Assembly (NCBI GenBank): GCA_956465555.1
Contig: OY101120.1
Coordinates: 930,001 to 994,000, forward strand
DNA: 64,000 nt
Source: Nitzschia sp. pyKryTriq1
Lineage: Eukaryota; Bacillariophyta; Bacillariophyceae; Bacillariales; Bacillariaceae
Direction: 5' to 3'
The notes beneath the pieces are model-generated. The model worked only from the letters and a program-made list of their open reading frames with translations. It was not told where the DNA came from and made no database searches. The position numbers and the translations under genes were made by a program. Position 1 is the stretch's first letter, and each line of letters opens with the position of its first letter. Of the stretch, positions 1 to 64,000 are shown piece by piece.

Positions 1-308
1 CACTCTACCGGTACGGTAGGGTGGTAGGTTACGTACGTTTCGTACCGGCACGCGGTACCAGGTACCTGCTGGTACAATACTGTACCGGTAGAGCGCATTG
101 GCGGTGCGAGTACACGTAGACGATATCAAATAACGAGTATCTCGACGAAGAAGGAATAGAAATACAAGGTACATCTGCCTGGTACCGTAGTCCTTATTAG
201 CGACGACTCCTTTGATGGAGAGATACTGTACCGGTATGAGTAGTCTAGTCTAACATATGCATACGAAAAATCTAATTGGGCTGGTTTAACCAGTTCTCGG
301 GACACAAG
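1..308. other. Gene-free stretch with GTAC-rich palindromic sequence
   Basis: No gene is seen here. The stretch holds several copies of the TACCGGTA / GGTACC type sequence (near 7, 35-65, 84 and 232) that recurs through the other gene-free regions of the window. It lies upstream of the LRR gene and so includes that gene's promoter, but no core element can be named. Confidence 0.6.
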
Positions 309-1643
309 ATGTTGCAGGATGATGATGATGATGATGGAATTGTACTGTCACCCATCCAACGGGCTTCGATCGAGAAACGAACTCTTGCCATTGCCGACCA
401 ATACATACACGACGACACTCTGGCGTTGACCAATGCAATGGATTTTTATACTCTTGCAAATCTGGTCCGAAATCTGGATTACCTGGAAACCAAAACCGAT
501 ATCCATGTACTTTCATTGTATCGAATGGATTTGGATCTTAACTTTTCCTATGAAATTAATCATATTGTCCATGGGTTCAAAGAGGTGATTCTGAATGATT
601 GTGAGGGGACTCATCTCGATACAATTGTCAAAACTGTTCTGAAAGAAACGAAAATCAAGCGCTTTCATGTCTTTAGTAGACAGATTCTCGACCCTCTGGT
701 GGATGCTGCGTTTGAAATGGGGTTGAAGACTTCCAAGCTGGTCGATCTATCTTTGACTATTGAGATGCCAAGAGAGACCGCAGAACATCTTTGCCGGGGT
801 ATCAATCATTCTCGACTGAAACAGCTGACTTTGGATCAGTGTGAAATCTACGTGGACGCAGTGGAAATACTGTGCCACTGCTTTCGAGCCAACCAAAGCT
901 TAGAGGTACTCAAAGTGGAACATTGTAGGCTTCGCGATTACGAGGTGGCGGATCTGGTTCGATCCATAAAAGACCACCCAACATTATTGGAACTGAGCGT
1001 TAGAATGAATCGGATGCGTGACGAAGCCATTGGAGCCGCGGCGGAACTCTTGAATGGAACCCCTCGCCTCGAACGTTTGGATTTGGCGCAGCAGAACCCA
1101 GGACACTTGGACATTCGACAACTGGCAGAGGCATTGCACACCAATCGAACGCTGACGCACTTGAACCTTCGAGAAAATTATTTGGAAGACTCTCACATGC
1201 CAATATTGGTAGATGCTTTATCTGTGAATACAACGCTACGTGAAGTGAACCTCGAAGATTGTGAACTAGCAGACGATGGATTGTCACATTTCGTCAACTC
1301 TTTGGGTAAATTTCCAGGTCTGACACATTTGAAGTTGAGAGAGAATGAATTCCGCCAGCCGCTGAACCAAGATGCTCTTTTGGAATCCTTGCACCGGAAC
1401 CATGTGTTGCAAGCCATCGAAGTGGACGATGATGACTTGCTTGCTCCGAAATTGACGTTCCTCATGTTTCTCAACAAAGCTGGTCGCAGATATCTAGCAC
1501 AAGAGTGGGTGCCATTGAGCTTCTGGCCAACGCTTCTAGCAAGAGTAAATCGACTTTTTGAATTACCGGAGAAAGACTACGACTTCAAGGAGGCCGATAT
1601 CATCTTTCAGCTTTTACAAGGACCGGCCCTGTTACAACGGTGA
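309..1643 (+). CDS. Leucine-rich repeat protein (ribonuclease-inhibitor-like)
   Basis: The protein is 444 residues and intronless. After an acidic start (six aspartates at residues 4-9) and a non-repetitive N-terminal half, roughly residues 165-360 form LRRs of the RNI type, with units such as LEVLKVEHCRL, LTHLNLRENYL and LREVNLEDCEL about 28 residues apart. Such proteins are usually protein-binding scaffolds; the partner cannot be told. The reading frame is open to 276 but only through a TTG codon, so the ATG at 309 is taken as the start. No signal peptide, membrane segment, F-box or kinase domain is visible. Stramenopile genomes carry large families of such LRR proteins, so a specific role is not inferred. 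Confidence 0.8.
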   Translation: MLQDDDDDDGIVLSPIQRASIEKRTLAIADQYIHDDTLALTNAMDFYTLANLVRNLDYLETKTDIHVLSLYRMDLDLNFSYEINHIVHGFKEVILNDCEGTHLDTIVKTVLKETKIKRFHVFSRQILDPLVDAAFEMGLKTSKLVDLSLTIEMPRETAEHLCRGINHSRLKQLTLDQCEIYVDAVEILCHCFRANQSLEVLKVEHCRLRDYEVADLVRSIKDHPTLLELSVRMNRMRDEAIGAAAELLNGTPRLERLDLAQQNPGHLDIRQLAEALHTNRTLTHLNLRENYLEDSHMPILVDALSVNTTLREVNLEDCELADDGLSHFVNSLGKFPGLTHLKLRENEFRQPLNQDALLESLHRNHVLQAIEVDDDDLLAPKLTFLMFLNKAGRRYLAQEWVPLSFWPTLLARVNRLFELPEKDYDFKEADIIFQLLQGPALLQR

Positions 1644-1826
1644 AACCGACACGCTTGTGTAACATCGTACCGGTAGGGTTACTCCTCCAAAGATAATATG
1701 AAGGGTTCACACTCCTGGAGTCTAAAGTATGCGTGTCATCTGCTGCGGCCTCCATGTTGAATTCATGGAGGGAGCTCTGTCAACAGTTCTTCTACCGCCT
1801 TCCATCGACCGAAGGCGGCTTGACTG

Positions 1827-2465
1827 TTATTTCAGCTCGACAAGATATTCTCGCATCGGGAGGTCGGCATATCCGTTCTTCCCGCCATGGGCATAGTTGA
1901 CGTCCAGCTTAGCCCCATCTGGGATGTCAAACCACGTAACGTCCCCGTCCTCATTCACCGAGTCAAAAAGCCCTGGCTTGCCATCATGCGAATAGCCCAG
2001 GAGCCGGCCCTTTGCCACATACACAAAAACGTAGTCTAGGACATGATGATGCGGTTCTGAAGGATCTCCTTCTCCGGGTTCTAGATAAAAGTCCCATACA
2101 CGACACCAACGGTTCTCCAGCAGCAATTTAGTACCCACGTCAGTTGTGTAGATAGCTTCCGAAAGTAGCTTTTGGACTTCTTCGTCAGTTCTTTTGGGCT
2201 CTTTCTTGATTTCGAACCAGACCTGTCTATATGCATCTTTCCCCACATTTTCAATGTCACATTTTGTACCCGGCTCGTCAAATATTACGGACTTGTCGTC
2301 TACTTTGACAGGACGACCATCGGGGCCTTTGTGATGTCCCTCATCGACTTGCCATCGAACTGTGTGGAAAGACAGAGTCGTCGTCTGAATCGATTCTCCT
2401 GGTGAAAGCCGCAAGTCACTCACTCGCACTCTTTCATTTTCAAACAAGAGTGTTGGAAGAACCAT
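1827..2465 (-). CDS. Two-domain cupin-like protein
   Basis: A 212-residue intronless protein with two cupin-like halves. The first, about residues 1-100, opens with the pattern LLFENERVRVSDLRLSPGE; the second, about residues 112-205, repeats it as LLLENRWCRVWDFYLEPGE and adds a PHHHVLDYVFVYV strand whose histidines could bind metal. The halves look like an internal duplication, and only the second keeps the histidine cluster, so the first may be structural. No targeting signal is seen. It is convergent with the LRR gene (stops 183 bases apart). Bicupins include oxalate decarboxylases, dioxygenases and storage proteins; this sequence does not choose among them. Confidence 0.7.
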   Translation of the reverse strand: MVLPTLLFENERVRVSDLRLSPGESIQTTTLSFHTVRWQVDEGHHKGPDGRPVKVDDKSVIFDEPGTKCDIENVGKDAYRQVWFEIKKEPKRTDEEVQKLLSEAIYTTDVGTKLLLENRWCRVWDFYLEPGEGDPSEPHHHVLDYVFVYVAKGRLLGYSHDGKPGLFDSVNEDGDVTWFDIPDGAKLDVNYAHGGKNGYADLPMREYLVELK

Positions 2466-3090
2466 GGTTGCAGAGATGTATTATATTTGATCTATGGTAT
2501 TTGGAGAGATTGATTCTGACACCCCATACCCTATAAGCATTGCGGCGGGGGCATCGTTACATCATCATTACCAGTATTGCTCGTATCGGTGCGTATTGCG
2601 TGTCTGATTTAGATTATTGTGTGTGGGTGTCTGATTTAGATTATTGTGTGTGGCATCGGATGGTCGCCAAAATTGGGACTGGAAGCTGAGTCTTGGTGGC
2701 CGGCAGGCGAAAAACCCATAAATATAGATGACGTCATCACCATGATTTCTTAAGAATAATACAAACATACCGGTACCTACTAACTGTATATTGCCACCGA
2801 CACCCGTATGTAACAAGAGTACAACGGTCGGAAATGCAATTTTCGTAAAAGCGAAATAGTCGAAACCCACTCCTCGTTCTCCTCGCATTATTGCAGAACG
2901 AATGAATCATCGCTGCCATCTCAATAAAGTGGGACAGACCCAAGACAAACCTTCTACTTCGTAAGAAAGAAGAATCACTTGGACTATTGTAAAAAGAAAT
3001 ACCCAGCAATAATACAATGCTACTCGTCCCGGGGCAAGTCAATCATAATAAAAAGTTCGAAAGATAAAATAGGTGTTTCATTCTGCAGCC
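2466..3090. other. Gene-free stretch between divergent genes
   Basis: This is the shared upstream region of the bicupin (minus strand) and the unknown gene starting at 3091 (plus strand). It holds a 27-base perfect tandem duplication at 2600-2653 and one TACCGGTACC motif near 2769. Open frames here show no recognisable protein. Confidence 0.55.
2600..2653. repeat. Perfect two-copy tandem repeat, 27-base unit
   Basis: Two identical 27-base copies lie head to tail at 2600-2626 and 2627-2653, beginning GTGTCTGATTTAG. Because both copies are identical the duplication looks recent. It sits about 135 bases upstream of the bicupin start. Confidence 0.9.
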
Positions 3091-4054
3091 ATGTCGCAAG
3101 ATTCCAAACCAGTACTCTATGTGAACGTCGTCAGTAAGTCCCAAAATCAATGGTTGAAAGCGATTGATCATGTATCCATTCCACTCATATTTTTATCTCT
3201 TTAAAGTTCAAGATGCTTCAGAAGTGGTCAAGGCAAAAGTGAAGAAGAAGGTGGAAGCATCGAAGATTCCAAGACAGATGAAAGACGCCGTTGCAATGAG
3301 AGCTGCCAACATGGTGTCGAATAGAGTGAAGCGGTCAAACATTGCGAAAAGAATGGCTGGTAGACTCTGCAAGACACTGCCAGCGAAATTGAAGGAGAAG
3401 GGGCTCACGATAATATTGGAAGAAATCTTTCGTGAAGAGCATTACTTCGTTCTAGAGCTGCAAGTCCAGCATGTTGATACAATCATGGTCGAAAAGGCCA
3501 AACGTGAAAAAGGCCTCGACGTCTCCACCAAAGAGGATCTTGACTCATCGAGTCCAATGGCTGGGACATTATTGGATTGGACGCTTAAACTAATGGGTGA
3601 GGGCAACCAAAGAATATTGGAAGAGGAGTATTTGCCAGCTAAGGTTCAGGAAAAGCTCGAAAAACAAATGATGCGCATGATGAGAGAGAAATTTGAAAAT
3701 ATGAACCTCAAAGCCGAAGTTAAAATTTTGAAGGAACAGAGACAGGGTCGGTACTTCTTCACCAAGCTCAAGGCTGTTCGACAAGAAGTCAGGGATGGCG
3801 GATTCAAGAATCCAATAAATGAACTTCGGAAGAAACTATCAGCCGAGAAAGAATCTTCAGTCGATCCAACAACTACCGAGAATACCATATTGATGGAACA
3901 GAAACAGGGTCGGAATTCCTTCACCAAGCTCAAGGCCGCTCGACAAGAAGTCAGGGCTAGTGGATTTAGAAATCGGATACGAGAACTTCGGAAGAAAATG
4001 TCACTAGAGCAAGAATCACCAGTCGAAACAACAGACACTGAGAGTTCCAGTTAA
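3091..4054 (+). CDS. Unknown basic helical protein, paralogue of the 10844-11719 gene
   Basis: Two exons, 3091-3133 and 3207-4054, are joined over a 73-base intron (GTAAGT..AAAG) in phase 1, giving 296 residues. The domain is not recognised. The protein is rich in Lys, Arg, Glu and Met and predicted mostly helical. The core motif EIFREEHYFVLELQVQHVD is matched in the paralogue by EIFREGTYIVFQLRVVHVD, and the intron after the N-terminal leader falls at the same codon in both genes. The C-terminal part contains a 54-residue tandem duplication (unit starts near 3731 and 3893, each with EQ-x-QGR-x2-FTKLKA-x-RQEV) that the paralogue has only once. No signal peptide or membrane span is seen. Possibly a lineage-specific family; function not assigned. 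Confidence 0.75.
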
Positions 4055-4697
4055 AATGAGTTGTTATGGCATACTACTGGTTGACTTGTCGTCTACTAGC
4101 TAGAAATCAAAATTTGGAAAATTTCAAAGTGGCTCCCTGTAGTAGCAGACGATTGGTAGACCTACCGGCTGTCGCAGGAATCATAACGAAAGAAGCTCCA
4201 TGATTTCAACATTTTGCTCGTCCTCTTCTCTCCGGGTTCAAGAACAAGTACATAGTACTGCCTCTGTAGATTATGATGTACCGGTATGCCTGTACAGGCA
4301 TACATTACACATGAATGAAAAGATGCTAGAGCTACTGTACAGTACTTGTACGAGTACTGTACCTGGTACAGGTAATGTACTGTACTGTACTGTAGTTGAC
4401 CACGACGACGACGACGAGGAGTCGTCCTCTCTCTACTACTAGTAGTAGCTCTGGGGCGGGGAACCCCTCCCCAATCTTGACGTGAAGTACAATACGCAGG
4501 ACTGACACCTTTGAGTCAGATGAGTCAAGCGTCAATAATGGTCATTCCAAATTTGCATCCGATTTTGGATTTTGCATCTTGCTTTCGGGCTTTTCGCATT
4601 CGGAGGTCACAATAATGTCTACAGTCTGCCGGTACAGACGCGTCTCTTCTTACTTCGAATTCTATCCGTCTTTGCGACAGCAGCTCTGAAAGCAAAC
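4055..4697. other. Gene-free stretch with dense GTAC repeats
   Basis: Upstream region of the cyclophilin gene. Positions 4270-4400 are packed with GTAC, TGTACAG and TACCGGTA elements that can fold on themselves; 4405-4450 holds GAC/GTC triplets followed by a CTACTACTAGTAGTAG palindrome. No coding region other than a short upstream ORF was accepted. Confidence 0.55.
4615..4689 (+). other. Upstream ORF before cyclophilin
   Basis: An ATG at 4615 opens a 24-codon frame that stops at 4687-4689, eight bases before the chosen cyclophilin ATG at 4698. If the transcript begins upstream of 4615 this uORF could dampen translation or rely on reinitiation; if it begins downstream it is irrelevant. No transcript end is visible in the sequence. 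Confidence 0.35.
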
Positions 4698-5279
4698 ATG
4701 CCAACCATCGTAGTATTTGAATCCACTGAAGGGACGTTTAAGGCGGAACTCTTCGACGAAAAAATGCCTATCACCTGTGGTAATTTCATCGACCTTGTCA
4801 AGCAGAAATTCTATGATGGGCTGTACATACACAGGATTGCCCCAGATTACTGCATTCAATTCGGGTGCCCGTATGCTAAGAATCCGCATGTCTATTACGG
4901 CACCTTGGAGGAAGATGCAGGACAAGGGTCTGGTCCCCCTGATACAACTTTCAAATCATGTACTGGCAAAGAACATACACGGGATGAGTATGGGAACATT
5001 GAAGATGAACTGGTCAAAGGCATCTCGAACGAAGAAGGCACATTAAGCATGGCTAATTCCGGAGAGCCAGACACTGGAGGCTCGCAATTTTTCATTAATG
5101 TGAAGAACAACAAACATTTGGACTGGTTCAACGGTGAATCAGAGAGTGCTCATCCAGTATTTGGCAAGATTGTTGAAGGCTATGTTGAGGTGATCAAGAA
5201 GATGGAAAAGGTCGAGACAAATGCTGAACAACCAGTGAATCCCATTAAAATGATCTCTGTTACGATCGAAGAGAAATAA
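4698..5279 (+). CDS. Cyclophilin-type peptidyl-prolyl isomerase
   Basis: A 193-residue single-domain cyclophilin, expected to catalyse cis-trans isomerisation of Xaa-Pro bonds in client proteins. Typical blocks are present: GNFIDLVKQKFYDGLYIHRI with the catalytic Arg, the substrate-groove Gln in DYCIQFG, and SMANSGEPDTGGSQFF. Compared with human CypA, the groove Phe is Tyr, and the Trp that contacts cyclosporin is His in NKHLDWF, so cyclosporin binding may be weak. An insert with GQGSGPPDTTF follows the catalytic strand, as in some algal and protist cyclophilins. The frame continues upstream without an ATG, so the ATG at 4698 is the start; this leaves no signal or transit peptide and implies a cytosolic or nuclear protein. 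Its stop lies 58 bases from that of RRP6. Confidence 0.92.
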   Translation: MPTIVVFESTEGTFKAELFDEKMPITCGNFIDLVKQKFYDGLYIHRIAPDYCIQFGCPYAKNPHVYYGTLEEDAGQGSGPPDTTFKSCTGKEHTRDEYGNIEDELVKGISNEEGTLSMANSGEPDTGGSQFFINVKNNKHLDWFNGESESAHPVFGKIVEGYVEVIKKMEKVETNAEQPVNPIKMISVTIEEK

Positions 5280-5337
5280 ACAAGCAAGACCCCCTTTTAG
5301 TTAAAAAGCTATTTTCATTCCAAAGGTCGACCCAGTC

Positions 5338-8253
5338 CTACCGCTTTTTGTATGCTTGAGAACGTCCTTGATTCCGTTCGGGTCGCTCTGTCTGCTGTTG
5401 CGGTCGGCGCGATTGCTTACCGCGCCCTGTATTTGGCTTCTTCTTGGTGTCTTGTTTGCCGAACTGTTGATTCAAATGCCCACCAGCAGTGGCAGCTCCC
5501 GCAAAGAAAGGGTTCGCTGACGCGGAAGCACAAAAGGCACCAATTGAGCCCACAGTCGAATAGTCAAACGTTTTTTGCTGCTTCATTCCGTCGTCTTCAC
5601 TGGAAGCTCCAGCACCCTCTCCGTCATCTTCCCCTTCCCCTGCTGAGTCTCGTTGCTTCATCATGCTTTCGACTTCCTCTTTTCCTTTTATCCATCCAAT
5701 CTCTTCCATCATGGCGATGTCGTCTTCTCGTGAAAATCCCGAATCATGGCCCGTTGCTCCAACATCATCCGAGGAGACCGATGCCGTACCAGTAGATTTT
5801 GTTCGCTGACGCTTCGGCGATCCTGGGATCTCATCGAAATAATTCTTTCCTTCTAGAGCCCGTGCTTTGAGGACAGCTTCGGCCTTGGCTAATTCTTGGG
5901 CTTCCTTTTCGTTGGGCTCCTGACGCAAAGGACTCGATGACTTTTTGTTGCGCCGATTGTGGTTGCTGATGCGATAAATTTCTCTCATCGATCGCGGAAT
6001 GACAAAATGCTCTTCGTTGTTCGACTTGTCCGCCCCTTCGTCCTCCTCTTCGCCACCCTCATCGTCAGCATCTCCATCTTCCAGGTCCCCGGCGGCAGAG
6101 ATCAAGCCAAGCACAGCGTGTTTCTCTTGTGCAGTCCGGATATGAGCCGCGTTGGTTTGTGCCAAATGGGCTTCCTCTTCCACATCCATATCAGTGGGGT
6201 GCACGGCACGAGCAGACCCTGTACCGTCCACAACCATTCCCCCATCTTGTCCGTCATCTTTGGGTCCTAACTGAAGGCTGTGGGGTGTGAATTGACTGGT
6301 GCGATATTTTTGATTGGCCTCATGGACCGCCAAAACGCGTCGAGGTTTCATGCTTGGTGCATCACCATCTTCGGTGTCATCTTCATCGGTGGTTGTGGTC
6401 ACCCCATCTGGAATGTTATCAGGGTCATCCGAAGCTTTCCCATGCAGATTCGGCGAGATCCACCCCGCTTGCCGATACAAAGCTTCAGTCCCCAATACTG
6501 GGCTCATGAGAGTCCTCGGTTGAGTCGGTTTCTCCGGAACACCAGGGGTATCGTCTGGATCGGTAGTGGCCGGCTTGAAAAAGGGAGGTTTGACACACCG
6601 CTGGACCAGTCCCAAGATTTGCTTCGCGTGCCTTATAACTATGGGAGGCACGGGCTGTAAAAGTCCTTGCAAGGCTGTAAAGTTGGTCGGACAAGCCAAA
6701 GCCAATCGCAGTAACTTGCTGTTATCGCAGACAAAAATCAAAGATTCGTCATATTGGCGGGCAACTTGATCTCGCCAATCGTACAACTCTTTCAGCACTT
6801 GCTCTTGCGTTTCGTTGAGCTCTGACTTTGACCTTCGTTTACTCATCAATGATCGATATCCATCGGGCTTGAATGCATCTGGGGCGTAGCGGATCAGACA
6901 TACCTTACGACTCCTATCAAAGGCTTCTTTCACCGATGCATCCTTGTGTTTCTCCAAATCGTACTTCAGGTGTCGGTAAATGTCCAAGAGGTAATGCGTA
7001 TCCATAATCGCATACTCCTTCATGGCTGGTGGTAGAGGTCGCTGTCGCCAATCCGCCAATTGGTGAGACTTGTCCGGAATGATCCCCACGTATTCTTGCA
7101 GCAAGTGCGCATAGCTCAGTCGTTTGAGCTTCAACAAGTCGGCTGCATTGTAGGTGTCAAAGAGATTCACAATGTACAGTCCAAAGTCCCTCTGAAGCCA
7201 TTGGACATCGCTTTCAGCACCATGCATGACTTTGACGATCTTTGGATTGGCCAGGACTGGTCCTAGAGCAGCTCCAAGCTTTTGCCAGAGCGGAAAGGGG
7301 TCAATTAGGTAGTTCCTAGGCTGCGGTTCCATCTCGGTGGGGCCCATGGTGATTTGGATCAAGCACGTAATGCCAGCAAAGCTCCGATAGTTGTGGGCCT
7401 CTAGATCCATCGATATTTCCTTTGCCGATTCCAATCGCTTTGTCAATTCATCCAAAGCCTCAGGGGTATCCACCCACGTCGCTTCCAAAGGACCTGTGGC
7501 AACAGGAATTTTGGGCGGTTTGGTCTCGGGGGCAGCCAACTGCCAGTCGGAAAACTGCAGATTCTCGAGCTCTGTCTGATAGGGATGCGGTACATGCTGA
7601 GAGGCTGCCACAATATTGTCCGCTAGCTTCTTGGGGGGTCTCCAGGCGCCAAATCGATCTTCGATCCCATGGCCTGGTTTGAGCGTCAGATCCAGTGGTT
7701 GAGTAGCGTGAAACTTCTCGGCAATCGGAGGAACAAAGGGCTCCACCCGACTGTTCAAGTACCGCGACGGGTCGTCCCCGTAAATCTCATGGACATCTTG
7801 CGGTTTGTCCATTTTCACAATCCCCTTCATTAGCTGTCCAAACGAGCTCCTTGCCTTGCCAGTCGCAGTTTGGAGTTCGTCTTTTACTTTTTGGCTCGCC
7901 CCGCTGGCCTCGGCTTGTTCCGTCAGCCATTCACATATGTCGCTGCAAGCTTCCCATAATAGTGGATCGGTGAGTCCTTGAAATTCCGTATCGATCGCCA
8001 GGCTTTCGTCTCCCGAGGAGACCGCCAACAAAATTGCGTCCAACAAATCTTCTTGATTTTGCTGCACGAGATTTTGAAATTCCGGGAAACTGGATTGATA
8101 CTCAAATTCGTCTTCCACCGGCAATCCTTGTACCGCACGCGCCCCAGCCGCAAGAGCCGCCATGAGATTAGACAAGAGCTCTTCTGAGGGTAAACAAGTG
8201 GAGGCAGAACCCCCCATATCGGAGTCATCTGCATTTGTAGGCTTTTGACTCAT
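5338..8253 (-). CDS. RRP6: Exosome 3'-5' exoribonuclease RRP6 (EXOSC10)
   Basis: A 971-residue intronless gene. The N-terminal part (about residues 20-160) resembles the PMC2NT domain that binds the RRP47 cofactor. The DEDD-Y exonuclease follows: Exo I SMDLEAHNYRSF near residue 280, Exo II HGAESDVQWL near 343, and Exo III DTHYLLDIYRHL near 415 with the tyrosine that defines the DEDDy class. An HRDC domain (about 490-560) includes LYDWRDQVARQYDES. The long C-terminal tail is acidic, then basic, and ends in a lysine/arginine-rich segment suited to nuclear localisation and exosome binding. RRP6 trims and degrades nuclear RNAs such as rRNA precursors and snoRNAs. All four acidic catalytic positions appear intact. 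Confidence 0.95.
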   Translation of the reverse strand: MSQKPTNADDSDMGGSASTCLPSEELLSNLMAALAAGARAVQGLPVEDEFEYQSSFPEFQNLVQQNQEDLLDAILLAVSSGDESLAIDTEFQGLTDPLLWEACSDICEWLTEQAEASGASQKVKDELQTATGKARSSFGQLMKGIVKMDKPQDVHEIYGDDPSRYLNSRVEPFVPPIAEKFHATQPLDLTLKPGHGIEDRFGAWRPPKKLADNIVAASQHVPHPYQTELENLQFSDWQLAAPETKPPKIPVATGPLEATWVDTPEALDELTKRLESAKEISMDLEAHNYRSFAGITCLIQITMGPTEMEPQPRNYLIDPFPLWQKLGAALGPVLANPKIVKVMHGAESDVQWLQRDFGLYIVNLFDTYNAADLLKLKRLSYAHLLQEYVGIIPDKSHQLADWRQRPLPPAMKEYAIMDTHYLLDIYRHLKYDLEKHKDASVKEAFDRSRKVCLIRYAPDAFKPDGYRSLMSKRRSKSELNETQEQVLKELYDWRDQVARQYDESLIFVCDNSKLLRLALACPTNFTALQGLLQPVPPIVIRHAKQILGLVQRCVKPPFFKPATTDPDDTPGVPEKPTQPRTLMSPVLGTEALYRQAGWISPNLHGKASDDPDNIPDGVTTTTDEDDTEDGDAPSMKPRRVLAVHEANQKYRTSQFTPHSLQLGPKDDGQDGGMVVDGTGSARAVHPTDMDVEEEAHLAQTNAAHIRTAQEKHAVLGLISAAGDLEDGDADDEGGEEEDEGADKSNNEEHFVIPRSMREIYRISNHNRRNKKSSSPLRQEPNEKEAQELAKAEAVLKARALEGKNYFDEIPGSPKRQRTKSTGTASVSSDDVGATGHDSGFSREDDIAMMEEIGWIKGKEEVESMMKQRDSAGEGEDDGEGAGASSEDDGMKQQKTFDYSTVGSIGAFCASASANPFFAGAATAGGHLNQQFGKQDTKKKPNTGRGKQSRRPQQQTERPERNQGRSQAYKKR

Positions 8254-8524
8254 GGTGGTATTCTAGCGCCTGAATGGGCTTTGCTCCCTTATACCGAAAC
8301 GAAATGAGCTGGACGATTTCTATCACGACGAGCAAGTGACTGTGACGAGATGCAAATGACTTTTTGGCCAATAGATCGGTAGCAATGTTGTGGGGTGTGC
8401 GTGGAGGAGTGCAAAGACGGCTTCACGATGATGATGAGACTGAGTGCATTTTGACTTCCAACTTCCAAATCTAAATCGCCTTCTCATCGCATGCACCGTG
8501 CCGTTTTTTTTCGGTGGAGCAAAG

Positions 8525-8547
8525 GTGGGCGGGGGGGGGGGGGCGGG
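8525..8547 (+). repeat. G-tract with G-quadruplex potential
   Basis: A run of 13 G (8531-8543) is flanked by GGG on both sides (8527-8529 and 8545-8547). Four or more G-triplets with single-base loops are available, so a G-quadruplex is possible on the plus strand. It lies roughly 270 bases upstream of the RRP6 start and could affect replication or promoter structure. Confidence 0.7.
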
Positions 8548-9139
8548 CTACCGGTACACAATTACTGCTACCGGTACGGTACCTGGTACCTGGTACTCGT
8601 ACCGTGGGCGGGGAGGCGAGGGAGAGAAGAACTTGAAACTGCTGGAAGGACAGACCATGGCAGCATTTTTTGTGCGTTTTGGTTTTTGGCTCGCTCGTGC
8701 GTGCCAGTGCGGCTCGCTTCATACGCTTATCCAAGTTTTTGCCTTTACCACGCGCAACCGCGCATTTTCACGCTAATCCAAGTTCAAAAATCGCTCTTCC
8801 AAGTTATTCTGTCCGTCTGTCACCCAAACGGAACGCACAGAACGCCAAAAATGACCCTCCTTAATTGATTTTTATCAACAACACTCGCGCACCTCAAGCA
8901 TACAAGCTGCCCCAATGAAAACAACTCATTTCTCAATGTTCGCCAAATATTCCAGATGTGTTATGTAAACACATGCACCAGACCGTCCAATTTAATTGTA
9001 TTTTTTTATTCAGGATCGCCCTTCTCTCGCCGATGGCGATTTCTCGCCATTTTTTGTTGTGTCGGTCGCAAAATACCACAACAAGCATCATCTTTCTCGC
9101 CGCCTACGACCATTACTCCTTCGCCCCACCCAAATCTAC

Positions 9140-9450
9140 TCTTTCGCCCTCTTGTCGTCGTCTTTTTAGACTACCGACGATTCCTGCCCTACTGCTGCCC
9201 TCTACCCTACGACTCCTTCGCCTCTCGTCGCCGTCTTTTTAGACTACCGACGATTTACTTTTTTATTTGACCGACGACTACTCCTTCGCCCTGCCGCTGC
9301 CCACTACCCTACGACTCCTTCGCCTCTCGTCGCCGTCTTTTTAGACTACCGACGATTTACTTTTTTATTTGACCGACGACTACTCCTTCGCCCTGCCGCT
9401 GCCCACTACCCCACGACTCCTTCGCCCCTCGTCGCCGTCTTTTTAGACTA
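9140..9450. repeat. Tandem repeat with a 102-base period
   Basis: The block starting GACTCCTTCGCC recurs at 9211, 9313 and 9415, a period of exactly 102 bases. Each unit includes CGCCGTCTTTTTAGACTA and CCTGCCGCTGCCCACTAC. The two middle units are nearly identical; the first and last are partial and more diverged. The array is pyrimidine-rich on the plus strand and lies in a gene-free region, so it looks like minisatellite expansion rather than coding repeats. Confidence 0.85.
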
Positions 9451-10113
9451 GTTCTTTTGGATCAGCCGAAGGTGGCCCCCCAGCACCACCGGCCAACAAC
9501 GAAATACTACCTCCTCAAGTAAGCACCTGCCGCTCATGGCGGCCAAGGCAACCCTAATGCTGGGAACGAAATGACTCGTCACGGCAATAAGGTACATCCA
9601 TAAACTTCAGTGACGACAAGCTGGTTCAGATTAATCCTAATCCGATAACAGCTTGAGGGGACCGTTTGTTTATTGAGAGAGTGATTCCGGATTCCGTATT
9701 CCTATAGACCTTCCGACCGTGCGTCCGATAATGTGTGTGATTATAATTTCTTTGTTACGCTACTTTCTCATGTGTTTCCCAGTGGCTGCTTTGGAGCCAA
9801 TGGGTGTAGAATTTAACGTGGTGACACGCCTTCGCTCCTCGTGGAAGCAGCGCTCCGGCGCGGCTCTCCCCTTTCGCCCAAAAGTCCTCGCCTTTATACA
9901 ATGGTACCGTACCCGTACCAGCAGTCTACAGTAGCTACATGTACCGGTACTGTCTACAGTGAACAGAGAGTTGCCGCTTCAAGCTTCAAGCAACACTTTG
10001 AAAAGGTGCTAGACCACTTGCTGAAAGAGACGCAGCATCGACCGCAAAGTTGTTGACGGGGTGAAAGAACAGGAAGCCATCTTTAAAAAAAATAAAGGGT
10101 TGCAGCAGACATA

Positions 10114-10695
10114 ATGTCTTTTCATTGTCAACGATTCTCGAGGCGGATTCTTGCGAGTAATGTCCTAACGAGGCACAAAGGTTCCCCCTCATCCAGTGGG
10201 ATCTTTCTCGATTCTTCAATCTCGAGAAAATGGTACACTCCCATGACTCCAGAAGAGCAAGAGAAGGAAAAGGCTAGGGTGCACCATCTCAGCCCTGAAG
10301 ACAAGGAGCAGGAGCTACGTAAACTAAACAGAGAAATCTCGCGGTTGGAGGTGCTTCGAGGGATCAATACGGGCGAGCTATTCACATGGAGTGGGCGTTA
10401 CAAGGCTTTGATGAGAGACTACGGCGTCCCGCTATTCGTGTACTACTGGGTCACATGGACGTCGATGGGTCTCCTCACTTACACAGCAATTGAAGTTGGA
10501 GGGCTGGACGCCATGCAATTGATAGCAAACTTCGACGGTTATACGGGATTTGACTTGGCCTCGAAGGTAGACCCCCAACTTGGAAAAATTGGTCTTGCCC
10601 TGGTAACGAATGAGATGCTTGAGCCGATTCGACTGCCATTCGTTGTTGCAACGTTGAAACCATTGATGGATACGATCAACCCTCCAAAATTTTAA
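10114..10695 (+). CDS. FAM210-like DUF1279 mitochondrial membrane protein
   Basis: A 193-residue intronless protein. Residues 1-45 are rich in Arg and Ser with almost no acidic residues, like a mitochondrial presequence. A charged helix (about 47-85) precedes the DUF1279 domain (about 90-190): RYKALMRDYGVPLFVYYWVT begins the first membrane segment, and a second helix includes LVTNEMLEPIRLPFVVATL, matching the conserved Glu-Pro-x-Arg of the family. FAM210A/B proteins sit in the inner mitochondrial membrane and affect mitochondrial translation and metabolism in animals; whether that holds here is inference. The organelle could also be the plastid, but no diatom-type signal plus ASAF motif is present. 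Confidence 0.8.
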   Translation: MSFHCQRFSRRILASNVLTRHKGSPSSSGIFLDSSISRKWYTPMTPEEQEKEKARVHHLSPEDKEQELRKLNREISRLEVLRGINTGELFTWSGRYKALMRDYGVPLFVYYWVTWTSMGLLTYTAIEVGGLDAMQLIANFDGYTGFDLASKVDPQLGKIGLALVTNEMLEPIRLPFVVATLKPLMDTINPPKF

Positions 10696-10843
10696 GAATG
10701 AACAGGAATTGTTTCGACCATGTTCCTGTGTTTTACGTATTTGTCCTGTATTCTTCAGAGTGTGCTGCATTCTATTATGATACATATTCCTAGCAAAAAC
10801 GAGCTTCGTTATCGCTCATTATCTGCGACGACTGCACGTTTGG

Positions 10844-11719
10844 TTATTGGGCGGTGACAGGTAGCTCGTCCGATGGGTCCGACATCAGACTTGTACTACT
10901 TCTCGAAGATCCAAAGGAGTTGGACACTCGCCGTAAACTTCTCCTCACGAATCGCAACCGCGCCTCTTCTTGCTCTCGTGCCTCTTTCAGTTTCGATGTG
11001 AAGTAAAGTGCTTGTGCCTTGCCACTGGTGTGCACTACAGTTTCGGCAACTAACTTCTTCTCTTCTAGTCTTTGTGAAAGCATTTTGGGAATTTTATGCC
11101 GTAGGGATTCGCGTATTTGCTTCGGCACTGTAGAAGAATCACAAAAGGAGTTATGTCAGTGAGATCGACAGATTGAAAATCTTGCATTCCATACCCGCAA
11201 GCCTCGGAATCCTTCTCACTTACAATATTCTCCTTCTATCGTTTCTTGCCATTCCTTGCCGACACTTGTCATGAACCACTGAACAAAATCAGAAAACGAC
11301 TGCATCCGATGATTCGTCAGGATCATTGTATCCACATGGACGACCCGAAGCTGAAAGACGATGTACGTTCCTTCGCGAAAGATTTCTTGCATTCTCACTG
11401 TCACGCCCTTCTTTTTCATTTCCTCAGGGATCTGTTTCATCATTTTTTGGCTGACTTGCTGTGCAATCCTTCTTGGCGTTGTCAAGTCGTTTGCTCTTTT
11501 GGCAGCTTGATTCTTGACAAGTTCTGGTAACACAGCTAGTCGCTTGGTTACTCGGGCCTTGACAGCCTCACTACTGTCCTCAACTTTAGAGAAAGAAAAA
11601 TATCAGTGAGAAGTCGTCTCACAGAACCATCACAAAATCTCCACATCCTTCAACTTACTTGTAATGTTCAAGAACAGTACGTCATAAGCGTCGTCCCATA
11701 CTATCTGCTTTTCCTGCAT
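10844..11719 (-). CDS. Unknown basic helical protein, paralogue of the 3091-4054 gene
   Basis: Three exons on the minus strand, 11719-11659, 11583-11224 and 11127-10844, give 234 residues. Both introns (GTAAGT..AAAG and GTAAGT..ACAG) are phase 1. The first is at the same codon as the only intron of the 3091-4054 gene, yielding NIT-I-EDSSEAVKARV against NVV-I-QDASEVVKAKV. The second, at GEY-L-PKQIRE, is absent from the paralogue, where EEYLPAKVQE is uninterrupted. The core EIFREGTYIVFQLRVVHVD is shared. The C-terminal module KAQALYFTSKLKEAREQ occurs once here and twice in the paralogue. No known domain, targeting signal or membrane span is visible. Function not assigned. Confidence 0.72.
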
Positions 11720-12891
11720 CTATTTTGATTGATGACCGGGTGCAACACTACTATCGCTGAGATGCTGGGGAATGTTTTGTTCTTGCAGCTCAATGGGAAA
11801 ATATGAGAAAATGGGAGAGAATCGAAAACGACCCTTGAACCTGGCGATTCCTTTTTTTGGCGCGAGGGCGGGACTTGGATCCACATTTTTCGCCAACTCC
11901 CGTGACGTCATCACGTACAATCTACGGAGATCCGGTACAAAATAACATGCGCTACTATCGGGTCTCGGTCTTGCGGCGGTAAAATCCTGGTAAAATCTGT
12001 CGATTGATAAGATTCTCAGACGTGGATCCTACACAGATTTGCGTAGGATTTCAGTACCATTCGCTCTGTGATCTGCGAGTCTTGCTGAAAAATTTCACTC
12101 ACCAGACTAGTCGAAGAATCTACAGTAGTAGCTGTCCCACTTGGCGACGACGGAAGCTATGTGGGAACTTCCTACAAGATTCGTTTTGTCAATCCAAATC
12201 TATTCTACTTCTCCATTAGGAGCCACCAGTTCCACCGCACTGATGGTAATGTGACATAAAATGTACAAAGGACTCCTCGCCATTTTGTTGGACGAAGCAC
12301 CAAGAGGCGAGTCATGAGTGCTGGTGCTGCGAACAAGAATACTTTAACTACAGTTCTACTACTACATTCTCCTTGCCATTTCGACTTGAACTATGGAAGC
12401 TAAAATGCGCATCACAACAGCGCCCCTTCCATGAGTGTTTTGAAGACAAAAGAGGCAAGCTGATCCCTACCGGTAATGGAACAGAAGAGAAGAAGGAGTG
12501 TGTCATAGTACTCCATGTTGGTGCTGTGAACATCATCACACCATCTCGTGGGTCGAGGAATTGAAAATTCAAATGCTCGGCGCGCGTGCAGCGCGCCAGC
12601 CGATCTCCGTCCGGTGCGCCTGGGTACGGGTACGAGTACCGGGTACCGGTACTGTACCGGTATGGTACCATTGCTGTACCGGTACTGTACCGGTATGAGG
12701 TAGACCGCCTTTTCTCGCTTTTTCGCATCCCTCTTTTGTTCTTTCGGATTTCGGATTCAGATTGACATGGCCGTTTCTAGTTCCTCGATCTGCTACACAT
12801 CATTGTGCTCGATCACCAAGGGAGTATTTCATTGCCTCAGAAACGTCAAGAAGAAACAGCTGCGTGAACGTTTTACCATCTCGACTGCACA
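11720..12891. other. Gene-free stretch with GTAC cluster
   Basis: About 1.17 kb between divergently read genes. The part at 12617-12703 is a dense cluster of TACCGGTA, GTACC and GTACTG elements just upstream of the homeodomain gene. No convincing coding region is seen; short frames on both strands are unlike known proteins. Confidence 0.55.
12617..12703. repeat. Dense TACCGGTA / GTAC palindromic cluster
   Basis: Within about 90 bases there are at least four TACCGGTA motifs plus further GGTACC and GTAC units. Each is self-complementary, so the cluster can form several alternative hairpins. Related shorter clusters lie at 1-240, 4270-4400, 8550-8605, 9900-9950, 25735-25810 and 54085-54140, almost always outside genes. 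Confidence 0.75.
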
Positions 12892-14097
12892 ATGACATCC
12901 CTCGTCAACAACAATCGCCGCCATCCTTTGTCGCCCATCACGAACTTCGCGTTGGGCGACAAAACAAACACAACTACGAAAACGAGACGAAGCATAAGAC
13001 CAAGAACTAGATTACAATCATCACTGGCAAAAGCAGCAAATCAAAGCATGGATTCTGAACAATCTCGCCGTTCGGCATCTCATGGTTTCCCAGAAATGGA
13101 GTCGCTTTGTCTTCCTACACGAGGCCTCAAGGCTGATGGTTCAGAAACTGTGTGGATGAAAATGACACCCATGGAATGGATTGATGATCTAAATTCCAAA
13201 GCAAAAGCTGCAGAAGAGCTTGGGCTGGGCAAGAATTCTTCCAAGACTGATGCTAGCCCCATGGCGTCCACGACGCCTCCCCCGAGATCTACGTTTGCCA
13301 TGTCACCATCGGGTGAGAAACGCACCCATCATGCTTTCGCAACGGGCAGTCTTGTGCCAGGAGGAAACATGTGGTGTCAGCAATCGTATCCTGTTGTGGC
13401 CTTGTCGCTTGATACTTTACCGCCAGATGTAGCCATGCTAGTGTCCCAGGCCAATGCCTCAGCCATGCCACTCTTCTGGGATTTTGGCCGCTTGCAGCCT
13501 AGCGAACAAGTCGAGCGAATCCGTTTGCTTGTCCTCGCAGTAGAAGGTCATGCAAAGTTCATGGAAATGAAGCCGGCCTTTGAACAGATTCGTGACCACT
13601 TTACTTTCTCACTGTCCAAGTGTCATTCTAGTGAACACTTTGAGATGCTGTGCCGAGAAACCATCGACAGACTGCAGTCCCTCTTGGTGCTCCTCGTCAA
13701 GAATCTGAACGATGGCAACACCATTGGTTCTACTCAATCGACTCCTCGAACGTCCAACGGCAACGTCAGGTCTTCGCCTGGTACCCCGAACAGGGCCTCA
13801 TTCCACAATCACATGAACAATTGGCTGCGAGCTAACTGGATTAACCCCTATCCCGACGAAGCTGTTTCACACCAGCTGGCGTACGAAACCGGTGAGACAT
13901 TGCACGTCGTGAACACTTGGCTTGTGAATGCTCGCTCTCGTCGCTGGCGCCCCGCGGTCTTGAAGGCCTTTGAGCTGAATCGGCCTTCCGAGTTGCTCTG
14001 GGAGGACTCTGTCGCTCTCTTTGAAGACAAGCCGTTGCGTTCGCTGGGTGGAACTACCAGTCCCTCAAGCACTGCAAAACGTCTATGCTTGAAGTAG
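12892..14097 (+). CDS. TALE-like homeodomain transcription factor
   Basis: A 401-residue intronless protein. The homeodomain lies near residues 300-352: MNNWLRANWINPYPDEAV holds the NPYP sequence typical of TALE homeodomains (KNOX, BELL, MEIS, PBC), and the recognition helix reads VVNTWLVNARSRRWRP with the near-invariant Trp48, Asn51 and Arg53. Position 49, usually Phe, is Leu. A helical region at about 170-280 may be a partner-binding domain, but no KNOX or MEINOX motif was recognised. The N-terminal 120 residues are Ser/Thr/Pro-rich and probably disordered. It should be a nuclear DNA-binding regulator; TALE proteins control life-cycle phase change in green algae, a role only conceivable here. 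The ATG at 13048 is an alternative start. Confidence 0.88.
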   Translation: MTSLVNNNRRHPLSPITNFALGDKTNTTTKTRRSIRPRTRLQSSLAKAANQSMDSEQSRRSASHGFPEMESLCLPTRGLKADGSETVWMKMTPMEWIDDLNSKAKAAEELGLGKNSSKTDASPMASTTPPPRSTFAMSPSGEKRTHHAFATGSLVPGGNMWCQQSYPVVALSLDTLPPDVAMLVSQANASAMPLFWDFGRLQPSEQVERIRLLVLAVEGHAKFMEMKPAFEQIRDHFTFSLSKCHSSEHFEMLCRETIDRLQSLLVLLVKNLNDGNTIGSTQSTPRTSNGNVRSSPGTPNRASFHNHMNNWLRANWINPYPDEAVSHQLAYETGETLHVVNTWLVNARSRRWRPAVLKAFELNRPSELLWEDSVALFEDKPLRSLGGTTSPSSTAKRLCLK

Positions 14098-14354
14098 TAG
14101 GAGTTTGGCCTCTCTTCGAAACACAAGCAATTCTCCTGCAATCGTTGCGACTATTCCGGGTCTTTGAAGTTGCGACTTTCTTCCCAGTACGGCCATTTCC
14201 ACTTTGAGAAATTTATTACTATATAGAGAATGATTTTCGTTCAGCAATTGTAGCTACAATACTAGACGACCCACTCGAGATCGCATCTACTCTATAGGAC
14301 GAGAGGTGCAGTAGCTCGAGAAATATTCCCGACGGAAACAGCTCTCGCATTGCT

Positions 14355-15875
14355 TTATCCCGCTTGCCACAATCCCGAAGCGACGCATCTCTTCATGTGA
14401 TATTCTGCCTCCTTTTGATCCATTTTCAAGAGCACTTCCTTCAATTGTTCGACGTCCCGACTCTCGAAAGCCTTTTGCATTTCCACCGGCAACGTTTCAA
14501 TGACCTCCAGAGGATCCAATCCTCCCGGTCCTAATCGTTCCTCTTTCGGGACGGCTGCCAAGTCGACACCATCCTTCTCAACGCCGCTCCTTTCGGCTTG
14601 ATCCATTTCCAGCTTCTTGGTGACGGCTCGACTAATAATCTTTTGAATAAAGACCTCGAGTCCGGACAAGAATCCTTCTAAGAATTCTCGCTGTTGCAGT
14701 CTTTGAAAGAAGGGCATGATGACGTTTCCAGGGTGAGTATTCCACGATTTCGCCAATTCGGCAATATTGGTGACGATCTGCGATTGCTTGGCGGTTTGCT
14801 TCATCTTTTCGCGGAATCCATTCATTTCATCTTCCAACGACGCCAACAATAGATAGTTACTGGCGTGCTCTTGCAAAATGATTCCTCCATGCTTCAAGAG
14901 AAATTCTTTGGATTCATCAAAGGATTTCAAAGCCATGAACTCTTCCACCAGGTCAGCATACTTTTCGGTAAATTCATGGTAGGAATAGACAAAGTTCGGA
15001 TCCGTGTCCACTTCGGTCACATTTACTGTAGCTCCTTTCGCTTTGGGGGGAGCCGGTCCCACGGCGGGCTTGGCCGCTGCCACTGGCGCGGGAGCAGCTT
15101 TCTTGGTAGGCTGGACAGCAGCGGCGGCGGCGGCGGGCTTTTTGGCCTCCTCCTCGTCCCCCTCCTTCTCTTCTGTTTTGGGTTCCTTCGAGGAGGAGAA
15201 TTGCTTCTTGACTTCTTCTCCCGTAACGGTCGACTGCGCAAATCCAGTGGGCGTGTAATTGGTTTTTCCTGCACTTTCATTAATGACGGTACGTTCTTCT
15301 TTGACATCAAACATGTTGTCAACGTTCCATTTTTTATTCTTTTCGTATTCGTCCAACTTGGCTTGTCGGACGCGATTTTGCTGCTTCAATTCTTCCAATT
15401 CAATGCGAATGGCTTCGGCATCATCCAAATCGTCGTCGTCGTCGTCGTCATCGCTGTCCGCATCTTGCTTTTTTTGTTTTTCAATTTTTTTCAAATCTCG
15501 CTCGAGCATTTTCATGCGTTGCGTTGCTTTTTCCATCTAAGCGATAAATGAATATAGTATAATATGTTACAATACAATATGATATAATTGAAAATAGGAG
15601 AGTGCCAGGGTCAGAAACAACAAACAAACAAACAAACAAACAAAGAAAGAAACAAAGAAAATCACACTAAACACAAATGTCACAATAATACTGCATAGGC
15701 TACTCACTTCCTCGTTGATTCTCTTCTTGTCCTTTTCCTCATGCTCTTCTCGCTCGACACGACTTCGATGTTTCATCCGAAACCAGGATTCTCTATCAAT
15801 GTTGGGGTGGACATCCTCTTCATCGTCACTCAATTCAATCTTGTCCCACTTGGAATAATCAAAGGGTTTGGACAT
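14355..15875 (-). CDS. CDC37: Hsp90 co-chaperone CDC37
   Basis: Two exons, 15875-15708 and 15536-14355, with a 171-base phase-0 intron (GTGAGT..TTAG), give 449 residues. Exon 1 encodes the diagnostic start MSKPFDYSKWDKIELSDDEE followed by VHPNIDRESWFRMKHR; the Ser within SDDEE matches the CK2 site (Ser13/14) required for CDC37 activity. A charged coiled coil follows, with an Asp-rich insert (about residues 82-93), an Ala/Pro/Lys-rich linker, and the Hsp90-binding middle domain containing LAKSWNTHPGNVIMPFFQRL. CDC37 delivers kinases to Hsp90 in the cytosol. The Ala-rich linker near residues 175-225 is longer than in animals. Complementary tetranucleotide repeats flank exon 1. Confidence 0.95.
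15617..15644. repeat. (CAAA)n microsatellite in the CDC37 intron
   Basis: A run of about seven CAAA units on the plus strand lies inside the only CDC37 intron. In the CDC37 transcript it reads (GTTT)n, complementary to the repeat just upstream of the start codon. Confidence 0.85.
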
Positions 15876-15883
15876 GATGATAT

Positions 15884-15923
15884 TTGTTGTTGTTTGCTTG
15901 TTGTTTGTTTGTTTGTTTGTTGC
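15884..15923. repeat. (GTTT)n microsatellite just upstream of CDC37
   Basis: TTTG/GTTT units on the plus strand begin nine bases upstream of the CDC37 ATG. In the transcript the run reads (AAAC)n, so with the intronic repeat at 15617-15644 it could close a stem around the 168-base first exon. Confidence 0.8.
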
Positions 15924-17466
15924 TGTTACTTTTGATATGCAAAAGGAAAATGAGTGGACCAAATGGAGAGATTTCCCCATGCATGCCCCATGGTCATTTT
16001 GGGCCAGCAGCAAGCTGGCTTTGCAGGCAAAAGCTCCACAACTCCAATGCGCCGAAATCCTTTGGTTTCCAAGCGAAAGCGAGCCTCTGCAGGCGTACAA
16101 AGAACGGCCAACGATGGACGGACAGACGATTCACGAATCAGGAACCAATAATCCACGATTGACACACACGACTACTAGGGACTAAGATAGTCCTAATATC
16201 TCGCCTAAAGTAGGACACTCACGGACATTATCGAAAAAATGAGGTCCGTTGACGGACATGCACCTCCCGCACGATACGACGACGCGACCACGGGTTCCAG
16301 GTAGGGTCTCTACCGTACTCGTACGTACAGGTATAGTACACAGCAGGATCTATCAAACCTTTGCATGTGCTTCCTTGTAACATGGAATAGTTCCTTGGTG
16401 GATTGTTGTGTGTTGTTTGGTTGGGTGTTTGGTGAGAAGTGTCGGTTGTTCTGTTCCTGTCAGCGATGCGTTGTACGTTGTGCTCGCTGCTCGGATATTA
16501 TTATGTCGATCCTTGGATATTGTCATATTATTGCTCGCGCGTATGCGCATGCCATATTATCATGACTGTATAATAACACTGCATATGGCTATGCTAGCGC
16601 TCACGTTACATCCCCTCTTCATGTTGATAGACTTTGATAGTAGACGTGGATCCATAGTTGGGAGTCAGGTCAAGTCTTCAGTCGGAAGTTCGTAGCGTTC
16701 TTTCAGCTAGCGGCGTCTGTCTCCCTCGACTTCATAGTAGTCGCTCCAATGTCTTTCTTGCTTGGGTAATGTACTGTAATACTCGTTAGTCTTGGCTGAT
16801 CTGGCCTTTGACTGTGAGTTTTGAGTTGTTTACCGGAGGGCCAGTGTCACTGGTGCAGTCACCCAGTTCTGCTCGATGTCCGTTTTGCTTCTCGCGCAAC
16901 AACAACAATCCCTGGCAGTGATGTCTGGTCCGGTTTGCGGTTTGGTTGGGGTCAATGCCGTGGACCGTGAAGCGTTGGCTATGTTGGGTCGGGTCGTCCT
17001 CTAACTGCTCGAAGAAGAGGACGATGGCCGCCCACACCTTTAAGGGCAAGGCGAGCACTACTGTACCAAACCAAATTCAATCAGAATTGGGCTCGGTCGG
17101 TCTTAGCACCCCGTTACCTGCCAAGTAGTACTCGTACAGACCACTTGTTGATTACTTAGAGCTGAGGAGAGGCTTCCACGTGGAGATGCGGAGAACAAGG
17201 CGTGAGAGAGGCTGAGTCTGTACGTAGGAAGAATCCACGTATTCCCAAAGACTCCTGACCGGCACAGTACGACAGCATTGCATTGCTCTCTCCTCCCTCC
17301 TCTCTCTCTCTCTGTTGTCATCATTCATGTGAATCATCGATCATCATTGTTATTGCTGTTTGGCGTCAAACACCTCAACTCTCATCTCATCTCAAACAGC
17401 AACATCAATACGAGTCTGACTCTTCGTTCCTTCCTCACGGATAAATAAAATATTCTATAGTATAAA
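15924..17466. other. Gene-free stretch between divergent genes
   Basis: About 1.5 kb serving as the upstream region of both CDC37 (minus) and the focadhesin-like gene (plus). There are scattered GTAC motifs (16310-16340), a CT-rich tract (about 17280-17315) and no supported gene. Open frames are short and unlike known proteins. No RNA gene was recognised. Confidence 0.55.
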
Positions 17467-20400
17467 ATGACGAAACCCAAAGACGCCAAAGCCGCCGCGG
17501 CCAAAGATTCCGAAGAGGCCTTTTTGACCTTGTTGCAGCGTATTCAGCGACAAGCTCAAACGACGACGACAACCACAGCAAGAAATACATTGGTCGTTCC
17601 CGCCATTGCTCAGCGCCCCCGACGTCCCGAACGTCCTCCCGAAGAAGCTGCCACCGCCATGGGTCGTCAACTCGCATTGAAATTCCAAGCACTGGGCGTC
17701 GTCGTCGAGCCAGAAGAAGAAACAACTGCTGCTACTGCTACTGCTGCTCCTATAACAACCATCACGAGGCTACCTCAAATTCCAAAGGGCCTCCAAGAAA
17801 AGGCACTTCAATGTCTGGTCCATCGCAGTATCAATCCCGCCATTGTCATTTCCTTTTTAGAGACCTTGGTTCCCACCACCCAAAATCCAATGAAACGACG
17901 AAGCACTAGCGGCAGCACCAGCAGCAATCATAATAATTCACCCTTGGTGCAAATGGAATGGTTGCCGGCATGGATTTTGCATGCGGAATCGGTCGTGTTG
18001 CAAGATCAACAAGAGTACAACGATAACAATGACTCCTCTGCTTCCTTTCATGCACTTTGTAGCATGATTCGAACCTTTGGATATTATCAAATATGGTTCC
18101 AACGACAAGTGTTGCATCATCAGTGGACAGTGAATGTGAGACGGGGCATTTCCAACAACAAAACTACTACTCATACTCATCCTGGTGGGGCTGGTGCTGG
18201 TGGTGGGGGTACTTACTTGTTTTCGTTGTCATTATCGTCGTCGTCGTCGTCGTCACTAGAGGTCGCTGCCATGACGTTTCGACGGTTGCAAAGTGCTCCG
18301 GCGCGCATGATGATGATTCGAGAATGGATCCAAATTGCCTTTTTGTCATCATCATCATCATCGGAATTCGTGGTAGACCCATCGTCGTTGGGGTTTTCGG
18401 GCAGCCACGGCAGTAGTCATGGAGAAGAGGGGGATGCCAGTGTCACTGGTGGTAGCTCGGTAGTGACAGGACAGCAACAGCAGCATCATTATCGTCGACG
18501 GAGACGACGAGAATCATCATCTTCAGGAGTGTCGCCACGACAAGTCATTCAAGCCATGCTAAGTCCTCTCTTGGCAGCCAGTGTCTTGACGTTGGAAAAT
18601 CCAATGACAGAATCCATGTTGTTTATGGAAACCTTGTGGCGAGAATGTTGGTCCGAAATGACGACATGGTGTGGAGACGGAGAAGATTTGGATTTTAGGG
18701 AAGGGCAGCAAGATTATTTGGAGGCATTGGAATGGTTGACACGGGCACTCAATATGTATCTATTGGGACTCCCATGTTACCTCGCAGGTGTTGGTTCTAA
18801 TAACAAGTCGTCGTACTACTCGTCGGCATCAGATCAGTTGGCAGCCTCCAAGGAACTGGCCATGCGATGGCTTTTGCAACTTCTCGAACTCGCTTCCTTT
18901 TTAGTACAGACATTTCAAGATGTCAATGGCATCGAACACCACCCTCGTGACCCACTATTTCCATCCATTCCGGCTGATCGTGCCATTCAAGAAGCCGTGG
19001 CGCACTGGTTGTCCCAAATTGCCGCAGAAACAGTTCCTCGTCTCTTTTCGGTGCTGCCATCCTACCAGGTGCCGTTGGAACCCATTTTGATTCAAATTCT
19101 GCAAATCCTACAACGACTCTCCAACCAATACTATTTTCCTCTACATCGCCACGACCCCAAAACCTCCAAAAGCAACAGCATTGATTTTTTGAGTACTGTC
19201 GCCACGCTACGACTGGCCTCTGTGGTCTTGTCCAATCCGCTTCCGTCCGATGTGCAAATACTGTTACAGATCTTGCATGTGGCCACGACGACGACCATTG
19301 TGACATCACCCACGGGTAGCGAAAGTACGGCGTCAGCCACGTCGTTGGCCATGCTACGAGGGCTTGCTAGTATGTTAATGCGCAAGGAAGGCTGTCAGAC
19401 GACTTGTCAAGAATTAATACATGCTCTCAATTCCGTTCAAACCAACAACGGTATGCTATCGCACCAACCAAGCATGTCGTCCATGAGGAAATACAGCACC
19501 CTGAAGAAAGTCAAGCCTACAAATCGCTCGTCTTCAGAGAGGGTCGAAAATGTTATTCAGTTTCTGGATCACTCTATTATCGACGTAGAGAATTTTGTCG
19601 CGTTTTTGGTAAAGGAAAATTGTTTGGTAGGTACCCAGTGCAGCGCCATGCAACAGACGGGTACTCTCTTGTTCGGTATTGCCTTGTTAATGGGCGACGA
19701 TTCCAAGCATCAAGCGACGGCCTACACCTTCTTGGGACACCTTCTCGAAGTCTACCCGCATTTGGGAATTTCATTGTTGCCCGTTCTGGTCGATTGTATC
19801 AATGCGGCCTGTGTCAAGGGTGACGCAGTCACACTCCAACGGCAACTGGAATTTCTTTCCGAAGCAGTGGTCCAAGATACGCAGTGTGCCAGGGAGATTT
19901 GGAATTTGCTGGGCGTTCAACTCATGAAGACGGAGACGACCCCCAGTGTGATTCGGGCTAGTATCATTCGATTGTTTCCCAAGTTGTGTTTGGCAAACAA
20001 GCGCTTGTATAAGCGGGTGATGGAAGCCTTGGGGGATCAATTGGCAACCAGCTCGCACAATGTCGAGATTCGACTGGCTGTGGCGGCAACGATTGCCGAG
20101 CTGGCCAAAGAGGATCGGATTCGAGATGTGACGGATGTGATTGGGTGGATTCAAGGTTTTATCACGGAAATTAGTTGGATTCGCCCTGTCTCTACATTAG
20201 ACGCGGAGAAATCTGGGAGCAATGCAGCATTGGTGCATTACGCGGTCTTGGCCCTCCATTATTTGCTCGTGGCGCAAGAATTGGATTTCAACTTGGTCAT
20301 TGTGGTCATCAACAAACGTTTATGCAACGTGCATGATGTGCAGGAAGTCACCATGCTGCCTCCTCTTGTCTTAGAATCTCTGGTACTGCTGTTGGGCGAC

Positions 20401-23400
20401 GGAGAATGTGACGATGATGACGAGGAAGACGAAGAAGAGGAGCGAGCTCTGCAATCCACTGTCGTGTCGTCTCAGGTTTCCAAATCAGTGGAAACTCTTG
20501 TAAGCTTGGCTTTGTCACCCAAACTACACACCAAGAAGGCGAACCGGGATATGATTTTGAAGGGCACCTTGCTTCGATGCCGTCGAAACATTCAGCAGTC
20601 TTTATCGCAGTACTCCGTGGAAGCCTTGGGAATCGACGATGTCGGATTGCAAGCTTTGGTTTCCGCAGCCGGTGCAGACGAACCAACCGTCCTTCCACCT
20701 TCTGGGCAGCGCTACGAGTCTCTGCGCCAGGTAGTCAAGGACGGCGTCCAGTTGTTGGAAAACGGTTCCTACAAGATGAATCCTGTAGGCGCCGGCTCAG
20801 GCAAAGATGCTCCTTATAGTCCCGATGAAGTCGCAGAATCAGATATTTCAGCCTCACTGGGCAGTCTGATTTCAAAGTTGCTGAAGTTCGAAGAGGACAT
20901 CCTTGGGTCAACGCTCTGGCAAAAGAAAGGTTCTCGAAAGGGTCCCTCCATCGCCAACGGGAAGGCGCGCGTCCAGGGCCAAGTATCCGCCGACCCTTCC
21001 CAAACAGTGGCACTCCCGACCTCGTCCAATGTTCAAAAAATCTACAACGACAGCAGATCCAGTGGAAATGCTCTGGGAGTCCTTCTGTGCTTCGAAGGCA
21101 AGCCGCTTTCCTTCTTCGGTGATCTTGCGGCGGACATCACACATGAATCTTCCGATCCGTTTTTCCGTGCTTTCACTGTACAGGCATGGCTCAATGCGGC
21201 TCGCAGCACTTTGATGGAACTTGTAATGTCATTTTCCAGTTCAGAAGGCTTGGAAAGCGTTCTCATGGATGTCCGTGAGTGGCGCTTCCGTCTAGATTGT
21301 CCTGACAATATGTATCTTGCACTGTCGTCGCTCGCTCTCATGATTCCCGATATTCTTGGGCCCTACGGGGACCATTCTCCGTACGTCAATGAGATCTGCG
21401 AGGAAGTTTGGAATGGCTACAGCGACACGGAGTTTGAAAATGAAGACATTGCAAAGCTATCCATTGGCTTGATAGGGGTGTGCGCGCTCCGCAATGGATC
21501 AAACGAGTTGCTAGGTGATATCATCGATGCCTTGGAGAGATCCGTCTCGGGATATGGGGGCCAGGCAAGTTTTGGGGCCTACTATGGTCTTTCCATTATT
21601 GCACAGTCGTGCCAACATAGTGTCAATGGTCAGGACGATGGCGATGATCGATCGCCATTTGTGGTGGGTCTTGTAAGTCGGATTGTTGGATTTTTGCTCA
21701 ATGAGCTGATTGCCTGCATTTCTGGCAAGCACAGTGCACTTGCGAGCCTTACTGGCTGCATAAAGGGTGGAAACATCGGCCCTGAAGTCATTGATCAGAT
21801 GACGACGCTAGGGACAAAATCATTGAAGATGGTCAAGGCCAGAAAAGAAGTGGCCAAGTCTCTTTTCATTGGGCTGGCGATTTGTCTGCCGGCACTGGCG
21901 GTGGTCAACGATGAGCTTTTGTTAGGAGTATATTGTCTCCTAGAAGCCATTCCCTGGGGCTACGGAAAGGGAATTGCGCTCGCATCGGTGCTTCAGGAAT
22001 GCAAGCGAACTGGATTATTCAAAAGCCGAGAAATCGAAAAAATCTATGAGAAGTATGCTCAGATATTTGAGAATGGCATGGAGAAGGGCCTTTCTGGGCT
22101 GGATGATATCTTTTGCGCTGTCACTGCGACGATGACCAAAGCCATCCCCGATTCGATTCGACGATTCCTCGTTGGAAATCGAACCCTGTTCGACGAGGAC
22201 GGTAGAGCTGTGTCTCTTCTGGCAACAGTAGTTTCGATCAGTTCCGTGCCTTGCTTGGGATGCGGATCTTCGACATTCACCGAAAATCCCCAACTTTCTC
22301 CACGAGCCAAAAGTGAAGATATCGATGGCGTAAAAACACTGATAAACGAGGCAGTCGCAAGCCGGGAACCAGACAAATACTCCCAAATTGGAGTATTGCT
22401 CATGGGGTTCTTGGCCTCGATGAATAATTTTGCCGAAACGGGCGAAAGGTCGATCCACTCGCATTCTTCCCTGAAGGATCGATTGCAGAACGTCAATTCA
22501 GTCCTGCCAACGGCACAGCAAGGCACCATCTTAGAGGTTGTCATGACCGCTTTATCGCAACAATTCTACGAGCCATCACTTGAAACAAATGAATCGTCAA
22601 CGAATCTGCTGGTCAAGCTTCTTGGCTGTCTCGAAGTCCTATCTCTACCTGCTCAACTTGCTGCGTTCTTAGAACAAACATTTCGTGGCAATGATGAGAC
22701 GAAGACGGCGTGTACCAAGCTTTTGATGTCTCAGATCCGAGGCAGGCCACGTGCTGTTTTTGATGGTAGAGATTACATTGACCTTGCCCTCAAAATATCC
22801 AAACTGCCTCCGACAAACATCAAAACTTTGTTGGGGCAGGGCGAGGCCCCAATCCTCTTTATCGAAGCGTTGGTCGATCTGGTGCCAAAATTTTCGACAG
22901 ACACGGTCGGGGAGGTAGTTGAGAATTTCTGGCGACTTTGTTTTAACCAGGTCGGGAATCCTGGCATGTCCGTGGCTTTCTTGAAGGCGATGAAAGCGTT
23001 GGTGAAAGGTGCGGATGACAAGAAATCTTTCCTTATTTCACCGAAAACGTTGACCTTCTTTCGACATTTCCTTGTAACGCGTGCCTTTGCCGGGATTCGC
23101 GATGCACCATGGACGTCCACGTCTAGTTCTTCGACAATCGAAGAGCGCTCGATTGTCGAAAAATATGCCGATTGCCTCCTCGAAATACCTGTGAGCACAC
23201 TTGTTGATACCGAATTCTTTACGCTGAAGGAATTGGATGGATTTCCAGGAGAAGCGCTTAGATATCGCTGTGTCATGGTTCTTGTCCGAAAAGGATATTT
23301 TACCACACCCTCTCGCGCATCGAGCGAGATTGCCTCGGCGATTGCATGGTTTTCTCGTCAGCTGACCTCATCTGAAGAAGAGGTATTCTCGTCGACATTG

Positions 23401-23889
23401 TTGCAAGTCGCTTGTTCCATCGCCGACGCCACAGCTGCCGAGAATTCCGACAGTCGAAAGGAGCTTCTGCTCACGCTGCTCGACAATCTGTTGTTAACCG
23501 GTCCGTCTGCAAGCTACGTGGGGCTGCAGATGCTTGGTGTTTTGGTCTGCCGTTGGGTTAACGGAGAGGGATCAGACGGGGATCTATCGTTGGCTTGTCT
23601 TATTTCCACGCAGATGGATCGCTGGAAAGAGCTTTCTCCTCCAAGCCTTCAACAGACGTTCAGAATTCTTGTGCACGATCTCCCAGCCAATCTGGCCACC
23701 TACATCAGAGCTGAGAGAATGTCGAGCGTTGTTTTTAATCGCCTGTGTCGGGTGTACAACAAGTGGTTTGAACAAGGGGCAGAACAGGAGACTATGGATT
23801 GTGTCCGAAAAGCCCTGATCTGCTGTAGAACTGTGGACTCAGGATCTGACGATTTTGCATCGTTGGCAACGTTGATGCTAAAAACATAG
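17467..23889 (+). CDS. Giant HEAT/ARM-repeat protein, focadhesin/RST1-like
   Basis: A 2140-residue intronless protein that appears almost entirely helical, like an alpha-solenoid. Ser/Thr- and Gln-rich low-complexity runs interrupt residues 100-360, and an acidic run lies near residue 980. The C-terminal half contains repeated Gly-rich helical pairs such as LIGVCALRNGSNELLGDIID and GQASFGAYYGLSIIAQSC, then KARKEVAKSLFIGLAICLP, which recall the DUF3730/focadhesin family (FOCAD in animals, RST1 in plants). In those lineages FOCAD and RST1 support the SKI complex and cytoplasmic exosome. The assignment rests on overall length and C-terminal resemblance; another solenoid family is possible. It is convergent with the SET gene, with 26 bases between stops. 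A frame without introns this long is notable. Confidence 0.55.
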   Translation: MTKPKDAKAAAAKDSEEAFLTLLQRIQRQAQTTTTTTARNTLVVPAIAQRPRRPERPPEEAATAMGRQLALKFQALGVVVEPEEETTAATATAAPITTITRLPQIPKGLQEKALQCLVHRSINPAIVISFLETLVPTTQNPMKRRSTSGSTSSNHNNSPLVQMEWLPAWILHAESVVLQDQQEYNDNNDSSASFHALCSMIRTFGYYQIWFQRQVLHHQWTVNVRRGISNNKTTTHTHPGGAGAGGGGTYLFSLSLSSSSSSSLEVAAMTFRRLQSAPARMMMIREWIQIAFLSSSSSSEFVVDPSSLGFSGSHGSSHGEEGDASVTGGSSVVTGQQQQHHYRRRRRRESSSSGVSPRQVIQAMLSPLLAASVLTLENPMTESMLFMETLWRECWSEMTTWCGDGEDLDFREGQQDYLEALEWLTRALNMYLLGLPCYLAGVGSNNKSSYYSSASDQLAASKELAMRWLLQLLELASFLVQTFQDVNGIEHHPRDPLFPSIPADRAIQEAVAHWLSQIAAETVPRLFSVLPSYQVPLEPILIQILQILQRLSNQYYFPLHRHDPKTSKSNSIDFLSTVATLRLASVVLSNPLPSDVQILLQILHVATTTTIVTSPTGSESTASATSLAMLRGLASMLMRKEGCQTTCQELIHALNSVQTNNGMLSHQPSMSSMRKYSTLKKVKPTNRSSSERVENVIQFLDHSIIDVENFVAFLVKENCLVGTQCSAMQQTGTLLFGIALLMGDDSKHQATAYTFLGHLLEVYPHLGISLLPVLVDCINAACVKGDAVTLQRQLEFLSEAVVQDTQCAREIWNLLGVQLMKTETTPSVIRASIIRLFPKLCLANKRLYKRVMEALGDQLATSSHNVEIRLAVAATIAELAKEDRIRDVTDVIGWIQGFITEISWIRPVSTLDAEKSGSNAALVHYAVLALHYLLVAQELDFNLVIVVINKRLCNVHDVQEVTMLPPLVLESLVLLLGDGECDDDDEEDEEEERALQSTVVSSQVSKSVETLVSLALSPKLHTKKANRDMILKGTLLRCRRNIQQSLSQYSVEALGIDDVGLQALVSAAGADEPTVLPPSGQRYESLRQVVKDGVQLLENGSYKMNPVGAGSGKDAPYSPDEVAESDISASLGSLISKLLKFEEDILGSTLWQKKGSRKGPSIANGKARVQGQVSADPSQTVALPTSSNVQKIYNDSRSSGNALGVLLCFEGKPLSFFGDLAADITHESSDPFFRAFTVQAWLNAARSTLMELVMSFSSSEGLESVLMDVREWRFRLDCPDNMYLALSSLALMIPDILGPYGDHSPYVNEICEEVWNGYSDTEFENEDIAKLSIGLIGVCALRNGSNELLGDIIDALERSVSGYGGQASFGAYYGLSIIAQSCQHSVNGQDDGDDRSPFVVGLVSRIVGFLLNELIACISGKHSALASLTGCIKGGNIGPEVIDQMTTLGTKSLKMVKARKEVAKSLFIGLAICLPALAVVNDELLLGVYCLLEAIPWGYGKGIALASVLQECKRTGLFKSREIEKIYEKYAQIFENGMEKGLSGLDDIFCAVTATMTKAIPDSIRRFLVGNRTLFDEDGRAVSLLATVVSISSVPCLGCGSSTFTENPQLSPRAKSEDIDGVKTLINEAVASREPDKYSQIGVLLMGFLASMNNFAETGERSIHSHSSLKDRLQNVNSVLPTAQQGTILEVVMTALSQQFYEPSLETNESSTNLLVKLLGCLEVLSLPAQLAAFLEQTFRGNDETKTACTKLLMSQIRGRPRAVFDGRDYIDLALKISKLPPTNIKTLLGQGEAPILFIEALVDLVPKFSTDTVGEVVENFWRLCFNQVGNPGMSVAFLKAMKALVKGADDKKSFLISPKTLTFFRHFLVTRAFAGIRDAPWTSTSSSSTIEERSIVEKYADCLLEIPVSTLVDTEFFTLKELDGFPGEALRYRCVMVLVRKGYFTTPSRASSEIASAIAWFSRQLTSSEEEVFSSTLLQVACSIADATAAENSDSRKELLLTLLDNLLLTGPSASYVGLQMLGVLVCRWVNGEGSDGDLSLACLISTQMDRWKELSPPSLQQTFRILVHDLPANLATYIRAERMSSVVFNRLCRVYNKWFEQGAEQETMDCVRKALICCRTVDSGSDDFASLATLMLKT

Positions 23890-23915
23890 CTTTGACCACG
23901 TGATAATGTCGTGGG

Positions 23916-25706
23916 TCATACTAGATATTCGTCACTGTATCGAATCGTCATAAACGCTGTTGCTAGCTCATCTGTCTGCAATTCCATCAAGTCGACATCG
24001 TTCGCATCATACCTGCTGAATTCGTTTTTCGCTGGCTGATTGGTAGGCTTGGCCTCCAGCAAATTGTAAATTTTTCGTGCTGCAGTAAGAAAGAAATGCA
24101 AGGTTCTCATTTCAGAGTGCAGCACCAACGCTGAATAATGTTCTGGACCCGGTACTCCCTCGGCCATACGTTTTGAAAGGGTCGAACCATCCAATTTGTA
24201 TCCCATTAACTTTTCTTCAATCGCCTGTTTAAATTTCGAAAGTGCTGCCAAGTCGTGTTCGGTTTCTTGTTTCGCGTCCATCTCGTGGCAATCATCCGTT
24301 GGAGTTTCAGCCTTGCCGTACAGGTCAATATCATCATCATCATCTTCGTCATCACCTGCCAAGAAAGCCTCCATGTCATCTTGCTCCCCTTCTTCGCTCT
24401 GTTCATCCTCGTTGAGCGAAAGTTCACCTGGGGGTGGAAATAGCTCCAGAGCGTTGACAAGACATCCATATGTATCTGATTTGGGGCCGGTCCGCAAGTT
24501 TGTAATTACGGATGCTACGGATTGACTGCTGCCTTTGTCGTCGTTGACAAAAACGAATTCCAATATGTCGTTGCTCGACCCATCGGGTTCCAAATTGTCT
24601 CGAATTGCAAATCCGTAATTGAATAATAATTGCGGATTTCCTTGGGCACCATACGTGATTCGCAAAGTCTCACCGGCTGGAAGAGGAAGTGATGTACAGG
24701 CCTTACGCGTAAATGCGTCAGCAGCAGCAACGGATCGAACCACCATGGATCCGTCGAGAAAAGTGTAGGAGATATTCTTTTTCTTTGGACCTGCTTGACC
24801 TCCACGAAAGTGATCACATAAATCCAAAATGGGGATTAGAGCTACTTCTTGGTCTTGCTTTGTTGCTGCGCTATCCGAATCATCTACGATTGCAAAAGCT
24901 CGAGACGAGACGGCCGCCACCATGTCGCTGAACTTCTCAAAGGGCATGGGGAACGTCGATGATCCATTGCCGCCTCCATCATCATTCGAGACGAACAATT
25001 CTTGCAGTAGCGCAAAATCACTTTCGATGCCCTTTCTGGCTTGCCGAGCGCGATTCAAGAGAGGCGAGCCTTGAAGTAGATCTTGCAACCGATCTTCCGA
25101 CCATCGGCGCGGCAAACCATCCCAGTACGACGATGAATCCGGCAACGTCGCAAGATACGCCCTTGCCAAACGATCGTCTCTCAACAATGACGATGATGAC
25201 GATGGTGGTGGTGGTGGAGAGCTTGCAACAAATGCCAAGCCCATGGCGAGCAAAAGGTCGCACACTGAGGAATATAGTTTTCCAGAGTCTCGTAGGCTTT
25301 GTAGTGTGTTTTCCACATCGGGCCACCACGGCGAAATCAACCGAAGTGCAAGACCTTGAGTGATCATACTGGATCTTGGGATACGCATCACCAAAGAAAA
25401 ATTGTCACTAGACGTAGTGCCAACCCCACCATTTGAATATGCAGTTGCAATTTGATGCTCCGATGAAGAAGATGATGATGAGTCGCCGTTCATCAACTTC
25501 AATTCTCTCGTTTCGGGACAGAATCCCAGACTGTCGTGTAAAAATCCCCCATGAACAATCATGTCGTCTTTCAGCGTTGTCCACCATGATGACAATGGAG
25601 AACTGACCAATAAGCCATCATCATACTTTCGTTTTGAACCCATGCTTGGCTTGACAATGTTGACATACGTACACGAGGATTGATGGCATACAGGAACATC
25701 AATCAT
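23916..25706 (-). CDS. SET-domain protein methyltransferase (RuBisCO LSMT/SETD3-6 type)
   Basis: A 596-residue intronless protein. The split SET domain has an N-terminal part around residues 35-110 (PLSSWWTTLKDDMIVHGG onward) and a C-terminal catalytic part at about 270-380: ALIPILDLCDHF, then a strand with SMVVRSVAAADAF, then ETLRITYGAQGNPQLLFNYG. The YG-x2-x-N-x2-LLF-x-YGF block is typical of the lysine (or SETD3-like histidine) methyltransferases. The usual Asn of the NH motif that contacts S-adenosylmethionine is Asp here (CDHF), so activity is uncertain. An acidic insert (about 430-470) precedes the helical substrate-binding domain. The substrate is unknown; plastid targeting is not evident. 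The ATG at 25640 (MGSKRKYDDG) is a plausible later start. Confidence 0.82.
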   Translation of the reverse strand: MIDVPVCHQSSCTYVNIVKPSMGSKRKYDDGLLVSSPLSSWWTTLKDDMIVHGGFLHDSLGFCPETRELKLMNGDSSSSSSSEHQIATAYSNGGVGTTSSDNFSLVMRIPRSSMITQGLALRLISPWWPDVENTLQSLRDSGKLYSSVCDLLLAMGLAFVASSPPPPPSSSSSLLRDDRLARAYLATLPDSSSYWDGLPRRWSEDRLQDLLQGSPLLNRARQARKGIESDFALLQELFVSNDDGGGNGSSTFPMPFEKFSDMVAAVSSRAFAIVDDSDSAATKQDQEVALIPILDLCDHFRGGQAGPKKKNISYTFLDGSMVVRSVAAADAFTRKACTSLPLPAGETLRITYGAQGNPQLLFNYGFAIRDNLEPDGSSNDILEFVFVNDDKGSSQSVASVITNLRTGPKSDTYGCLVNALELFPPPGELSLNEDEQSEEGEQDDMEAFLAGDDEDDDDDIDLYGKAETPTDDCHEMDAKQETEHDLAALSKFKQAIEEKLMGYKLDGSTLSKRMAEGVPGPEHYSALVLHSEMRTLHFFLTAARKIYNLLEAKPTNQPAKNEFSRYDANDVDLMELQTDELATAFMTIRYSDEYLV

Positions 25707-26528
25707 GCAAGGAGCAAAAGGAGCTACTGTACCGTGACTACTAACTACTGTAAGTACTGGTACTCGTAGTGTACTACCGTAGCTGTACTGTATGTACCTG
25801 GTACTGTGCTTTTTTTAATCGTACGAAGTACAGAAAAATCATATCGGGATCCAGAGGCCTCTTGGATTTAACTACAGGCCATACTGAAAGGCTCTTTAGA
25901 ACGCGTTTCTTTGTGTTACTCGGGAAGTTACTTGAGGTTACTCTGGGTTACTCGGGATTTTTAAAAGATGAAACATCCGTACCAGTCAAAAATCGCTTTC
26001 GGGATTTATCACCGCTTTCGGGACTTACGTGCGACACATTATTTGTTTCGGGGCCTTGAAAACCATCAGAATCAACCCTGGTGTTCCGATGCTATATTTG
26101 TAGTATTTGTAGTAATGCGTACGCACCCCCACACAATCACCGGCAAGCGCAAAAGAAAGAAAGAAAAATATATCACTTGGACTCTTCTTGAGAAACAACT
26201 CGTGTTGTTGACCTTGGTAGGTAAGCCAATTGCGGAATGGCTTTTGCTCGTCAAGAAGGGATTCGGTGCCTTGTCGCAGTCTCTCATGTCGCCTCTCTTG
26301 AATCACGGCCATTTGAGTCTTGGGACACGTGTAGGTGTGGCGCGAGAGCGGTGTCCAGAAGATAGATCGTCGTCATGCTTTCTCAACTTCGGGATTTGGC
26401 GGGACATCCCAAACACAACTCAAAAAATATATCAACATCAAATGCAAACTCAAAACTAAACTTTCGACAGAGGAAACACCATCCCAACTCCTCCTGCTCC
26501 GAAATCCAGAATATATCCATTTAAAGTC
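25707..26528. other. Gene-free stretch between divergent genes
   Basis: Shared upstream region of the SET gene (minus) and the carbonic anhydrase gene (plus). GTAC-rich sequence lies at 25735-25810. Three imperfect GTTACT units lie at 25915-25957. An open frame at about 25968-26459 has no recognisable protein and no clear splice link to the carbonic anhydrase gene. Confidence 0.5.
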
Positions 26529-27425
26529 ATGCGCAAAACAACTGATGAAGTCATACCGGTACCATTCACCAATCGGGCGGCTGTCCAAGCCGCGTCCCAC
26601 GAGATCGATTCTTTGATCGCTGCTCGAGGGGTATTGTCCGAAGCCGAATGTATCAAAATCATGCAAGATAAGATGCAGGTTGTTAATCATCTGGAAAGAT
26701 ATCTACCTGGCTGCGTCACAAGCGCAACCTTGCTGGAACAGGTCAAGAGTGTATTGGAAGAACGAGGCTACAATGACGATAACACTCTGTTCGCGCAATC
26801 CGTCTGTCCAGACGAAGTGAATCATGAAGAGGGCGATGTGACAGATCTTTTCGCCAAGCATTGGGGGGAAGTCTTTCACATGGGAGGCCTAGCTGGTTTG
26901 CCATTCACAGGAAAGACAGGTTTCAAAGCATTTTCTTCGCATGTGCCCGATGATGGTCACTGTTTCGTATTGATGGCCCCGCACGTCGGAATGGACGACA
27001 ATGGTAACCTCGGTTCGTACAGTCGCATTGGGCAAGAGCACGCGGGCACTTGCTGTGGTGCAGCAGTTGGTGCATTGAAGTATTGTATATCTTGCTCCGA
27101 TCCCCCATCTCCGAGCGACTGTCCTTTGGACTATCAGATGCAATTCATTTTGCAGCAAGTTTACAAGGCCAAAGATGCCCTCCTTCCGATTGAGGACAAG
27201 AACCAACAGCAATCTGAGCTCGTGACCCATCTGCACGACGTGTCACATGATATGCTTGCTAATATTGCCAACGTAGGCTTTGGGAACTCTAAAAGCACGC
27301 TGGTCGTTTTGACCGGAGTTCAAATCAACATGCCTCGTCCCTTCCATGATTTCTTCCAGCCGCTTTCCTTTTATATCATGAAGAAAGATGGATCACGGGA
27401 AGACTTGATGGAGTTTCTCCGTTAG
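26529..27425 (+). CDS. LCIB/LCIC-type (theta) carbonic anhydrase
   Basis: A 298-residue intronless protein of the limiting-CO2-inducible B family, a beta-CA-like group that interconverts CO2 and bicarbonate. The family core is clear: VCPDEVNHEEGDVTDLFAKH, HWGEVFHMGGLAGLPFTGKT, GFKAFSSHVPDDGHCFVL, APHVGMDDNGNLGSYSRIGQ and TCCGAAVGA. Candidate zinc ligands are Cys93, His144 or His152 and Cys175 or Cys176, matching the Cys/His/Cys site. The length fits one LCIB domain with a short helical N-terminus. No signal peptide or ASAF motif is visible, unlike the plastid-membrane LCIB proteins described in diatoms, so a cytosolic form or a missed 5' exon must be considered. It would serve inorganic-carbon handling. 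Confidence 0.93.
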   Translation: MRKTTDEVIPVPFTNRAAVQAASHEIDSLIAARGVLSEAECIKIMQDKMQVVNHLERYLPGCVTSATLLEQVKSVLEERGYNDDNTLFAQSVCPDEVNHEEGDVTDLFAKHWGEVFHMGGLAGLPFTGKTGFKAFSSHVPDDGHCFVLMAPHVGMDDNGNLGSYSRIGQEHAGTCCGAAVGALKYCISCSDPPSPSDCPLDYQMQFILQQVYKAKDALLPIEDKNQQQSELVTHLHDVSHDMLANIANVGFGNSKSTLVVLTGVQINMPRPFHDFFQPLSFYIMKKDGSREDLMEFLR

Positions 27426-27533
27426 AGTGTTCAGGGCAGCGATAATAAATGCTGGTGAAATGAGTCACAAACTAACTTAATCAGGCGTGAATAACACAGG
27501 AAAGATGCAAGCTGCCACCCCACCAATCCCAAT

Positions 27534-27544
27534 CCCCCCCCCCC
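27534..27544 (+). repeat. C-tract downstream of the carbonic anhydrase gene
   Basis: A run of 11 C followed by GCGCGCCCGCC, in the 259-base space between two convergent genes. The minus strand is therefore G-rich here. It resembles the G-tract at 8525-8547 in composition and in being intergenic. Confidence 0.7.
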
Positions 27545-27684
27545 GCGCGCCCGCCAAAAAGAAAAAAAGAGTACCACGGTGTAAAAGTTCTGGAGAGAGT
27601 TTTTAATACGTCATTAGTGATAACTCAATGAATCTACTTCGTATACTTCGTGCAGCTCGTGGCGCATACCGGTTCTTTCTTCCT

Positions 27685-30600
27685 TCACACTGTAGTTGAT
27701 TTTTCGCCTTGAAAATCCATGTAAAAATCAATCATTGCTGGGGTGATTTGTCGCTCTATACCCTTCAGAGCTGATAGCAGATGACGCATGGCAATGACGG
27801 GCTTGCTTTTGGAAATGTCCTCCATTCGCTCATCTTCTTCGAGCGCAGCAAGTGCGGCGTCTCTGCAAGCAGAAACGATCTCTGCTCCGGACAGTCCACC
27901 GCTGATTTCGTCCTCGGCAAGCCTCGGAATCTACCGGGTATGTCATTCCATGTTTCGACATTGTCAGAGATCATAATATCACACAGCAACACACAGCAAC
28001 ACACAGCAAAGACCTTTGAAGAGGCACACTTACGTCTAGATCTTCGCAGCACGCTTTCCCTTGCATTCCAATCTCGAGAATCCGGCGGCGACTTTCCTGG
28101 TCAGGTACGCCAACATAGATCATGCGATCGATTCTCCCTGGTCGCATCAAAGCCCCATCCAACAAATCTGGTCGATTTGTCGCGCAAACAACAACAACCC
28201 GCTGCTTCTTGTAGTCGGTTCCATTACTCATGCTACTTTGGATACCATCCAGTTCAGTCAAGAGCTGCGACAGCAGTCGCTCTCCCCCACCTGCATTCCC
28301 ACCCCCTCGTTTCGTTGCAATGGCGTCGACTTCGTCAAAAAATATGATGGAAGGGCTTGCTAAACGTGCACGTCGGAATAGGGACGCCAGTGCACGCTCG
28401 CTTTCTCCCAGCCATTTGCTCAGCAGTTCGGGTCCCTTGACGGCCAGAAAGTTCATGTGGCCCTCTGTGGCAAGCGCACGGGCCATTAGAGTTTTCGAAC
28501 ATCCCGGTGGACCATAGAGGAGAACACCACGTGGGGGAAGAATTCCTAGTTGTTGGAACATCGCACCGTGCGAAAGCGGTAACTCAATGGCCTCTCGCAG
28601 CTGTCGCTTGACTTCATCCATGCCTCCAATCGAAGACCAATGCACTTGAGGAATCTCAACGGTAACGGCTTTGATGGCTGATGGTTTTATTGAACGAATG
28701 GCATCCTCCATGTCTTGCTTGTCGACCTCGACGATTATTGTGGACTTTTCTTGGTTGGACTTCCAATGGCCTCGAAGGGCACTCATACGAATCGCTTCTT
28801 TCGCGGCCAACCGTAGATCCGCTCCAGTGAAACCCTTCGCACGGCGCGCCAAACCAATCCATTCTTCCGACTTGTCACTGATGTTGACCCGAGCACCAAG
28901 AGATTTTAACTGGAACTGTAAAATTTCTCTCCTTGTAGTCGGTTCATCAGGTAGTGGTACCTCAACCTCGGCATCCAATCGACCTGGTCGTCGCAGAGCG
29001 GGGTCCAACAGGGAGGGATTATTGGTTGCTGCCAATACCATGATCGGATAGAAAGAACTCGGAGGAGACACCTCGTCTGTTGCCTTATTTCCCTGGTTCC
29101 TGCTATGGTTGCTGTCCAATCCATCCAGTAACGCCAAAAGGGTCGCCGCTAGTCGATCGGCACCCACATTCATACCCTGTCGTTGAGGACATATCAAATG
29201 CACGTCATCTAAGACGATCAAACTTGCTCGGAATTCTTTGTTCGATTGTCCTCTTTTCGTTGCCGATTCAAAGAGCCGTACTAATTCTTGTTCGGCTTGT
29301 CCCACCAAAGCTGTCTGCGATTGAAGTTTGGCGCAGGAAATCTCCTGTACATGCACCTTGTGGAAAAAATGGAGATACTGGGCGACTTGCATTGCCAAGG
29401 TTGATTTGCCGGATCCACTGGAACCATACAAGAGGACTCCTTTGGGTGGTCGTAGAGAGGATATTCGATCTTGTTGAAACAGTTCTGGATGCCGAAGAGG
29501 AATCATCAGGAGGGATTGCACTCTTTCAATAGTATCGTCTACACCTGCGAGTAAAGGCTTAGGTGCAGATAGCTCAGTATTCATGGGTACATCAGACGCG
29601 TCGGTTTTGGGATCCCCAAAGAAAATCACTGTATCGTTCATAATCTGATAGAGCTGGATTTTGGTCGCTGACTTGTTGCCGTTGTTTTTTCGACAGGAGA
29701 CAAGGCTCTTTTGAACAAAGTCGAGAAGCTGCCGAGACTCGTGGTCTAGTAGTTTGGAATCCTTTTCACTGTCTAGTGATAGCGTAGCCATTTCCGTTTC
29801 CAACTTGTCGGTGGAATACGGCGCAGATAATGATTGAACATTTGTGACTTGACATGGAACTGATTGTCCTTGAATGGAAATTGCAACCTGGTTCCCATTG
29901 GATAAATAGCTCGATAACAGATGAGCTCGAATCAATTGTTGACCGAGTGATCCTTGAAGTACTTTTCTTTCGCTATTTAATGATGTATTGCTGTTGGAGA
30001 TGGAAGAGGGATCCTCTGGACTGATATCCATCGCAACGAGCGTCGCAGAATGACACAGTAGCTCGGTCAGTCGATCGCCCAACGTCGATTCCACAGGAAC
30101 TACCCACATATCGTTAGAACCCTTCCGCTTGTTGTCAGTATTTCGACCACCCTTTCGGGTGTGAGGCGTTGAGAGGGTTGCTGGCGATGAAATCAAGCGA
30201 TCACCTCCGCCACCCCTAGCAAATGAAAATTTGGATTTGGATGGAGAAGGTGTCGCCACCGCCGCGACGGGTGTTGACGGCTGTGGTTCGGTAGTCTGTG
30301 GTATCCTTTCTTTTTTATTATCGTCTTGTTCCTTTTGTCTACCTCCAAGTTGGTGGGCCAGAGCTACAGGAAACACGTGACAATATCCCGATGATAATTT
30401 CGATCGCTGCGTTTTGGGGGATCGAAACGAGGGCGAAGCCGATGATTTTACGGGTGTCGAGGAGGCAGAGGTGGCCACATGAACCCGTGCCATTGCTGTG
30501 GCTTGGAGTGACGGTCCATCATCATCAACAACATCATCATCATCATCATCATCGGATGATGATGATGAAGACGATGATGATTCTGTGGCTAACAGTAGCA

Positions 30601-30856
30601 CGGAATCTCCTGTCAACACACCGAGCCGATCGGCATCGTCGCTGGTCAATAGAATCGTGGGAGTATATTGTAAGGATTTCACAGGGGGTGTCGAGGAAGG
30701 AACAATTTGGAGCACTGCGCAGTCTGTTATTGGATCTTCTTCTTCTTCACTCTGTCTCGAACTGACTGTTAGGGATCCAGCCTTGAAAGGGGTGCTGCTG
30801 GAGAGACCATCGTCCCCTGACGTCGAAGCCCTGCTCTTTTTCTTCTTCTTTGCCAT
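27685..30856 (-). CDS. AFG2: AFG2/SPATA5-type tandem AAA ATPase
   Basis: Two exons, 30856-28034 and 27930-27685, joined in phase 0 over a 103-base intron (GTAAGT..GTAG), give 1022 residues. A basic, low-complexity N-terminus is followed by an N-domain and two AAA modules. D1 has P-loop GSSGSGKST near residue 477 and Walker B LIVLDDVHL; D2 has GPPGCSKTLMARALA near 780 and Walker B SIIFFDEVDAI. The GCSKT variant in D2 marks the AFG2/SPATA5/CIP111 group. Exon 2 supplies the C-terminal helices (GGLSGAEIVSACRDAAL). AFG2 removes RLP24 from pre-60S ribosomes; plant CIP111 binds calmodulin. The frame is open to 30928 through TTG, but ATG at 30856 (MAKKKKKSR) is chosen. The intron holds three CACACAGCAA repeats. 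Confidence 0.88.
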
Positions 30857-31410
30857 ACTGCAGTGGCGAAGAAAGAATAAGACTCGACAACCTAATAACT
30901 TTCGGTGCCAGATTTTGGGCGACTTCAATAATTATTGTCGTGTTTTCTCATAGAGCCATCTATCAAAAGTGGAGGCAAAGGCGAGTGCAACAGTGGTGGA
31001 TACAATAGAATTATATGGAGTCAAGAGTCTCCAAGCAAAAAGATGGAAGCAATCGCAATGAAGCTGTCTGCTGTCTCGCATCCATCCGAACAGAAAGTAC
31101 GAGTAAAAAGTAAAAAGTCAAAAGTTGCTTATGGTTTTCGCGCGTTGGAAGCAGGTCTGACGACCAATACGACCCTCTTCTGAACGATTTGATTGGCTGT
31201 TATTTGTCGCAGCAACCATTGGACTAACTCGACTAAATCTCTCTCCCACATTTCCGCCCGGGCACGCCAACGCCAGAGCACAACAGAGCACCATACAACT
31301 CACAACTCCTCCATTGCATTTGTCACAATCAGAGTCATACTACATCTAGACTACTATCCCTCACTACGAACAACTACAGTAGACGTATTGTCAATCGATC
31401 AATCGAAGCC
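30857..31410. other. Divergent promoter region, AFG2 / CWF19L2
   Basis: A 554-base space between divergently transcribed genes. It must hold both promoters. No repeats, core promoter elements or small genes could be recognised. Confidence 0.5.
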
Positions 31411-32814
31411 ATGCTTTCTGGAATCAAAACGGGCAAGAAAAAGAAAAAAGTCAAGACGGACCACGGACCGCCATCACTGCTGGAGCCGCCACGGTCGTCC
31501 TCCGCCACGACAGACGCCCCCGATGGAACGAGTACGAGTACTGCGAGCCAAGACAATCTTTCCGTCGCCGATCGACTTCGTCAATCCTTGGCGAGTGGTG
31601 GTGGTAGTCTACTAGCGGATGCAAGTAGCGGTCCAGTGACGGCTTATACGCAACAATCCTCGGTCCTGGATCAATTGCAGCGTCGGGGCCGTATCGAGTC
31701 TACCACGGTTGCATCCTCGGAAGACAACGACGATTCTTCCAATGTTATCGTAGAATTGCCCCTTGGCAAAGCCGCTGTCCCGGCCGCCGAGAAAAAGGAA
31801 GAAGACATGACGGTTCAAGAATTGGTCGCCCAAGAACGACGGGAGAACCAGGGGATGAGCTGGGATGAGCAAATGACGCGAAACATGGTTCGGCTCGGCA
31901 AGAACAAAAAACGAAAGCTGACAGCCAGTAAGGGTGAAGACAGCGACGATGAAGTAGAGACAATGAAACAGTGGCTGCCTGGTGCAACTAATACAAAGGA
32001 AGGTACACAGAAGCAAGAACGCGCAGTCGAGAAGGCGCAGCAACGCGATCGACATCGACTGATGCATGAAAAACTCCAGGAAGACAAAGTTACTTCCAAA
32101 TGTTCGTGGTGGCTAGAGTCCTCTAGTTTTCGAAAGCACCGTCTACTGGCGCTTGGAAATCATGTCTCGTTGGTCATGGCACCTCCAAATGCGTCCTTGG
32201 TACCGGGAAATCATTTTTATATCGTGCCATTGAAGCATGCTCCCTCCTTTGTGCAGGTCATGGCGGACGACGACATGGGAATTTGGAAAGAAGTCCAACA
32301 GTTTCAAACAAGCTTGCAGAATATGTATGCGCGTCAAGGAAAGAGTGTGATTCTACTGGAAACAGTGCTATCTCAGACCAAGGGACTATGGCAAACCAAA
32401 CTCGAAGTCGTTCCAGTCCCTTTTGGCACGCTTCAGGATGCCCCCATGTACTTTCAATCTGCAATGCGTGAGCAAACAGAAGAATGGGGAACCCACACTA
32501 AAATCTTGAAAGTTTCCTCACAGAAACCACTATCATCGGTCATCCCCAATAAGGGGTTTCCCTACTTTTTTGTGGAGTGGGGCAAAATTTCCACATCCCC
32601 GACAGCTACGGGTTTCGCACAGATTATCGAGTCCGAGTCCTTTCGACACGATTTTGGATTGGATACTGTGGCAGGTATGTTGGATCTGGATCCCGTTCGA
32701 TTGCAGCGCAAGCAAACGTATAGTCATGAAGAGGAGCGAAAGCAAATTGCTGATTTTCTGAAGCAGTGGGAAAAGGTGGATTGGACCAAGGAATTGGATG
32801 TGGCGGCAAAATAG
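31411..32814 (+). CDS. CWF19L2: CWF19-like protein 2 (spliceosome-associated)
   Basis: A 467-residue intronless protein. The N-terminus is basic and disordered (KTGKKKKKVKTDHG), then comes a conserved helix MTVQELVAQERRENQGMSWD and the block DEQMTRNMVRLGKNKKRK. The CwfJ C-terminal 1 domain, HIT-like, spans about residues 225-350 (LALGNHVSLVMAPPNASLVP, GNHFYIVPLKHAPSFVQV), and CwfJ C-terminal 2 spans about 355-460 (PYFFVEWG, FRHDFGLDTVAGMLDLDP). CWF19L2 joins late and post-splicing spliceosomes and relates to the debranching factor Drn1. The canonical zinc-binding Cys pairs expected upstream are not obvious, although CSWWLESSSFRKHRLLALG partly matches. Nuclear location is inferred. Confidence 0.9.
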   Translation: MLSGIKTGKKKKKVKTDHGPPSLLEPPRSSSATTDAPDGTSTSTASQDNLSVADRLRQSLASGGGSLLADASSGPVTAYTQQSSVLDQLQRRGRIESTTVASSEDNDDSSNVIVELPLGKAAVPAAEKKEEDMTVQELVAQERRENQGMSWDEQMTRNMVRLGKNKKRKLTASKGEDSDDEVETMKQWLPGATNTKEGTQKQERAVEKAQQRDRHRLMHEKLQEDKVTSKCSWWLESSSFRKHRLLALGNHVSLVMAPPNASLVPGNHFYIVPLKHAPSFVQVMADDDMGIWKEVQQFQTSLQNMYARQGKSVILLETVLSQTKGLWQTKLEVVPVPFGTLQDAPMYFQSAMREQTEEWGTHTKILKVSSQKPLSSVIPNKGFPYFFVEWGKISTSPTATGFAQIIESESFRHDFGLDTVAGMLDLDPVRLQRKQTYSHEEERKQIADFLKQWEKVDWTKELDVAAK

Positions 32815-32943
32815 TAACATGTAACCATTTGCTAGTTGAGAAAAGAGACCAGTCTTACATTAGTTTACTTGTATAGATCATCAAAAGGTTCCATCCGTTT
32901 CCGATGCATCGACATCCGGCGCTCGTTGGGAACTATTGTCCGT

Positions 32944-33522
32944 TCATTCGTTTTCTCTTTGTTTCTTGTCAGATGATATGGATTGGATCTTCTCTGCTAC
33001 ATATTCGAAGCCTTGTCCCGTTCCTTCGACGCCACGTTCCAGTAAATTGTGCTGTCGATTCAATTCCACTGCTGATTGCCATCCCTTCTCCATCAGAGTT
33101 CTGGCTTTGATGGCAATTTTGGAATCTGCATGTTGAATACTACGTTTTGTGTCCCTCCAAACATGATGCTTTTCTTCCCATTCCTGACCCGTAGCTCGAA
33201 CGGAAAGTGCTACCTCTCCCAAGGCACGCGCGGCATCGCCCGCTACTCCTTCTTTTCGAACTGCATACGCAGAACCAAAACCAGCAATGGCGCCTATAAT
33301 CGGCCCTCCTAGCAGTAAGCCCACGACGGCTCCTGCGATCCCAGAAGGTGCTACCAGATCTTGTTGCTGGGGATCCAGAGAAGGAACTACTTCGGGTGGA
33401 ACTGCAGCATCATTGGACATGAGGTGAAACTGCCTCGAAAAGTCGGGAGGTGGATTGCCAGCCATCATGTTCTGCTGCCCCGTGGCAGCGTTGTCGTTGT
33501 TGGTATTCTTGTTCAAAGTCAT
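32944..33522 (-). CDS. Unknown small protein with a glycine-rich hydrophobic segment
   Basis: A 192-residue intronless reading frame. Residues 1-55 are Asn/Gln/Pro-rich and probably disordered. Residues 58-85 (IAGAVVGLLLGGPIIGAIAG) form a Gly/Ala-rich hydrophobic segment with GxxxG spacing, likely one or two short membrane helices or a membrane hairpin. The remainder is amphipathic and charged, with a possible coiled coil around residues 110-180. No family is recognised. It is convergent with CWF19L2, 129 bases between stops. The hydrophobic segment resembles glycine-zipper regions, but that is a compositional remark only. Confidence 0.6.
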   Translation of the reverse strand: MTLNKNTNNDNAATGQQNMMAGNPPPDFSRQFHLMSNDAAVPPEVVPSLDPQQQDLVAPSGIAGAVVGLLLGGPIIGAIAGFGSAYAVRKEGVAGDAARALGEVALSVRATGQEWEEKHHVWRDTKRSIQHADSKIAIKARTLMEKGWQSAVELNRQHNLLERGVEGTGQGFEYVAEKIQSISSDKKQRENE

Positions 33523-34264
33523 TTTGAAAGTTTTGGAAACTGTGGGACTAGTAGACTACGATGTCAAACCAAGAACCAAGGATGCCCCTCGACGACTTCG
33601 TGTGGCTCCAAAGGCGAACAACTAACTAAATCGTGGGGAAGAAATCGGATCAACGAGGAACGTCCGGTTTCCAAACTACCTGGTACAGTACAAACAATGG
33701 CGGATGTGCTCCAAAGTCCAAAATTCGCCCATCGCGCATACGACTAACGCGATCTGTTAATTCGCGATTATAGCGCGCGCGCCGATGATGATCATGTTCT
33801 TCTTCGGGGATTTTCAAAATCGAAACTTGAAACTCACGACCCATGGCCATCGACCATGGCGAAAACCGGAATCATCTTGACCGATTCTTCAAGACGCCAG
33901 ATGATCTCATCTCCTGTTGAAACACGTGATTATACTTCTTGGTCCGTAGCTGATCAAGGGAAACGATGTCACATTGGACAACTTCGGGGCGAGATCGCTT
34001 GAAAGCAGCACAAAAAAGTTCGTTCGCGCAGCAAAGAACACAGCGAGCCAAAGTCGTCGCACCTGAATCGATGGTGCTTCCTGGTCAGCATCCACATCGA
34101 CAGGCTCCACCAAGTCATCAGCAAACTGCGAATCGTCGTAGTTATGGTACGTAGCATGTTCATTGCGCATCTGGAAGTCATGGGGCAACGTGTTGAACAC
34201 AATCGAGCAATACATCCCATCCAAGACTGGATTGCTAGCACGGCTGTGCAATACAAGAAGCCGA
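33523..34264. other. Gene-free stretch, one doubtful antisense frame
   Basis: About 740 bases upstream of the unknown secreted protein. A minus-strand frame at 33907-34428 overlaps the next gene and has no recognisable protein, so it was not accepted. GC-rich GCGCGCGC sequence lies near 33774-33782. No RNA gene was recognised. Confidence 0.45.
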
Positions 34265-35707
34265 ATGGCGGACGACAAATCATCTCTCGTGGTAGTGTGC
34301 ACTTTGTTCTCACTTGTCTGTCTTGTTGCCGAAGCTACAAGGGGGAAGTACACGTATGGGAATCCGATTGCTCGAAAGGGCAAAGTAGTCCAGATCGGGG
34401 CTTCCCGAGGGGCACATCGGCAGGCCACACCTCCTCAGTCCATGCAACACCCTGTGTATGCATATCCAGTCCGACGAATACGAGATCCCATTGCAGCAAG
34501 GTATCATTCTCCAAGGATTTACCCTCAAGAACAGCAATTCATTCACCCATATCTTGGACCTGTGGGAGCTGGGTCGACTCCTTCCTTTCAGCAATCGCCA
34601 CAGACGATGGGATACCCGCCCGGACAACCAAATCAACAAGCAAGATATTCTAGCGCAGAAAGAGTATCAATGGCTCCCCCTCTGATCAGATCACACCCAC
34701 ATTCCCCATATGAAGGCTTCAACCAACACTACGACACTCCGCAATTGGAGTCAGTAGTCATGCGGATGCATTCGGTTGGAACAATACCACATCAAAAGTC
34801 CTTACACGGTGGTCAGCCCAAAATCACTAGAGCGCCTCCTCCTCCTCCTGGCTTTGAACGTTTTCGAAAACGAATTAGGGTCGACGAGTTCTTTGATCCT
34901 ATGGAATTGCAGTGGGAGGACAAACATCTGGAACAGGAGCTAAAGGACACACAGTCGACCACAGGAAGTTTCGCCCCTTCAGTGGAACCCCCGGCTCCGG
35001 TACTTCCAGTGGCAAGAAGCAACGCTGACCCGTTTGCTGAATCTCGCCTTCGTGTCACGTTACCCGGACCTTACGAAAAAACCCAGGAAGTACTTGTACC
35101 ACCATTGAGCGCTTCGCGCCACCAATCAGTTCCATCCGCTGCAACACATATTGGCGCCTTATCACATATTCTTGGACATCCCATTGCATCAATGAGCCAT
35201 CAACAAAGCTCAGTGGAAGCAAATAATTGGGAAATTCTTTCTGAAATTCCACCCACCCCACGGATCAAGTCGTTGTCAACATTCAAAACGATGGAGTCTT
35301 TTCCGGTCGACCAAGAGGAGTCCCTGTCTCTTGACTGGGAAAACCTTGGTGATCGAAACAACGCCGGACTCTCTCGATTTCAACAACCCACTCAAGATAA
35401 TTCAGTCTCTGTAGATCAGCACGTAAGATATCTTCAACCACAGTCTCGCACAGCTTTCCCAGAGATGTTACCCAGGTCCAGAGATGTTGCAAGTCATTCA
35501 CAGGATCCAACACAGCAGGATCGCGATTTCAACATACCCCCGCCGCTCCGATTCTTCAACGAGGGTGTGGAGGTTGATATTCACGGAAGACCCCTCTCTA
35601 GTCCAGGATCTAGGGGGTGTCCCCATCTGAAGATACCAGCTGCCTTCCATGCACTCGGCGTCACTGGTTTCCCTATAGACGATTCATGGAATGAATTCTT
35701 TCAATGA
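34265..35707 (+). CDS. Unknown secreted, largely disordered protein
   Basis: A 480-residue intronless protein with no recognised domain. It begins with MADDKSSLVVVCTLFSLVCL and continues VAEATRG, a credible signal peptide or N-terminal anchor. The rest is rich in Pro, Gln, Ser and His, with a run of five prolines in PKITRAPPPPPGFERF near residue 195 and many Tyr-Pro and His-Pro pairs in the first 130 residues, which suggests disorder. Basic stretches (RKGK, RRIRD) lie just after the leader. Such composition occurs in cell-wall-associated proteins of diatoms, but nothing here proves that role. The frame is open upstream only through TTG, so ATG at 34265 is used. It is convergent with the EVE gene. 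Confidence 0.6.
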   Translation: MADDKSSLVVVCTLFSLVCLVAEATRGKYTYGNPIARKGKVVQIGASRGAHRQATPPQSMQHPVYAYPVRRIRDPIAARYHSPRIYPQEQQFIHPYLGPVGAGSTPSFQQSPQTMGYPPGQPNQQARYSSAERVSMAPPLIRSHPHSPYEGFNQHYDTPQLESVVMRMHSVGTIPHQKSLHGGQPKITRAPPPPPGFERFRKRIRVDEFFDPMELQWEDKHLEQELKDTQSTTGSFAPSVEPPAPVLPVARSNADPFAESRLRVTLPGPYEKTQEVLVPPLSASRHQSVPSAATHIGALSHILGHPIASMSHQQSSVEANNWEILSEIPPTPRIKSLSTFKTMESFPVDQEESLSLDWENLGDRNNAGLSRFQQPTQDNSVSVDQHVRYLQPQSRTAFPEMLPRSRDVASHSQDPTQQDRDFNIPPPLRFFNEGVEVDIHGRPLSSPGSRGCPHLKIPAAFHALGVTGFPIDDSWNEFFQ

Positions 35708-35813
35708 AGCCGTATTGCCCGACGACAACGCACAATAATTGTTGGACTGCCGTCAAACAATCCACAGAGTCTCTACCATTGTGAATGTTGTCTTTTACAG
35801 CGTATCCGATAAA

Positions 35814-36518
35814 TTAGGCACGTTTCCTCTTTTTCGGGGACTTTTCGGCTGCGGCTTCAGAACCATCTTCCAGTTCTTTTTGATCGGACATGGCCATAAT
35901 TTTGTCCCATTGTTTCTGGGTCACTTCGTGAACACTCAATCGGCTTTGACGTAGCAATGTCATGTTAGAAATATCATCGTCATTCTGCGAGAGCTCTTTC
36001 AGATGCTTCAAGGTGACGGGAGTATCGAGAATTGATTCAAATTTGACTCGGACAGCATCCCAACGGCAATTGTCAGGTGTGGACTTGGGATCGTGTCCTT
36101 TGTGGTCCGGGTCCAGAGCTGTTGCATCAGGTGCCGCTTCCCTAACCACACTCATGATACCGACAACTGCAGGGACTTTACAACTCGAATGATAGAAGAA
36201 TGCTAGGTCCCCCTTTTTCATTAAACGCATTTTATTCCGAGCTTGAAAATTACGCACACCATCCCACTCTTGTTCTCGGCACTTCTGTAGATCTTGAATA
36301 GAAAACTCATCGGGCTCTGACTTGAGAAGAAAATAATTTTTGGGGGAGGCCTGGGCGTGCAATGTACCCGTGAGAAATCGTCTAGTAGTAGAAGTACTTG
36401 TAGTGAAACGTCCACCAGAGGTTACCATCCGCAGAGAGGAAACATCACATACTCTTGCAATGGAGAGTAAGGCGGGGAGAATACCCGCCACTTTCACGCC
36501 AACGCGACGACCTACCAT
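35814..36518 (-). CDS. EVE-domain protein, THYN1-like
   Basis: A 234-residue intronless protein. Residues 60-205 form the EVE domain, a PUA-like fold that recognises modified bases: YFLLKSEPDEFSIQDL, EWDGVRNFQARNKMRLMKKG, DLAFFYHSSCKVPAVVGIMS, RWDAVRVKF and LLRQSRLSVHEVT. These match animal THYN1 and bacterial homologues. Residues 1-58 are rich in Arg, Ser and Thr with few acids, compatible with a mitochondrial presequence, while the C-terminus ends in KSPKKRKRA, a likely nuclear signal; dual or ambiguous location follows. EVE proteins bind 5-hydroxymethylcytosine or modified RNA, but the ligand here is unknown. Confidence 0.9.
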   Translation of the reverse strand: MVGRRVGVKVAGILPALLSIARVCDVSSLRMVTSGGRFTTSTSTTRRFLTGTLHAQASPKNYFLLKSEPDEFSIQDLQKCREQEWDGVRNFQARNKMRLMKKGDLAFFYHSSCKVPAVVGIMSVVREAAPDATALDPDHKGHDPKSTPDNCRWDAVRVKFESILDTPVTLKHLKELSQNDDDISNMTLLRQSRLSVHEVTQKQWDKIMAMSDQKELEDGSEAAAEKSPKKRKRA

Positions 36519-37111
36519 TTCAAGCTCGTCTTGTATTCACAGCCTCTACTAGCTACTAGTAGCGGCAAGGTTCCTACGATACACGAAGCAGCCATCTGGT
36601 GCAAAATGTAAAACAACAGACGGTCTTCGTTCTTGTTTGCTGTTATTCGCCTGCCGCTTGCTCATGTCTCTGATCTCTGATGTCTACTCTGCGTCTACTT
36701 ACGAAGTACCATAGGCGCCCTACGATACCTACCCCGTACTCTACTGTGTGTATGTGTCCCTCTGTGGTGGCGCGTGGCATGTTGGATCTTTTGTGGGTCG
36801 GACGAGTCGTATTTCGGCATCACGCACGCACGGCGTATGGTACTTCTATCATACGAAACGAAGCCGACTTTTCGCCACAATGGAATAAGCACAAACTGTA
36901 CTCGTACTGTATTGTCATCAGTTCGAGTATTCTCACAACTCTCTCTACTCTCTAGAGAGCGAGGTATGGTACATTGTGTGGACGCGGCTCCAAACCTAAG
37001 TTCACTCCTCAAGCAATCATCACATGGCGCCACATACAAAGTATCGCCTAGAGTACTGTAGATTAGAAAACTATTTCATCTCGTCATGAGCATTTTTTGC
37101 ATTCCCATTTT
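36519..37111. other. Gene-free stretch with CTAG/GTAC motifs
   Basis: About 590 bases between the EVE gene start and the ATG3 stop. It contains CTACTAGCTACTAGTAG near 36543 and a CTCTCTACTCTCTAGAGAGCG inverted repeat near 36940-36962. No gene is seen. Confidence 0.5.
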
Positions 37112-38083
37112 TTATTTGCTCGTGTCAGCCGTCACGTCCATTGTGAAATCGTAGTTGATAGTTGGGATCATACTCGACACGAACTTGAGAAAGATGAAGA
37201 GATACATTTCGACGGAAGGCCCCGCTGCGACGACTGATTCGGCATCTCCCCCACCTTCTGCTACCTTCTTCTCGCTTGCCTTTATGAGATTCTTGACAAT
37301 CGCCTTCATGACTTTTCCATGCTGACAAGGATGAATACTGGCATGGTGACCACTGACATGTGGATGATTTTCCATCGTGACAGTCTTGTTTGCGTAATCA
37401 CTAATGACATCTTCCATCATTTCAGTGGCGGTCAGAGGTTGATCGGAGGCTGTTCGTCCAATCATCCAAACTCGGGGTGTTTGGTAGTACTTATCGTAGG
37501 TGATGCTCAAATCGTACGTGCGAACTTTAATCAGATTGTCATTGCCATCTGGCGAAGCAGACACAGCCGCGGCATCGTCCTCCAAAACATTTTCGTCTTC
37601 GAAATCAGCCATGTCGGCGTATTCCTCGTCTTCCTCTGCCCCACCTGCATCTGGAGCAGCAGCATCGCTCCCTGTGGCAGCGGGTTTGACGGCATTTTCG
37701 ATGACTTCTCCTTCGCTGTCAAGGATATCGAATTCGTCCTCTGGATTATCCGACGCCTTTATGATACTAGAGACCAGCCACTCCTCGTCGCCCTCTTCTC
37801 CGCCCGCCTCGGCGTGCATCGACAGGGCGGTTTCCATACTCGAGACTCGATTCTGACAAGGGACATTGCGCGTAATGAGGTATTGCTTATTGGGTGGCAA
37901 ATACGCTTTGCGCTTGGAGACTTCTCCTCCTTCCCAAGCCCACGTCGGGCACTTGTAGACAAGCTCATCGCCGGCCTGGACAAACTCTTCGGGTGTCAAG
38001 ACTCCCTTCTCGAGAAAAGCGCTCTTGGTCAATGTGGGGTACGCCCATTCTCGTGCGGCGCGGAGACTGCCCAGAACAGACAT
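37112..38083 (-). CDS. ATG3: Autophagy E2-like enzyme ATG3
   Basis: A 323-residue intronless protein. ATG3 transfers ATG8 from ATG7 to phosphatidylethanolamine on forming autophagosomes. The N-terminal amphipathic helix (LGSLRAAREWAYPTLTKSAF) and VLTPEEFVQAGDELVYKCPTW are typical, as are LPPNKQYLITRNVPC, the YDLSITYDKYYQTPRVWMIG block, the catalytic cysteine in HASIHPCQHGKVMK near residue 253, and FLKFVSSMIPTINYDF. An acidic flexible region (about 115-190) replaces the ATG7-binding loop. The frame is open upstream through TTG to 38137, but the ATG at 38083 gives the family's usual N-terminus. Confidence 0.96.
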   Translation of the reverse strand: MSVLGSLRAAREWAYPTLTKSAFLEKGVLTPEEFVQAGDELVYKCPTWAWEGGEVSKRKAYLPPNKQYLITRNVPCQNRVSSMETALSMHAEAGGEEGDEEWLVSSIIKASDNPEDEFDILDSEGEVIENAVKPAATGSDAAAPDAGGAEEDEEYADMADFEDENVLEDDAAAVSASPDGNDNLIKVRTYDLSITYDKYYQTPRVWMIGRTASDQPLTATEMMEDVISDYANKTVTMENHPHVSGHHASIHPCQHGKVMKAIVKNLIKASEKKVAEGGGDAESVVAAGPSVEMYLFIFLKFVSSMIPTINYDFTMDVTADTSK

Positions 38084-38445
38084 GTTATCTATGCTGATAT
38101 TTCTATTCTCGTTGGAATTGTACGGGAGGGGTGGCAAAGTTGGATGGAAGAAGAATGTTGTGTGCTCAACCGCAACTACAATAACTTGATAGCTTGTGTG
38201 TCGTGGACCGAAGAATTCTTGCTGCTTCGCATTGTTCTATCGCGTTGTGCGGTGTGGGACGGGAAAGTGATATCTGTCACGCTATTTTTGTTCGAAACGA
38301 CCGTTGAGAGAATTTCGACGGTTGACTCATCGGACTAATTGCTTCATACCCGTGACTGATCCGTGCTCTACCAGGTTCTTCGAACTTGGAAGCGTCGTTA
38401 GACTTCAAGACGAAGGAAAATAAACTATAAACTGCTACTACAGTA
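38084..38445. other. Short gene-free stretch
   Basis: The space between the ATG3 start and the methyltransferase stop. It should contain the ATG3 promoter. Nothing further is recognised. Confidence 0.45.
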
Positions 38446-39585
38446 CTATATTTTTTGAAGTACACAGACCAAACGAAAGGCCTCCTCGCCGTCATTGACA
38501 TCTACTCCCTCACACAAAGCACCATGCATGGACTCCACTCGAAAGCCCGATATCCTTGCTAGTGCATTGATTTCTTGTGCTGTGAAGAGTCGCAATGGTA
38601 CTACCTCCCGCACGCTCTGCAAGTCTGGGGATATACCATTATCCTCACTCTCGATACCTTTAAGCTCCATGGCGACAGTAAATTGCCGAACCTGGGTGAT
38701 TGGATCAAAATCATCATTGTCGTCGCCCCAGATGATTTCCAGTTGTCCACTTTCTTTACCATTCTCATCTTCCAATGGGACTTCCCATCCATTTCGCGTG
38801 CATTCGACCAAGGAGAAGGTCTCTCTTGGATGGGGCAATTCAATAATGAGTGTTCCGTCTTGACGCATAGCCTTGTGGATTGATTGGAAACACGAAATGA
38901 CTTGTTCGTTGTCCGTCAAATGCTGCAAGGAGCCTAGTAAAATCCAGGCACTGTCCACAGGATCCTCCTCTGGCAATTCGAATTGCGTCATGTCACCCGC
39001 CAAGTACTTAAAGGATTCAAACGAATCGATATCCAATTCCATGTGTGCGGTCTCGGTACCGTACTCAACCATTTCGGGAGAATTGTCCAGGGCTATTCCA
39101 GTGCGGACTTGACCCGACTGCAAGGCAGCAATGGTATGTCTGGCGGGACCCGCTGCGAGTTCCAGAGTGCGGGAGGGTGATTTTCCGTCGTGGAGCCGCT
39201 CGTGCTGAGCGACGAGAAAATCAACTTCTTCCTCGTAATTTCGGTATCCAAACGCCATATCGTAAAGCCCTGGCAAGGAATAAATTCGCCGTCTACTACT
39301 CGTAGTAGGAAGAAGAGTGGACGAGGATGGTGCTGGATTTTCATTGTTTTCAATGATGGAAGAATTTTCAACGACCTGTTCTCCGAATCCCTTATTCTTC
39401 GTCGATGATGGAGCCTTTCGACGTTCTCGTCGAGGAGTGGCCAAACAAGCTGGTTGCTGGATCGGAACAATCCACCCTCGATGGTTTTGTTCGGCTGCAG
39501 CAGTACTACTGGTACGTTGCAGGATCCAGCCGATCGCCATAATGAGCCGCATTCTTCGGGATGGGGACAGCCGGTCCATGTTCAT
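38446..39585 (-). CDS. SAM-dependent methyltransferase
   Basis: A class I methyltransferase of 379 residues from the ATG at 39585. Motif I is SRTLELAAGPARHTIAALQ, followed by the acidic motif II position in GIALDNSPEMVEYG and motif III/IV in KYLAGDMTQFELPEEDPVDS; a later strand reads QDGTLIIELPHPRETF. This is the methyltransf_11/25 pattern used on small molecules. The C-terminal part (VPLRLFTAQEINALARISGF) also fits. Residues 1-75 before the domain are variable and basic. The frame is open to another ATG at 39792, which would add 69 residues; the 39585 ATG is preferred for its context. The substrate is unknown. Confidence 0.82.
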   Translation of the reverse strand: MNMDRLSPSRRMRLIMAIGWILQRTSSTAAAEQNHRGWIVPIQQPACLATPRRERRKAPSSTKNKGFGEQVVENSSIIENNENPAPSSSTLLPTTSSRRRIYSLPGLYDMAFGYRNYEEEVDFLVAQHERLHDGKSPSRTLELAAGPARHTIAALQSGQVRTGIALDNSPEMVEYGTETAHMELDIDSFESFKYLAGDMTQFELPEEDPVDSAWILLGSLQHLTDNEQVISCFQSIHKAMRQDGTLIIELPHPRETFSLVECTRNGWEVPLEDENGKESGQLEIIWGDDNDDFDPITQVRQFTVAMELKGIESEDNGISPDLQSVREVVPLRLFTAQEINALARISGFRVESMHGALCEGVDVNDGEEAFRLVCVLQKI

Positions 39586-40223
39586 TATTGTTTGTGATGA
39601 TGATTCGTTGTTACAAATAATTAAAATAAACAAAGTGAGGGAAGAATCTTTTTTGCTGCATCGTTTGTGGTTGTCGATGCGAGATGCGGTGATGGGTGGT
39701 GCGATGTGCGATGGTTGGGTTGACACGCGGAGGCGGCGGAGGAGAAAGTACTGTACATGATGCACGCGACGACCGACGACGACGCAAAACATGATCGACT
39801 CTCACGATTATTCTTAGTTTCGGCGATTTTCCATAGTCGTCAGTTCAGTCCTTGGTCAGTCAGTCGCGTCTCGGTCGACGTCAGTGACGCACGTATTACG
39901 CGCCCGCGCCCCGCGCCCGGATATGAGATGTTTTCGTGCGTAAGCGTTGGCGTTGTAAAGAGGGAGAAGATTTACTCGTATCTGCCACAGGCAGGGAAGA
40001 GGGGAGTTCAGACTTCAGCTTTATGGATGGCACATCATTCGGAACATTCATTTGTTTCGTTCTCTCTAGTTTCTCAGCAGAGGATTTGTCGATTGTTGAA
40101 GCTCCTTCCCCAGGATACTGTAGGATACAGCTCCAACAGCTGTTGTTTCATATATAGCATTCTTGCTAGCTACAAGTCGGTTTTTGAATACCTATATTTG
40201 TCGGCTGTCACGACACGACGACA
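39586..40223. other. Divergent upstream region
   Basis: About 640 bases between the methyltransferase (minus) and the glucan enzyme gene (plus). A TATATAG sequence occurs near 40150, about 70 bases before the glucan gene ATG, but its role is not established. No other feature is recognised. Confidence 0.45.
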
Positions 40224-42295
40224 ATGCTGCGTCCAACAGCGCTTCCCAGGATGTGGTCGTTGGTGCTTTTGTTGGGGGGTTTGCACTCGGTTGGTGCGGG
40301 TTGGATTGATCCAGATACTCCTTTGGATGCGATGACGACGCAACCTTTAACAGCCGTTCCTGGCAAAATTCCAAAACCTGCCCCGGTCCACAAAAACAAA
40401 ACCAAGGTGCCCAAGACCGCGGCACCCACTGGTAGCCCAACAGTCACTCCGACTTCGTACCCCACGTCAACTCCGGGTACATATCACTTGGTCTTCAGTG
40501 ACGAATTTAATGTACCAGGGCGCACATTCGAAGACGGGACGGATCCCCGTTGGACTGCTCTGGAAAAGAATGACTACACGAATGATGCGTTACACTATTA
40601 CGCGGCTGCGAATGCTGTGACTGATAATAAGGGTCGACTAGTCATCACTACAGAGGCTGCAGATACCGAAGTGGTTGGATTTGATGATCTAAAGGCAAAG
40701 AAGACGAGAGTTACCAAGCATTTCCGTTCGGCTATGTTGCAATCTTGGAATAAGTTTTGCTTCACTGGAGGCATCATCGAGGCCGAAGTGGAACTTCCCG
40801 GAAAAAGTGAAGTTGGAGGATTGTGGCCCGCCTTTTGGCTTCTAGGAAACCTAGCACGTCACACCTACGTGGGCTCATCAGAACATATCTGGCCGTGGAG
40901 TTCGAAGGTTTGCACGGAACGCAGCTTCTCTTCACAGCATATCACTGCTTGCGACCAAGTCGCCCACTATGGATTACATGCCGGTGTGGGTCGAGGTTCT
41001 CCAGAAATTGATATTTTCGAGGTTCAACCGGGAAGTTTGAAGGCCAACCATGGCGTTTTCCTTCGTTCTCCCGTCGGTCAACCATTTATGAGCGCTTCCT
41101 TCCAAGTTGCGCCTGGAAGGAGTAACATGCGGCCAGGCCCTGGATACTGGCCTGGTCCTGGTCAGTGGTACGATGGTTTGGTGGGAGGAGAGAACAGTTC
41201 TATGAATATTGGATTCTATGGCAGTTATAATCACTTTATTGGCGACCCCCACCCGGAAAAGTCTGACTACTGGAGTGATGCCATCAGTTTCAATCGTCAG
41301 CTTGACGGGAGCTTCTTCAACAGCTCGCATACCTATCGCCTAGAGTGGGATGTGCCCACCGACAAAAAAGACGGTTATCTTCATTGGTTTCTGGATGGTA
41401 AACTGGTTCTTGCCATTAATGGGACTGGTATACGGAATGCTGGTACTGGTAAGTACTACTCTCTTGCTCCTTTATCGGTCCTGTCGAGAGTTACTTGTCT
41501 CACAGAGACTTTTTGCTTTCTCGTCAGGCTCGGAAATCTCCACAGAGCCAAGTTACATTCTTTTAAATACGGCAATCTCTTCACAATGGGGGTTTCCACT
41601 TGAATGTCCGGACAATTGCTTGTGTAAAAAATACGACTGCCACTCCAACGACTACGCTATGCGATGTGGTTTTTCGGATGGATTCTGTCAGATGATGTCT
41701 GAGCAGAACCCCAAGTATAAAATTCACCACGTCCGCGTATACCAGAATCCGGACATGGAGGAGCAAAAAATTGGTTGTTCGACGCCTGAGCGACCGACGC
41801 GAAGGTACATTGAAGCCCACGAAAAGTTGTACAAGACCGAACATGATGTGAGTAGAGTATTCATTCCCTATTTTCAGCGTCAAAATCGACCCAGCGATCT
41901 CACAGTTTTCATTTCCATCGTTTTCTTCACCAAAGGATCGTCCCCTGAAACCTGTCGCCACAGGTCGAGGCGTCTGCAACCCAAAATCTCAAGGGGAAGG
42001 GCGTGAAACCTGTGGAGGAGAAAAGCGTGGAACGTGCACCCAAGGAAATGTCTGCGAATGCCACAAGGGATGGACTGGTCCACATTGTCTTGCCTCCGCG
42101 GGTCATGATGATATAATTTGGGATGAACCCGAGACAATTAAGGATATTGGATTTGTGCCGCCAAGTGTCGTTCCGAATGGTTTACTGATCGGTCTCGTCA
42201 CACTTGTTGTTGTATTCTTGATAAGTGTGCAATGGCGACAGCGCATGGAAGGCTGGAGTCCGATCCCCGACGTTCAGAGAAAGTATAGGAGTTGA
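40224..42295 (+). CDS. KRE6/SKN1-family beta-glucan transglycosylase (GH16-like)
   Basis: Three exons, 40224-41448, 41528-41847 and 41936-42295, with introns of 79 and 88 bases (phases 1 and 0), give 634 residues. A signal peptide (MWSLVLLLGGLHSVGAG region) is followed by a Pro/Thr-rich linker. The SKN1 domain then starts with YHLVFSDEFNVPGRTF and the GH16-type catalytic motif is SPEIDIFEVQ near residue 261, both acids present. Exon 3 encodes a Cys-rich EGF-like segment (CTQGNVCECHKGWTGPHC) and a C-terminal membrane helix (GLLIGLVTLVVVFLISVQW) with a short cytosolic tail. In fungi these proteins help make beta-1,6-glucan; in diatoms TGS homologues add beta-1,6 branches to chrysolaminarin at the vacuole. 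That role is inferred. Confidence 0.9.
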
Positions 42296-42508
42296 GCTTT
42301 GCTCATTCTGTAGATAGGTACTCGTGCACGAGACTGTGGTTGACGAACACATGCTACTAGCTACCGGTAGGTCGTACTACCAGGCAATACAATTGGACTT
42401 GCGCTTGGTGCTAATTAGTCGATAGTAAATCTCATAATCGACATGTATAGATGAAGTTAATGACACACAATGGATCCACTACACGTACGTCTTATAACTG
42501 AGTTCTCT

Positions 42509-43401
42509 CTATAGCTCGCCAACACCTGCTCCTTTCTTGAGAACCGCCTGACCTTCTTTGACAGTTTCCCGAAATTTCTTGGGGTCGCTAAGAATTGCTT
42601 TCATATCCTCACCATCAAACATTTCTCCCAACGAAGAAAGTTCAGGAGATTCCAACATCATTTTTCGAACCTCCTCGATCTTATCCTCATCGTCAAATTC
42701 TCCGAGCAACTCGGCCATCATTTCGTTAATTTTGCCTGGATTCTGGTACATATCTTTGAGACCTGCCATTGATTCAGTCGCCATTTTGAGCATATCGGGA
42801 TCTTTGAACAAGCTACCCATTTGTTCGAAAGAATCCTTCATCTTTTGTTCAAAATACTCGGGATCCGTCTTGAACTTGGCCAATTCTTCGGCATCAATCT
42901 GCCCAGTTTCTTCTAAAGTCTTTAATATTTCATCTTGATGCTGCAACATATTTTGCATCATATCTCCTGACTGCAACATCTCCATTGCATCCTTCATTTG
43001 CTTTTCCAATTCTTCTGGAGACATTTGCGCCATGAGTTTCATCACTTCGTCGAACTGAGAACCAAGTTGCGCCATCTCTTCCAACATTTTAGGGTCCAAG
43101 TCGCCCATCAACTTTGACAAATCGCCCATGCCCCCGGCAGCGCCGCCTTCTCCAGCTTGCATTTGCTTGGCTTGTTCATTTAATTCTTGGAAACTAGACC
43201 CTTTCTTTTTGCCGGGGATACCGAACTGGGCGACAGCTGGCTGTAGTTTCGAAAAAGAAAAATGACAGCGGGCACGCACATTAGAGGCGGTCCGTTGGAT
43301 GATGATGAAGATTCATTATTCCTTTCATCCATGACACAAAGCTTACGTACCGTGACGAGAAGCATCGACACTCCAATAAAGTTGAAAATCCGGAAAAACA
43401 T
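42509..43401 (-). CDS. Unknown secretory or plastid protein rich in Met and Glu
   Basis: Two exons, 43401-43351 and 43240-42509, joined in phase 0 over a 110-base intron (GTACGT..ACAG), give 260 residues. Exon 1 codes for just 17 residues, MFFRIFNFIGVSMLLVT, and the joint with exon 2 reads PAVAQFGIPGKKKG, so the first exon carries the hydrophobic core of a signal peptide with cleavage near AVA-QF. A phenylalanine close after the cleavage site recalls diatom plastid targeting but is not a canonical ASAF match. The mature part is highly charged, helical and Met-rich (LMAQMSPEELEKQMKDAMEM), with no known domain. It is convergent with the glucan enzyme gene. Confidence 0.72.
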
Positions 43402-44028
43402 GGTAGATGTGTTGAAGTATCTTGGCAGCAGATAGTTGAAATGTTAAGGCTCAAGATGGAGTATGAGCTGGGTTGTTTGAATAATGTACTATTCGTAAAG
43501 GACAAAAGATGAAAGATGCCATGCTTCTCCGTCCGAACGTGGGGTGGAGTAGTGATGTGGTCGTCGTCGTTGTCGTTGGGTTTCAGATTTCAGATCGATG
43601 CATGCATGCCGGAGATGGAGGGAGTTTTGTTACACGTGGCGTGGTGCGTCATCTCGGTCTTGCCTCGTCAGCCGACGATGGACGGAAGAGGAAAGAAGAA
43701 TGAAGAAGATGTGAATGAAGCGATTGACTCAGTCACGGACCAAGGGTTCACGACTGAAAGAGATCCGCGAAGAGATTTTTTGGATCCGCCACGGACCACC
43801 ACGCCGGCGGGACACTCATCGGGACAATGACCACTGCGGCCATTATTACTCAATTCGCATCCAGACGCGTTCATCGCTTCTCTTCGATCTTCGATCCTCT
43901 TTTACATCTCCAACACCTGTTGACGAGACCCCCCTACGGCCTCATCAGACACAGCAAAGAAGAACGAAAGGCTTATCCACTGTTCTCATTGTTCCAATTG
44001 AAATTATTTTTCTTGCAGAAAAGTTATC
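43402..44028. other. Divergent upstream region
   Basis: About 630 bases between two genes whose products both carry leader peptides. A TTTTTCTTGCAG acceptor-like string ends 11 bases before the fibrillin ATG and may close a 5' UTR intron, but no matching donor is certain. No gene is recognised. Confidence 0.45.
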
Positions 44029-45090
44029 ATGATCCAAAAGTCATCTCTCTGGCTTCTACCGATATTTCTCCCGCTGTATGCTTCGGCATTTACAGCTCCA
44101 AGGCGGCTTCCCAGGCAGTCGAATTCAGCGTCTCCTTATTATCCTTCATTTGTTCTATCCTCCTCTCCAAGCGAGAGTCAAGACGTCAGTGGCGTCGCTC
44201 CCCCCAAGGTGGTCGTGGAAGTCAACGATCAATCGACAGCAAGTACGAATACCACGACGAGCACCAAAGAATCTACTGGAATATCAGCTACCGGTACAGC
44301 TTCCGATCCCAAAATCACCAGGCTCAAAGAGGAGCTTTTCAAGTGTGCCGAGCGACTCAATCGAGGATTCCAGGCCACAAAAAATGAACGAGATCAAGTG
44401 AAAGATCTGATATTTCAACTAGCACCTCTGAATCCAACCAAAGAACCCGCCTCTCCCTACTACGAAAATGCCTCAAAGATGGTGGCCGCAACAAGCAGCA
44501 CAAGTGGTAGTGGTACTAGTGAGGATGCCAGTAAAAGTTGCACCCTGTCTGGAAAGTGGACGCTAATATACACCGATGCTCCGGATATTACTGGACTGGA
44601 CACCAGTCGAAATCCACTCAGCACCTCCGAGCTTGGTCGCATTGGACAGGAATGCAGTCCTCCCTACATCAAGAATGTGATTGAATGGAAACGACCCGAG
44701 TGGGCGAGAAGTCTTCCATTTTCGGGGAGCGACGAAACCAGAATATTGCAAAAAGTAGTGACATCTGCGTCAGCATCCCCTGAGAAGCCCAGAATCGTCA
44801 ACCTCAAAGTGGCAGGCTTGGAATTGGAAGCTGGGTCGTCCACTAATGGCGGCGGCGGCGACGACGACTCTTCTTCTCCTGCAACGTCCGACTTGTCCAG
44901 TCGCATTGAAAAGGATGGGCTGATCGCTGGACTGCTATCCGCCAACCCGGTGGATCTCAAAGGGCCTCTGAATCCTCCCTTTGGACAATTTGAGGTTCTC
45001 TACTTGGATGACGAGCTTCGTATTATCAAAACATATCAGAACTATCTTGCTGTCAATCGACGCATTCCGAAAGGTGAAGAGTGGTTCTAA
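44029..45090 (+). CDS. PAP/fibrillin-family plastid lipid-associated protein
   Basis: A 353-residue intronless protein. It begins with a signal peptide (SLWLLPIFLPLYASA) and the junction YASAFTAPRRLPRQ, a near-perfect ASAFAP motif followed by a basic Ser-rich transit peptide, so plastid import through the secretory route is expected. The PAP/fibrillin domain covers about residues 100-345: a helical start (ITRLKEELFKCAERLNRGF), LSGKWTLIYTDAPDITGLD, and the closing FEVLYLDDELRIIKTYQNYL with AVNRR. Fibrillins are lipocalin-like proteins of thylakoids and plastoglobules that bind lipids or pigments. Ser/Thr-rich and Gly/Asp-rich inserts (about 50-95 and 270-290) are unusual. It is convergent with eIF5B, 66 bases between stops. 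Confidence 0.92.
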   Translation: MIQKSSLWLLPIFLPLYASAFTAPRRLPRQSNSASPYYPSFVLSSSPSESQDVSGVAPPKVVVEVNDQSTASTNTTTSTKESTGISATGTASDPKITRLKEELFKCAERLNRGFQATKNERDQVKDLIFQLAPLNPTKEPASPYYENASKMVAATSSTSGSGTSEDASKSCTLSGKWTLIYTDAPDITGLDTSRNPLSTSELGRIGQECSPPYIKNVIEWKRPEWARSLPFSGSDETRILQKVVTSASASPEKPRIVNLKVAGLELEAGSSTNGGGGDDDSSSPATSDLSSRIEKDGLIAGLLSANPVDLKGPLNPPFGQFEVLYLDDELRIIKTYQNYLAVNRRIPKGEEWF

Positions 45091-45156
45091 AATTAAACAA
45101 TAATAGTCGCACTCGGTATCAGCAGCATGTCTACTAGGTCTAGTGCTTTGGTTTCA

Positions 45157-48100
45157 TTAGATAATATTGAAGACCTTCTTCAACTTGACTACAAGTCTCC
45201 AGTCTTCATTCTCCAGCGCATCCTTGAAGTTGGCTTTGAGCGCGTCGATCGAGGCACGGGTGAGTGTCGAGTAGAGACTGTGGGAGGCATCGAACTGACG
45301 ACCATACGTAATATTCGGGTTGCTTTCGTTGCTGATCTTGATGGCAACTGAAGATCCCTTCTTGGCAGTCTGCTGCTCCCGACCGTTGCTTTCAATCGAT
45401 GTTACTTTTCCGATGTGCAGACCACCCAAGGCGGGGACACACAGAGGCGTGCCAACTTTCAGAATACCTTCCACCACTTCGATACCGACAATGATAGGAT
45501 CCTTCTGGTTGAAAACGTGCTGTGGTAGAATCTTGATGATACTCGGGAAAACGGCAACGCTACAGCACAAATCGGAACAAGGAATGTCAGATTCAGATTC
45601 AGATTCAACACGAAAAAAATCATCAGCACTCTCCGTCATTTCAGTGATACTTACGCAGCTGCATCTTCTCTTCTTTTTGCAGTCAGTTCATCCATGAAGC
45701 GAGTGAACTGATCAAACAAGTGGTAGATGATATCGGCTGTCATAATACGAACGCCCATTTCTTGTGCATGCTCACGAGCTTCGCGCTGAATGTCTACATC
45801 AAACGCCAGGATGGTGGCATATTCGGGGAAACCCTTTTCATTCATGATGGAAATCTTTGTCACGTCACGTTTGTGAATGGTTCCGATTCCAATCGCACTG
45901 ACGGGAATCGGGGGTTGGGTATCCTCGCGCAGAAATTGAAGCAAGGCCTCCAAAGCACCCAAGGTTGAAGCCTGCACCAAAACACCCTTGTTGTCCGTAC
46001 TCAACTTATCTTCTAGTTTGGTCAAGTCAGACATGACTTCTGCCTTGATATCTTCTTCCGTGTCATCAGGGCCAACAATCTACAACACAGATGATGAGAA
46101 AAACGTCCAACAAGAATGCGTCGAAATGTCAGTTCACGACTTACCATGACAGGCGTACCCGCCATCACCTTTTCCAGATTATTTCCAATCACTTTGACAC
46201 CCAAGGCTCCCCTGACCTCTTTGTGATGAAGATATTCGGACTTGATACGCATTTCCCTGCTTGGTGGTGGTGTCAACAAACCACGAATTTCCGTTACAAC
46301 GGGACCATCAAGGGTACAAAAGACGGCTTTGTCTCCTTCCCGCAAGAATCCATTCACAACAAGGACGTCAACTGTCATACCAAGACCATCAATGGCCTTG
46401 ACCTCCAAAACAGTAGCCTGCAAGTTGGCGCACCACATCAATTGCTTCCAAATCTTTCGCTGCGAGATCTGACACAAAAGCATCAACACATCCTGAACTC
46501 CCTCTCCGGTGACAGCAGAGGTCGGGACTAGGGGAATAAAGTCCGAATTCGTCCAATCATCATCTCCCATTTCCCAGTAGAGATTCGAGTTAACTCCTTG
46601 TTCTTGCAACTGCACTTTGGCGTTTAGAGCGCGGTTACGGAACTCCGAAATTGTGCCAGATTCTTGCTCCTTCAGGGCATCGCGAATCGGGGTATCTTTA
46701 CAAGTCTTCCACGAATAGCACCGATCTACCTTGTTCAGGGCGACGACAAAGGGGACTCCTCGCTTGCGAAGCATGGTCAGACTCTCTATCGTTTGCTGTT
46801 CCAGGCCGTGCATAAGATCCACAACTAGAATTGCGACGTCACAAAGCGAGGATCCACGGGAACGAAGATTGGAGAACGATTCGTGGCCTGGAGTATCAAT
46901 AACCAACATACCAGGTACTTTGAAATCAAATTTCTCTGTCTCGTTGAGTTTCGCTGTCTGGGTTTCTAGAGTCTTCTTTTCAAAAAAGGTAGCTCCAATT
47001 TGCTGGGTGATACCACCAGCCTCCCCTTCTTGGACATTGGTCTTTCGAATCTTGTCAAGCAGCTTTGTCTTTCCAGTATCAACATGACCCATGATGACAA
47101 CAATAGGACAGCGGAGATCGTCGGGGGAACGAGCGGCCAGGTTTGCTTTCTCTTGCTCTTCTCGCTTCCGTTTTCCCTCCTCGCGTTTTTGAGCGGCCAG
47201 CATGGCCTGCCTATCTTGGGCCTCTTGTTCTGCATCAAGGAGCTTTCGTCTCTCCTCCTCGAGACGCTCTTGCTCGGCTCGCTTCTTGCCAAGTTCCTTG
47301 AGCCTATCTTGTTCTTTTTTCTTCTCTAGCTCGACCAAGTCCATGTCTTCATTTTCGATGGCCACCTTTTCCAATCGGGCATCTAAATCCGCAAATTTAT
47401 CGTCGTCGCTATCAGCATCCCATTCATCACCGGATTCGTCCATCTTCTCCCAGTCGTCTTCGTCATCCTCTTCTTTCGCTTCCGGCTTTGATTCCTCCTT
47501 CTTCGCCTCAACTTGTGGCTCTTCCGCCTCATCATCATCATCATCATCATCGTGTGCCTCAGACTCATCCGCATCAGACGGTTTCTGCTGTTGCTGATTT
47601 TGTGGCCCCTTTCCTTTCCCCTTGCGCTTGTTCTCGTAGACTACTTTCTTTTTGGGAGCCTCTTCCCCGTCCGTAGGAAGCATACCAGCTTGTCGCATTG
47701 CTTCCAATCGCTGCTCCGCCAATTTGGCCTTGGCCTTTTGAGCCTTGGTCATGTAAGTTCCCTCTTTCTTCTGACGTTCAATCTTTTCCTTTTGCTTTAG
47801 TCGTTTGCGTTCACGCTCTTCTTCCTTGATACGAGCCTCTTCAGCTTCTTGGCGTTCCAGTTCTTCGACACGTTGTCTTTCCGCTTCCTCGGCTGCTCGG
47901 ATGCGCTCTTCTTCTTCCTTTTGTTTTCGAAGACGTTCTTGTACCAGTTTACCACGAGCCGAAACCTGTCAGAAAGGAAAGAAAGCACCCAAAACAAGGT
48001 GATAATATTGAGACGATTTGGCTTGATTGAAAGACGAGAGAAGATTGATTGATTCATTCCAACCTCGGTTCTTGTCGTAAAAAACGCACCTTTTCATCTT

Positions 48101-48416
48101 CCTTCTTTTCGCCGCCAGCCCCAGCAGGACCCTTTTTCTTCTTCTTCTTTTTCTTGTTTTTACCACCGTCGTCGTCACCGTCGCCTGCGAGGCCTTGAGC
48201 AGCTAAAAAAGCAGCCGCCGCATCATGTGCGGTAGCAGGTGTTGCAGCAGCAGCAGCAGCAGATTCTTCCTTCGTGTCGTCATCGCCTGCAGCAGCAGCT
48301 GGTTCAGTAGGGGCGGGAGCATTCTTCTTGGATTCTGCTTCCAACAGTGCCTCCCAGTCATCCTCGTCTTCGCCACCGGCTGCTGGCTTCTTTCCTGCTG
48401 CCTTTTTCTTGCCCAT
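45157..48416 (-). CDS. EIF5B: Translation initiation factor eIF5B
   Basis: Four exons, 48416-48090, 47965-46145, 46079-45655 and 45559-45157, give 991 residues. Introns are 124, 65 and 95 bases. The N-terminal third is charged, with Lys runs and a long coiled coil ending in EKIERQKKEGTYMTKAQKAK as in other eIF5B. The GTPase domain begins near residue 395: G1 GHVDTGKTKLLD, G2 GGITQQIGAT, G3 DTPGHESF, G4 ALNKVD. Exons 3 and 4 hold the rest of domains II to IV, including FPSIIKILPQHVFNQKDPII, GRQFDASHSLYSTLTRASID and a C-terminal ELKKVFEII-like end (KLKKVFNII). eIF5B promotes 60S joining in the cytosol. All exon joins keep frame and restore family sequence. Confidence 0.97.
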
Positions 48417-50383
48417 GATGATGGAATCTCGTTGTGTTGAGTTGAGTTGTGATGGATGGGTGCTGTGAGGTCCTTGGATGCTCAGAAATCAAAGATTTGC
48501 TTTGTTTTGGAGTGCAATGAATCTAGGAGGGGGCTTTCAGTTGTCGATGTTTTGAAAGACGAGAGACACACGTCTAGTACTCGTGGGGAGCAATGATAAT
48601 TCTTTGATCGTTGTGACAATGCGGAATGCGGATTGTAGTTTGTGGTTTGTACCGCCGTTCTTGCTTTTGGACGAGAAGGATGAAATCGATGATGATGATG
48701 GCGCTCATCAGGTTCACATACCGGCAGGACGCCCTACATGCCAGCACGTGGAACCCAGTGCGTGATGGAGGAGGGAGAGACGTGCGGTCTGTGTCACAGA
48801 ACAATAAAGCGGTAAGGAGTTTTCGGAATCTGGAATTTTGGATTCTTCAACAATCAAATTCATCGAAGGAAAAATAATAATATTGAATCTTGCACAAGCT
48901 TCAAGCTTGGGCTTGGCATAGGCTTGGTTCCAGTAGCATAACCTGGTTTGTTTTGTTTTGTTGTTGTTCTTGAAAAATGTTGAGAGGCAAGGGGTAAGTA
49001 TCCTCCAATCTATGGCTTTGTCAAGTTGTCTCTCAACCAGCCCCAAAGGGCTTTACCACTACCAAGCCAGTGAGGTTTGCCAGCCCCAATCAACAAAATT
49101 CGCGACTCTCGACGACTCCCAAGGCCTCCATTGGCAACCCCAAGGCACCACCAACCGGATCACCACTCCCGCCGCCAAAGACCCAAATCTGGTACCCAAA
49201 AGCCTCAAAGGGAAGGAGCAACATCAAAACCACTGGTGACCCTGCTGAATATGAACAATCTGATACGACGGAGCACTTCCGGCTATTGGGTTCACTCTTC
49301 CGATGTTATCCTACAATCCGGGTGGTTGAAAACTACACTCTCTGTGAAAGAAACGAAGACTCGATCAATATTATTATTGTAATCTACAATGCCTTTACTG
49401 CCGATGATGCTAGGTTGAAACCCTTCTTGGCACATTGTAAATCTCGTCCGAATCCTGCGTCTGCCAGTCGTCTTCTTCAATCACTTCTGCCGCGTCCCTG
49501 CAAACTGCGGATACTTTCGGGAACTCCACTTGTTGTGGATCCCATGGATGCTTTGATGTAAGGTGCAAATGCGGGCAATTATCCAACTCACGCTGCGCCG
49601 GTGTCCGGGTCTCAAAATAAATGTTGGTCCCCGCCGCTTGCATTGGGATCGTCGCCGCATCATCGTTCATGTAATCCAACACGGTATTCACCTCTTCTTC
49701 AGCGTCCATTACGCTTGTTGTTTACTTTGCCGATGATCGGTCGGCACTCACTCTTCGTCCTTGAATTCTCTAATTCACACAATCCGTCGAATATCGCACG
49801 AATTGATTAACGCTCTCTGTAGTTGAGAGATGTATCGTCAATGTAGTGTATTGTTAGTCGCAATTGGGTCTGATAAACCAAATAGAAACAGTCTTACAAA
49901 ATAGGAAAGCAAACAAGATTATAACAACATTAACAAGCTATCGATCGGCAACAGCAAGTCGAGATGAGTTCCGGCATGCGTTGGGTCATAGTCGCATCGG
50001 CACTTCAATGGGAAGCGATGACCGCCCAATCACACCCCACGGCTCCCACGACTCACGACCGACGGCCAGACTATATGACCAAATCAATTCGCCCGCCCAT
50101 GCAGCGCCCAGACCCACGGTGTCTCTCGACACCTCGGAGCGTCCCTTGACATACAGCGACGACTACTCGCGTAACAACAGAGTGAAATGACAGATCGATG
50201 ATTCTCGATCTTGATCTCGGCATTCATCATACATAGCTACCCGGTAAAAGAGAAGTAACCATGATGATGCACAAGTCATCGAAACTCCATGTGTGACAAA
50301 TACACAAGTAAGCAACAGGGGGGAGGGAAAAAAAAGCCGATCTTTGAGGCTGGTGACTGCGAGCGATTGATTTTACATCTGAA
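48417..50383. other. Long gene-poor stretch
   Basis: Nearly 2 kb between eIF5B and the exostosin gene. Apart from a retroelement fossil at 49410-49709 no coding sequence is supported. Other open frames (for example 49070-49561 and 49864-50190, plus strand) are unlike known proteins; one includes a Pro-rich stretch around 49080-49200 that may be further degraded mobile-element sequence, but that is speculative. Confidence 0.5.
49410..49709 (-). mobile_element. Fragment of LTR-retrotransposon polyprotein (fossil)
   Basis: A 99-codon minus-strand stretch whose translation (for example ETRTPAQRELDNCPHLHLTS followed by KHPWDPQQVEFP) resembles a segment that recurs in polyproteins of stramenopile LTR retrotransposons, between the protease-like and reverse-transcriptase parts. 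Only this segment is seen; no reverse transcriptase, integrase or terminal repeats were recognised nearby. It is a broken, isolated remnant. Age cannot be judged beyond saying that most of the element is gone. The family (Copia or Gypsy) is not certain. Confidence 0.45.
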
Positions 50384-51742
50384 ATGGCGGCACCAACCAA
50401 ACGAGGACATCAAAGGGTGTTCATCTTTTCTGTTGCCATTTCAGTGTGCCTCTTTTTTGTACAAGTCTCGTTAAACTACGATCTTCTGAGTGTTGCTGGA
50501 ACAGCTTCCAGCGAAAGGTCGATTCTTCCTTCGCAATTGATCCTCAACAGCTCGCATTCCCGTCAAGTTTTCGCAAAAACGACAATCCAGTCCAACACCT
50601 CCCATGCTTCATCAAAGAACCCCCTTCGAAAACTTCTTCTGAGCGTCCCATTCTATGTGTACGAAGAATTGGCTTGGAAAGGTGCTCAATGGGATCGCAA
50701 ACCAATCAAAGATTTCATCACGGAAAATGATAATACCAAACACGCCGACGACTATTGGTTCATGAGAAATGCCTTGCGACATCCGATGCGAACGCAGGAC
50801 GCATCCGAGGCCCAGCTCTTTGTGATTCCATCATTGCACAACTTTTTTGATTCGAGGGCCTTTCACAAAACTAAAAGGTTGTGCTTGAAAGGCGTTTGCG
50901 GTCAAAAACTCATGGTGTTGGCGGCAGAGACAGTAGTGACGTCGTCTCCCTATTTCCAGAATCGGTCCGAGGCCCACTTGGCGGTGGTTTCACACTTTGT
51001 ACATCATAAACGGTGGTGGAGCAACCAAATGCCGGCATTGTACAAGACCATGTTGACGCGGTCCAGCAATATTCAATTTGAGGACTTCAAGACAAATGAT
51101 CCGGATCGATGGAGCGTGCCGAAACTTCATGTGGGCCGGGCTTGTCCGTTGCAGACCCGCAAGAGATACGACGTGGCCTTGATCGCTACCTTGAAAAATG
51201 ACACACGATTTCGCGACCGGGAAAGGATTTGTTCTTGGTTACAAAAATATACTGTCAACAATACACAAGGCGGTGGTTTGTTTCGAATGCAACAATGTGG
51301 GCAGGGTACACAATGTCCTTCCTTGGCAGAGGCCAAACTCGGCTTTCATGTCCGAGGAGATACTCCCAGCTCAAGTCGTCTTTGCGACACTGTTTTAAGT
51401 GGGACAGTTCCCATCTTTACGCTTCATGAGCAGTATCAGGTGTTGCCGGATTGGTTTGATTGGGAACGAATTTCATACTTTTTGGACATGAAAACGTTGG
51501 AGGAAGCAACCTTTGTCCGTAAGTTGTCGGCAATTATCAATGACACCGAGGCCTATCAGCGCAAACTGGATCTCGTATTGGCGAATCGCCACTTGTTCGA
51601 TTGGACCGGGTTGTATCCTTTTGATACCTACATGTATATGTTGCAAACCACCTTGTACCCCGAAACAGCGCACGATCCGACTAGCTTTTATGCTCCGAAC
51701 CAAGGAAGCAGCATCCTACGACTACCACAGCCGCCCAGTTGA
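50384..51742 (+). CDS. Exostosin-like glycosyltransferase (GT47)
   Basis: A 452-residue intronless type II membrane protein: a short basic cytosolic tail (MAAPTKRGHQR), a membrane anchor (VFIFSVAISVCLFFVQVSL), a Ser-rich stem, then the catalytic region from about residue 80. The exostosin signature lies near the C-terminus: AKLGFHVRGDTPSSSRLCDT followed by VLSGTVPIFTL, corresponding to the nucleotide-sugar site of GT47. Earlier blocks ADDYWFMRNALRHPMRTQDA and EAQLFVIPSLHNFF also fit. GT47 enzymes add glucuronic acid, galactose, xylose or arabinose to wall polysaccharides or glycosaminoglycans; the donor is not predictable. Golgi location is inferred. It is convergent with the first sulfotransferase (142 bases apart). 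Confidence 0.88.
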   Translation: MAAPTKRGHQRVFIFSVAISVCLFFVQVSLNYDLLSVAGTASSERSILPSQLILNSSHSRQVFAKTTIQSNTSHASSKNPLRKLLLSVPFYVYEELAWKGAQWDRKPIKDFITENDNTKHADDYWFMRNALRHPMRTQDASEAQLFVIPSLHNFFDSRAFHKTKRLCLKGVCGQKLMVLAAETVVTSSPYFQNRSEAHLAVVSHFVHHKRWWSNQMPALYKTMLTRSSNIQFEDFKTNDPDRWSVPKLHVGRACPLQTRKRYDVALIATLKNDTRFRDRERICSWLQKYTVNNTQGGGLFRMQQCGQGTQCPSLAEAKLGFHVRGDTPSSSRLCDTVLSGTVPIFTLHEQYQVLPDWFDWERISYFLDMKTLEEATFVRKLSAIINDTEAYQRKLDLVLANRHLFDWTGLYPFDTYMYMLQTTLYPETAHDPTSFYAPNQGSSILRLPQPPS

Positions 51743-51883
51743 GGGAGCGACACTCTATAAAAATACTAGAAAGTCGACTAGTGCAGTAGAATTTCTGAAG
51801 AGTAGAACAGTAGTAGAAAAGGCGACGACGCAAAGAATAAAACATTGTTGCTTCTCCAGTACTCCTAAAGCGGTCATATACTA

Positions 51884-53047
51884 TTAAACCTTTGCTATCA
51901 GCAATTCCTCCACAGTTAATCGCGGCAGTTGAAATAGATCATAATCCTGGCCGTAGCGTTCGTAAATTAACTGCAAACGTTCGTTACTTCCATAGCTATC
52001 GCCCAACACGTTTCCTTTGTTCGAGCCAGTATTATGTCCTTTCTTCTGTGTCGTGGATGCTCTAAATGCGAGGCCCTTCGGGTACCGTTCTCGCAAGAGC
52101 GCCTGATCCTGATCCACCGCCGTTCCTCCTGTCTTGACTACATTTTGAATCAAATACTCGGCTGTGCTGGAGTCGACTCCTATAGTGGAAAGGAGTCGCT
52201 GGATATGGTCGGGAGCCGTAGGTGTCGTGAGTTGGTGGACAAAATCGTAGTAGTCCAGGGTATTTCCGATTCCTCCACAAAACTGCTGGGCGGGTGCAAA
52301 ATGCGGATTACTAAACACTTGGCCGGGGTGTAGATCCAATTGCGCCAGCGCGTGGTCGAACGAGGTAGACATCCAAGGGAACCATCCGGATCTGCCGAAG
52401 GTCTGGACGCAGTGATCGATTCCTCGCCCACGTTCTTTGACAATGCATTTCGATCGGAAGGCACTCAGGAAACGAGTTGCGGGGTCACGGAAAAAGGCAC
52501 TTTTGGTCCACGTAGGATCCATCAACATTCCTTCTAGGTCCGACTTCGTCAGATTGTGGTGCGCTGGCGTATTTCGAAACCAGTTGCCGTCGGCTTGAAA
52601 TTCAGCCTCTGATTTCATGTCGTCTTCGGAAAGATTCGGATGAAGCAGCCGTAGCATTCGGAACAAATGATTGAACATGCTGCATCCCACCTTTTCCGTG
52701 TAACAAAATAGAAGCTTGTATTCTGGAACGACAATGAATCGATCCAAGTAGAATTCTGCAAGTACAGGTCGCTTGGTTGGCCGAGAATCTGCCGACAAAG
52801 AATCGCGAGCCAAAGATGAATACAGTGGGCGTTCTGTAGAATTGATCGATGACTTTACAGCCGTGAGCCCAAGGGAAGGATTTCGAACAACTAAATCTTC
52901 CTGGTATCCGAACGAAATACTGCCCTCCAATTTCACACTGTAGAGACAGACCAAAAATAGCAAACCTCCAAAAATCTTGACTCGAGTGCAGGAATTCATC
53001 AGCTCGCTCCGCCTGGGGGAATTCTTCGATACGGTGACGGCCGTCAT
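51884..53047 (-). CDS. Golgi carbohydrate sulfotransferase (Sulfotransfer_2), copy 1
   Basis: A 387-residue intronless type II membrane protein. The anchor (VKIFGGLLFLVCLYSV) follows a basic tail with RRSELMNSC. The sulfotransferase domain has a 5'-phosphosulfate loop CYTEKVGCSMFNHLFRML near residue 120 and a 3'-phosphate motif FFRDPATRFLSAFRSKC near residue 195, as in HNK-1 and chondroitin 4-O sulfotransferases. It would move sulfate from PAPS to a glycan in the Golgi lumen. A very similar copy lies at 54694-55854, and similarity continues about 60 bases upstream of both start codons, showing a tandem duplication. A small DNA transposon now separates the copies. The acceptor glycan is unknown. 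Confidence 0.88.
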   Translation of the reverse strand: MTAVTVSKNSPRRSELMNSCTRVKIFGGLLFLVCLYSVKLEGSISFGYQEDLVVRNPSLGLTAVKSSINSTERPLYSSLARDSLSADSRPTKRPVLAEFYLDRFIVVPEYKLLFCYTEKVGCSMFNHLFRMLRLLHPNLSEDDMKSEAEFQADGNWFRNTPAHHNLTKSDLEGMLMDPTWTKSAFFRDPATRFLSAFRSKCIVKERGRGIDHCVQTFGRSGWFPWMSTSFDHALAQLDLHPGQVFSNPHFAPAQQFCGGIGNTLDYYDFVHQLTTPTAPDHIQRLLSTIGVDSSTAEYLIQNVVKTGGTAVDQDQALLRERYPKGLAFRASTTQKKGHNTGSNKGNVLGDSYGSNERLQLIYERYGQDYDLFQLPRLTVEELLIAKV

Positions 53048-53162
53048 TGGATGTGACTCAAGCTAGTCTTAAAGGAACGAACAAGAGGATCGGGAAGAAA
53101 CCACTAACAACTCTGTTGCATCATCGGAGATGTTTTGTACAATGTACGAGTACAGTGTACAA

Positions 53163-53184
53163 TACTGGGACTTGGGGGAAATGA
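53163..53184 (+). repeat. Terminal inverted repeat, left
   Basis: The left end of the Harbinger-like element, a perfect 22-base match to the complement of 54022-54043. The base just outside is A (CAA before TACTG). Confidence 0.85.
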
Positions 53185-53412
53185 CGTATTTTGACCTGTT
53201 GACGAGTTTTGGCAAAGTAAACCACGCCAGTGCGGAACTGTACAGTAGCTACAAGTAGGACGAGCGAAGGACGGGCGCTACTAGTAGTAGTAGTAGAGGT
53301 CGTCCGATAGAATGAGTACTGAGCTAGCTACTACAAGTATGGCACATTGAAGGGGATGGTTCGTTATCTTAGTAGTACTGCTACTCTACTAGAGGGCTTA
53401 TTATGTTCTATC

Positions 53413-54025
53413 TTACACTTCCCAAACAAAGTATCCATTTTCAATTTGTAGCTGTGTGATAGCAGCAATGGCTTGGAAGACAAAATAATGCCAGTCCTCA
53501 CCATGTCGGAAAGTATGCTGCAGGATTCCCCATTCCTTCAATCTTCTATTTATGGTTTCGTGGCGAGCCATCAGCTTGTCATACTGTCTTCGCTCATCCG
53601 GTCGGAGCTCCCGTCTTGTGACACTCGGGCCAGTAGGGTCCTTGTACACTGCATCTGCTAAGTAATACTCGCCAGGAGGCAAGCGGTTGTGCAGCCAATT
53701 TCTTGCAACACGTAAGTCTTGCCATTCTCCCGCCCAAAATGGCCCATTCGTGTGCACTATGTACCCAGTGGCAATTGATAATGCCACCTCATATCGTAGA
53801 GCAGGCCCAGCAAACTTGTGTGACTTCCTACCGGTCTCGAAGGGCTGCCACTCTACAGTACGGTAGTCGGTTCCATCTACCGTGATTTTGGTTGGACGGC
53901 CCGTGTCTCCGATCAATCGCTTCCTAAAATCAATCTACACGCAGTTTGAGATTTTATTTAACGAAGTGTATTCAGTCAGGCAAAGTACGTACCAAATCAT
54001 CCGCCATATATGCCATAGCACTCAT
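53413..54025 (-). CDS. DDE_Tnp_4-type transposase fragment
   Basis: A proposed two-exon reading, 54025-53993 and 53934-53413, with a 58-base intron (GTACGT..GTAG), yields 184 residues. The DDE triad is present: ITVDGTDYRTVEWQPF (first Asp), GEYYLADAVYKD (second Asp) and LMARHETINRRLKEWGIL (Glu). Between them FAGPALRYEVALSIATGYIV and NGPFWAGEWQDLRVAR are typical of DDE endonucleases of Harbinger transposons. The N-terminal helix-turn-helix region expected upstream is missing, so the product is probably unable to act alone. Without the intron the frame is open only to a TTG at 53916. The C-terminus (QIENGYFVWEV) looks complete. Confidence 0.7.
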
Positions 54026-54043
54026 TTCCCCCAAGTCCCAGTA
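54022..54043 (-). repeat. Terminal inverted repeat, right
   Basis: The right end of the element. On the minus strand it reads like the left end. The putative transposase ATG (54025-54023) lies within its inner edge. Confidence 0.85.
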
Positions 54044-54693
54044 CTCTTGTCCGCAATGATATTATGTTTTTGTGCACTTTACTTTCCGTGCCGGTACGTG
54101 TACCGGTACCGGTAGTCTTCTACACGTAGAATACGGTACAGTACAAGTAACGCTAACGGTACGGAAGAGCGCGAAGAGTGTCATTTTTTCGAAGCATTTC
54201 CAATAATATTACGGGGTTATTTGAGGGCAGTCGTACCAGTCGTTGTGGTCATTTGGGTCCATTCGCCCGACAGACGACCAGAGCGAGCGAGCGAGATCGG
54301 ACACAACAAAAAGTCGCCGTCGTTCTCTCTCTCTCTCTCTCTCTAGTCTAGAGAGAGGCTACATGAGGATGATGATGTAGTCTTTCTCTCGTAGAGTAGT
54401 AGAAGTATAGCTAATTGAGAAAAGAGAGATCATTAATGGTACTGCACGAATACTGGTACTGTAGGAGTAGGATGGGTTTTCAAATGAAAAGCGAAAGCTC
54501 TGCTATTGAAAGCGGGGTCCTGTATGTAGTAGGGAGGGACGACTACTGTGTAGTACAGGTACTGTACCGGTATGGCCGTAGAGCATTGCTACAGACTATG
54601 AATAGACCTATAATAAGCTGCGCTCACATTGCGTACCCGCAATGACAAGTTCCGCTGAACAAGAATATTCTCTGCCTACGTAGACTTTCAGAT
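54044..54693. other. Gene-free stretch with GTAC and CT repeats
   Basis: The space between the transposon and the second sulfotransferase stop. It contains TACCGGTACCGGTAG near 54100-54115, a CT microsatellite (54324-54344) and further GTAC motifs near 54440-54575. No gene is seen. Confidence 0.5.
54324..54357. repeat. CT microsatellite with inverted AG arm
   Basis: About ten CT units are followed by AGTCTAGAGAGAGG, so the CT run can fold back on the AG arm as a hairpin. It lies in a gene-free region. Confidence 0.7.
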
Positions 54694-55854
54694 TTAGACT
54701 CGGGCTATTTTCAGTTCCTCCAACGTTAATCGCGGAAGTTGGAAAAGGTCATAGTCTTCTCCGTATCGGTCATGAACTATTTGCAAGCGTTCGGTCTTTT
54801 CATAGCTCTCGTCTAGCACATTGCCTTGGTTTGAGCCCGTATTGTGTCCCTGTCTCCTGGATCCTTTCAATTGAAGGCCCTGCGGAAATCGTTTCTTCAG
54901 GAGCTGCTGGTCCTGATCCACCCTGGTTCCTCCCGTCTTGACTACATTCTGAGTCAAATACTCCGATGTGCTTGAGTCGACTCCTATAATGGAAAAAAGT
55001 CGCTTCATATGATCGTGAGTCGTGGACGTCCTGAGTTGGTGGACAAAATCGTAATAGTCCAGGGTGTTCCCGACTCCTCCACAAAACTGATGGGCGGGTG
55101 CAAAATGCGGATTACTAAAGACTTGATTGCGACGCTGATCCAATTGAGTAATGGCATGCTCAAACGACACCGACCCCACACCGGGTCTTCCAAAGGCTTG
55201 CTTGCAGGCATACTCATGCCCATCTTCTTTGTTCTTGCATTTGGATCGGAAGGCACTCAGGAAACGAGTTGCGGGGTCACGGAAAAAGGTACCTTTGGTC
55301 CATGCAGGATCCATCAACATTTCTTCTAGGTCCGACTTCGTCAGATTGTGGTGTGCTGGCGTATTTCGAAACCAGGTGCCGTCGGCTTGAGATGTAGCCT
55401 CTGATTTCATGTCGTCTTCGGAAAGATTCGGGTGAAGCAGCCGTAGCATTCGGAACAAGTGATTGAACATGCTGCATCCCACCTTTTCCATGTAACAAAA
55501 TAGGAGTTTGTATTCTGGAACGACAATGAATCGATCCAAGTACAACTCTGTAAGTACAGGTCGCTTGGTTGGCCGAGAATCTGCCGACAAGGAATCGCGA
55601 GCCAAAGATGAATACAGTTTGCCATCCTCAGAAGAATCATCCGAAGCATTCAAAGAAAACAGAGGCGTGTGTTCCAGCGGGGAAGGGCTTCTAACAACGG
55701 CGTCTTCCTGGTATTGGAACGAAATACTGTCCTCCAATTTCACACTGTAGAGACAGACCAAAACTAACAAACTTCCGAAAACTTTGACTCGAGTGCAGGA
55801 TTTCAACAGTTCGCTCCGCCTGGGGGAATTCTTCGATGCGGTGACGGCCGCCAT
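54694..55854 (-). CDS. Golgi carbohydrate sulfotransferase (Sulfotransfer_2), copy 2
   Basis: A 386-residue intronless type II membrane protein and close paralogue of the gene at 51884-53047. The anchor is VKVFGSLLVLVCLYSV; the PAPS loop reads CYMEKVGCSMFNHLFRML and the second motif FFRDPATRFLSAFRSKC, identical in the key residues. The copies differ mainly in the stem (about residues 45-80, where this one has HTPLFSLNASDDSSEDGK) and in the loop after the second motif, which is three residues longer in copy 1. Both frames are intact and conserved at catalytic motifs, suggesting that both are kept functional. Differences in stem and loop could alter acceptor choice; that is inference. Confidence 0.88.
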   Translation of the reverse strand: MAAVTASKNSPRRSELLKSCTRVKVFGSLLVLVCLYSVKLEDSISFQYQEDAVVRSPSPLEHTPLFSLNASDDSSEDGKLYSSLARDSLSADSRPTKRPVLTELYLDRFIVVPEYKLLFCYMEKVGCSMFNHLFRMLRLLHPNLSEDDMKSEATSQADGTWFRNTPAHHNLTKSDLEEMLMDPAWTKGTFFRDPATRFLSAFRSKCKNKEDGHEYACKQAFGRPGVGSVSFEHAITQLDQRRNQVFSNPHFAPAHQFCGGVGNTLDYYDFVHQLRTSTTHDHMKRLFSIIGVDSSTSEYLTQNVVKTGGTRVDQDQQLLKKRFPQGLQLKGSRRQGHNTGSNQGNVLDESYEKTERLQIVHDRYGEDYDLFQLPRLTLEELKIARV

Positions 55855-56351
55855 TGGATGGGACTCAAGCTAGTCTATTATACGTGGTAGCAACAGGAAC
55901 GCACAAGAGGGTCGGGAAGAAGTCACTCTGTAATCTGTGATCTATAAGTACTCCTCTTCTGCTTTGCTGGGAACTGGAAATAAAATGCCCGCACATCTCT
56001 CGCCATGTCATTTGTCATTGTCATCGCATTTTGCAGCACCCGATTTCGTCCCGCGCACTTGGCGGGCGGGCGGGCCGGGCTCGCTCCTTTGCATGACGTC
56101 ATGCATGGGGATAGTTTCGGTGTCTTTAGAATCGATCGAGTCGTCAGTTTGCCATAATAATATTTCGGCGTGAGTCCCACGTTCCACGTTCATCAACGCA
56201 ATTTCAACAACAACAAATCGAAAACGCTTCGATGCAAGCACACAAGACTCAAGTGCGAATACAGCACAAACACGATGACACTCCTTTGAAACCAGATTCA
56301 GATCCTTGCCGCATTTCCCTTTTTGCGTTTCAATGATTCACTTTCAGTAGC
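55855..56351. other. Divergent upstream region
   Basis: About 500 bases between sulfotransferase copy 2 (minus) and the GT25-like gene (plus). The first 60 bases or so resemble the region upstream of copy 1 (ACTCAAGCTAGTCT in both). A GC-rich GGCGGGCGGGCCGGG lies near 56065. No gene is recognised. Confidence 0.55.
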
Positions 56352-57593
56352 ATGTCACAGTGGAGGAAAAGACTCTGGTTCGGCTTTTTCTGGATCATTA
56401 TTTGGCTGGTGGCACTCACCGTCAAGTTGGCGCACCTGCAGTTTGAGCATCATGAAACGACGAAGACTTGGATAGGCGACGCTCCTTTGCTCGCCGCTGA
56501 TGATTATTCCGAGCCAACGGGTCGGCTGGACGGTGCTCGAAACGTGGTAACGGTCAAACCAACAAGCCCTTCTGCAGTCAATGCTCACCGCAAGGTCCCG
56601 ACAATCAGACATGTTCTTCCGCAGAAAAGGAATGTGCCTGTCGGCAACTCAACCATTCGGATCGAGAATTCCACGTTCTTTCAGTGGAAATTAAATCTCA
56701 CGACGAGACTGGAACGAGCAAACAAAATCCGGGCATCTCGGGAGCGGGGCAAGACAATTCTTCAGTCATTGGACACTTCACGGATCACTGAATCCAGCCA
56801 TCAAAAGATCGTCAACGAGACGATAGTGGGGAAGCGGAATGTCGTTCTAATTCGAGCCAGCAACAATGGGCGTATCCTGCCTGCTCAAGTCATCAAAGAA
56901 GAGCTACGCAAAAAATTGCATGCTTCACTTCAATTTTCAGTGATTACGCGTTTGGAACGGATTTACTATATCAACATGAGTCATCGTCCTCGCAAACGAG
57001 CCATTATGGAATCGTGGCTTTCCAAACAGCCCATTCCCTACCAACGCGTGCCGGGCCAAAAGGGGCAGAAAGATACATGCATTCCACGGAAACAAGGTCG
57101 TCGATGTATTGGAATATCCGGCTTGGCTCGTACGAATTTGAAACTCCTGGATGCCCTGAATGATACGACGGGAATCACTTTGGTAGTCGAAGACGATTTT
57201 GTCATTCGAGACATGAGCAAGTTGCTTGCCTCGGTCCATTTGGTTCCTCCGGATTGGGATATTTTGCGTTGGGATTGTTGGGATCAGCCTCTACCGCACT
57301 TTGATCGATATCCGTTTTCATTTAAAAATGCGCCCATCACTAGCCAAGTCTGTGAAGACATCCAACGACCATGCCACTTTTGCGGAGGCACTCATGTCGC
57401 AATGTGGAAGGGTGGCGAGTCGCTGGAAAAGCTGCGGCGGATTTGGGGTACTCCCCCGCATGATGGAATCGATTGTCAGCTCAATCATCCATCTATAAAT
57501 AGCTATTGCATTCAAGTTGGAGTGGGAGAATTTCATGTTCCCATCACCGAATGGTCCGATATTCCAAAGACTAAGGACGACCTGCTGCTGTAG
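56352..57593 (+). CDS. GT25-like glycosyltransferase
   Basis: A 413-residue intronless type II membrane protein. The anchor (WFGFFWIIIWLVALTVKLA) follows a basic tail MSQWRKRL; a Ser/Thr- and Lys-rich stem with several Asn-x-Thr/Ser sites reaches about residue 195. The catalytic region shows the GT25 pattern: LERIYYINMSHRPRKRAIME, a PYQRVPGQKG strand, ISGLARTNLKLLDAL, the acidic metal site LVVEDDFVIRDM, and WDILRWDCWD. This family includes procollagen galactosyltransferases and bacterial LPS galactosyltransferases, so galactose transfer is possible. Golgi or ER lumen location is inferred. It is the last of four type II glycan genes between 50.4 and 57.6 kb. Confidence 0.8.
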   Translation: MSQWRKRLWFGFFWIIIWLVALTVKLAHLQFEHHETTKTWIGDAPLLAADDYSEPTGRLDGARNVVTVKPTSPSAVNAHRKVPTIRHVLPQKRNVPVGNSTIRIENSTFFQWKLNLTTRLERANKIRASRERGKTILQSLDTSRITESSHQKIVNETIVGKRNVVLIRASNNGRILPAQVIKEELRKKLHASLQFSVITRLERIYYINMSHRPRKRAIMESWLSKQPIPYQRVPGQKGQKDTCIPRKQGRRCIGISGLARTNLKLLDALNDTTGITLVVEDDFVIRDMSKLLASVHLVPPDWDILRWDCWDQPLPHFDRYPFSFKNAPITSQVCEDIQRPCHFCGGTHVAMWKGGESLEKLRRIWGTPPHDGIDCQLNHPSINSYCIQVGVGEFHVPITEWSDIPKTKDDLLL

Positions 57594-58237
57594 TACGAAG
57601 TAGTCCCCGAATGAAATGGCTGGTTTCTCTGCAGATACTCGTATAAACTATATAAGTAGTCTAAGAATTGAAGAGATAAGGCATGAAGATAACAAGTATG
57701 CAGTACTTCGTAGACTATGTGTACCGGATAGGCCCTGATACTGCAGGAAGGTTGCACCTCTCTATCATAAGATGCTACTTGTCTGCCCCTTGCCACTTTC
57801 ACGGACCAGTCACGGACACCAAATTTGTTTTGTCTGAGGGCGATGATGGCGAGATGGCGGCGGCATGGCGGACGGATTTTTATCGTCTTGCCGTCCTCCG
57901 AACGTTCACGTGCACTCGCACACGCAACACCCGCACCGCTGCGCCGCTGACGAGCTATCTTTGACTTGCGCGAGATCCGCGTGGAAGCTTCGCAGAACAA
58001 AACGGACGAAGTGCGTTGCACGGCCATCAAAAAAAGCCATCGAAGACAGCCGTACGAAATTCTTTCGTTCCGTCGTTTGGGTGATGGCTGGTGATGGTTT
58101 GCTTGGACGTAGAGATGAGAGATTCTTCGAAACAGCATTGAATGAATTGCATTCCTTGGCAATCAAAACAAAACTTGACCCTTCTCCTCCCTTCTCTTAA
58201 CCTATTGTAGCGGTATCTTTATTGTGTTCCGGTTGTG
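57594..58237. other. Gene-free stretch
   Basis: About 640 bases between the GT25-like gene and the plastid-type repeat protein, both on the plus strand. It should hold the terminator of the first and the promoter of the second. No repeats or small genes were accepted. Confidence 0.45.
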
Positions 58238-60343
58238 ATGATGATGATGATGATGAAGTTCAGTTATGCCACTTTCTTGGCGCTCGCCGCGACGTGGGGA
58301 CCGTCGGACGCCTTTTTGCCCTCCTCGCTCGGCCGTTCTAGGATGTTATCTTCCGTGAAAATGGTGCAAGGCATGGACGAAAACGAAGAGTTTCTCAGAG
58401 CCCTAAAATCGCAACCCGAAAATGAAGAAGACGAGGTGGCGTCATCATCAGGTGGGTCCAGGTTCAAAGAAATCCTGGAACTAGCTAAACAACAACCTGA
58501 ACCTGAACCGGCTTTTCGCCCAATCATGAATCCCTTTTTAGCGCCACCGCAGCCTTCTTCCCCCGAGGAATTGTCGGTAGAAGAGCAGGCCCGCAAGTAC
58601 CGCGAGATGATGGAAGGTGGAGTTGCGCCAAAAGGTGTCGACCTTGGCCCGCCTGCTGTCCGTGTATCGAAAACCGACCGAGCTGGTCGACCAGTTGGAA
58701 GGAACAGAGATGCAGATTCCATTGCGAATACCTCCGACTTGTATTTCGCTCAGCTCAAGCGTGATTCAAGTGTTCGTGGTCTCGCTTTACGACGTGGGGA
58801 CGAAGAAGAGGCACAAAAAGTGTTTGCAGATGAAGGAATCAGGGAGCTCGAGAATATCTTGGTCAAGAATCCGTATCTCCAGGGGTGAGTCATCGAATTT
58901 CGTCGTGTGTGCATGGTTGGGTAGTCCCTACAGGAGGGCATTTGATCTTATCTCTTTCTCTGTGATATCCACCTATATAGGCAGCGAGACAAGGAACAAA
59001 ATCTCATTGATACCATTCCTGAGGAATTTGTCAAATCATATCTTGACGGAAATACCCTGAGCGAGGAAGAAAGAAATTCATCAGGGGTCAGCTACAAGGA
59101 AATGTTGAGGCAAAAGCGTCAAAAGCAGACGGGTGGTCAGGCTGCTGCACCATCACCGCAGCAGGCCTATGTCCCCGAGCCTGTTGTCGAAACCCCGCCA
59201 CCTGCGGTACAGAGTGTTCAAAGTATCCAGCCGCCACCAGTAGCCATGGCACCACCTCAATCAGTCTCGGCACCTTCTTCGTCTACCACAGCATCGAATC
59301 CGGAAGAGACAAAGAAAAAGCTCCGTACATTGATGGGGTTGATCTTGAAGCATCGTGGGGGACCAGGGTTTGGAAGGGGGCGCCTCAAGGGAGGAGAGAT
59401 TGATCAATTCGAAAATTTGCTGCAAGAAGTCACAGGGCTACTTCGAGCAGAGGCCACCCAATCAGGCGCTACCGCAATGGGAGGGATCCCTTTGATGACC
59501 CAGCCAGCCGTGGCACCTCCAGCCCCCGCCGCCGCTCCTGTCGCACCGGTGAACCCTTCACAAATGGATAGCTCGGTTGCATGTATTGAAGGAGCGATCA
59601 CAATGTACAAAAATAGTCCACCAGAGTTAAAGAGCAGTGTCATGGTGACGTTGCGAGCTGCCTTGGCGTCGGCTATCAACACGTGCGATGGTATCATTGG
59701 TGTGAACGATCCAACACCCGTCGCAGCATCTGCCCAAGTTGACGGAACTATCGCTGTCATTGAGGGAGCAGTCATGATGTACAGGAACAGCCCGCCGGAA
59801 CTTCAAAGTAGCGTGGTGTTCACGCTGCGAGCAGCTTTGAAGTCAGCCGTCAGCACATGTGATAGCTTGCTTGGAACTCCATTCGCAGCTGCGGTAGTCC
59901 CTGCGGCTCCGGTGGTCCCAGCTCAGCCTCCAGTCCAGCCGGCAGCTCCAGTTATGCCTGCGCAGGTAGCTGCCCCACCAGTGCCTGCACAGGTTGCCGT
60001 TCAGACAACTTCGCCGGGTGTTCCTCCCGTGGACGTCAATTCGAAGAGCCTGGATGAAATCTACACTAAGTTGAGTGCCGCCGCCGGAGAAGGAAGCCTT
60101 GGGCTGCGAAGTGACCTCAGCTCGGAGGACGCTTCGGATCTGGCGGATCTATTGGTGGAAATGCGACACGTTCTGATGGAAGAATTGGAAGCCGGTATTC
60201 CTGGTCCTGATGAACCAAAAAGAGATCGGGTTGCTGCAGGCTCAGCTCAGGTTGCTGCAGGAGACACCGACGGTGGTTCTACAGTATCAAAGTACCAACA
60301 AATGTTGGCGAAGGCCAAGGCCGAAAAGGCAGCAGGAAAGTAA
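58238..60343 (+). CDS. Unknown plastid-type protein with a 58-residue duplication
   Basis: Two exons, 58238-58884 and 58981-60343, with a 96-base intron (GTGAGT..ATAG) in phase 2, give 669 residues. Six Met codons open the frame, then a signal peptide (FSYATFLALAATWGPSDA) ends at SDAFLPSSLGRSR, an ASAFAP-like junction followed by a basic Ser-rich stretch, indicating plastid import. Pro/Ala-rich linkers separate three conserved parts. The central part contains a tandem 58-residue duplication (units start near 59567 and 59741) sharing IEGA-x2-MY-x-NSPPEL-x-SSV and TLRAAL. A C-terminal helical domain (SLDEIYTKLSAAAGEGSLGL) follows. No known family was recognised. The first of the six ATGs is used arbitrarily. 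Confidence 0.78.
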
Positions 60344-60398
60344 ACAACTAGTAGAACAACAATCTTGATACATGACACGTGAATCGTCTTATCCAAGT

Positions 60399-63300
60399 TT
60401 ATTTTGCCTTCGCTCTACGAGCGTTTCTCTTGCTAGCAGCTAGCCTTTGCATGCGAAGCGTTGCATCTCTCTCTATTTGCCTCGAGGTGTTGAATTCATT
60501 GTTACGAGCTTGCGACGCCATGATCTGGTTCCTTCGTTCCTTGGCCGCTTCTGAGGCTTCTGCCATCGCAGTCTCCTGTTTCGCTAAATGCGTATCCGGA
60601 TTGCGGAATGCGCCAAAGATCACCCTACCCGGCATGGATGGAGCTCCGCTGGGTTCTGTCGAATTGAGAGTACCTTTTGATCTAAGCGGTACGTCGACTA
60701 GTACCGGTGGTGATGGAATGTTCATAATCTCTTGGTAGAGGGATGACGGGTGAAGCATTTCCTTTTCCTGTAGCATGGGTTGAGCCTGCGTGTTAGTCTT
60801 GTTCGTCAACGTTCGTTGAGCCGTGGGTTGCCGAGGAACAGTAACCTTGGATGGAGAACCGGCCAGCAAATGCAACCTGGGTGGAGGAACACGGGCCCGA
60901 GTATCCCAATCATCACTCAGAATCCTCACCGTGACGACATCCAGGACGTGCACCCTAAGAGTGGTAGTACTTTCTGGTACCACGACTTCGAGCCTTTCGG
61001 GTGAGTCTAAAAGATCGCATCTTCCACCCGGAAACATCCTAGTACGCCTTGATGAAGCAAATCCAAGAGAAGGCTCTTGTCCAGCATACTCGGGCAAGTT
61101 GAAAAATGATGGATCCACCTGGATATTTCCATTCATGTCGCTCAAGTAGACTGGACCTCTCATGTCAAAGACGGGGACATATACCCAGAAACCGTTTGAT
61201 CTTAAATTGGTCACGACTGCCTTTGTTGTTTCGACGTGTTCTTTGAAATACAACGAAAGAAAAAGACTTTGACATTCGAAGGAAGACAGTTTGGCCATTC
61301 GGTTCTGTCGATTCAATCCTTCGCAGATTTTCGAAACCTGACTGGGCTCGTAGAGTGCTAACGTATTTTCCTCATCCACATGCTCGTCACGACTGGTACT
61401 TGGTGTAATAACTCGAGGGTGCTCGTACTCTGCTGTTGTCTCTGGCTCTTCCTCGGATCCTGCTAAACCCTCACCACCAAGGATTGAAATCACTTTTGAC
61501 GAGGGAAGCGATTCCAATCCGCGAGTCTTCGTTTCACTCGTTCGATTTGCTTCGGCTCTACCGGTATCTTCGGCTAAAAGCTGTTTGTGAACAATGACGT
61601 CGGCGTAGCGCCGAATTGGAGAGGTGAAATGCGTGTACTTCTGTAGACCCAAACCATAGTGCGACAACCCAATTTGCCCTGCAACTTGCCCGGTGCTGAC
61701 ATACTGTGCCTCAGACATCGCCCTGAGGATGAAGACGAAAGGTACGGGGCGCATCAGGGAATTACGACTGCAACATTTCTTCATGTGCAGTAACGTCCGA
61801 TAATTACTTACCTCGTTGCGAGAGACTGGAATAAGGCCATGAGTGACCCTGACTTGGCTGTTTTCTCTGCTTTCTTGAGCGAGTCAGCCAATGCCACATT
61901 ACTACTACCATCAAAGGCAATTTTTCCAGCCTTGAGTACTTCCTTCAAGTCTTCAAATCGTGTCTCTTCCGCACTTCGATGAACTCGCAGTAGCGCGCGA
62001 TCTGGCATTTTCTGGTGGATTGTCTTTGCAACCCATGTATTGGCGAGAATCATAAGTTCAGCAATGGTATGATGAATCTCGTGTTGTTTCTTAGGTGTCA
62101 CTTTCACAGGATTATTGTTGTCGTCTAGCGTGAATTTGAGTTCACTGCCTTGGTCACCACTCGACAAGTCAACTGCACCACCGATCTCTTCTCTATCTCG
62201 TCGGAGTTTGCGAGCTAGGCGTGTCAGCACTCCTAGATCTTCCTTCAGGCTCTCAACATTGGCTGGATTCACAGGATATCCCGCGGTTAGAGGAGGCGGC
62301 GGTGGCTTGGATGGATCATCCGCAGCTTTGTCGTGTAGGATGTTGTGGGCCTGTTCGTAAGTCATGGCTGTGATCAATACAGAAAACATGAAAGTTAGAC
62401 CACAGCTCGGCTTCTACGAGGAGGTACAGTATATCGTCCGATCCCTTACCTTGGCAATTGTGAATCACACTTCGTCCATACCAAAATGATTTTACGTCCT
62501 TAAAATCGCTTGAAAAAGTCCAGATGGTGGACAAAGCAAGCCGATCCTTCCCTCCATGCAGGGAACACAAGTCTTGAAACAGGAAGATCGCAATTGGTGA
62601 GCCACTGTTAGACAAAGATAACTCCCATAGCAAAATCACTACCTACCTGAGCTCAATAGAGATGGAAGCATATCAAAGCGTCGGTCGACAAGATAAAAGG
62701 TTGTACCACGAATTTGTGCTTCAATGTCCAGGGGCGAATTGTGGGGCACAAAATATGTGACATCCGCAATGTGAACGCCGATTTCAATGTCCCCATTCGG
62801 CAAAACTGGCAAATAGCAGCAATAAAATTGTTTCAGATACGCAAACCAAAGACTCAATCTGCAAACACTGGACGACTCTTACCTCGTGCGTGCATAGTAT
62901 CATCAATGTCCTGACAGCCGTCCGGGTCAACACTGAAAATCCTGTGTGTCGATCGGAGGTCCAATCTTCGATCGATTTCTTCTTGAGGAACAACCCATTT
63001 ATTTCCCAATGAAGGGAGACATGCAAGAGCAGCAGGGCTAAAAGGCTCCAGATGCAACTGATTCTCGTAAAGAAGGCACTGGATCTCCGTTTCTAGATCA
63101 GCCACCGGCCCTATGATGTCCACGCAGTGTCCAGCTGGGTAATTATTTCCGATTTCCCAGCCATCGATTTGCACAAGCAGACGGTTCCCGACAAAACGCC
63201 TCCAGGTATTCGTTCGTATTCGAATCTTGGGTATCCGAATATCCATGGGGACTACAATACAAGCGTTTTCATCGTTCATTGGAAGATCCACCAACGTTGC

Positions 63301-64000
63301 GACGAACTGTCGTCGGGAAGCCTCTGCAATAGCCACTACACGCGCGGAGGGAACCGGAGGGGATAGCTCTACATCTCCATGGACATAGGTTTCGCCGTCA
63401 TCGTCATCTCGATGGTGAACCAACCGCCGTCGACCAATGGGTCTACCCCACTGTGACTTGTCCAGTGGCTTGAGTACCACTATGTCTTGATGCAAGGCCC
63501 GATTGAAATACCCCAGGGTCTGGTCGATAAAGTAAGATGAAGCCTCACTACTACTACTCTCGCCAATTGATGATGTTCCCAACACATATCCTTCCTTTGG
63601 GTTCTCTTTGGTGACATTGAGCCGGCCCTTTACCAAACTCTTGTTTTGGAGCCCTGCGACGACTTCATCTTCCGAAAGGTACTCCATCGTTGCTTCGCTG
63701 CCTTGCTTGCCTCCCTTGACAAATGTATTTCGAAGCTTATAGGCTTCCTCGCAGCGCGTTTGTAGTTCTTGGAGTGATTCTGGCGACATGCCTTTTGCGC
63801 CGTCTTTGTACAGAAAGTTCAGGAATCCATCCATTTCCAACAACCGCACGCCCTCATCGGGTGTAAACCGTTGACTAAAGTCGGGATCCGAGGACAGAAT
63901 AACCACGATCTTGGAACGTTTCTCGTGCAACGTTTGTAGTAGCATTGCACTTGCTCGTAACAGAGCATGATTGCATCGCTCCAACGTTGTCATTTTGTCG
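60399..64000 (-). CDS. DIS3: Exosome exo/endoribonuclease DIS3 (RRP44), 5' end outside the window
   Basis: Five visible exons, 64000-62883 (partial), 62805-62647, 62572-62450, 62367-61812 and 61722-60399; introns of 77, 74, 82 and 89 bases. The frame is open to the window end, and codons before the ATG at 63993 continue the PIN-domain sequence, so the gene extends further. The visible part starts in the PIN domain ([15 protein letters not shown]), passes two cold-shock folds ([35 protein letters not shown]), the RNB domain with catalytic acids in [19 protein letters not shown], then [47 protein letters not shown], and an S1-like domain. A basic helical tail of over 100 residues follows. DIS3 is the processive nuclease of the exosome. 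Confidence 0.96.

What the first reader, a model, noticed from the sequence alone, without database searches (positions are those of the whole stretch)
50384..57593. Cluster of four type II membrane glycan enzymes: a possible sulfated-polysaccharide locus
Seen: four consecutive protein-coding host genes (GT47 exostosin-like, two Sulfotransfer_2, GT25-like) each start with a short basic tail, one membrane anchor and a stem, the Golgi type II layout. Known: exostosins and Sulfotransfer_2 enzymes build and sulfate glycosaminoglycan-like chains. Inference: the block may make a sulfated surface or adhesive glycan. Clustering of such genes is not expected by chance in a eukaryote, and I know of no description of this arrangement.
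Basis: partly seen in the sequence, partly recalled or inferred. Interest (0 to 1): 0.7.

Follow-up and report, generated by a model that had tools for sequence, protein, structure and literature searches.

The report
Neighbouring Golgi sugar-chain enzyme genes
Four neighbouring genes appear to encode membrane-anchored enzymes that build and sulfate sugar chains, but two are duplicates of one another, and although they sit closer together than chance would give, nothing yet shows that they work as one pathway.

Summary
Four ORFs lie exactly where stated: a GT47 exostosin-like gene, two Sulfotransfer_2 genes and a GT25-like gene, each with an N-terminal hydrophobic segment. Three corrections. 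(1) The sulfotransferases are a tandem duplication (76% identical), so the cluster is three units, not four. (2) They are not strictly consecutive: an 881-bp inverted-repeat element with a transposase remnant lies between them. (3) The fourth protein misses Pfam's GT25 model and is GT25-like only by profile-profile comparison. In the 40.65-Mb genome, these three families meet within 6 kb in 4 of 20,000 random placements (uncorrected for the choice of families); any three of nine glycan-enzyme classes meet within 6.5 kb in about 0.9%. A second trio, GT31-GT47-GT25-like, lies on contig C15 with the same GT47-to-GT25-like order, but its members are not recent copies of the window's. Outside the window the excess vanishes when C15 is dropped, so a genome-wide habit is not shown. 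Synteny in other species and co-expression could not be tested. That diatom exostosins and sulfotransferases make sulfated exudates is already proposed in print; my searches did not find the arrangement described. Most likely: secretory-pathway enzymes for a sulfated glycan, brought together partly by duplication; a single pathway is unproven.

The parts
50384..51742 (+). GT47 (exostosin-like) glycosyltransferase, 452 aa, N-terminal hydrophobic segment about residues 12-30
   Evidence: Pfam PF03016 52.5 bits, residues 117-378; hydropathy; aligned with seven genome paralogues
51884..53047 (-). Sulfotransfer_2 gene a, 387 aa
   Evidence: Pfam PF03567 70.5 bits; K..C and RDP..R.LSA residues kept in the 5-member alignment
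53163..54043 (.). 881-bp element with perfect 22-bp terminal inverted repeats between the two sulfotransferases; transposase remnant on the - strand (open frame 53413-53934)
   Evidence: I1; DDE_Tnp_4 E=0.0052, 16.9 bits, under its cut-off of 24.8; close copies on C9 and C13
54694..55854 (-). Sulfotransfer_2 gene b, 386 aa, tandem duplicate of gene a (76% aa identity)
   Evidence: Pfam 75 bits
55855..56351 (.). 497-bp intergenic region between divergently transcribed sulfotransferase b and GT25-like gene; holds one TGACGTCA at 56094
   Evidence: promoter role is inference
56352..57593 (+). GT25-like glycosyltransferase, 413 aa, hydrophobic segment about residues 8-26, EDD motif at 280-282
   Evidence: no Pfam GT25 match; profile-profile with the genome's five Pfam GT25 genes 92% probability, E=5.6e-7; PHROG glucosyltransferase family E=2.3e-5; E280 D281 D282 invariant in 6 of 6 paralogues

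Best explanation
Four real genes for type II, probably Golgi, glycan enzymes: a GT47 and a GT25-like enzyme add sugars to a chain or glycoprotein, and two duplicate PAPS-dependent sulfotransferases add sulfate. Shown: the ORFs, the families (the fourth only as GT25-like), the hydrophobic N termini, the tandem duplication, and a spacing tighter than random placement. Inferred: Golgi location, catalysis, and a shared product such as a sulfated extracellular or wall glycan. The genes came together through one tandem duplication plus a GT47 / GT25-like neighbourhood that has a counterpart on contig C15. They are on mixed strands and are not an operon, so any co-regulation would go through the divergent region between sulfotransferase b and the GT25-like gene, or through chromatin.
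For: Families and motifs. N-terminal hydrophobic segments; the AlphaFold model of the GT25-like protein is confident only over about its first 30 residues, a helix. Both sulfotransferases kept under constraint on average: dN/dS 0.15/0.45 by NG86, 0.16/0.38 by YN00. Close spacing: 4 of 20,000 draws. Second trio GT31(-) GT47(+) GT25-like(+) at C15:527-534k, and a further neighbourhood GT25-like, GT31-like, sulfotransferase-domain frames at C15:104-118k. Rotation test with all places: 7 cross-family pairs within 5 kb against a mean of 1.33, reached by 0 of 4000 rotations; within 7 kb 10 against 1.84, 0 of 4000; within 3 kb 4 against 0.80, P 0.0105.
Against: With the window left out: within 3 kb 2 pairs against 0.76, P 0.17; with Pfam GT31 genes only, within 5 kb 3 against 1.05, reached by 364 of 4000 rotations; with C15 also dropped, 2 against 0.90 within 5 kb (926 of 4000) and 2 against 1.26 within 7 kb (1418 of 4000). 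The C15 GT47 is 31% identical to the window's, and its 93% twin at C15:579k has no GT25-like match near it, so the C15 pair may be recent and accidental. Of 8 other places that match sulfotransferase b outside the window (two matches of one C3 frame joined), only one, C8:1874k, lies within 30 kb of a GT47 or GT25-like match, at 10.9 kb. No expression or synteny data. No control with non-glycan families was run.
Confidence: 0.5

Rival explanations
1. Coincidence plus duplication: unrelated glycan genes of large families happened to land together, and one sulfotransferase duplicated in tandem. No joint pathway.
For: Families are large here: 24 GT47 places (two of them under the Pfam cut-off) and 27 Sulfotransfer_2 places (merged; lower bounds). 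Four same-family pairs lie within 5 kb. Of 27 scanned out of 53 neighbour ORFs around 31 other glycan loci, 2 were glycosyltransferases of further families (GT32, just over its cut-off, and GT41), so glycan neighbours are not rare. No excess outside the window once C15 is dropped.
Against: 4 of 20,000 draws for these three families within 6 kb, about 0.9% for any three of nine classes; a second trio sharing GT47 and GT25-like exists.
Confidence: 0.37
2. History without function: the window and C15 keep the order of an ancient GT47 to GT25-like neighbourhood that was copied by segmental duplication; the sulfotransferases entered later.
For: Same order and orientation, GT47(+) then GT25-like(+), in both places.
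Against: In the tree of 9 GT47 genes the C15 gene groups with C15:579k and C8:1863k, the window gene with C6:2481k; in the tree of 6 GT25-like genes the window gene pairs with C5:2896k and C15:533k with C15:104k. A shared ancestral pair would need several losses.
Confidence: 0.2
3. The enzymes glycosylate and sulfate proteins (wall or adhesive glycoproteins) rather than build a polysaccharide.
For: GT25 enzymes of animals act on collagen hydroxylysine (recalled). Sulphated polysaccharides/proteoglycans in secreted material and wall-associated glycoproteins of raphid diatoms are cited in a passage of PMC7335047.
Against: Acceptors cannot be read from these sequences; GT47 enzymes do both jobs in plants (recalled).
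Confidence: 0.4

Closest known systems
Diatom exostosin-like and sulfotransferase genes proposed for sulfated exudates (Seminavis robusta PMC7335047, exostosins only; Nitzschia inconspicua PMC8329260, both)
   Same: Same enzyme classes and same proposed product (passages)
   Different: The passages seen describe gene repertoires, not a cluster of these genes; their supplements were not seen
Brown algal FK-GFPP / sulfotransferase / hydrolase microsynteny (PMC11468063, section 7 part 1)
   Same: Stramenopile gene neighbourhood with a sulfotransferase, tied to a sulfated glycan, conserved across orders
   Different: Sugar-nucleotide salvage genes rather than GT47 and GT25-like genes; conservation was tested there, here it could not be
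Animal heparan sulfate machinery (EXT GT47-GT64 plus sulfotransferases)
   Same: GT47 domain and sulfotransferases, type II Golgi proteins (recalled; EXT domains from the start of the abstract of PMC9178029)
   Different: A single GT47 domain matched here; Sulfotransfer_2 subtype unknown; the animal genes are not known to me to be clustered (recalled)

Membership tests
GT47 exostosin (PF03016) | Score over the curated cut-off | tested here: met
   52.5 bits against 33.4
Sulfotransfer_2 (PF03567) | Score over the curated cut-off | tested here: met
   70.5 and 75 bits against 22
Sulfotransfer_2 (PF03567) | PAPS-binding motifs (5' K..C and 3' RDP..R.LSA; the roles of these motifs are recalled) | tested here: met
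   K124, C127, R192 D193 P194 R197 L199 S200 A201 of P0003 invariant in 5 of 5 aligned; 5 of the 27 genes were aligned
GT25 (PF01755) | Score over the curated cut-off | tested here: not met
   No match up to E=1; the genome search lists 5 other places, not this one. Called GT25-like only
GT25 (PF01755) | Remote homology to GT25 genes | tested here: met
   hhalign 92% probability, E=5.6e-7 over 109 columns, small alignments of 6 and 5 sequences
GT25 (PF01755) | GT-A fold | tested here: inconclusive
   single-sequence model, mean pLDDT 35.9
Type II Golgi enzyme | Short basic tail, one N-terminal anchor, catalytic domain after a stem | tested here: met
   hydropathy and domain positions; a cleaved signal peptide is not excluded, and the values for the two sulfotransferases are borderline
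Type II Golgi enzyme | Golgi localisation | not testable with these tools
   needs tagging
Eukaryotic biosynthetic gene cluster | Non-homologous enzymes of one pathway side by side, beyond chance | tested here: inconclusive
   Beyond chance at this place; common pathway not shown; excess elsewhere depends on C15
Eukaryotic biosynthetic gene cluster | Conserved neighbourhood or co-expression | not testable with these tools
   no relatives of this genome held (stated) and no expression data

The most novel reading that the evidence does not exclude
GT47, GT31, GT25-like and Sulfotransfer_2 genes form recurrent mini-clusters in this genome (window; C15:527-534k; C15:104-118k; C6:2475-2482k), each encoding enzymes of one sulfated matrix glycan: clustered assembly genes for a sulfated glycan in a diatom.
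Probability: 0.2. Interest if true: 0.65.

Novelty: new member of a known kind. Interest (0 to 1): 0.36.

Why it matters
The enzymes that make sulfated diatom glycans, which matter for gliding, adhesion and carbon export, are to my knowledge largely unassigned (recalled); a passage of PMC11468063 says that the precise structures of the diatom glycans have not been investigated in detail. If the neighbourhoods reflect pathways, they name candidate enzyme sets that can be knocked out together.

Tried and rejected
Viral contigs were scanned for close relatives of the GT25-like and sulfotransferase b proteins: none confirmed; the GT47 protein was not scanned there. NCBIfam gave only chance matches. 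PDB sequence searches gave only chance matches for the single window proteins and for two neighbour ORFs; the GT25-like profile gave the R655 'putative glycosyltransferase' at E=0.85, and the GT47 profile gave exostosin chains at E about 0.018, behind Fc-receptor chance matches. AlphaFold on the GT25-like protein alone failed (mean pLDDT 35.9), so no fold search was made. PF13632 gave only 3 places. A claim that glycan genes cluster genome-wide was considered and dropped because it fails without C15. My first reading of unnamed ORFs in L048 and L023 as glycosyltransferases got no support from Pfam; only the 746-aa ORF of L048 was later tied to GT31, by similarity (E=9e-60) to a gene at a PF01762 place. 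That place, and the other GT31-like places, entered the tests after I had looked beside a GT25-like gene, which favours the clustering reading; tests without them are given.

Rows left out: the GT47 tree holds 9 genes, those with an ORF matching the window protein; of 14 loci tried there, 5 gave no match, and the C15:41k relative was not in the set. The GT47 alignment leaves out the shortened C16:198k ORF. The C12 sulfotransferase fragment is not among the 27 Sulfotransfer_2 places. 26 of 53 neighbour ORFs were not scanned.

Full report
What is there. The four ORFs lie at the stated coordinates with starts fixed by nearby upstream stops. They are a GT47 gene (52.5 bits), two Sulfotransfer_2 genes (70.5 and 75 bits) and a fourth with only a chance-level Pfam match. 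The gene order is GT47(+), sulfotransferase a(-), sulfotransferase b(-), GT25-like(+), with gaps of 141, 1646 and 497 bases. Each begins with basic residues and one hydrophobic segment (19-residue hydropathy 2.48, 1.63, 1.66, 2.08). That fits a type II anchor; a cleaved signal peptide is not excluded, and the two sulfotransferase values are borderline.

The fourth gene. It has no Pfam GT25 hit, and the genome search with PF01755 lists five other places. A profile of it and five genome paralogues aligns with a profile of those five Pfam GT25 genes at 92% probability, E=5.6e-7, over the 'IYYINM ... EDD' stretch, and a PHROG glucosyltransferase family matches at 2.3e-5. 'GT25-like' is therefore fair; membership of the Pfam family is not met.

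The sulfotransferases are one duplication. They are 76% identical in protein and 82% in 381 aligned codons, with dN/dS 0.15/0.45 (NG86) or 0.16/0.38 (YN00), so both have been kept under constraint on average. Divergence is uneven: dS is 0.31 and 0.20 over codons 1-100 and 101-220 and 0.84 over the rest, which fits partial gene conversion (inference). A 94% copy of window 54136-55116, the 3' part of gene b and its downstream DNA, lies at C12:1622976-1623957; the rest of the gene was not found there. Between the two genes lies an 881-bp element with perfect 22-bp inverted repeats. A relative on C9 matches 859 of its bases at 99.9% and has a further reading frame beyond the match; one on C13 matches 737 bases at 99%. 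The insertion is therefore probably recent (inference). Its nearer end is 115 bases from the start codon of gene a.

Chance. From genome-wide searches I counted 24 GT47, 27 Sulfotransfer_2 and 6 GT25-like places (merged; lower bounds, two GT47 places under the cut-off). With tandems collapsed and uniform placement, all three families fall within 6 kb somewhere in 4 of 20,000 draws. This is uncorrected for the choice of families. Over nine glycan-enzyme classes (108 places, 103 units), any three classes within 6.5 kb occur in 0.8-0.9% of draws. Two such trios exist: the window, and GT31-GT47-GT25-like at C15:527.5-534.4k.

Is it a habit of the genome? I rotated each family against the others, which keeps each family's own clustering. 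With the GT31-like places added, cross-family pairs within 3, 5 and 7 kb number 4, 7 and 10 against means of 0.80, 1.33 and 1.84 (P 0.0105, 0 of 4000, 0 of 4000). Leaving out the window: 2 against 0.76 within 3 kb (P 0.17), 5 against 1.23 within 5 kb (38 of 4000) and 7 against 1.71 within 7 kb (9 of 4000). Leaving out the window and the GT31-like places: 3 against 1.05 within 5 kb (364 of 4000) and 5 against 1.53 within 7 kb (81 of 4000). Dropping C15 as well as the window: 2 against 0.90 (926 of 4000) and 2 against 1.26 (1418 of 4000). The pattern therefore rests on the window and on C15. Pfam scans of 27 of 53 neighbour ORFs around 31 other glycan loci found two further glycosyltransferases, GT32 and GT41, so glycan neighbours are not rare here.

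History. The C15 GT47 is 31% identical to the window's and 93% to a copy 48 kb away that has no GT25-like match near it; the window GT47 is closest to C6:2481k (43%), which has GT31-like genes beside it. The GT25-like tree pairs the window gene with C5:2896k. The two GT47/GT25-like pairs share order and orientation but are not recent copies of each other.

Literature. Passages of PMC7335047 link diatom exostosins, and a passage of PMC8329260 links exostosins and sulfotransferases, to sulfated extracellular polymers. PMC11468063 section 7 part 1 describes a conserved brown algal neighbourhood with a sulfotransferase, a GDP-fucose salvage enzyme and a hydrolase. Passages of PMC4659905 list algal carbohydrate sulfotransferases, two diatoms included. 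The searches listed no paper whose title or abstract start describes a GT47-sulfotransferase-GT25-like cluster in diatoms; two searches showed 15 of 30 and 15 of 39 papers, and most subscription papers are not in that library.

Verdict. Real genes, correctly typed in the main, closer together than random placement gives, partly explained by duplication. A dedicated sulfated-polysaccharide locus is possible but unproven, and the tests that would decide it (synteny, expression, knockout) need data not held here.

Noticed in passing
53163-54043: 881-bp inverted-repeat element with a transposase remnant (DDE_Tnp_4 E=0.0052, under the cut-off); a relative on C9, 99.9% identical over 859 bases and with a further frame beyond the match, suggests recent activity.
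   Followed up: partly
54136-55116 (copy at C12:1622976-1623957, L032): A 94% copy of the 3' part of sulfotransferase b and its downstream DNA sits on another contig; the rest of the gene was not found there.
   Followed up: partly
G000 C7:63234-65126, C7:294705-296501, C3:2969809-2971911: Three single frames hold both an exostosin GT47 and a Galactosyl_T (GT31) match, in two different orders: possible two-domain polymerases, comparable in layout to animal EXT (GT47-GT64).
   Followed up: no
G000 C15:111786-118254 (L048 5728-7083 and L053): Near-identical repeated frames with Sulfotransfer_2 matches, one followed in frame by an unassigned domain.
   Followed up: partly
L047 3870-8970 (C8:1873.9-1879.0k): Sulfotransfer_2 gene, then an unassigned 386-aa ORF with an N-terminal hydrophobic stretch and 'GNSHTRQ', then a GT2 gene: another glycan neighbourhood.
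   Followed up: partly
40224-41603: SKN1/KRE6 beta-glucan synthesis gene, about 9 kb upstream of the block.
   Followed up: no
56094-56101: TGACGTCA palindrome in the divergent region between sulfotransferase b and the GT25-like gene; CO2/cAMP-responsive elements with this core are recalled for diatoms.
   Followed up: no
G000 contig C15: 1.3-Mb contig with 3 of 6 GT25-like genes, 4 of 14 GT32 places and several GT31 and GT47 genes: unusually rich in glycan enzymes.
   Followed up: partly
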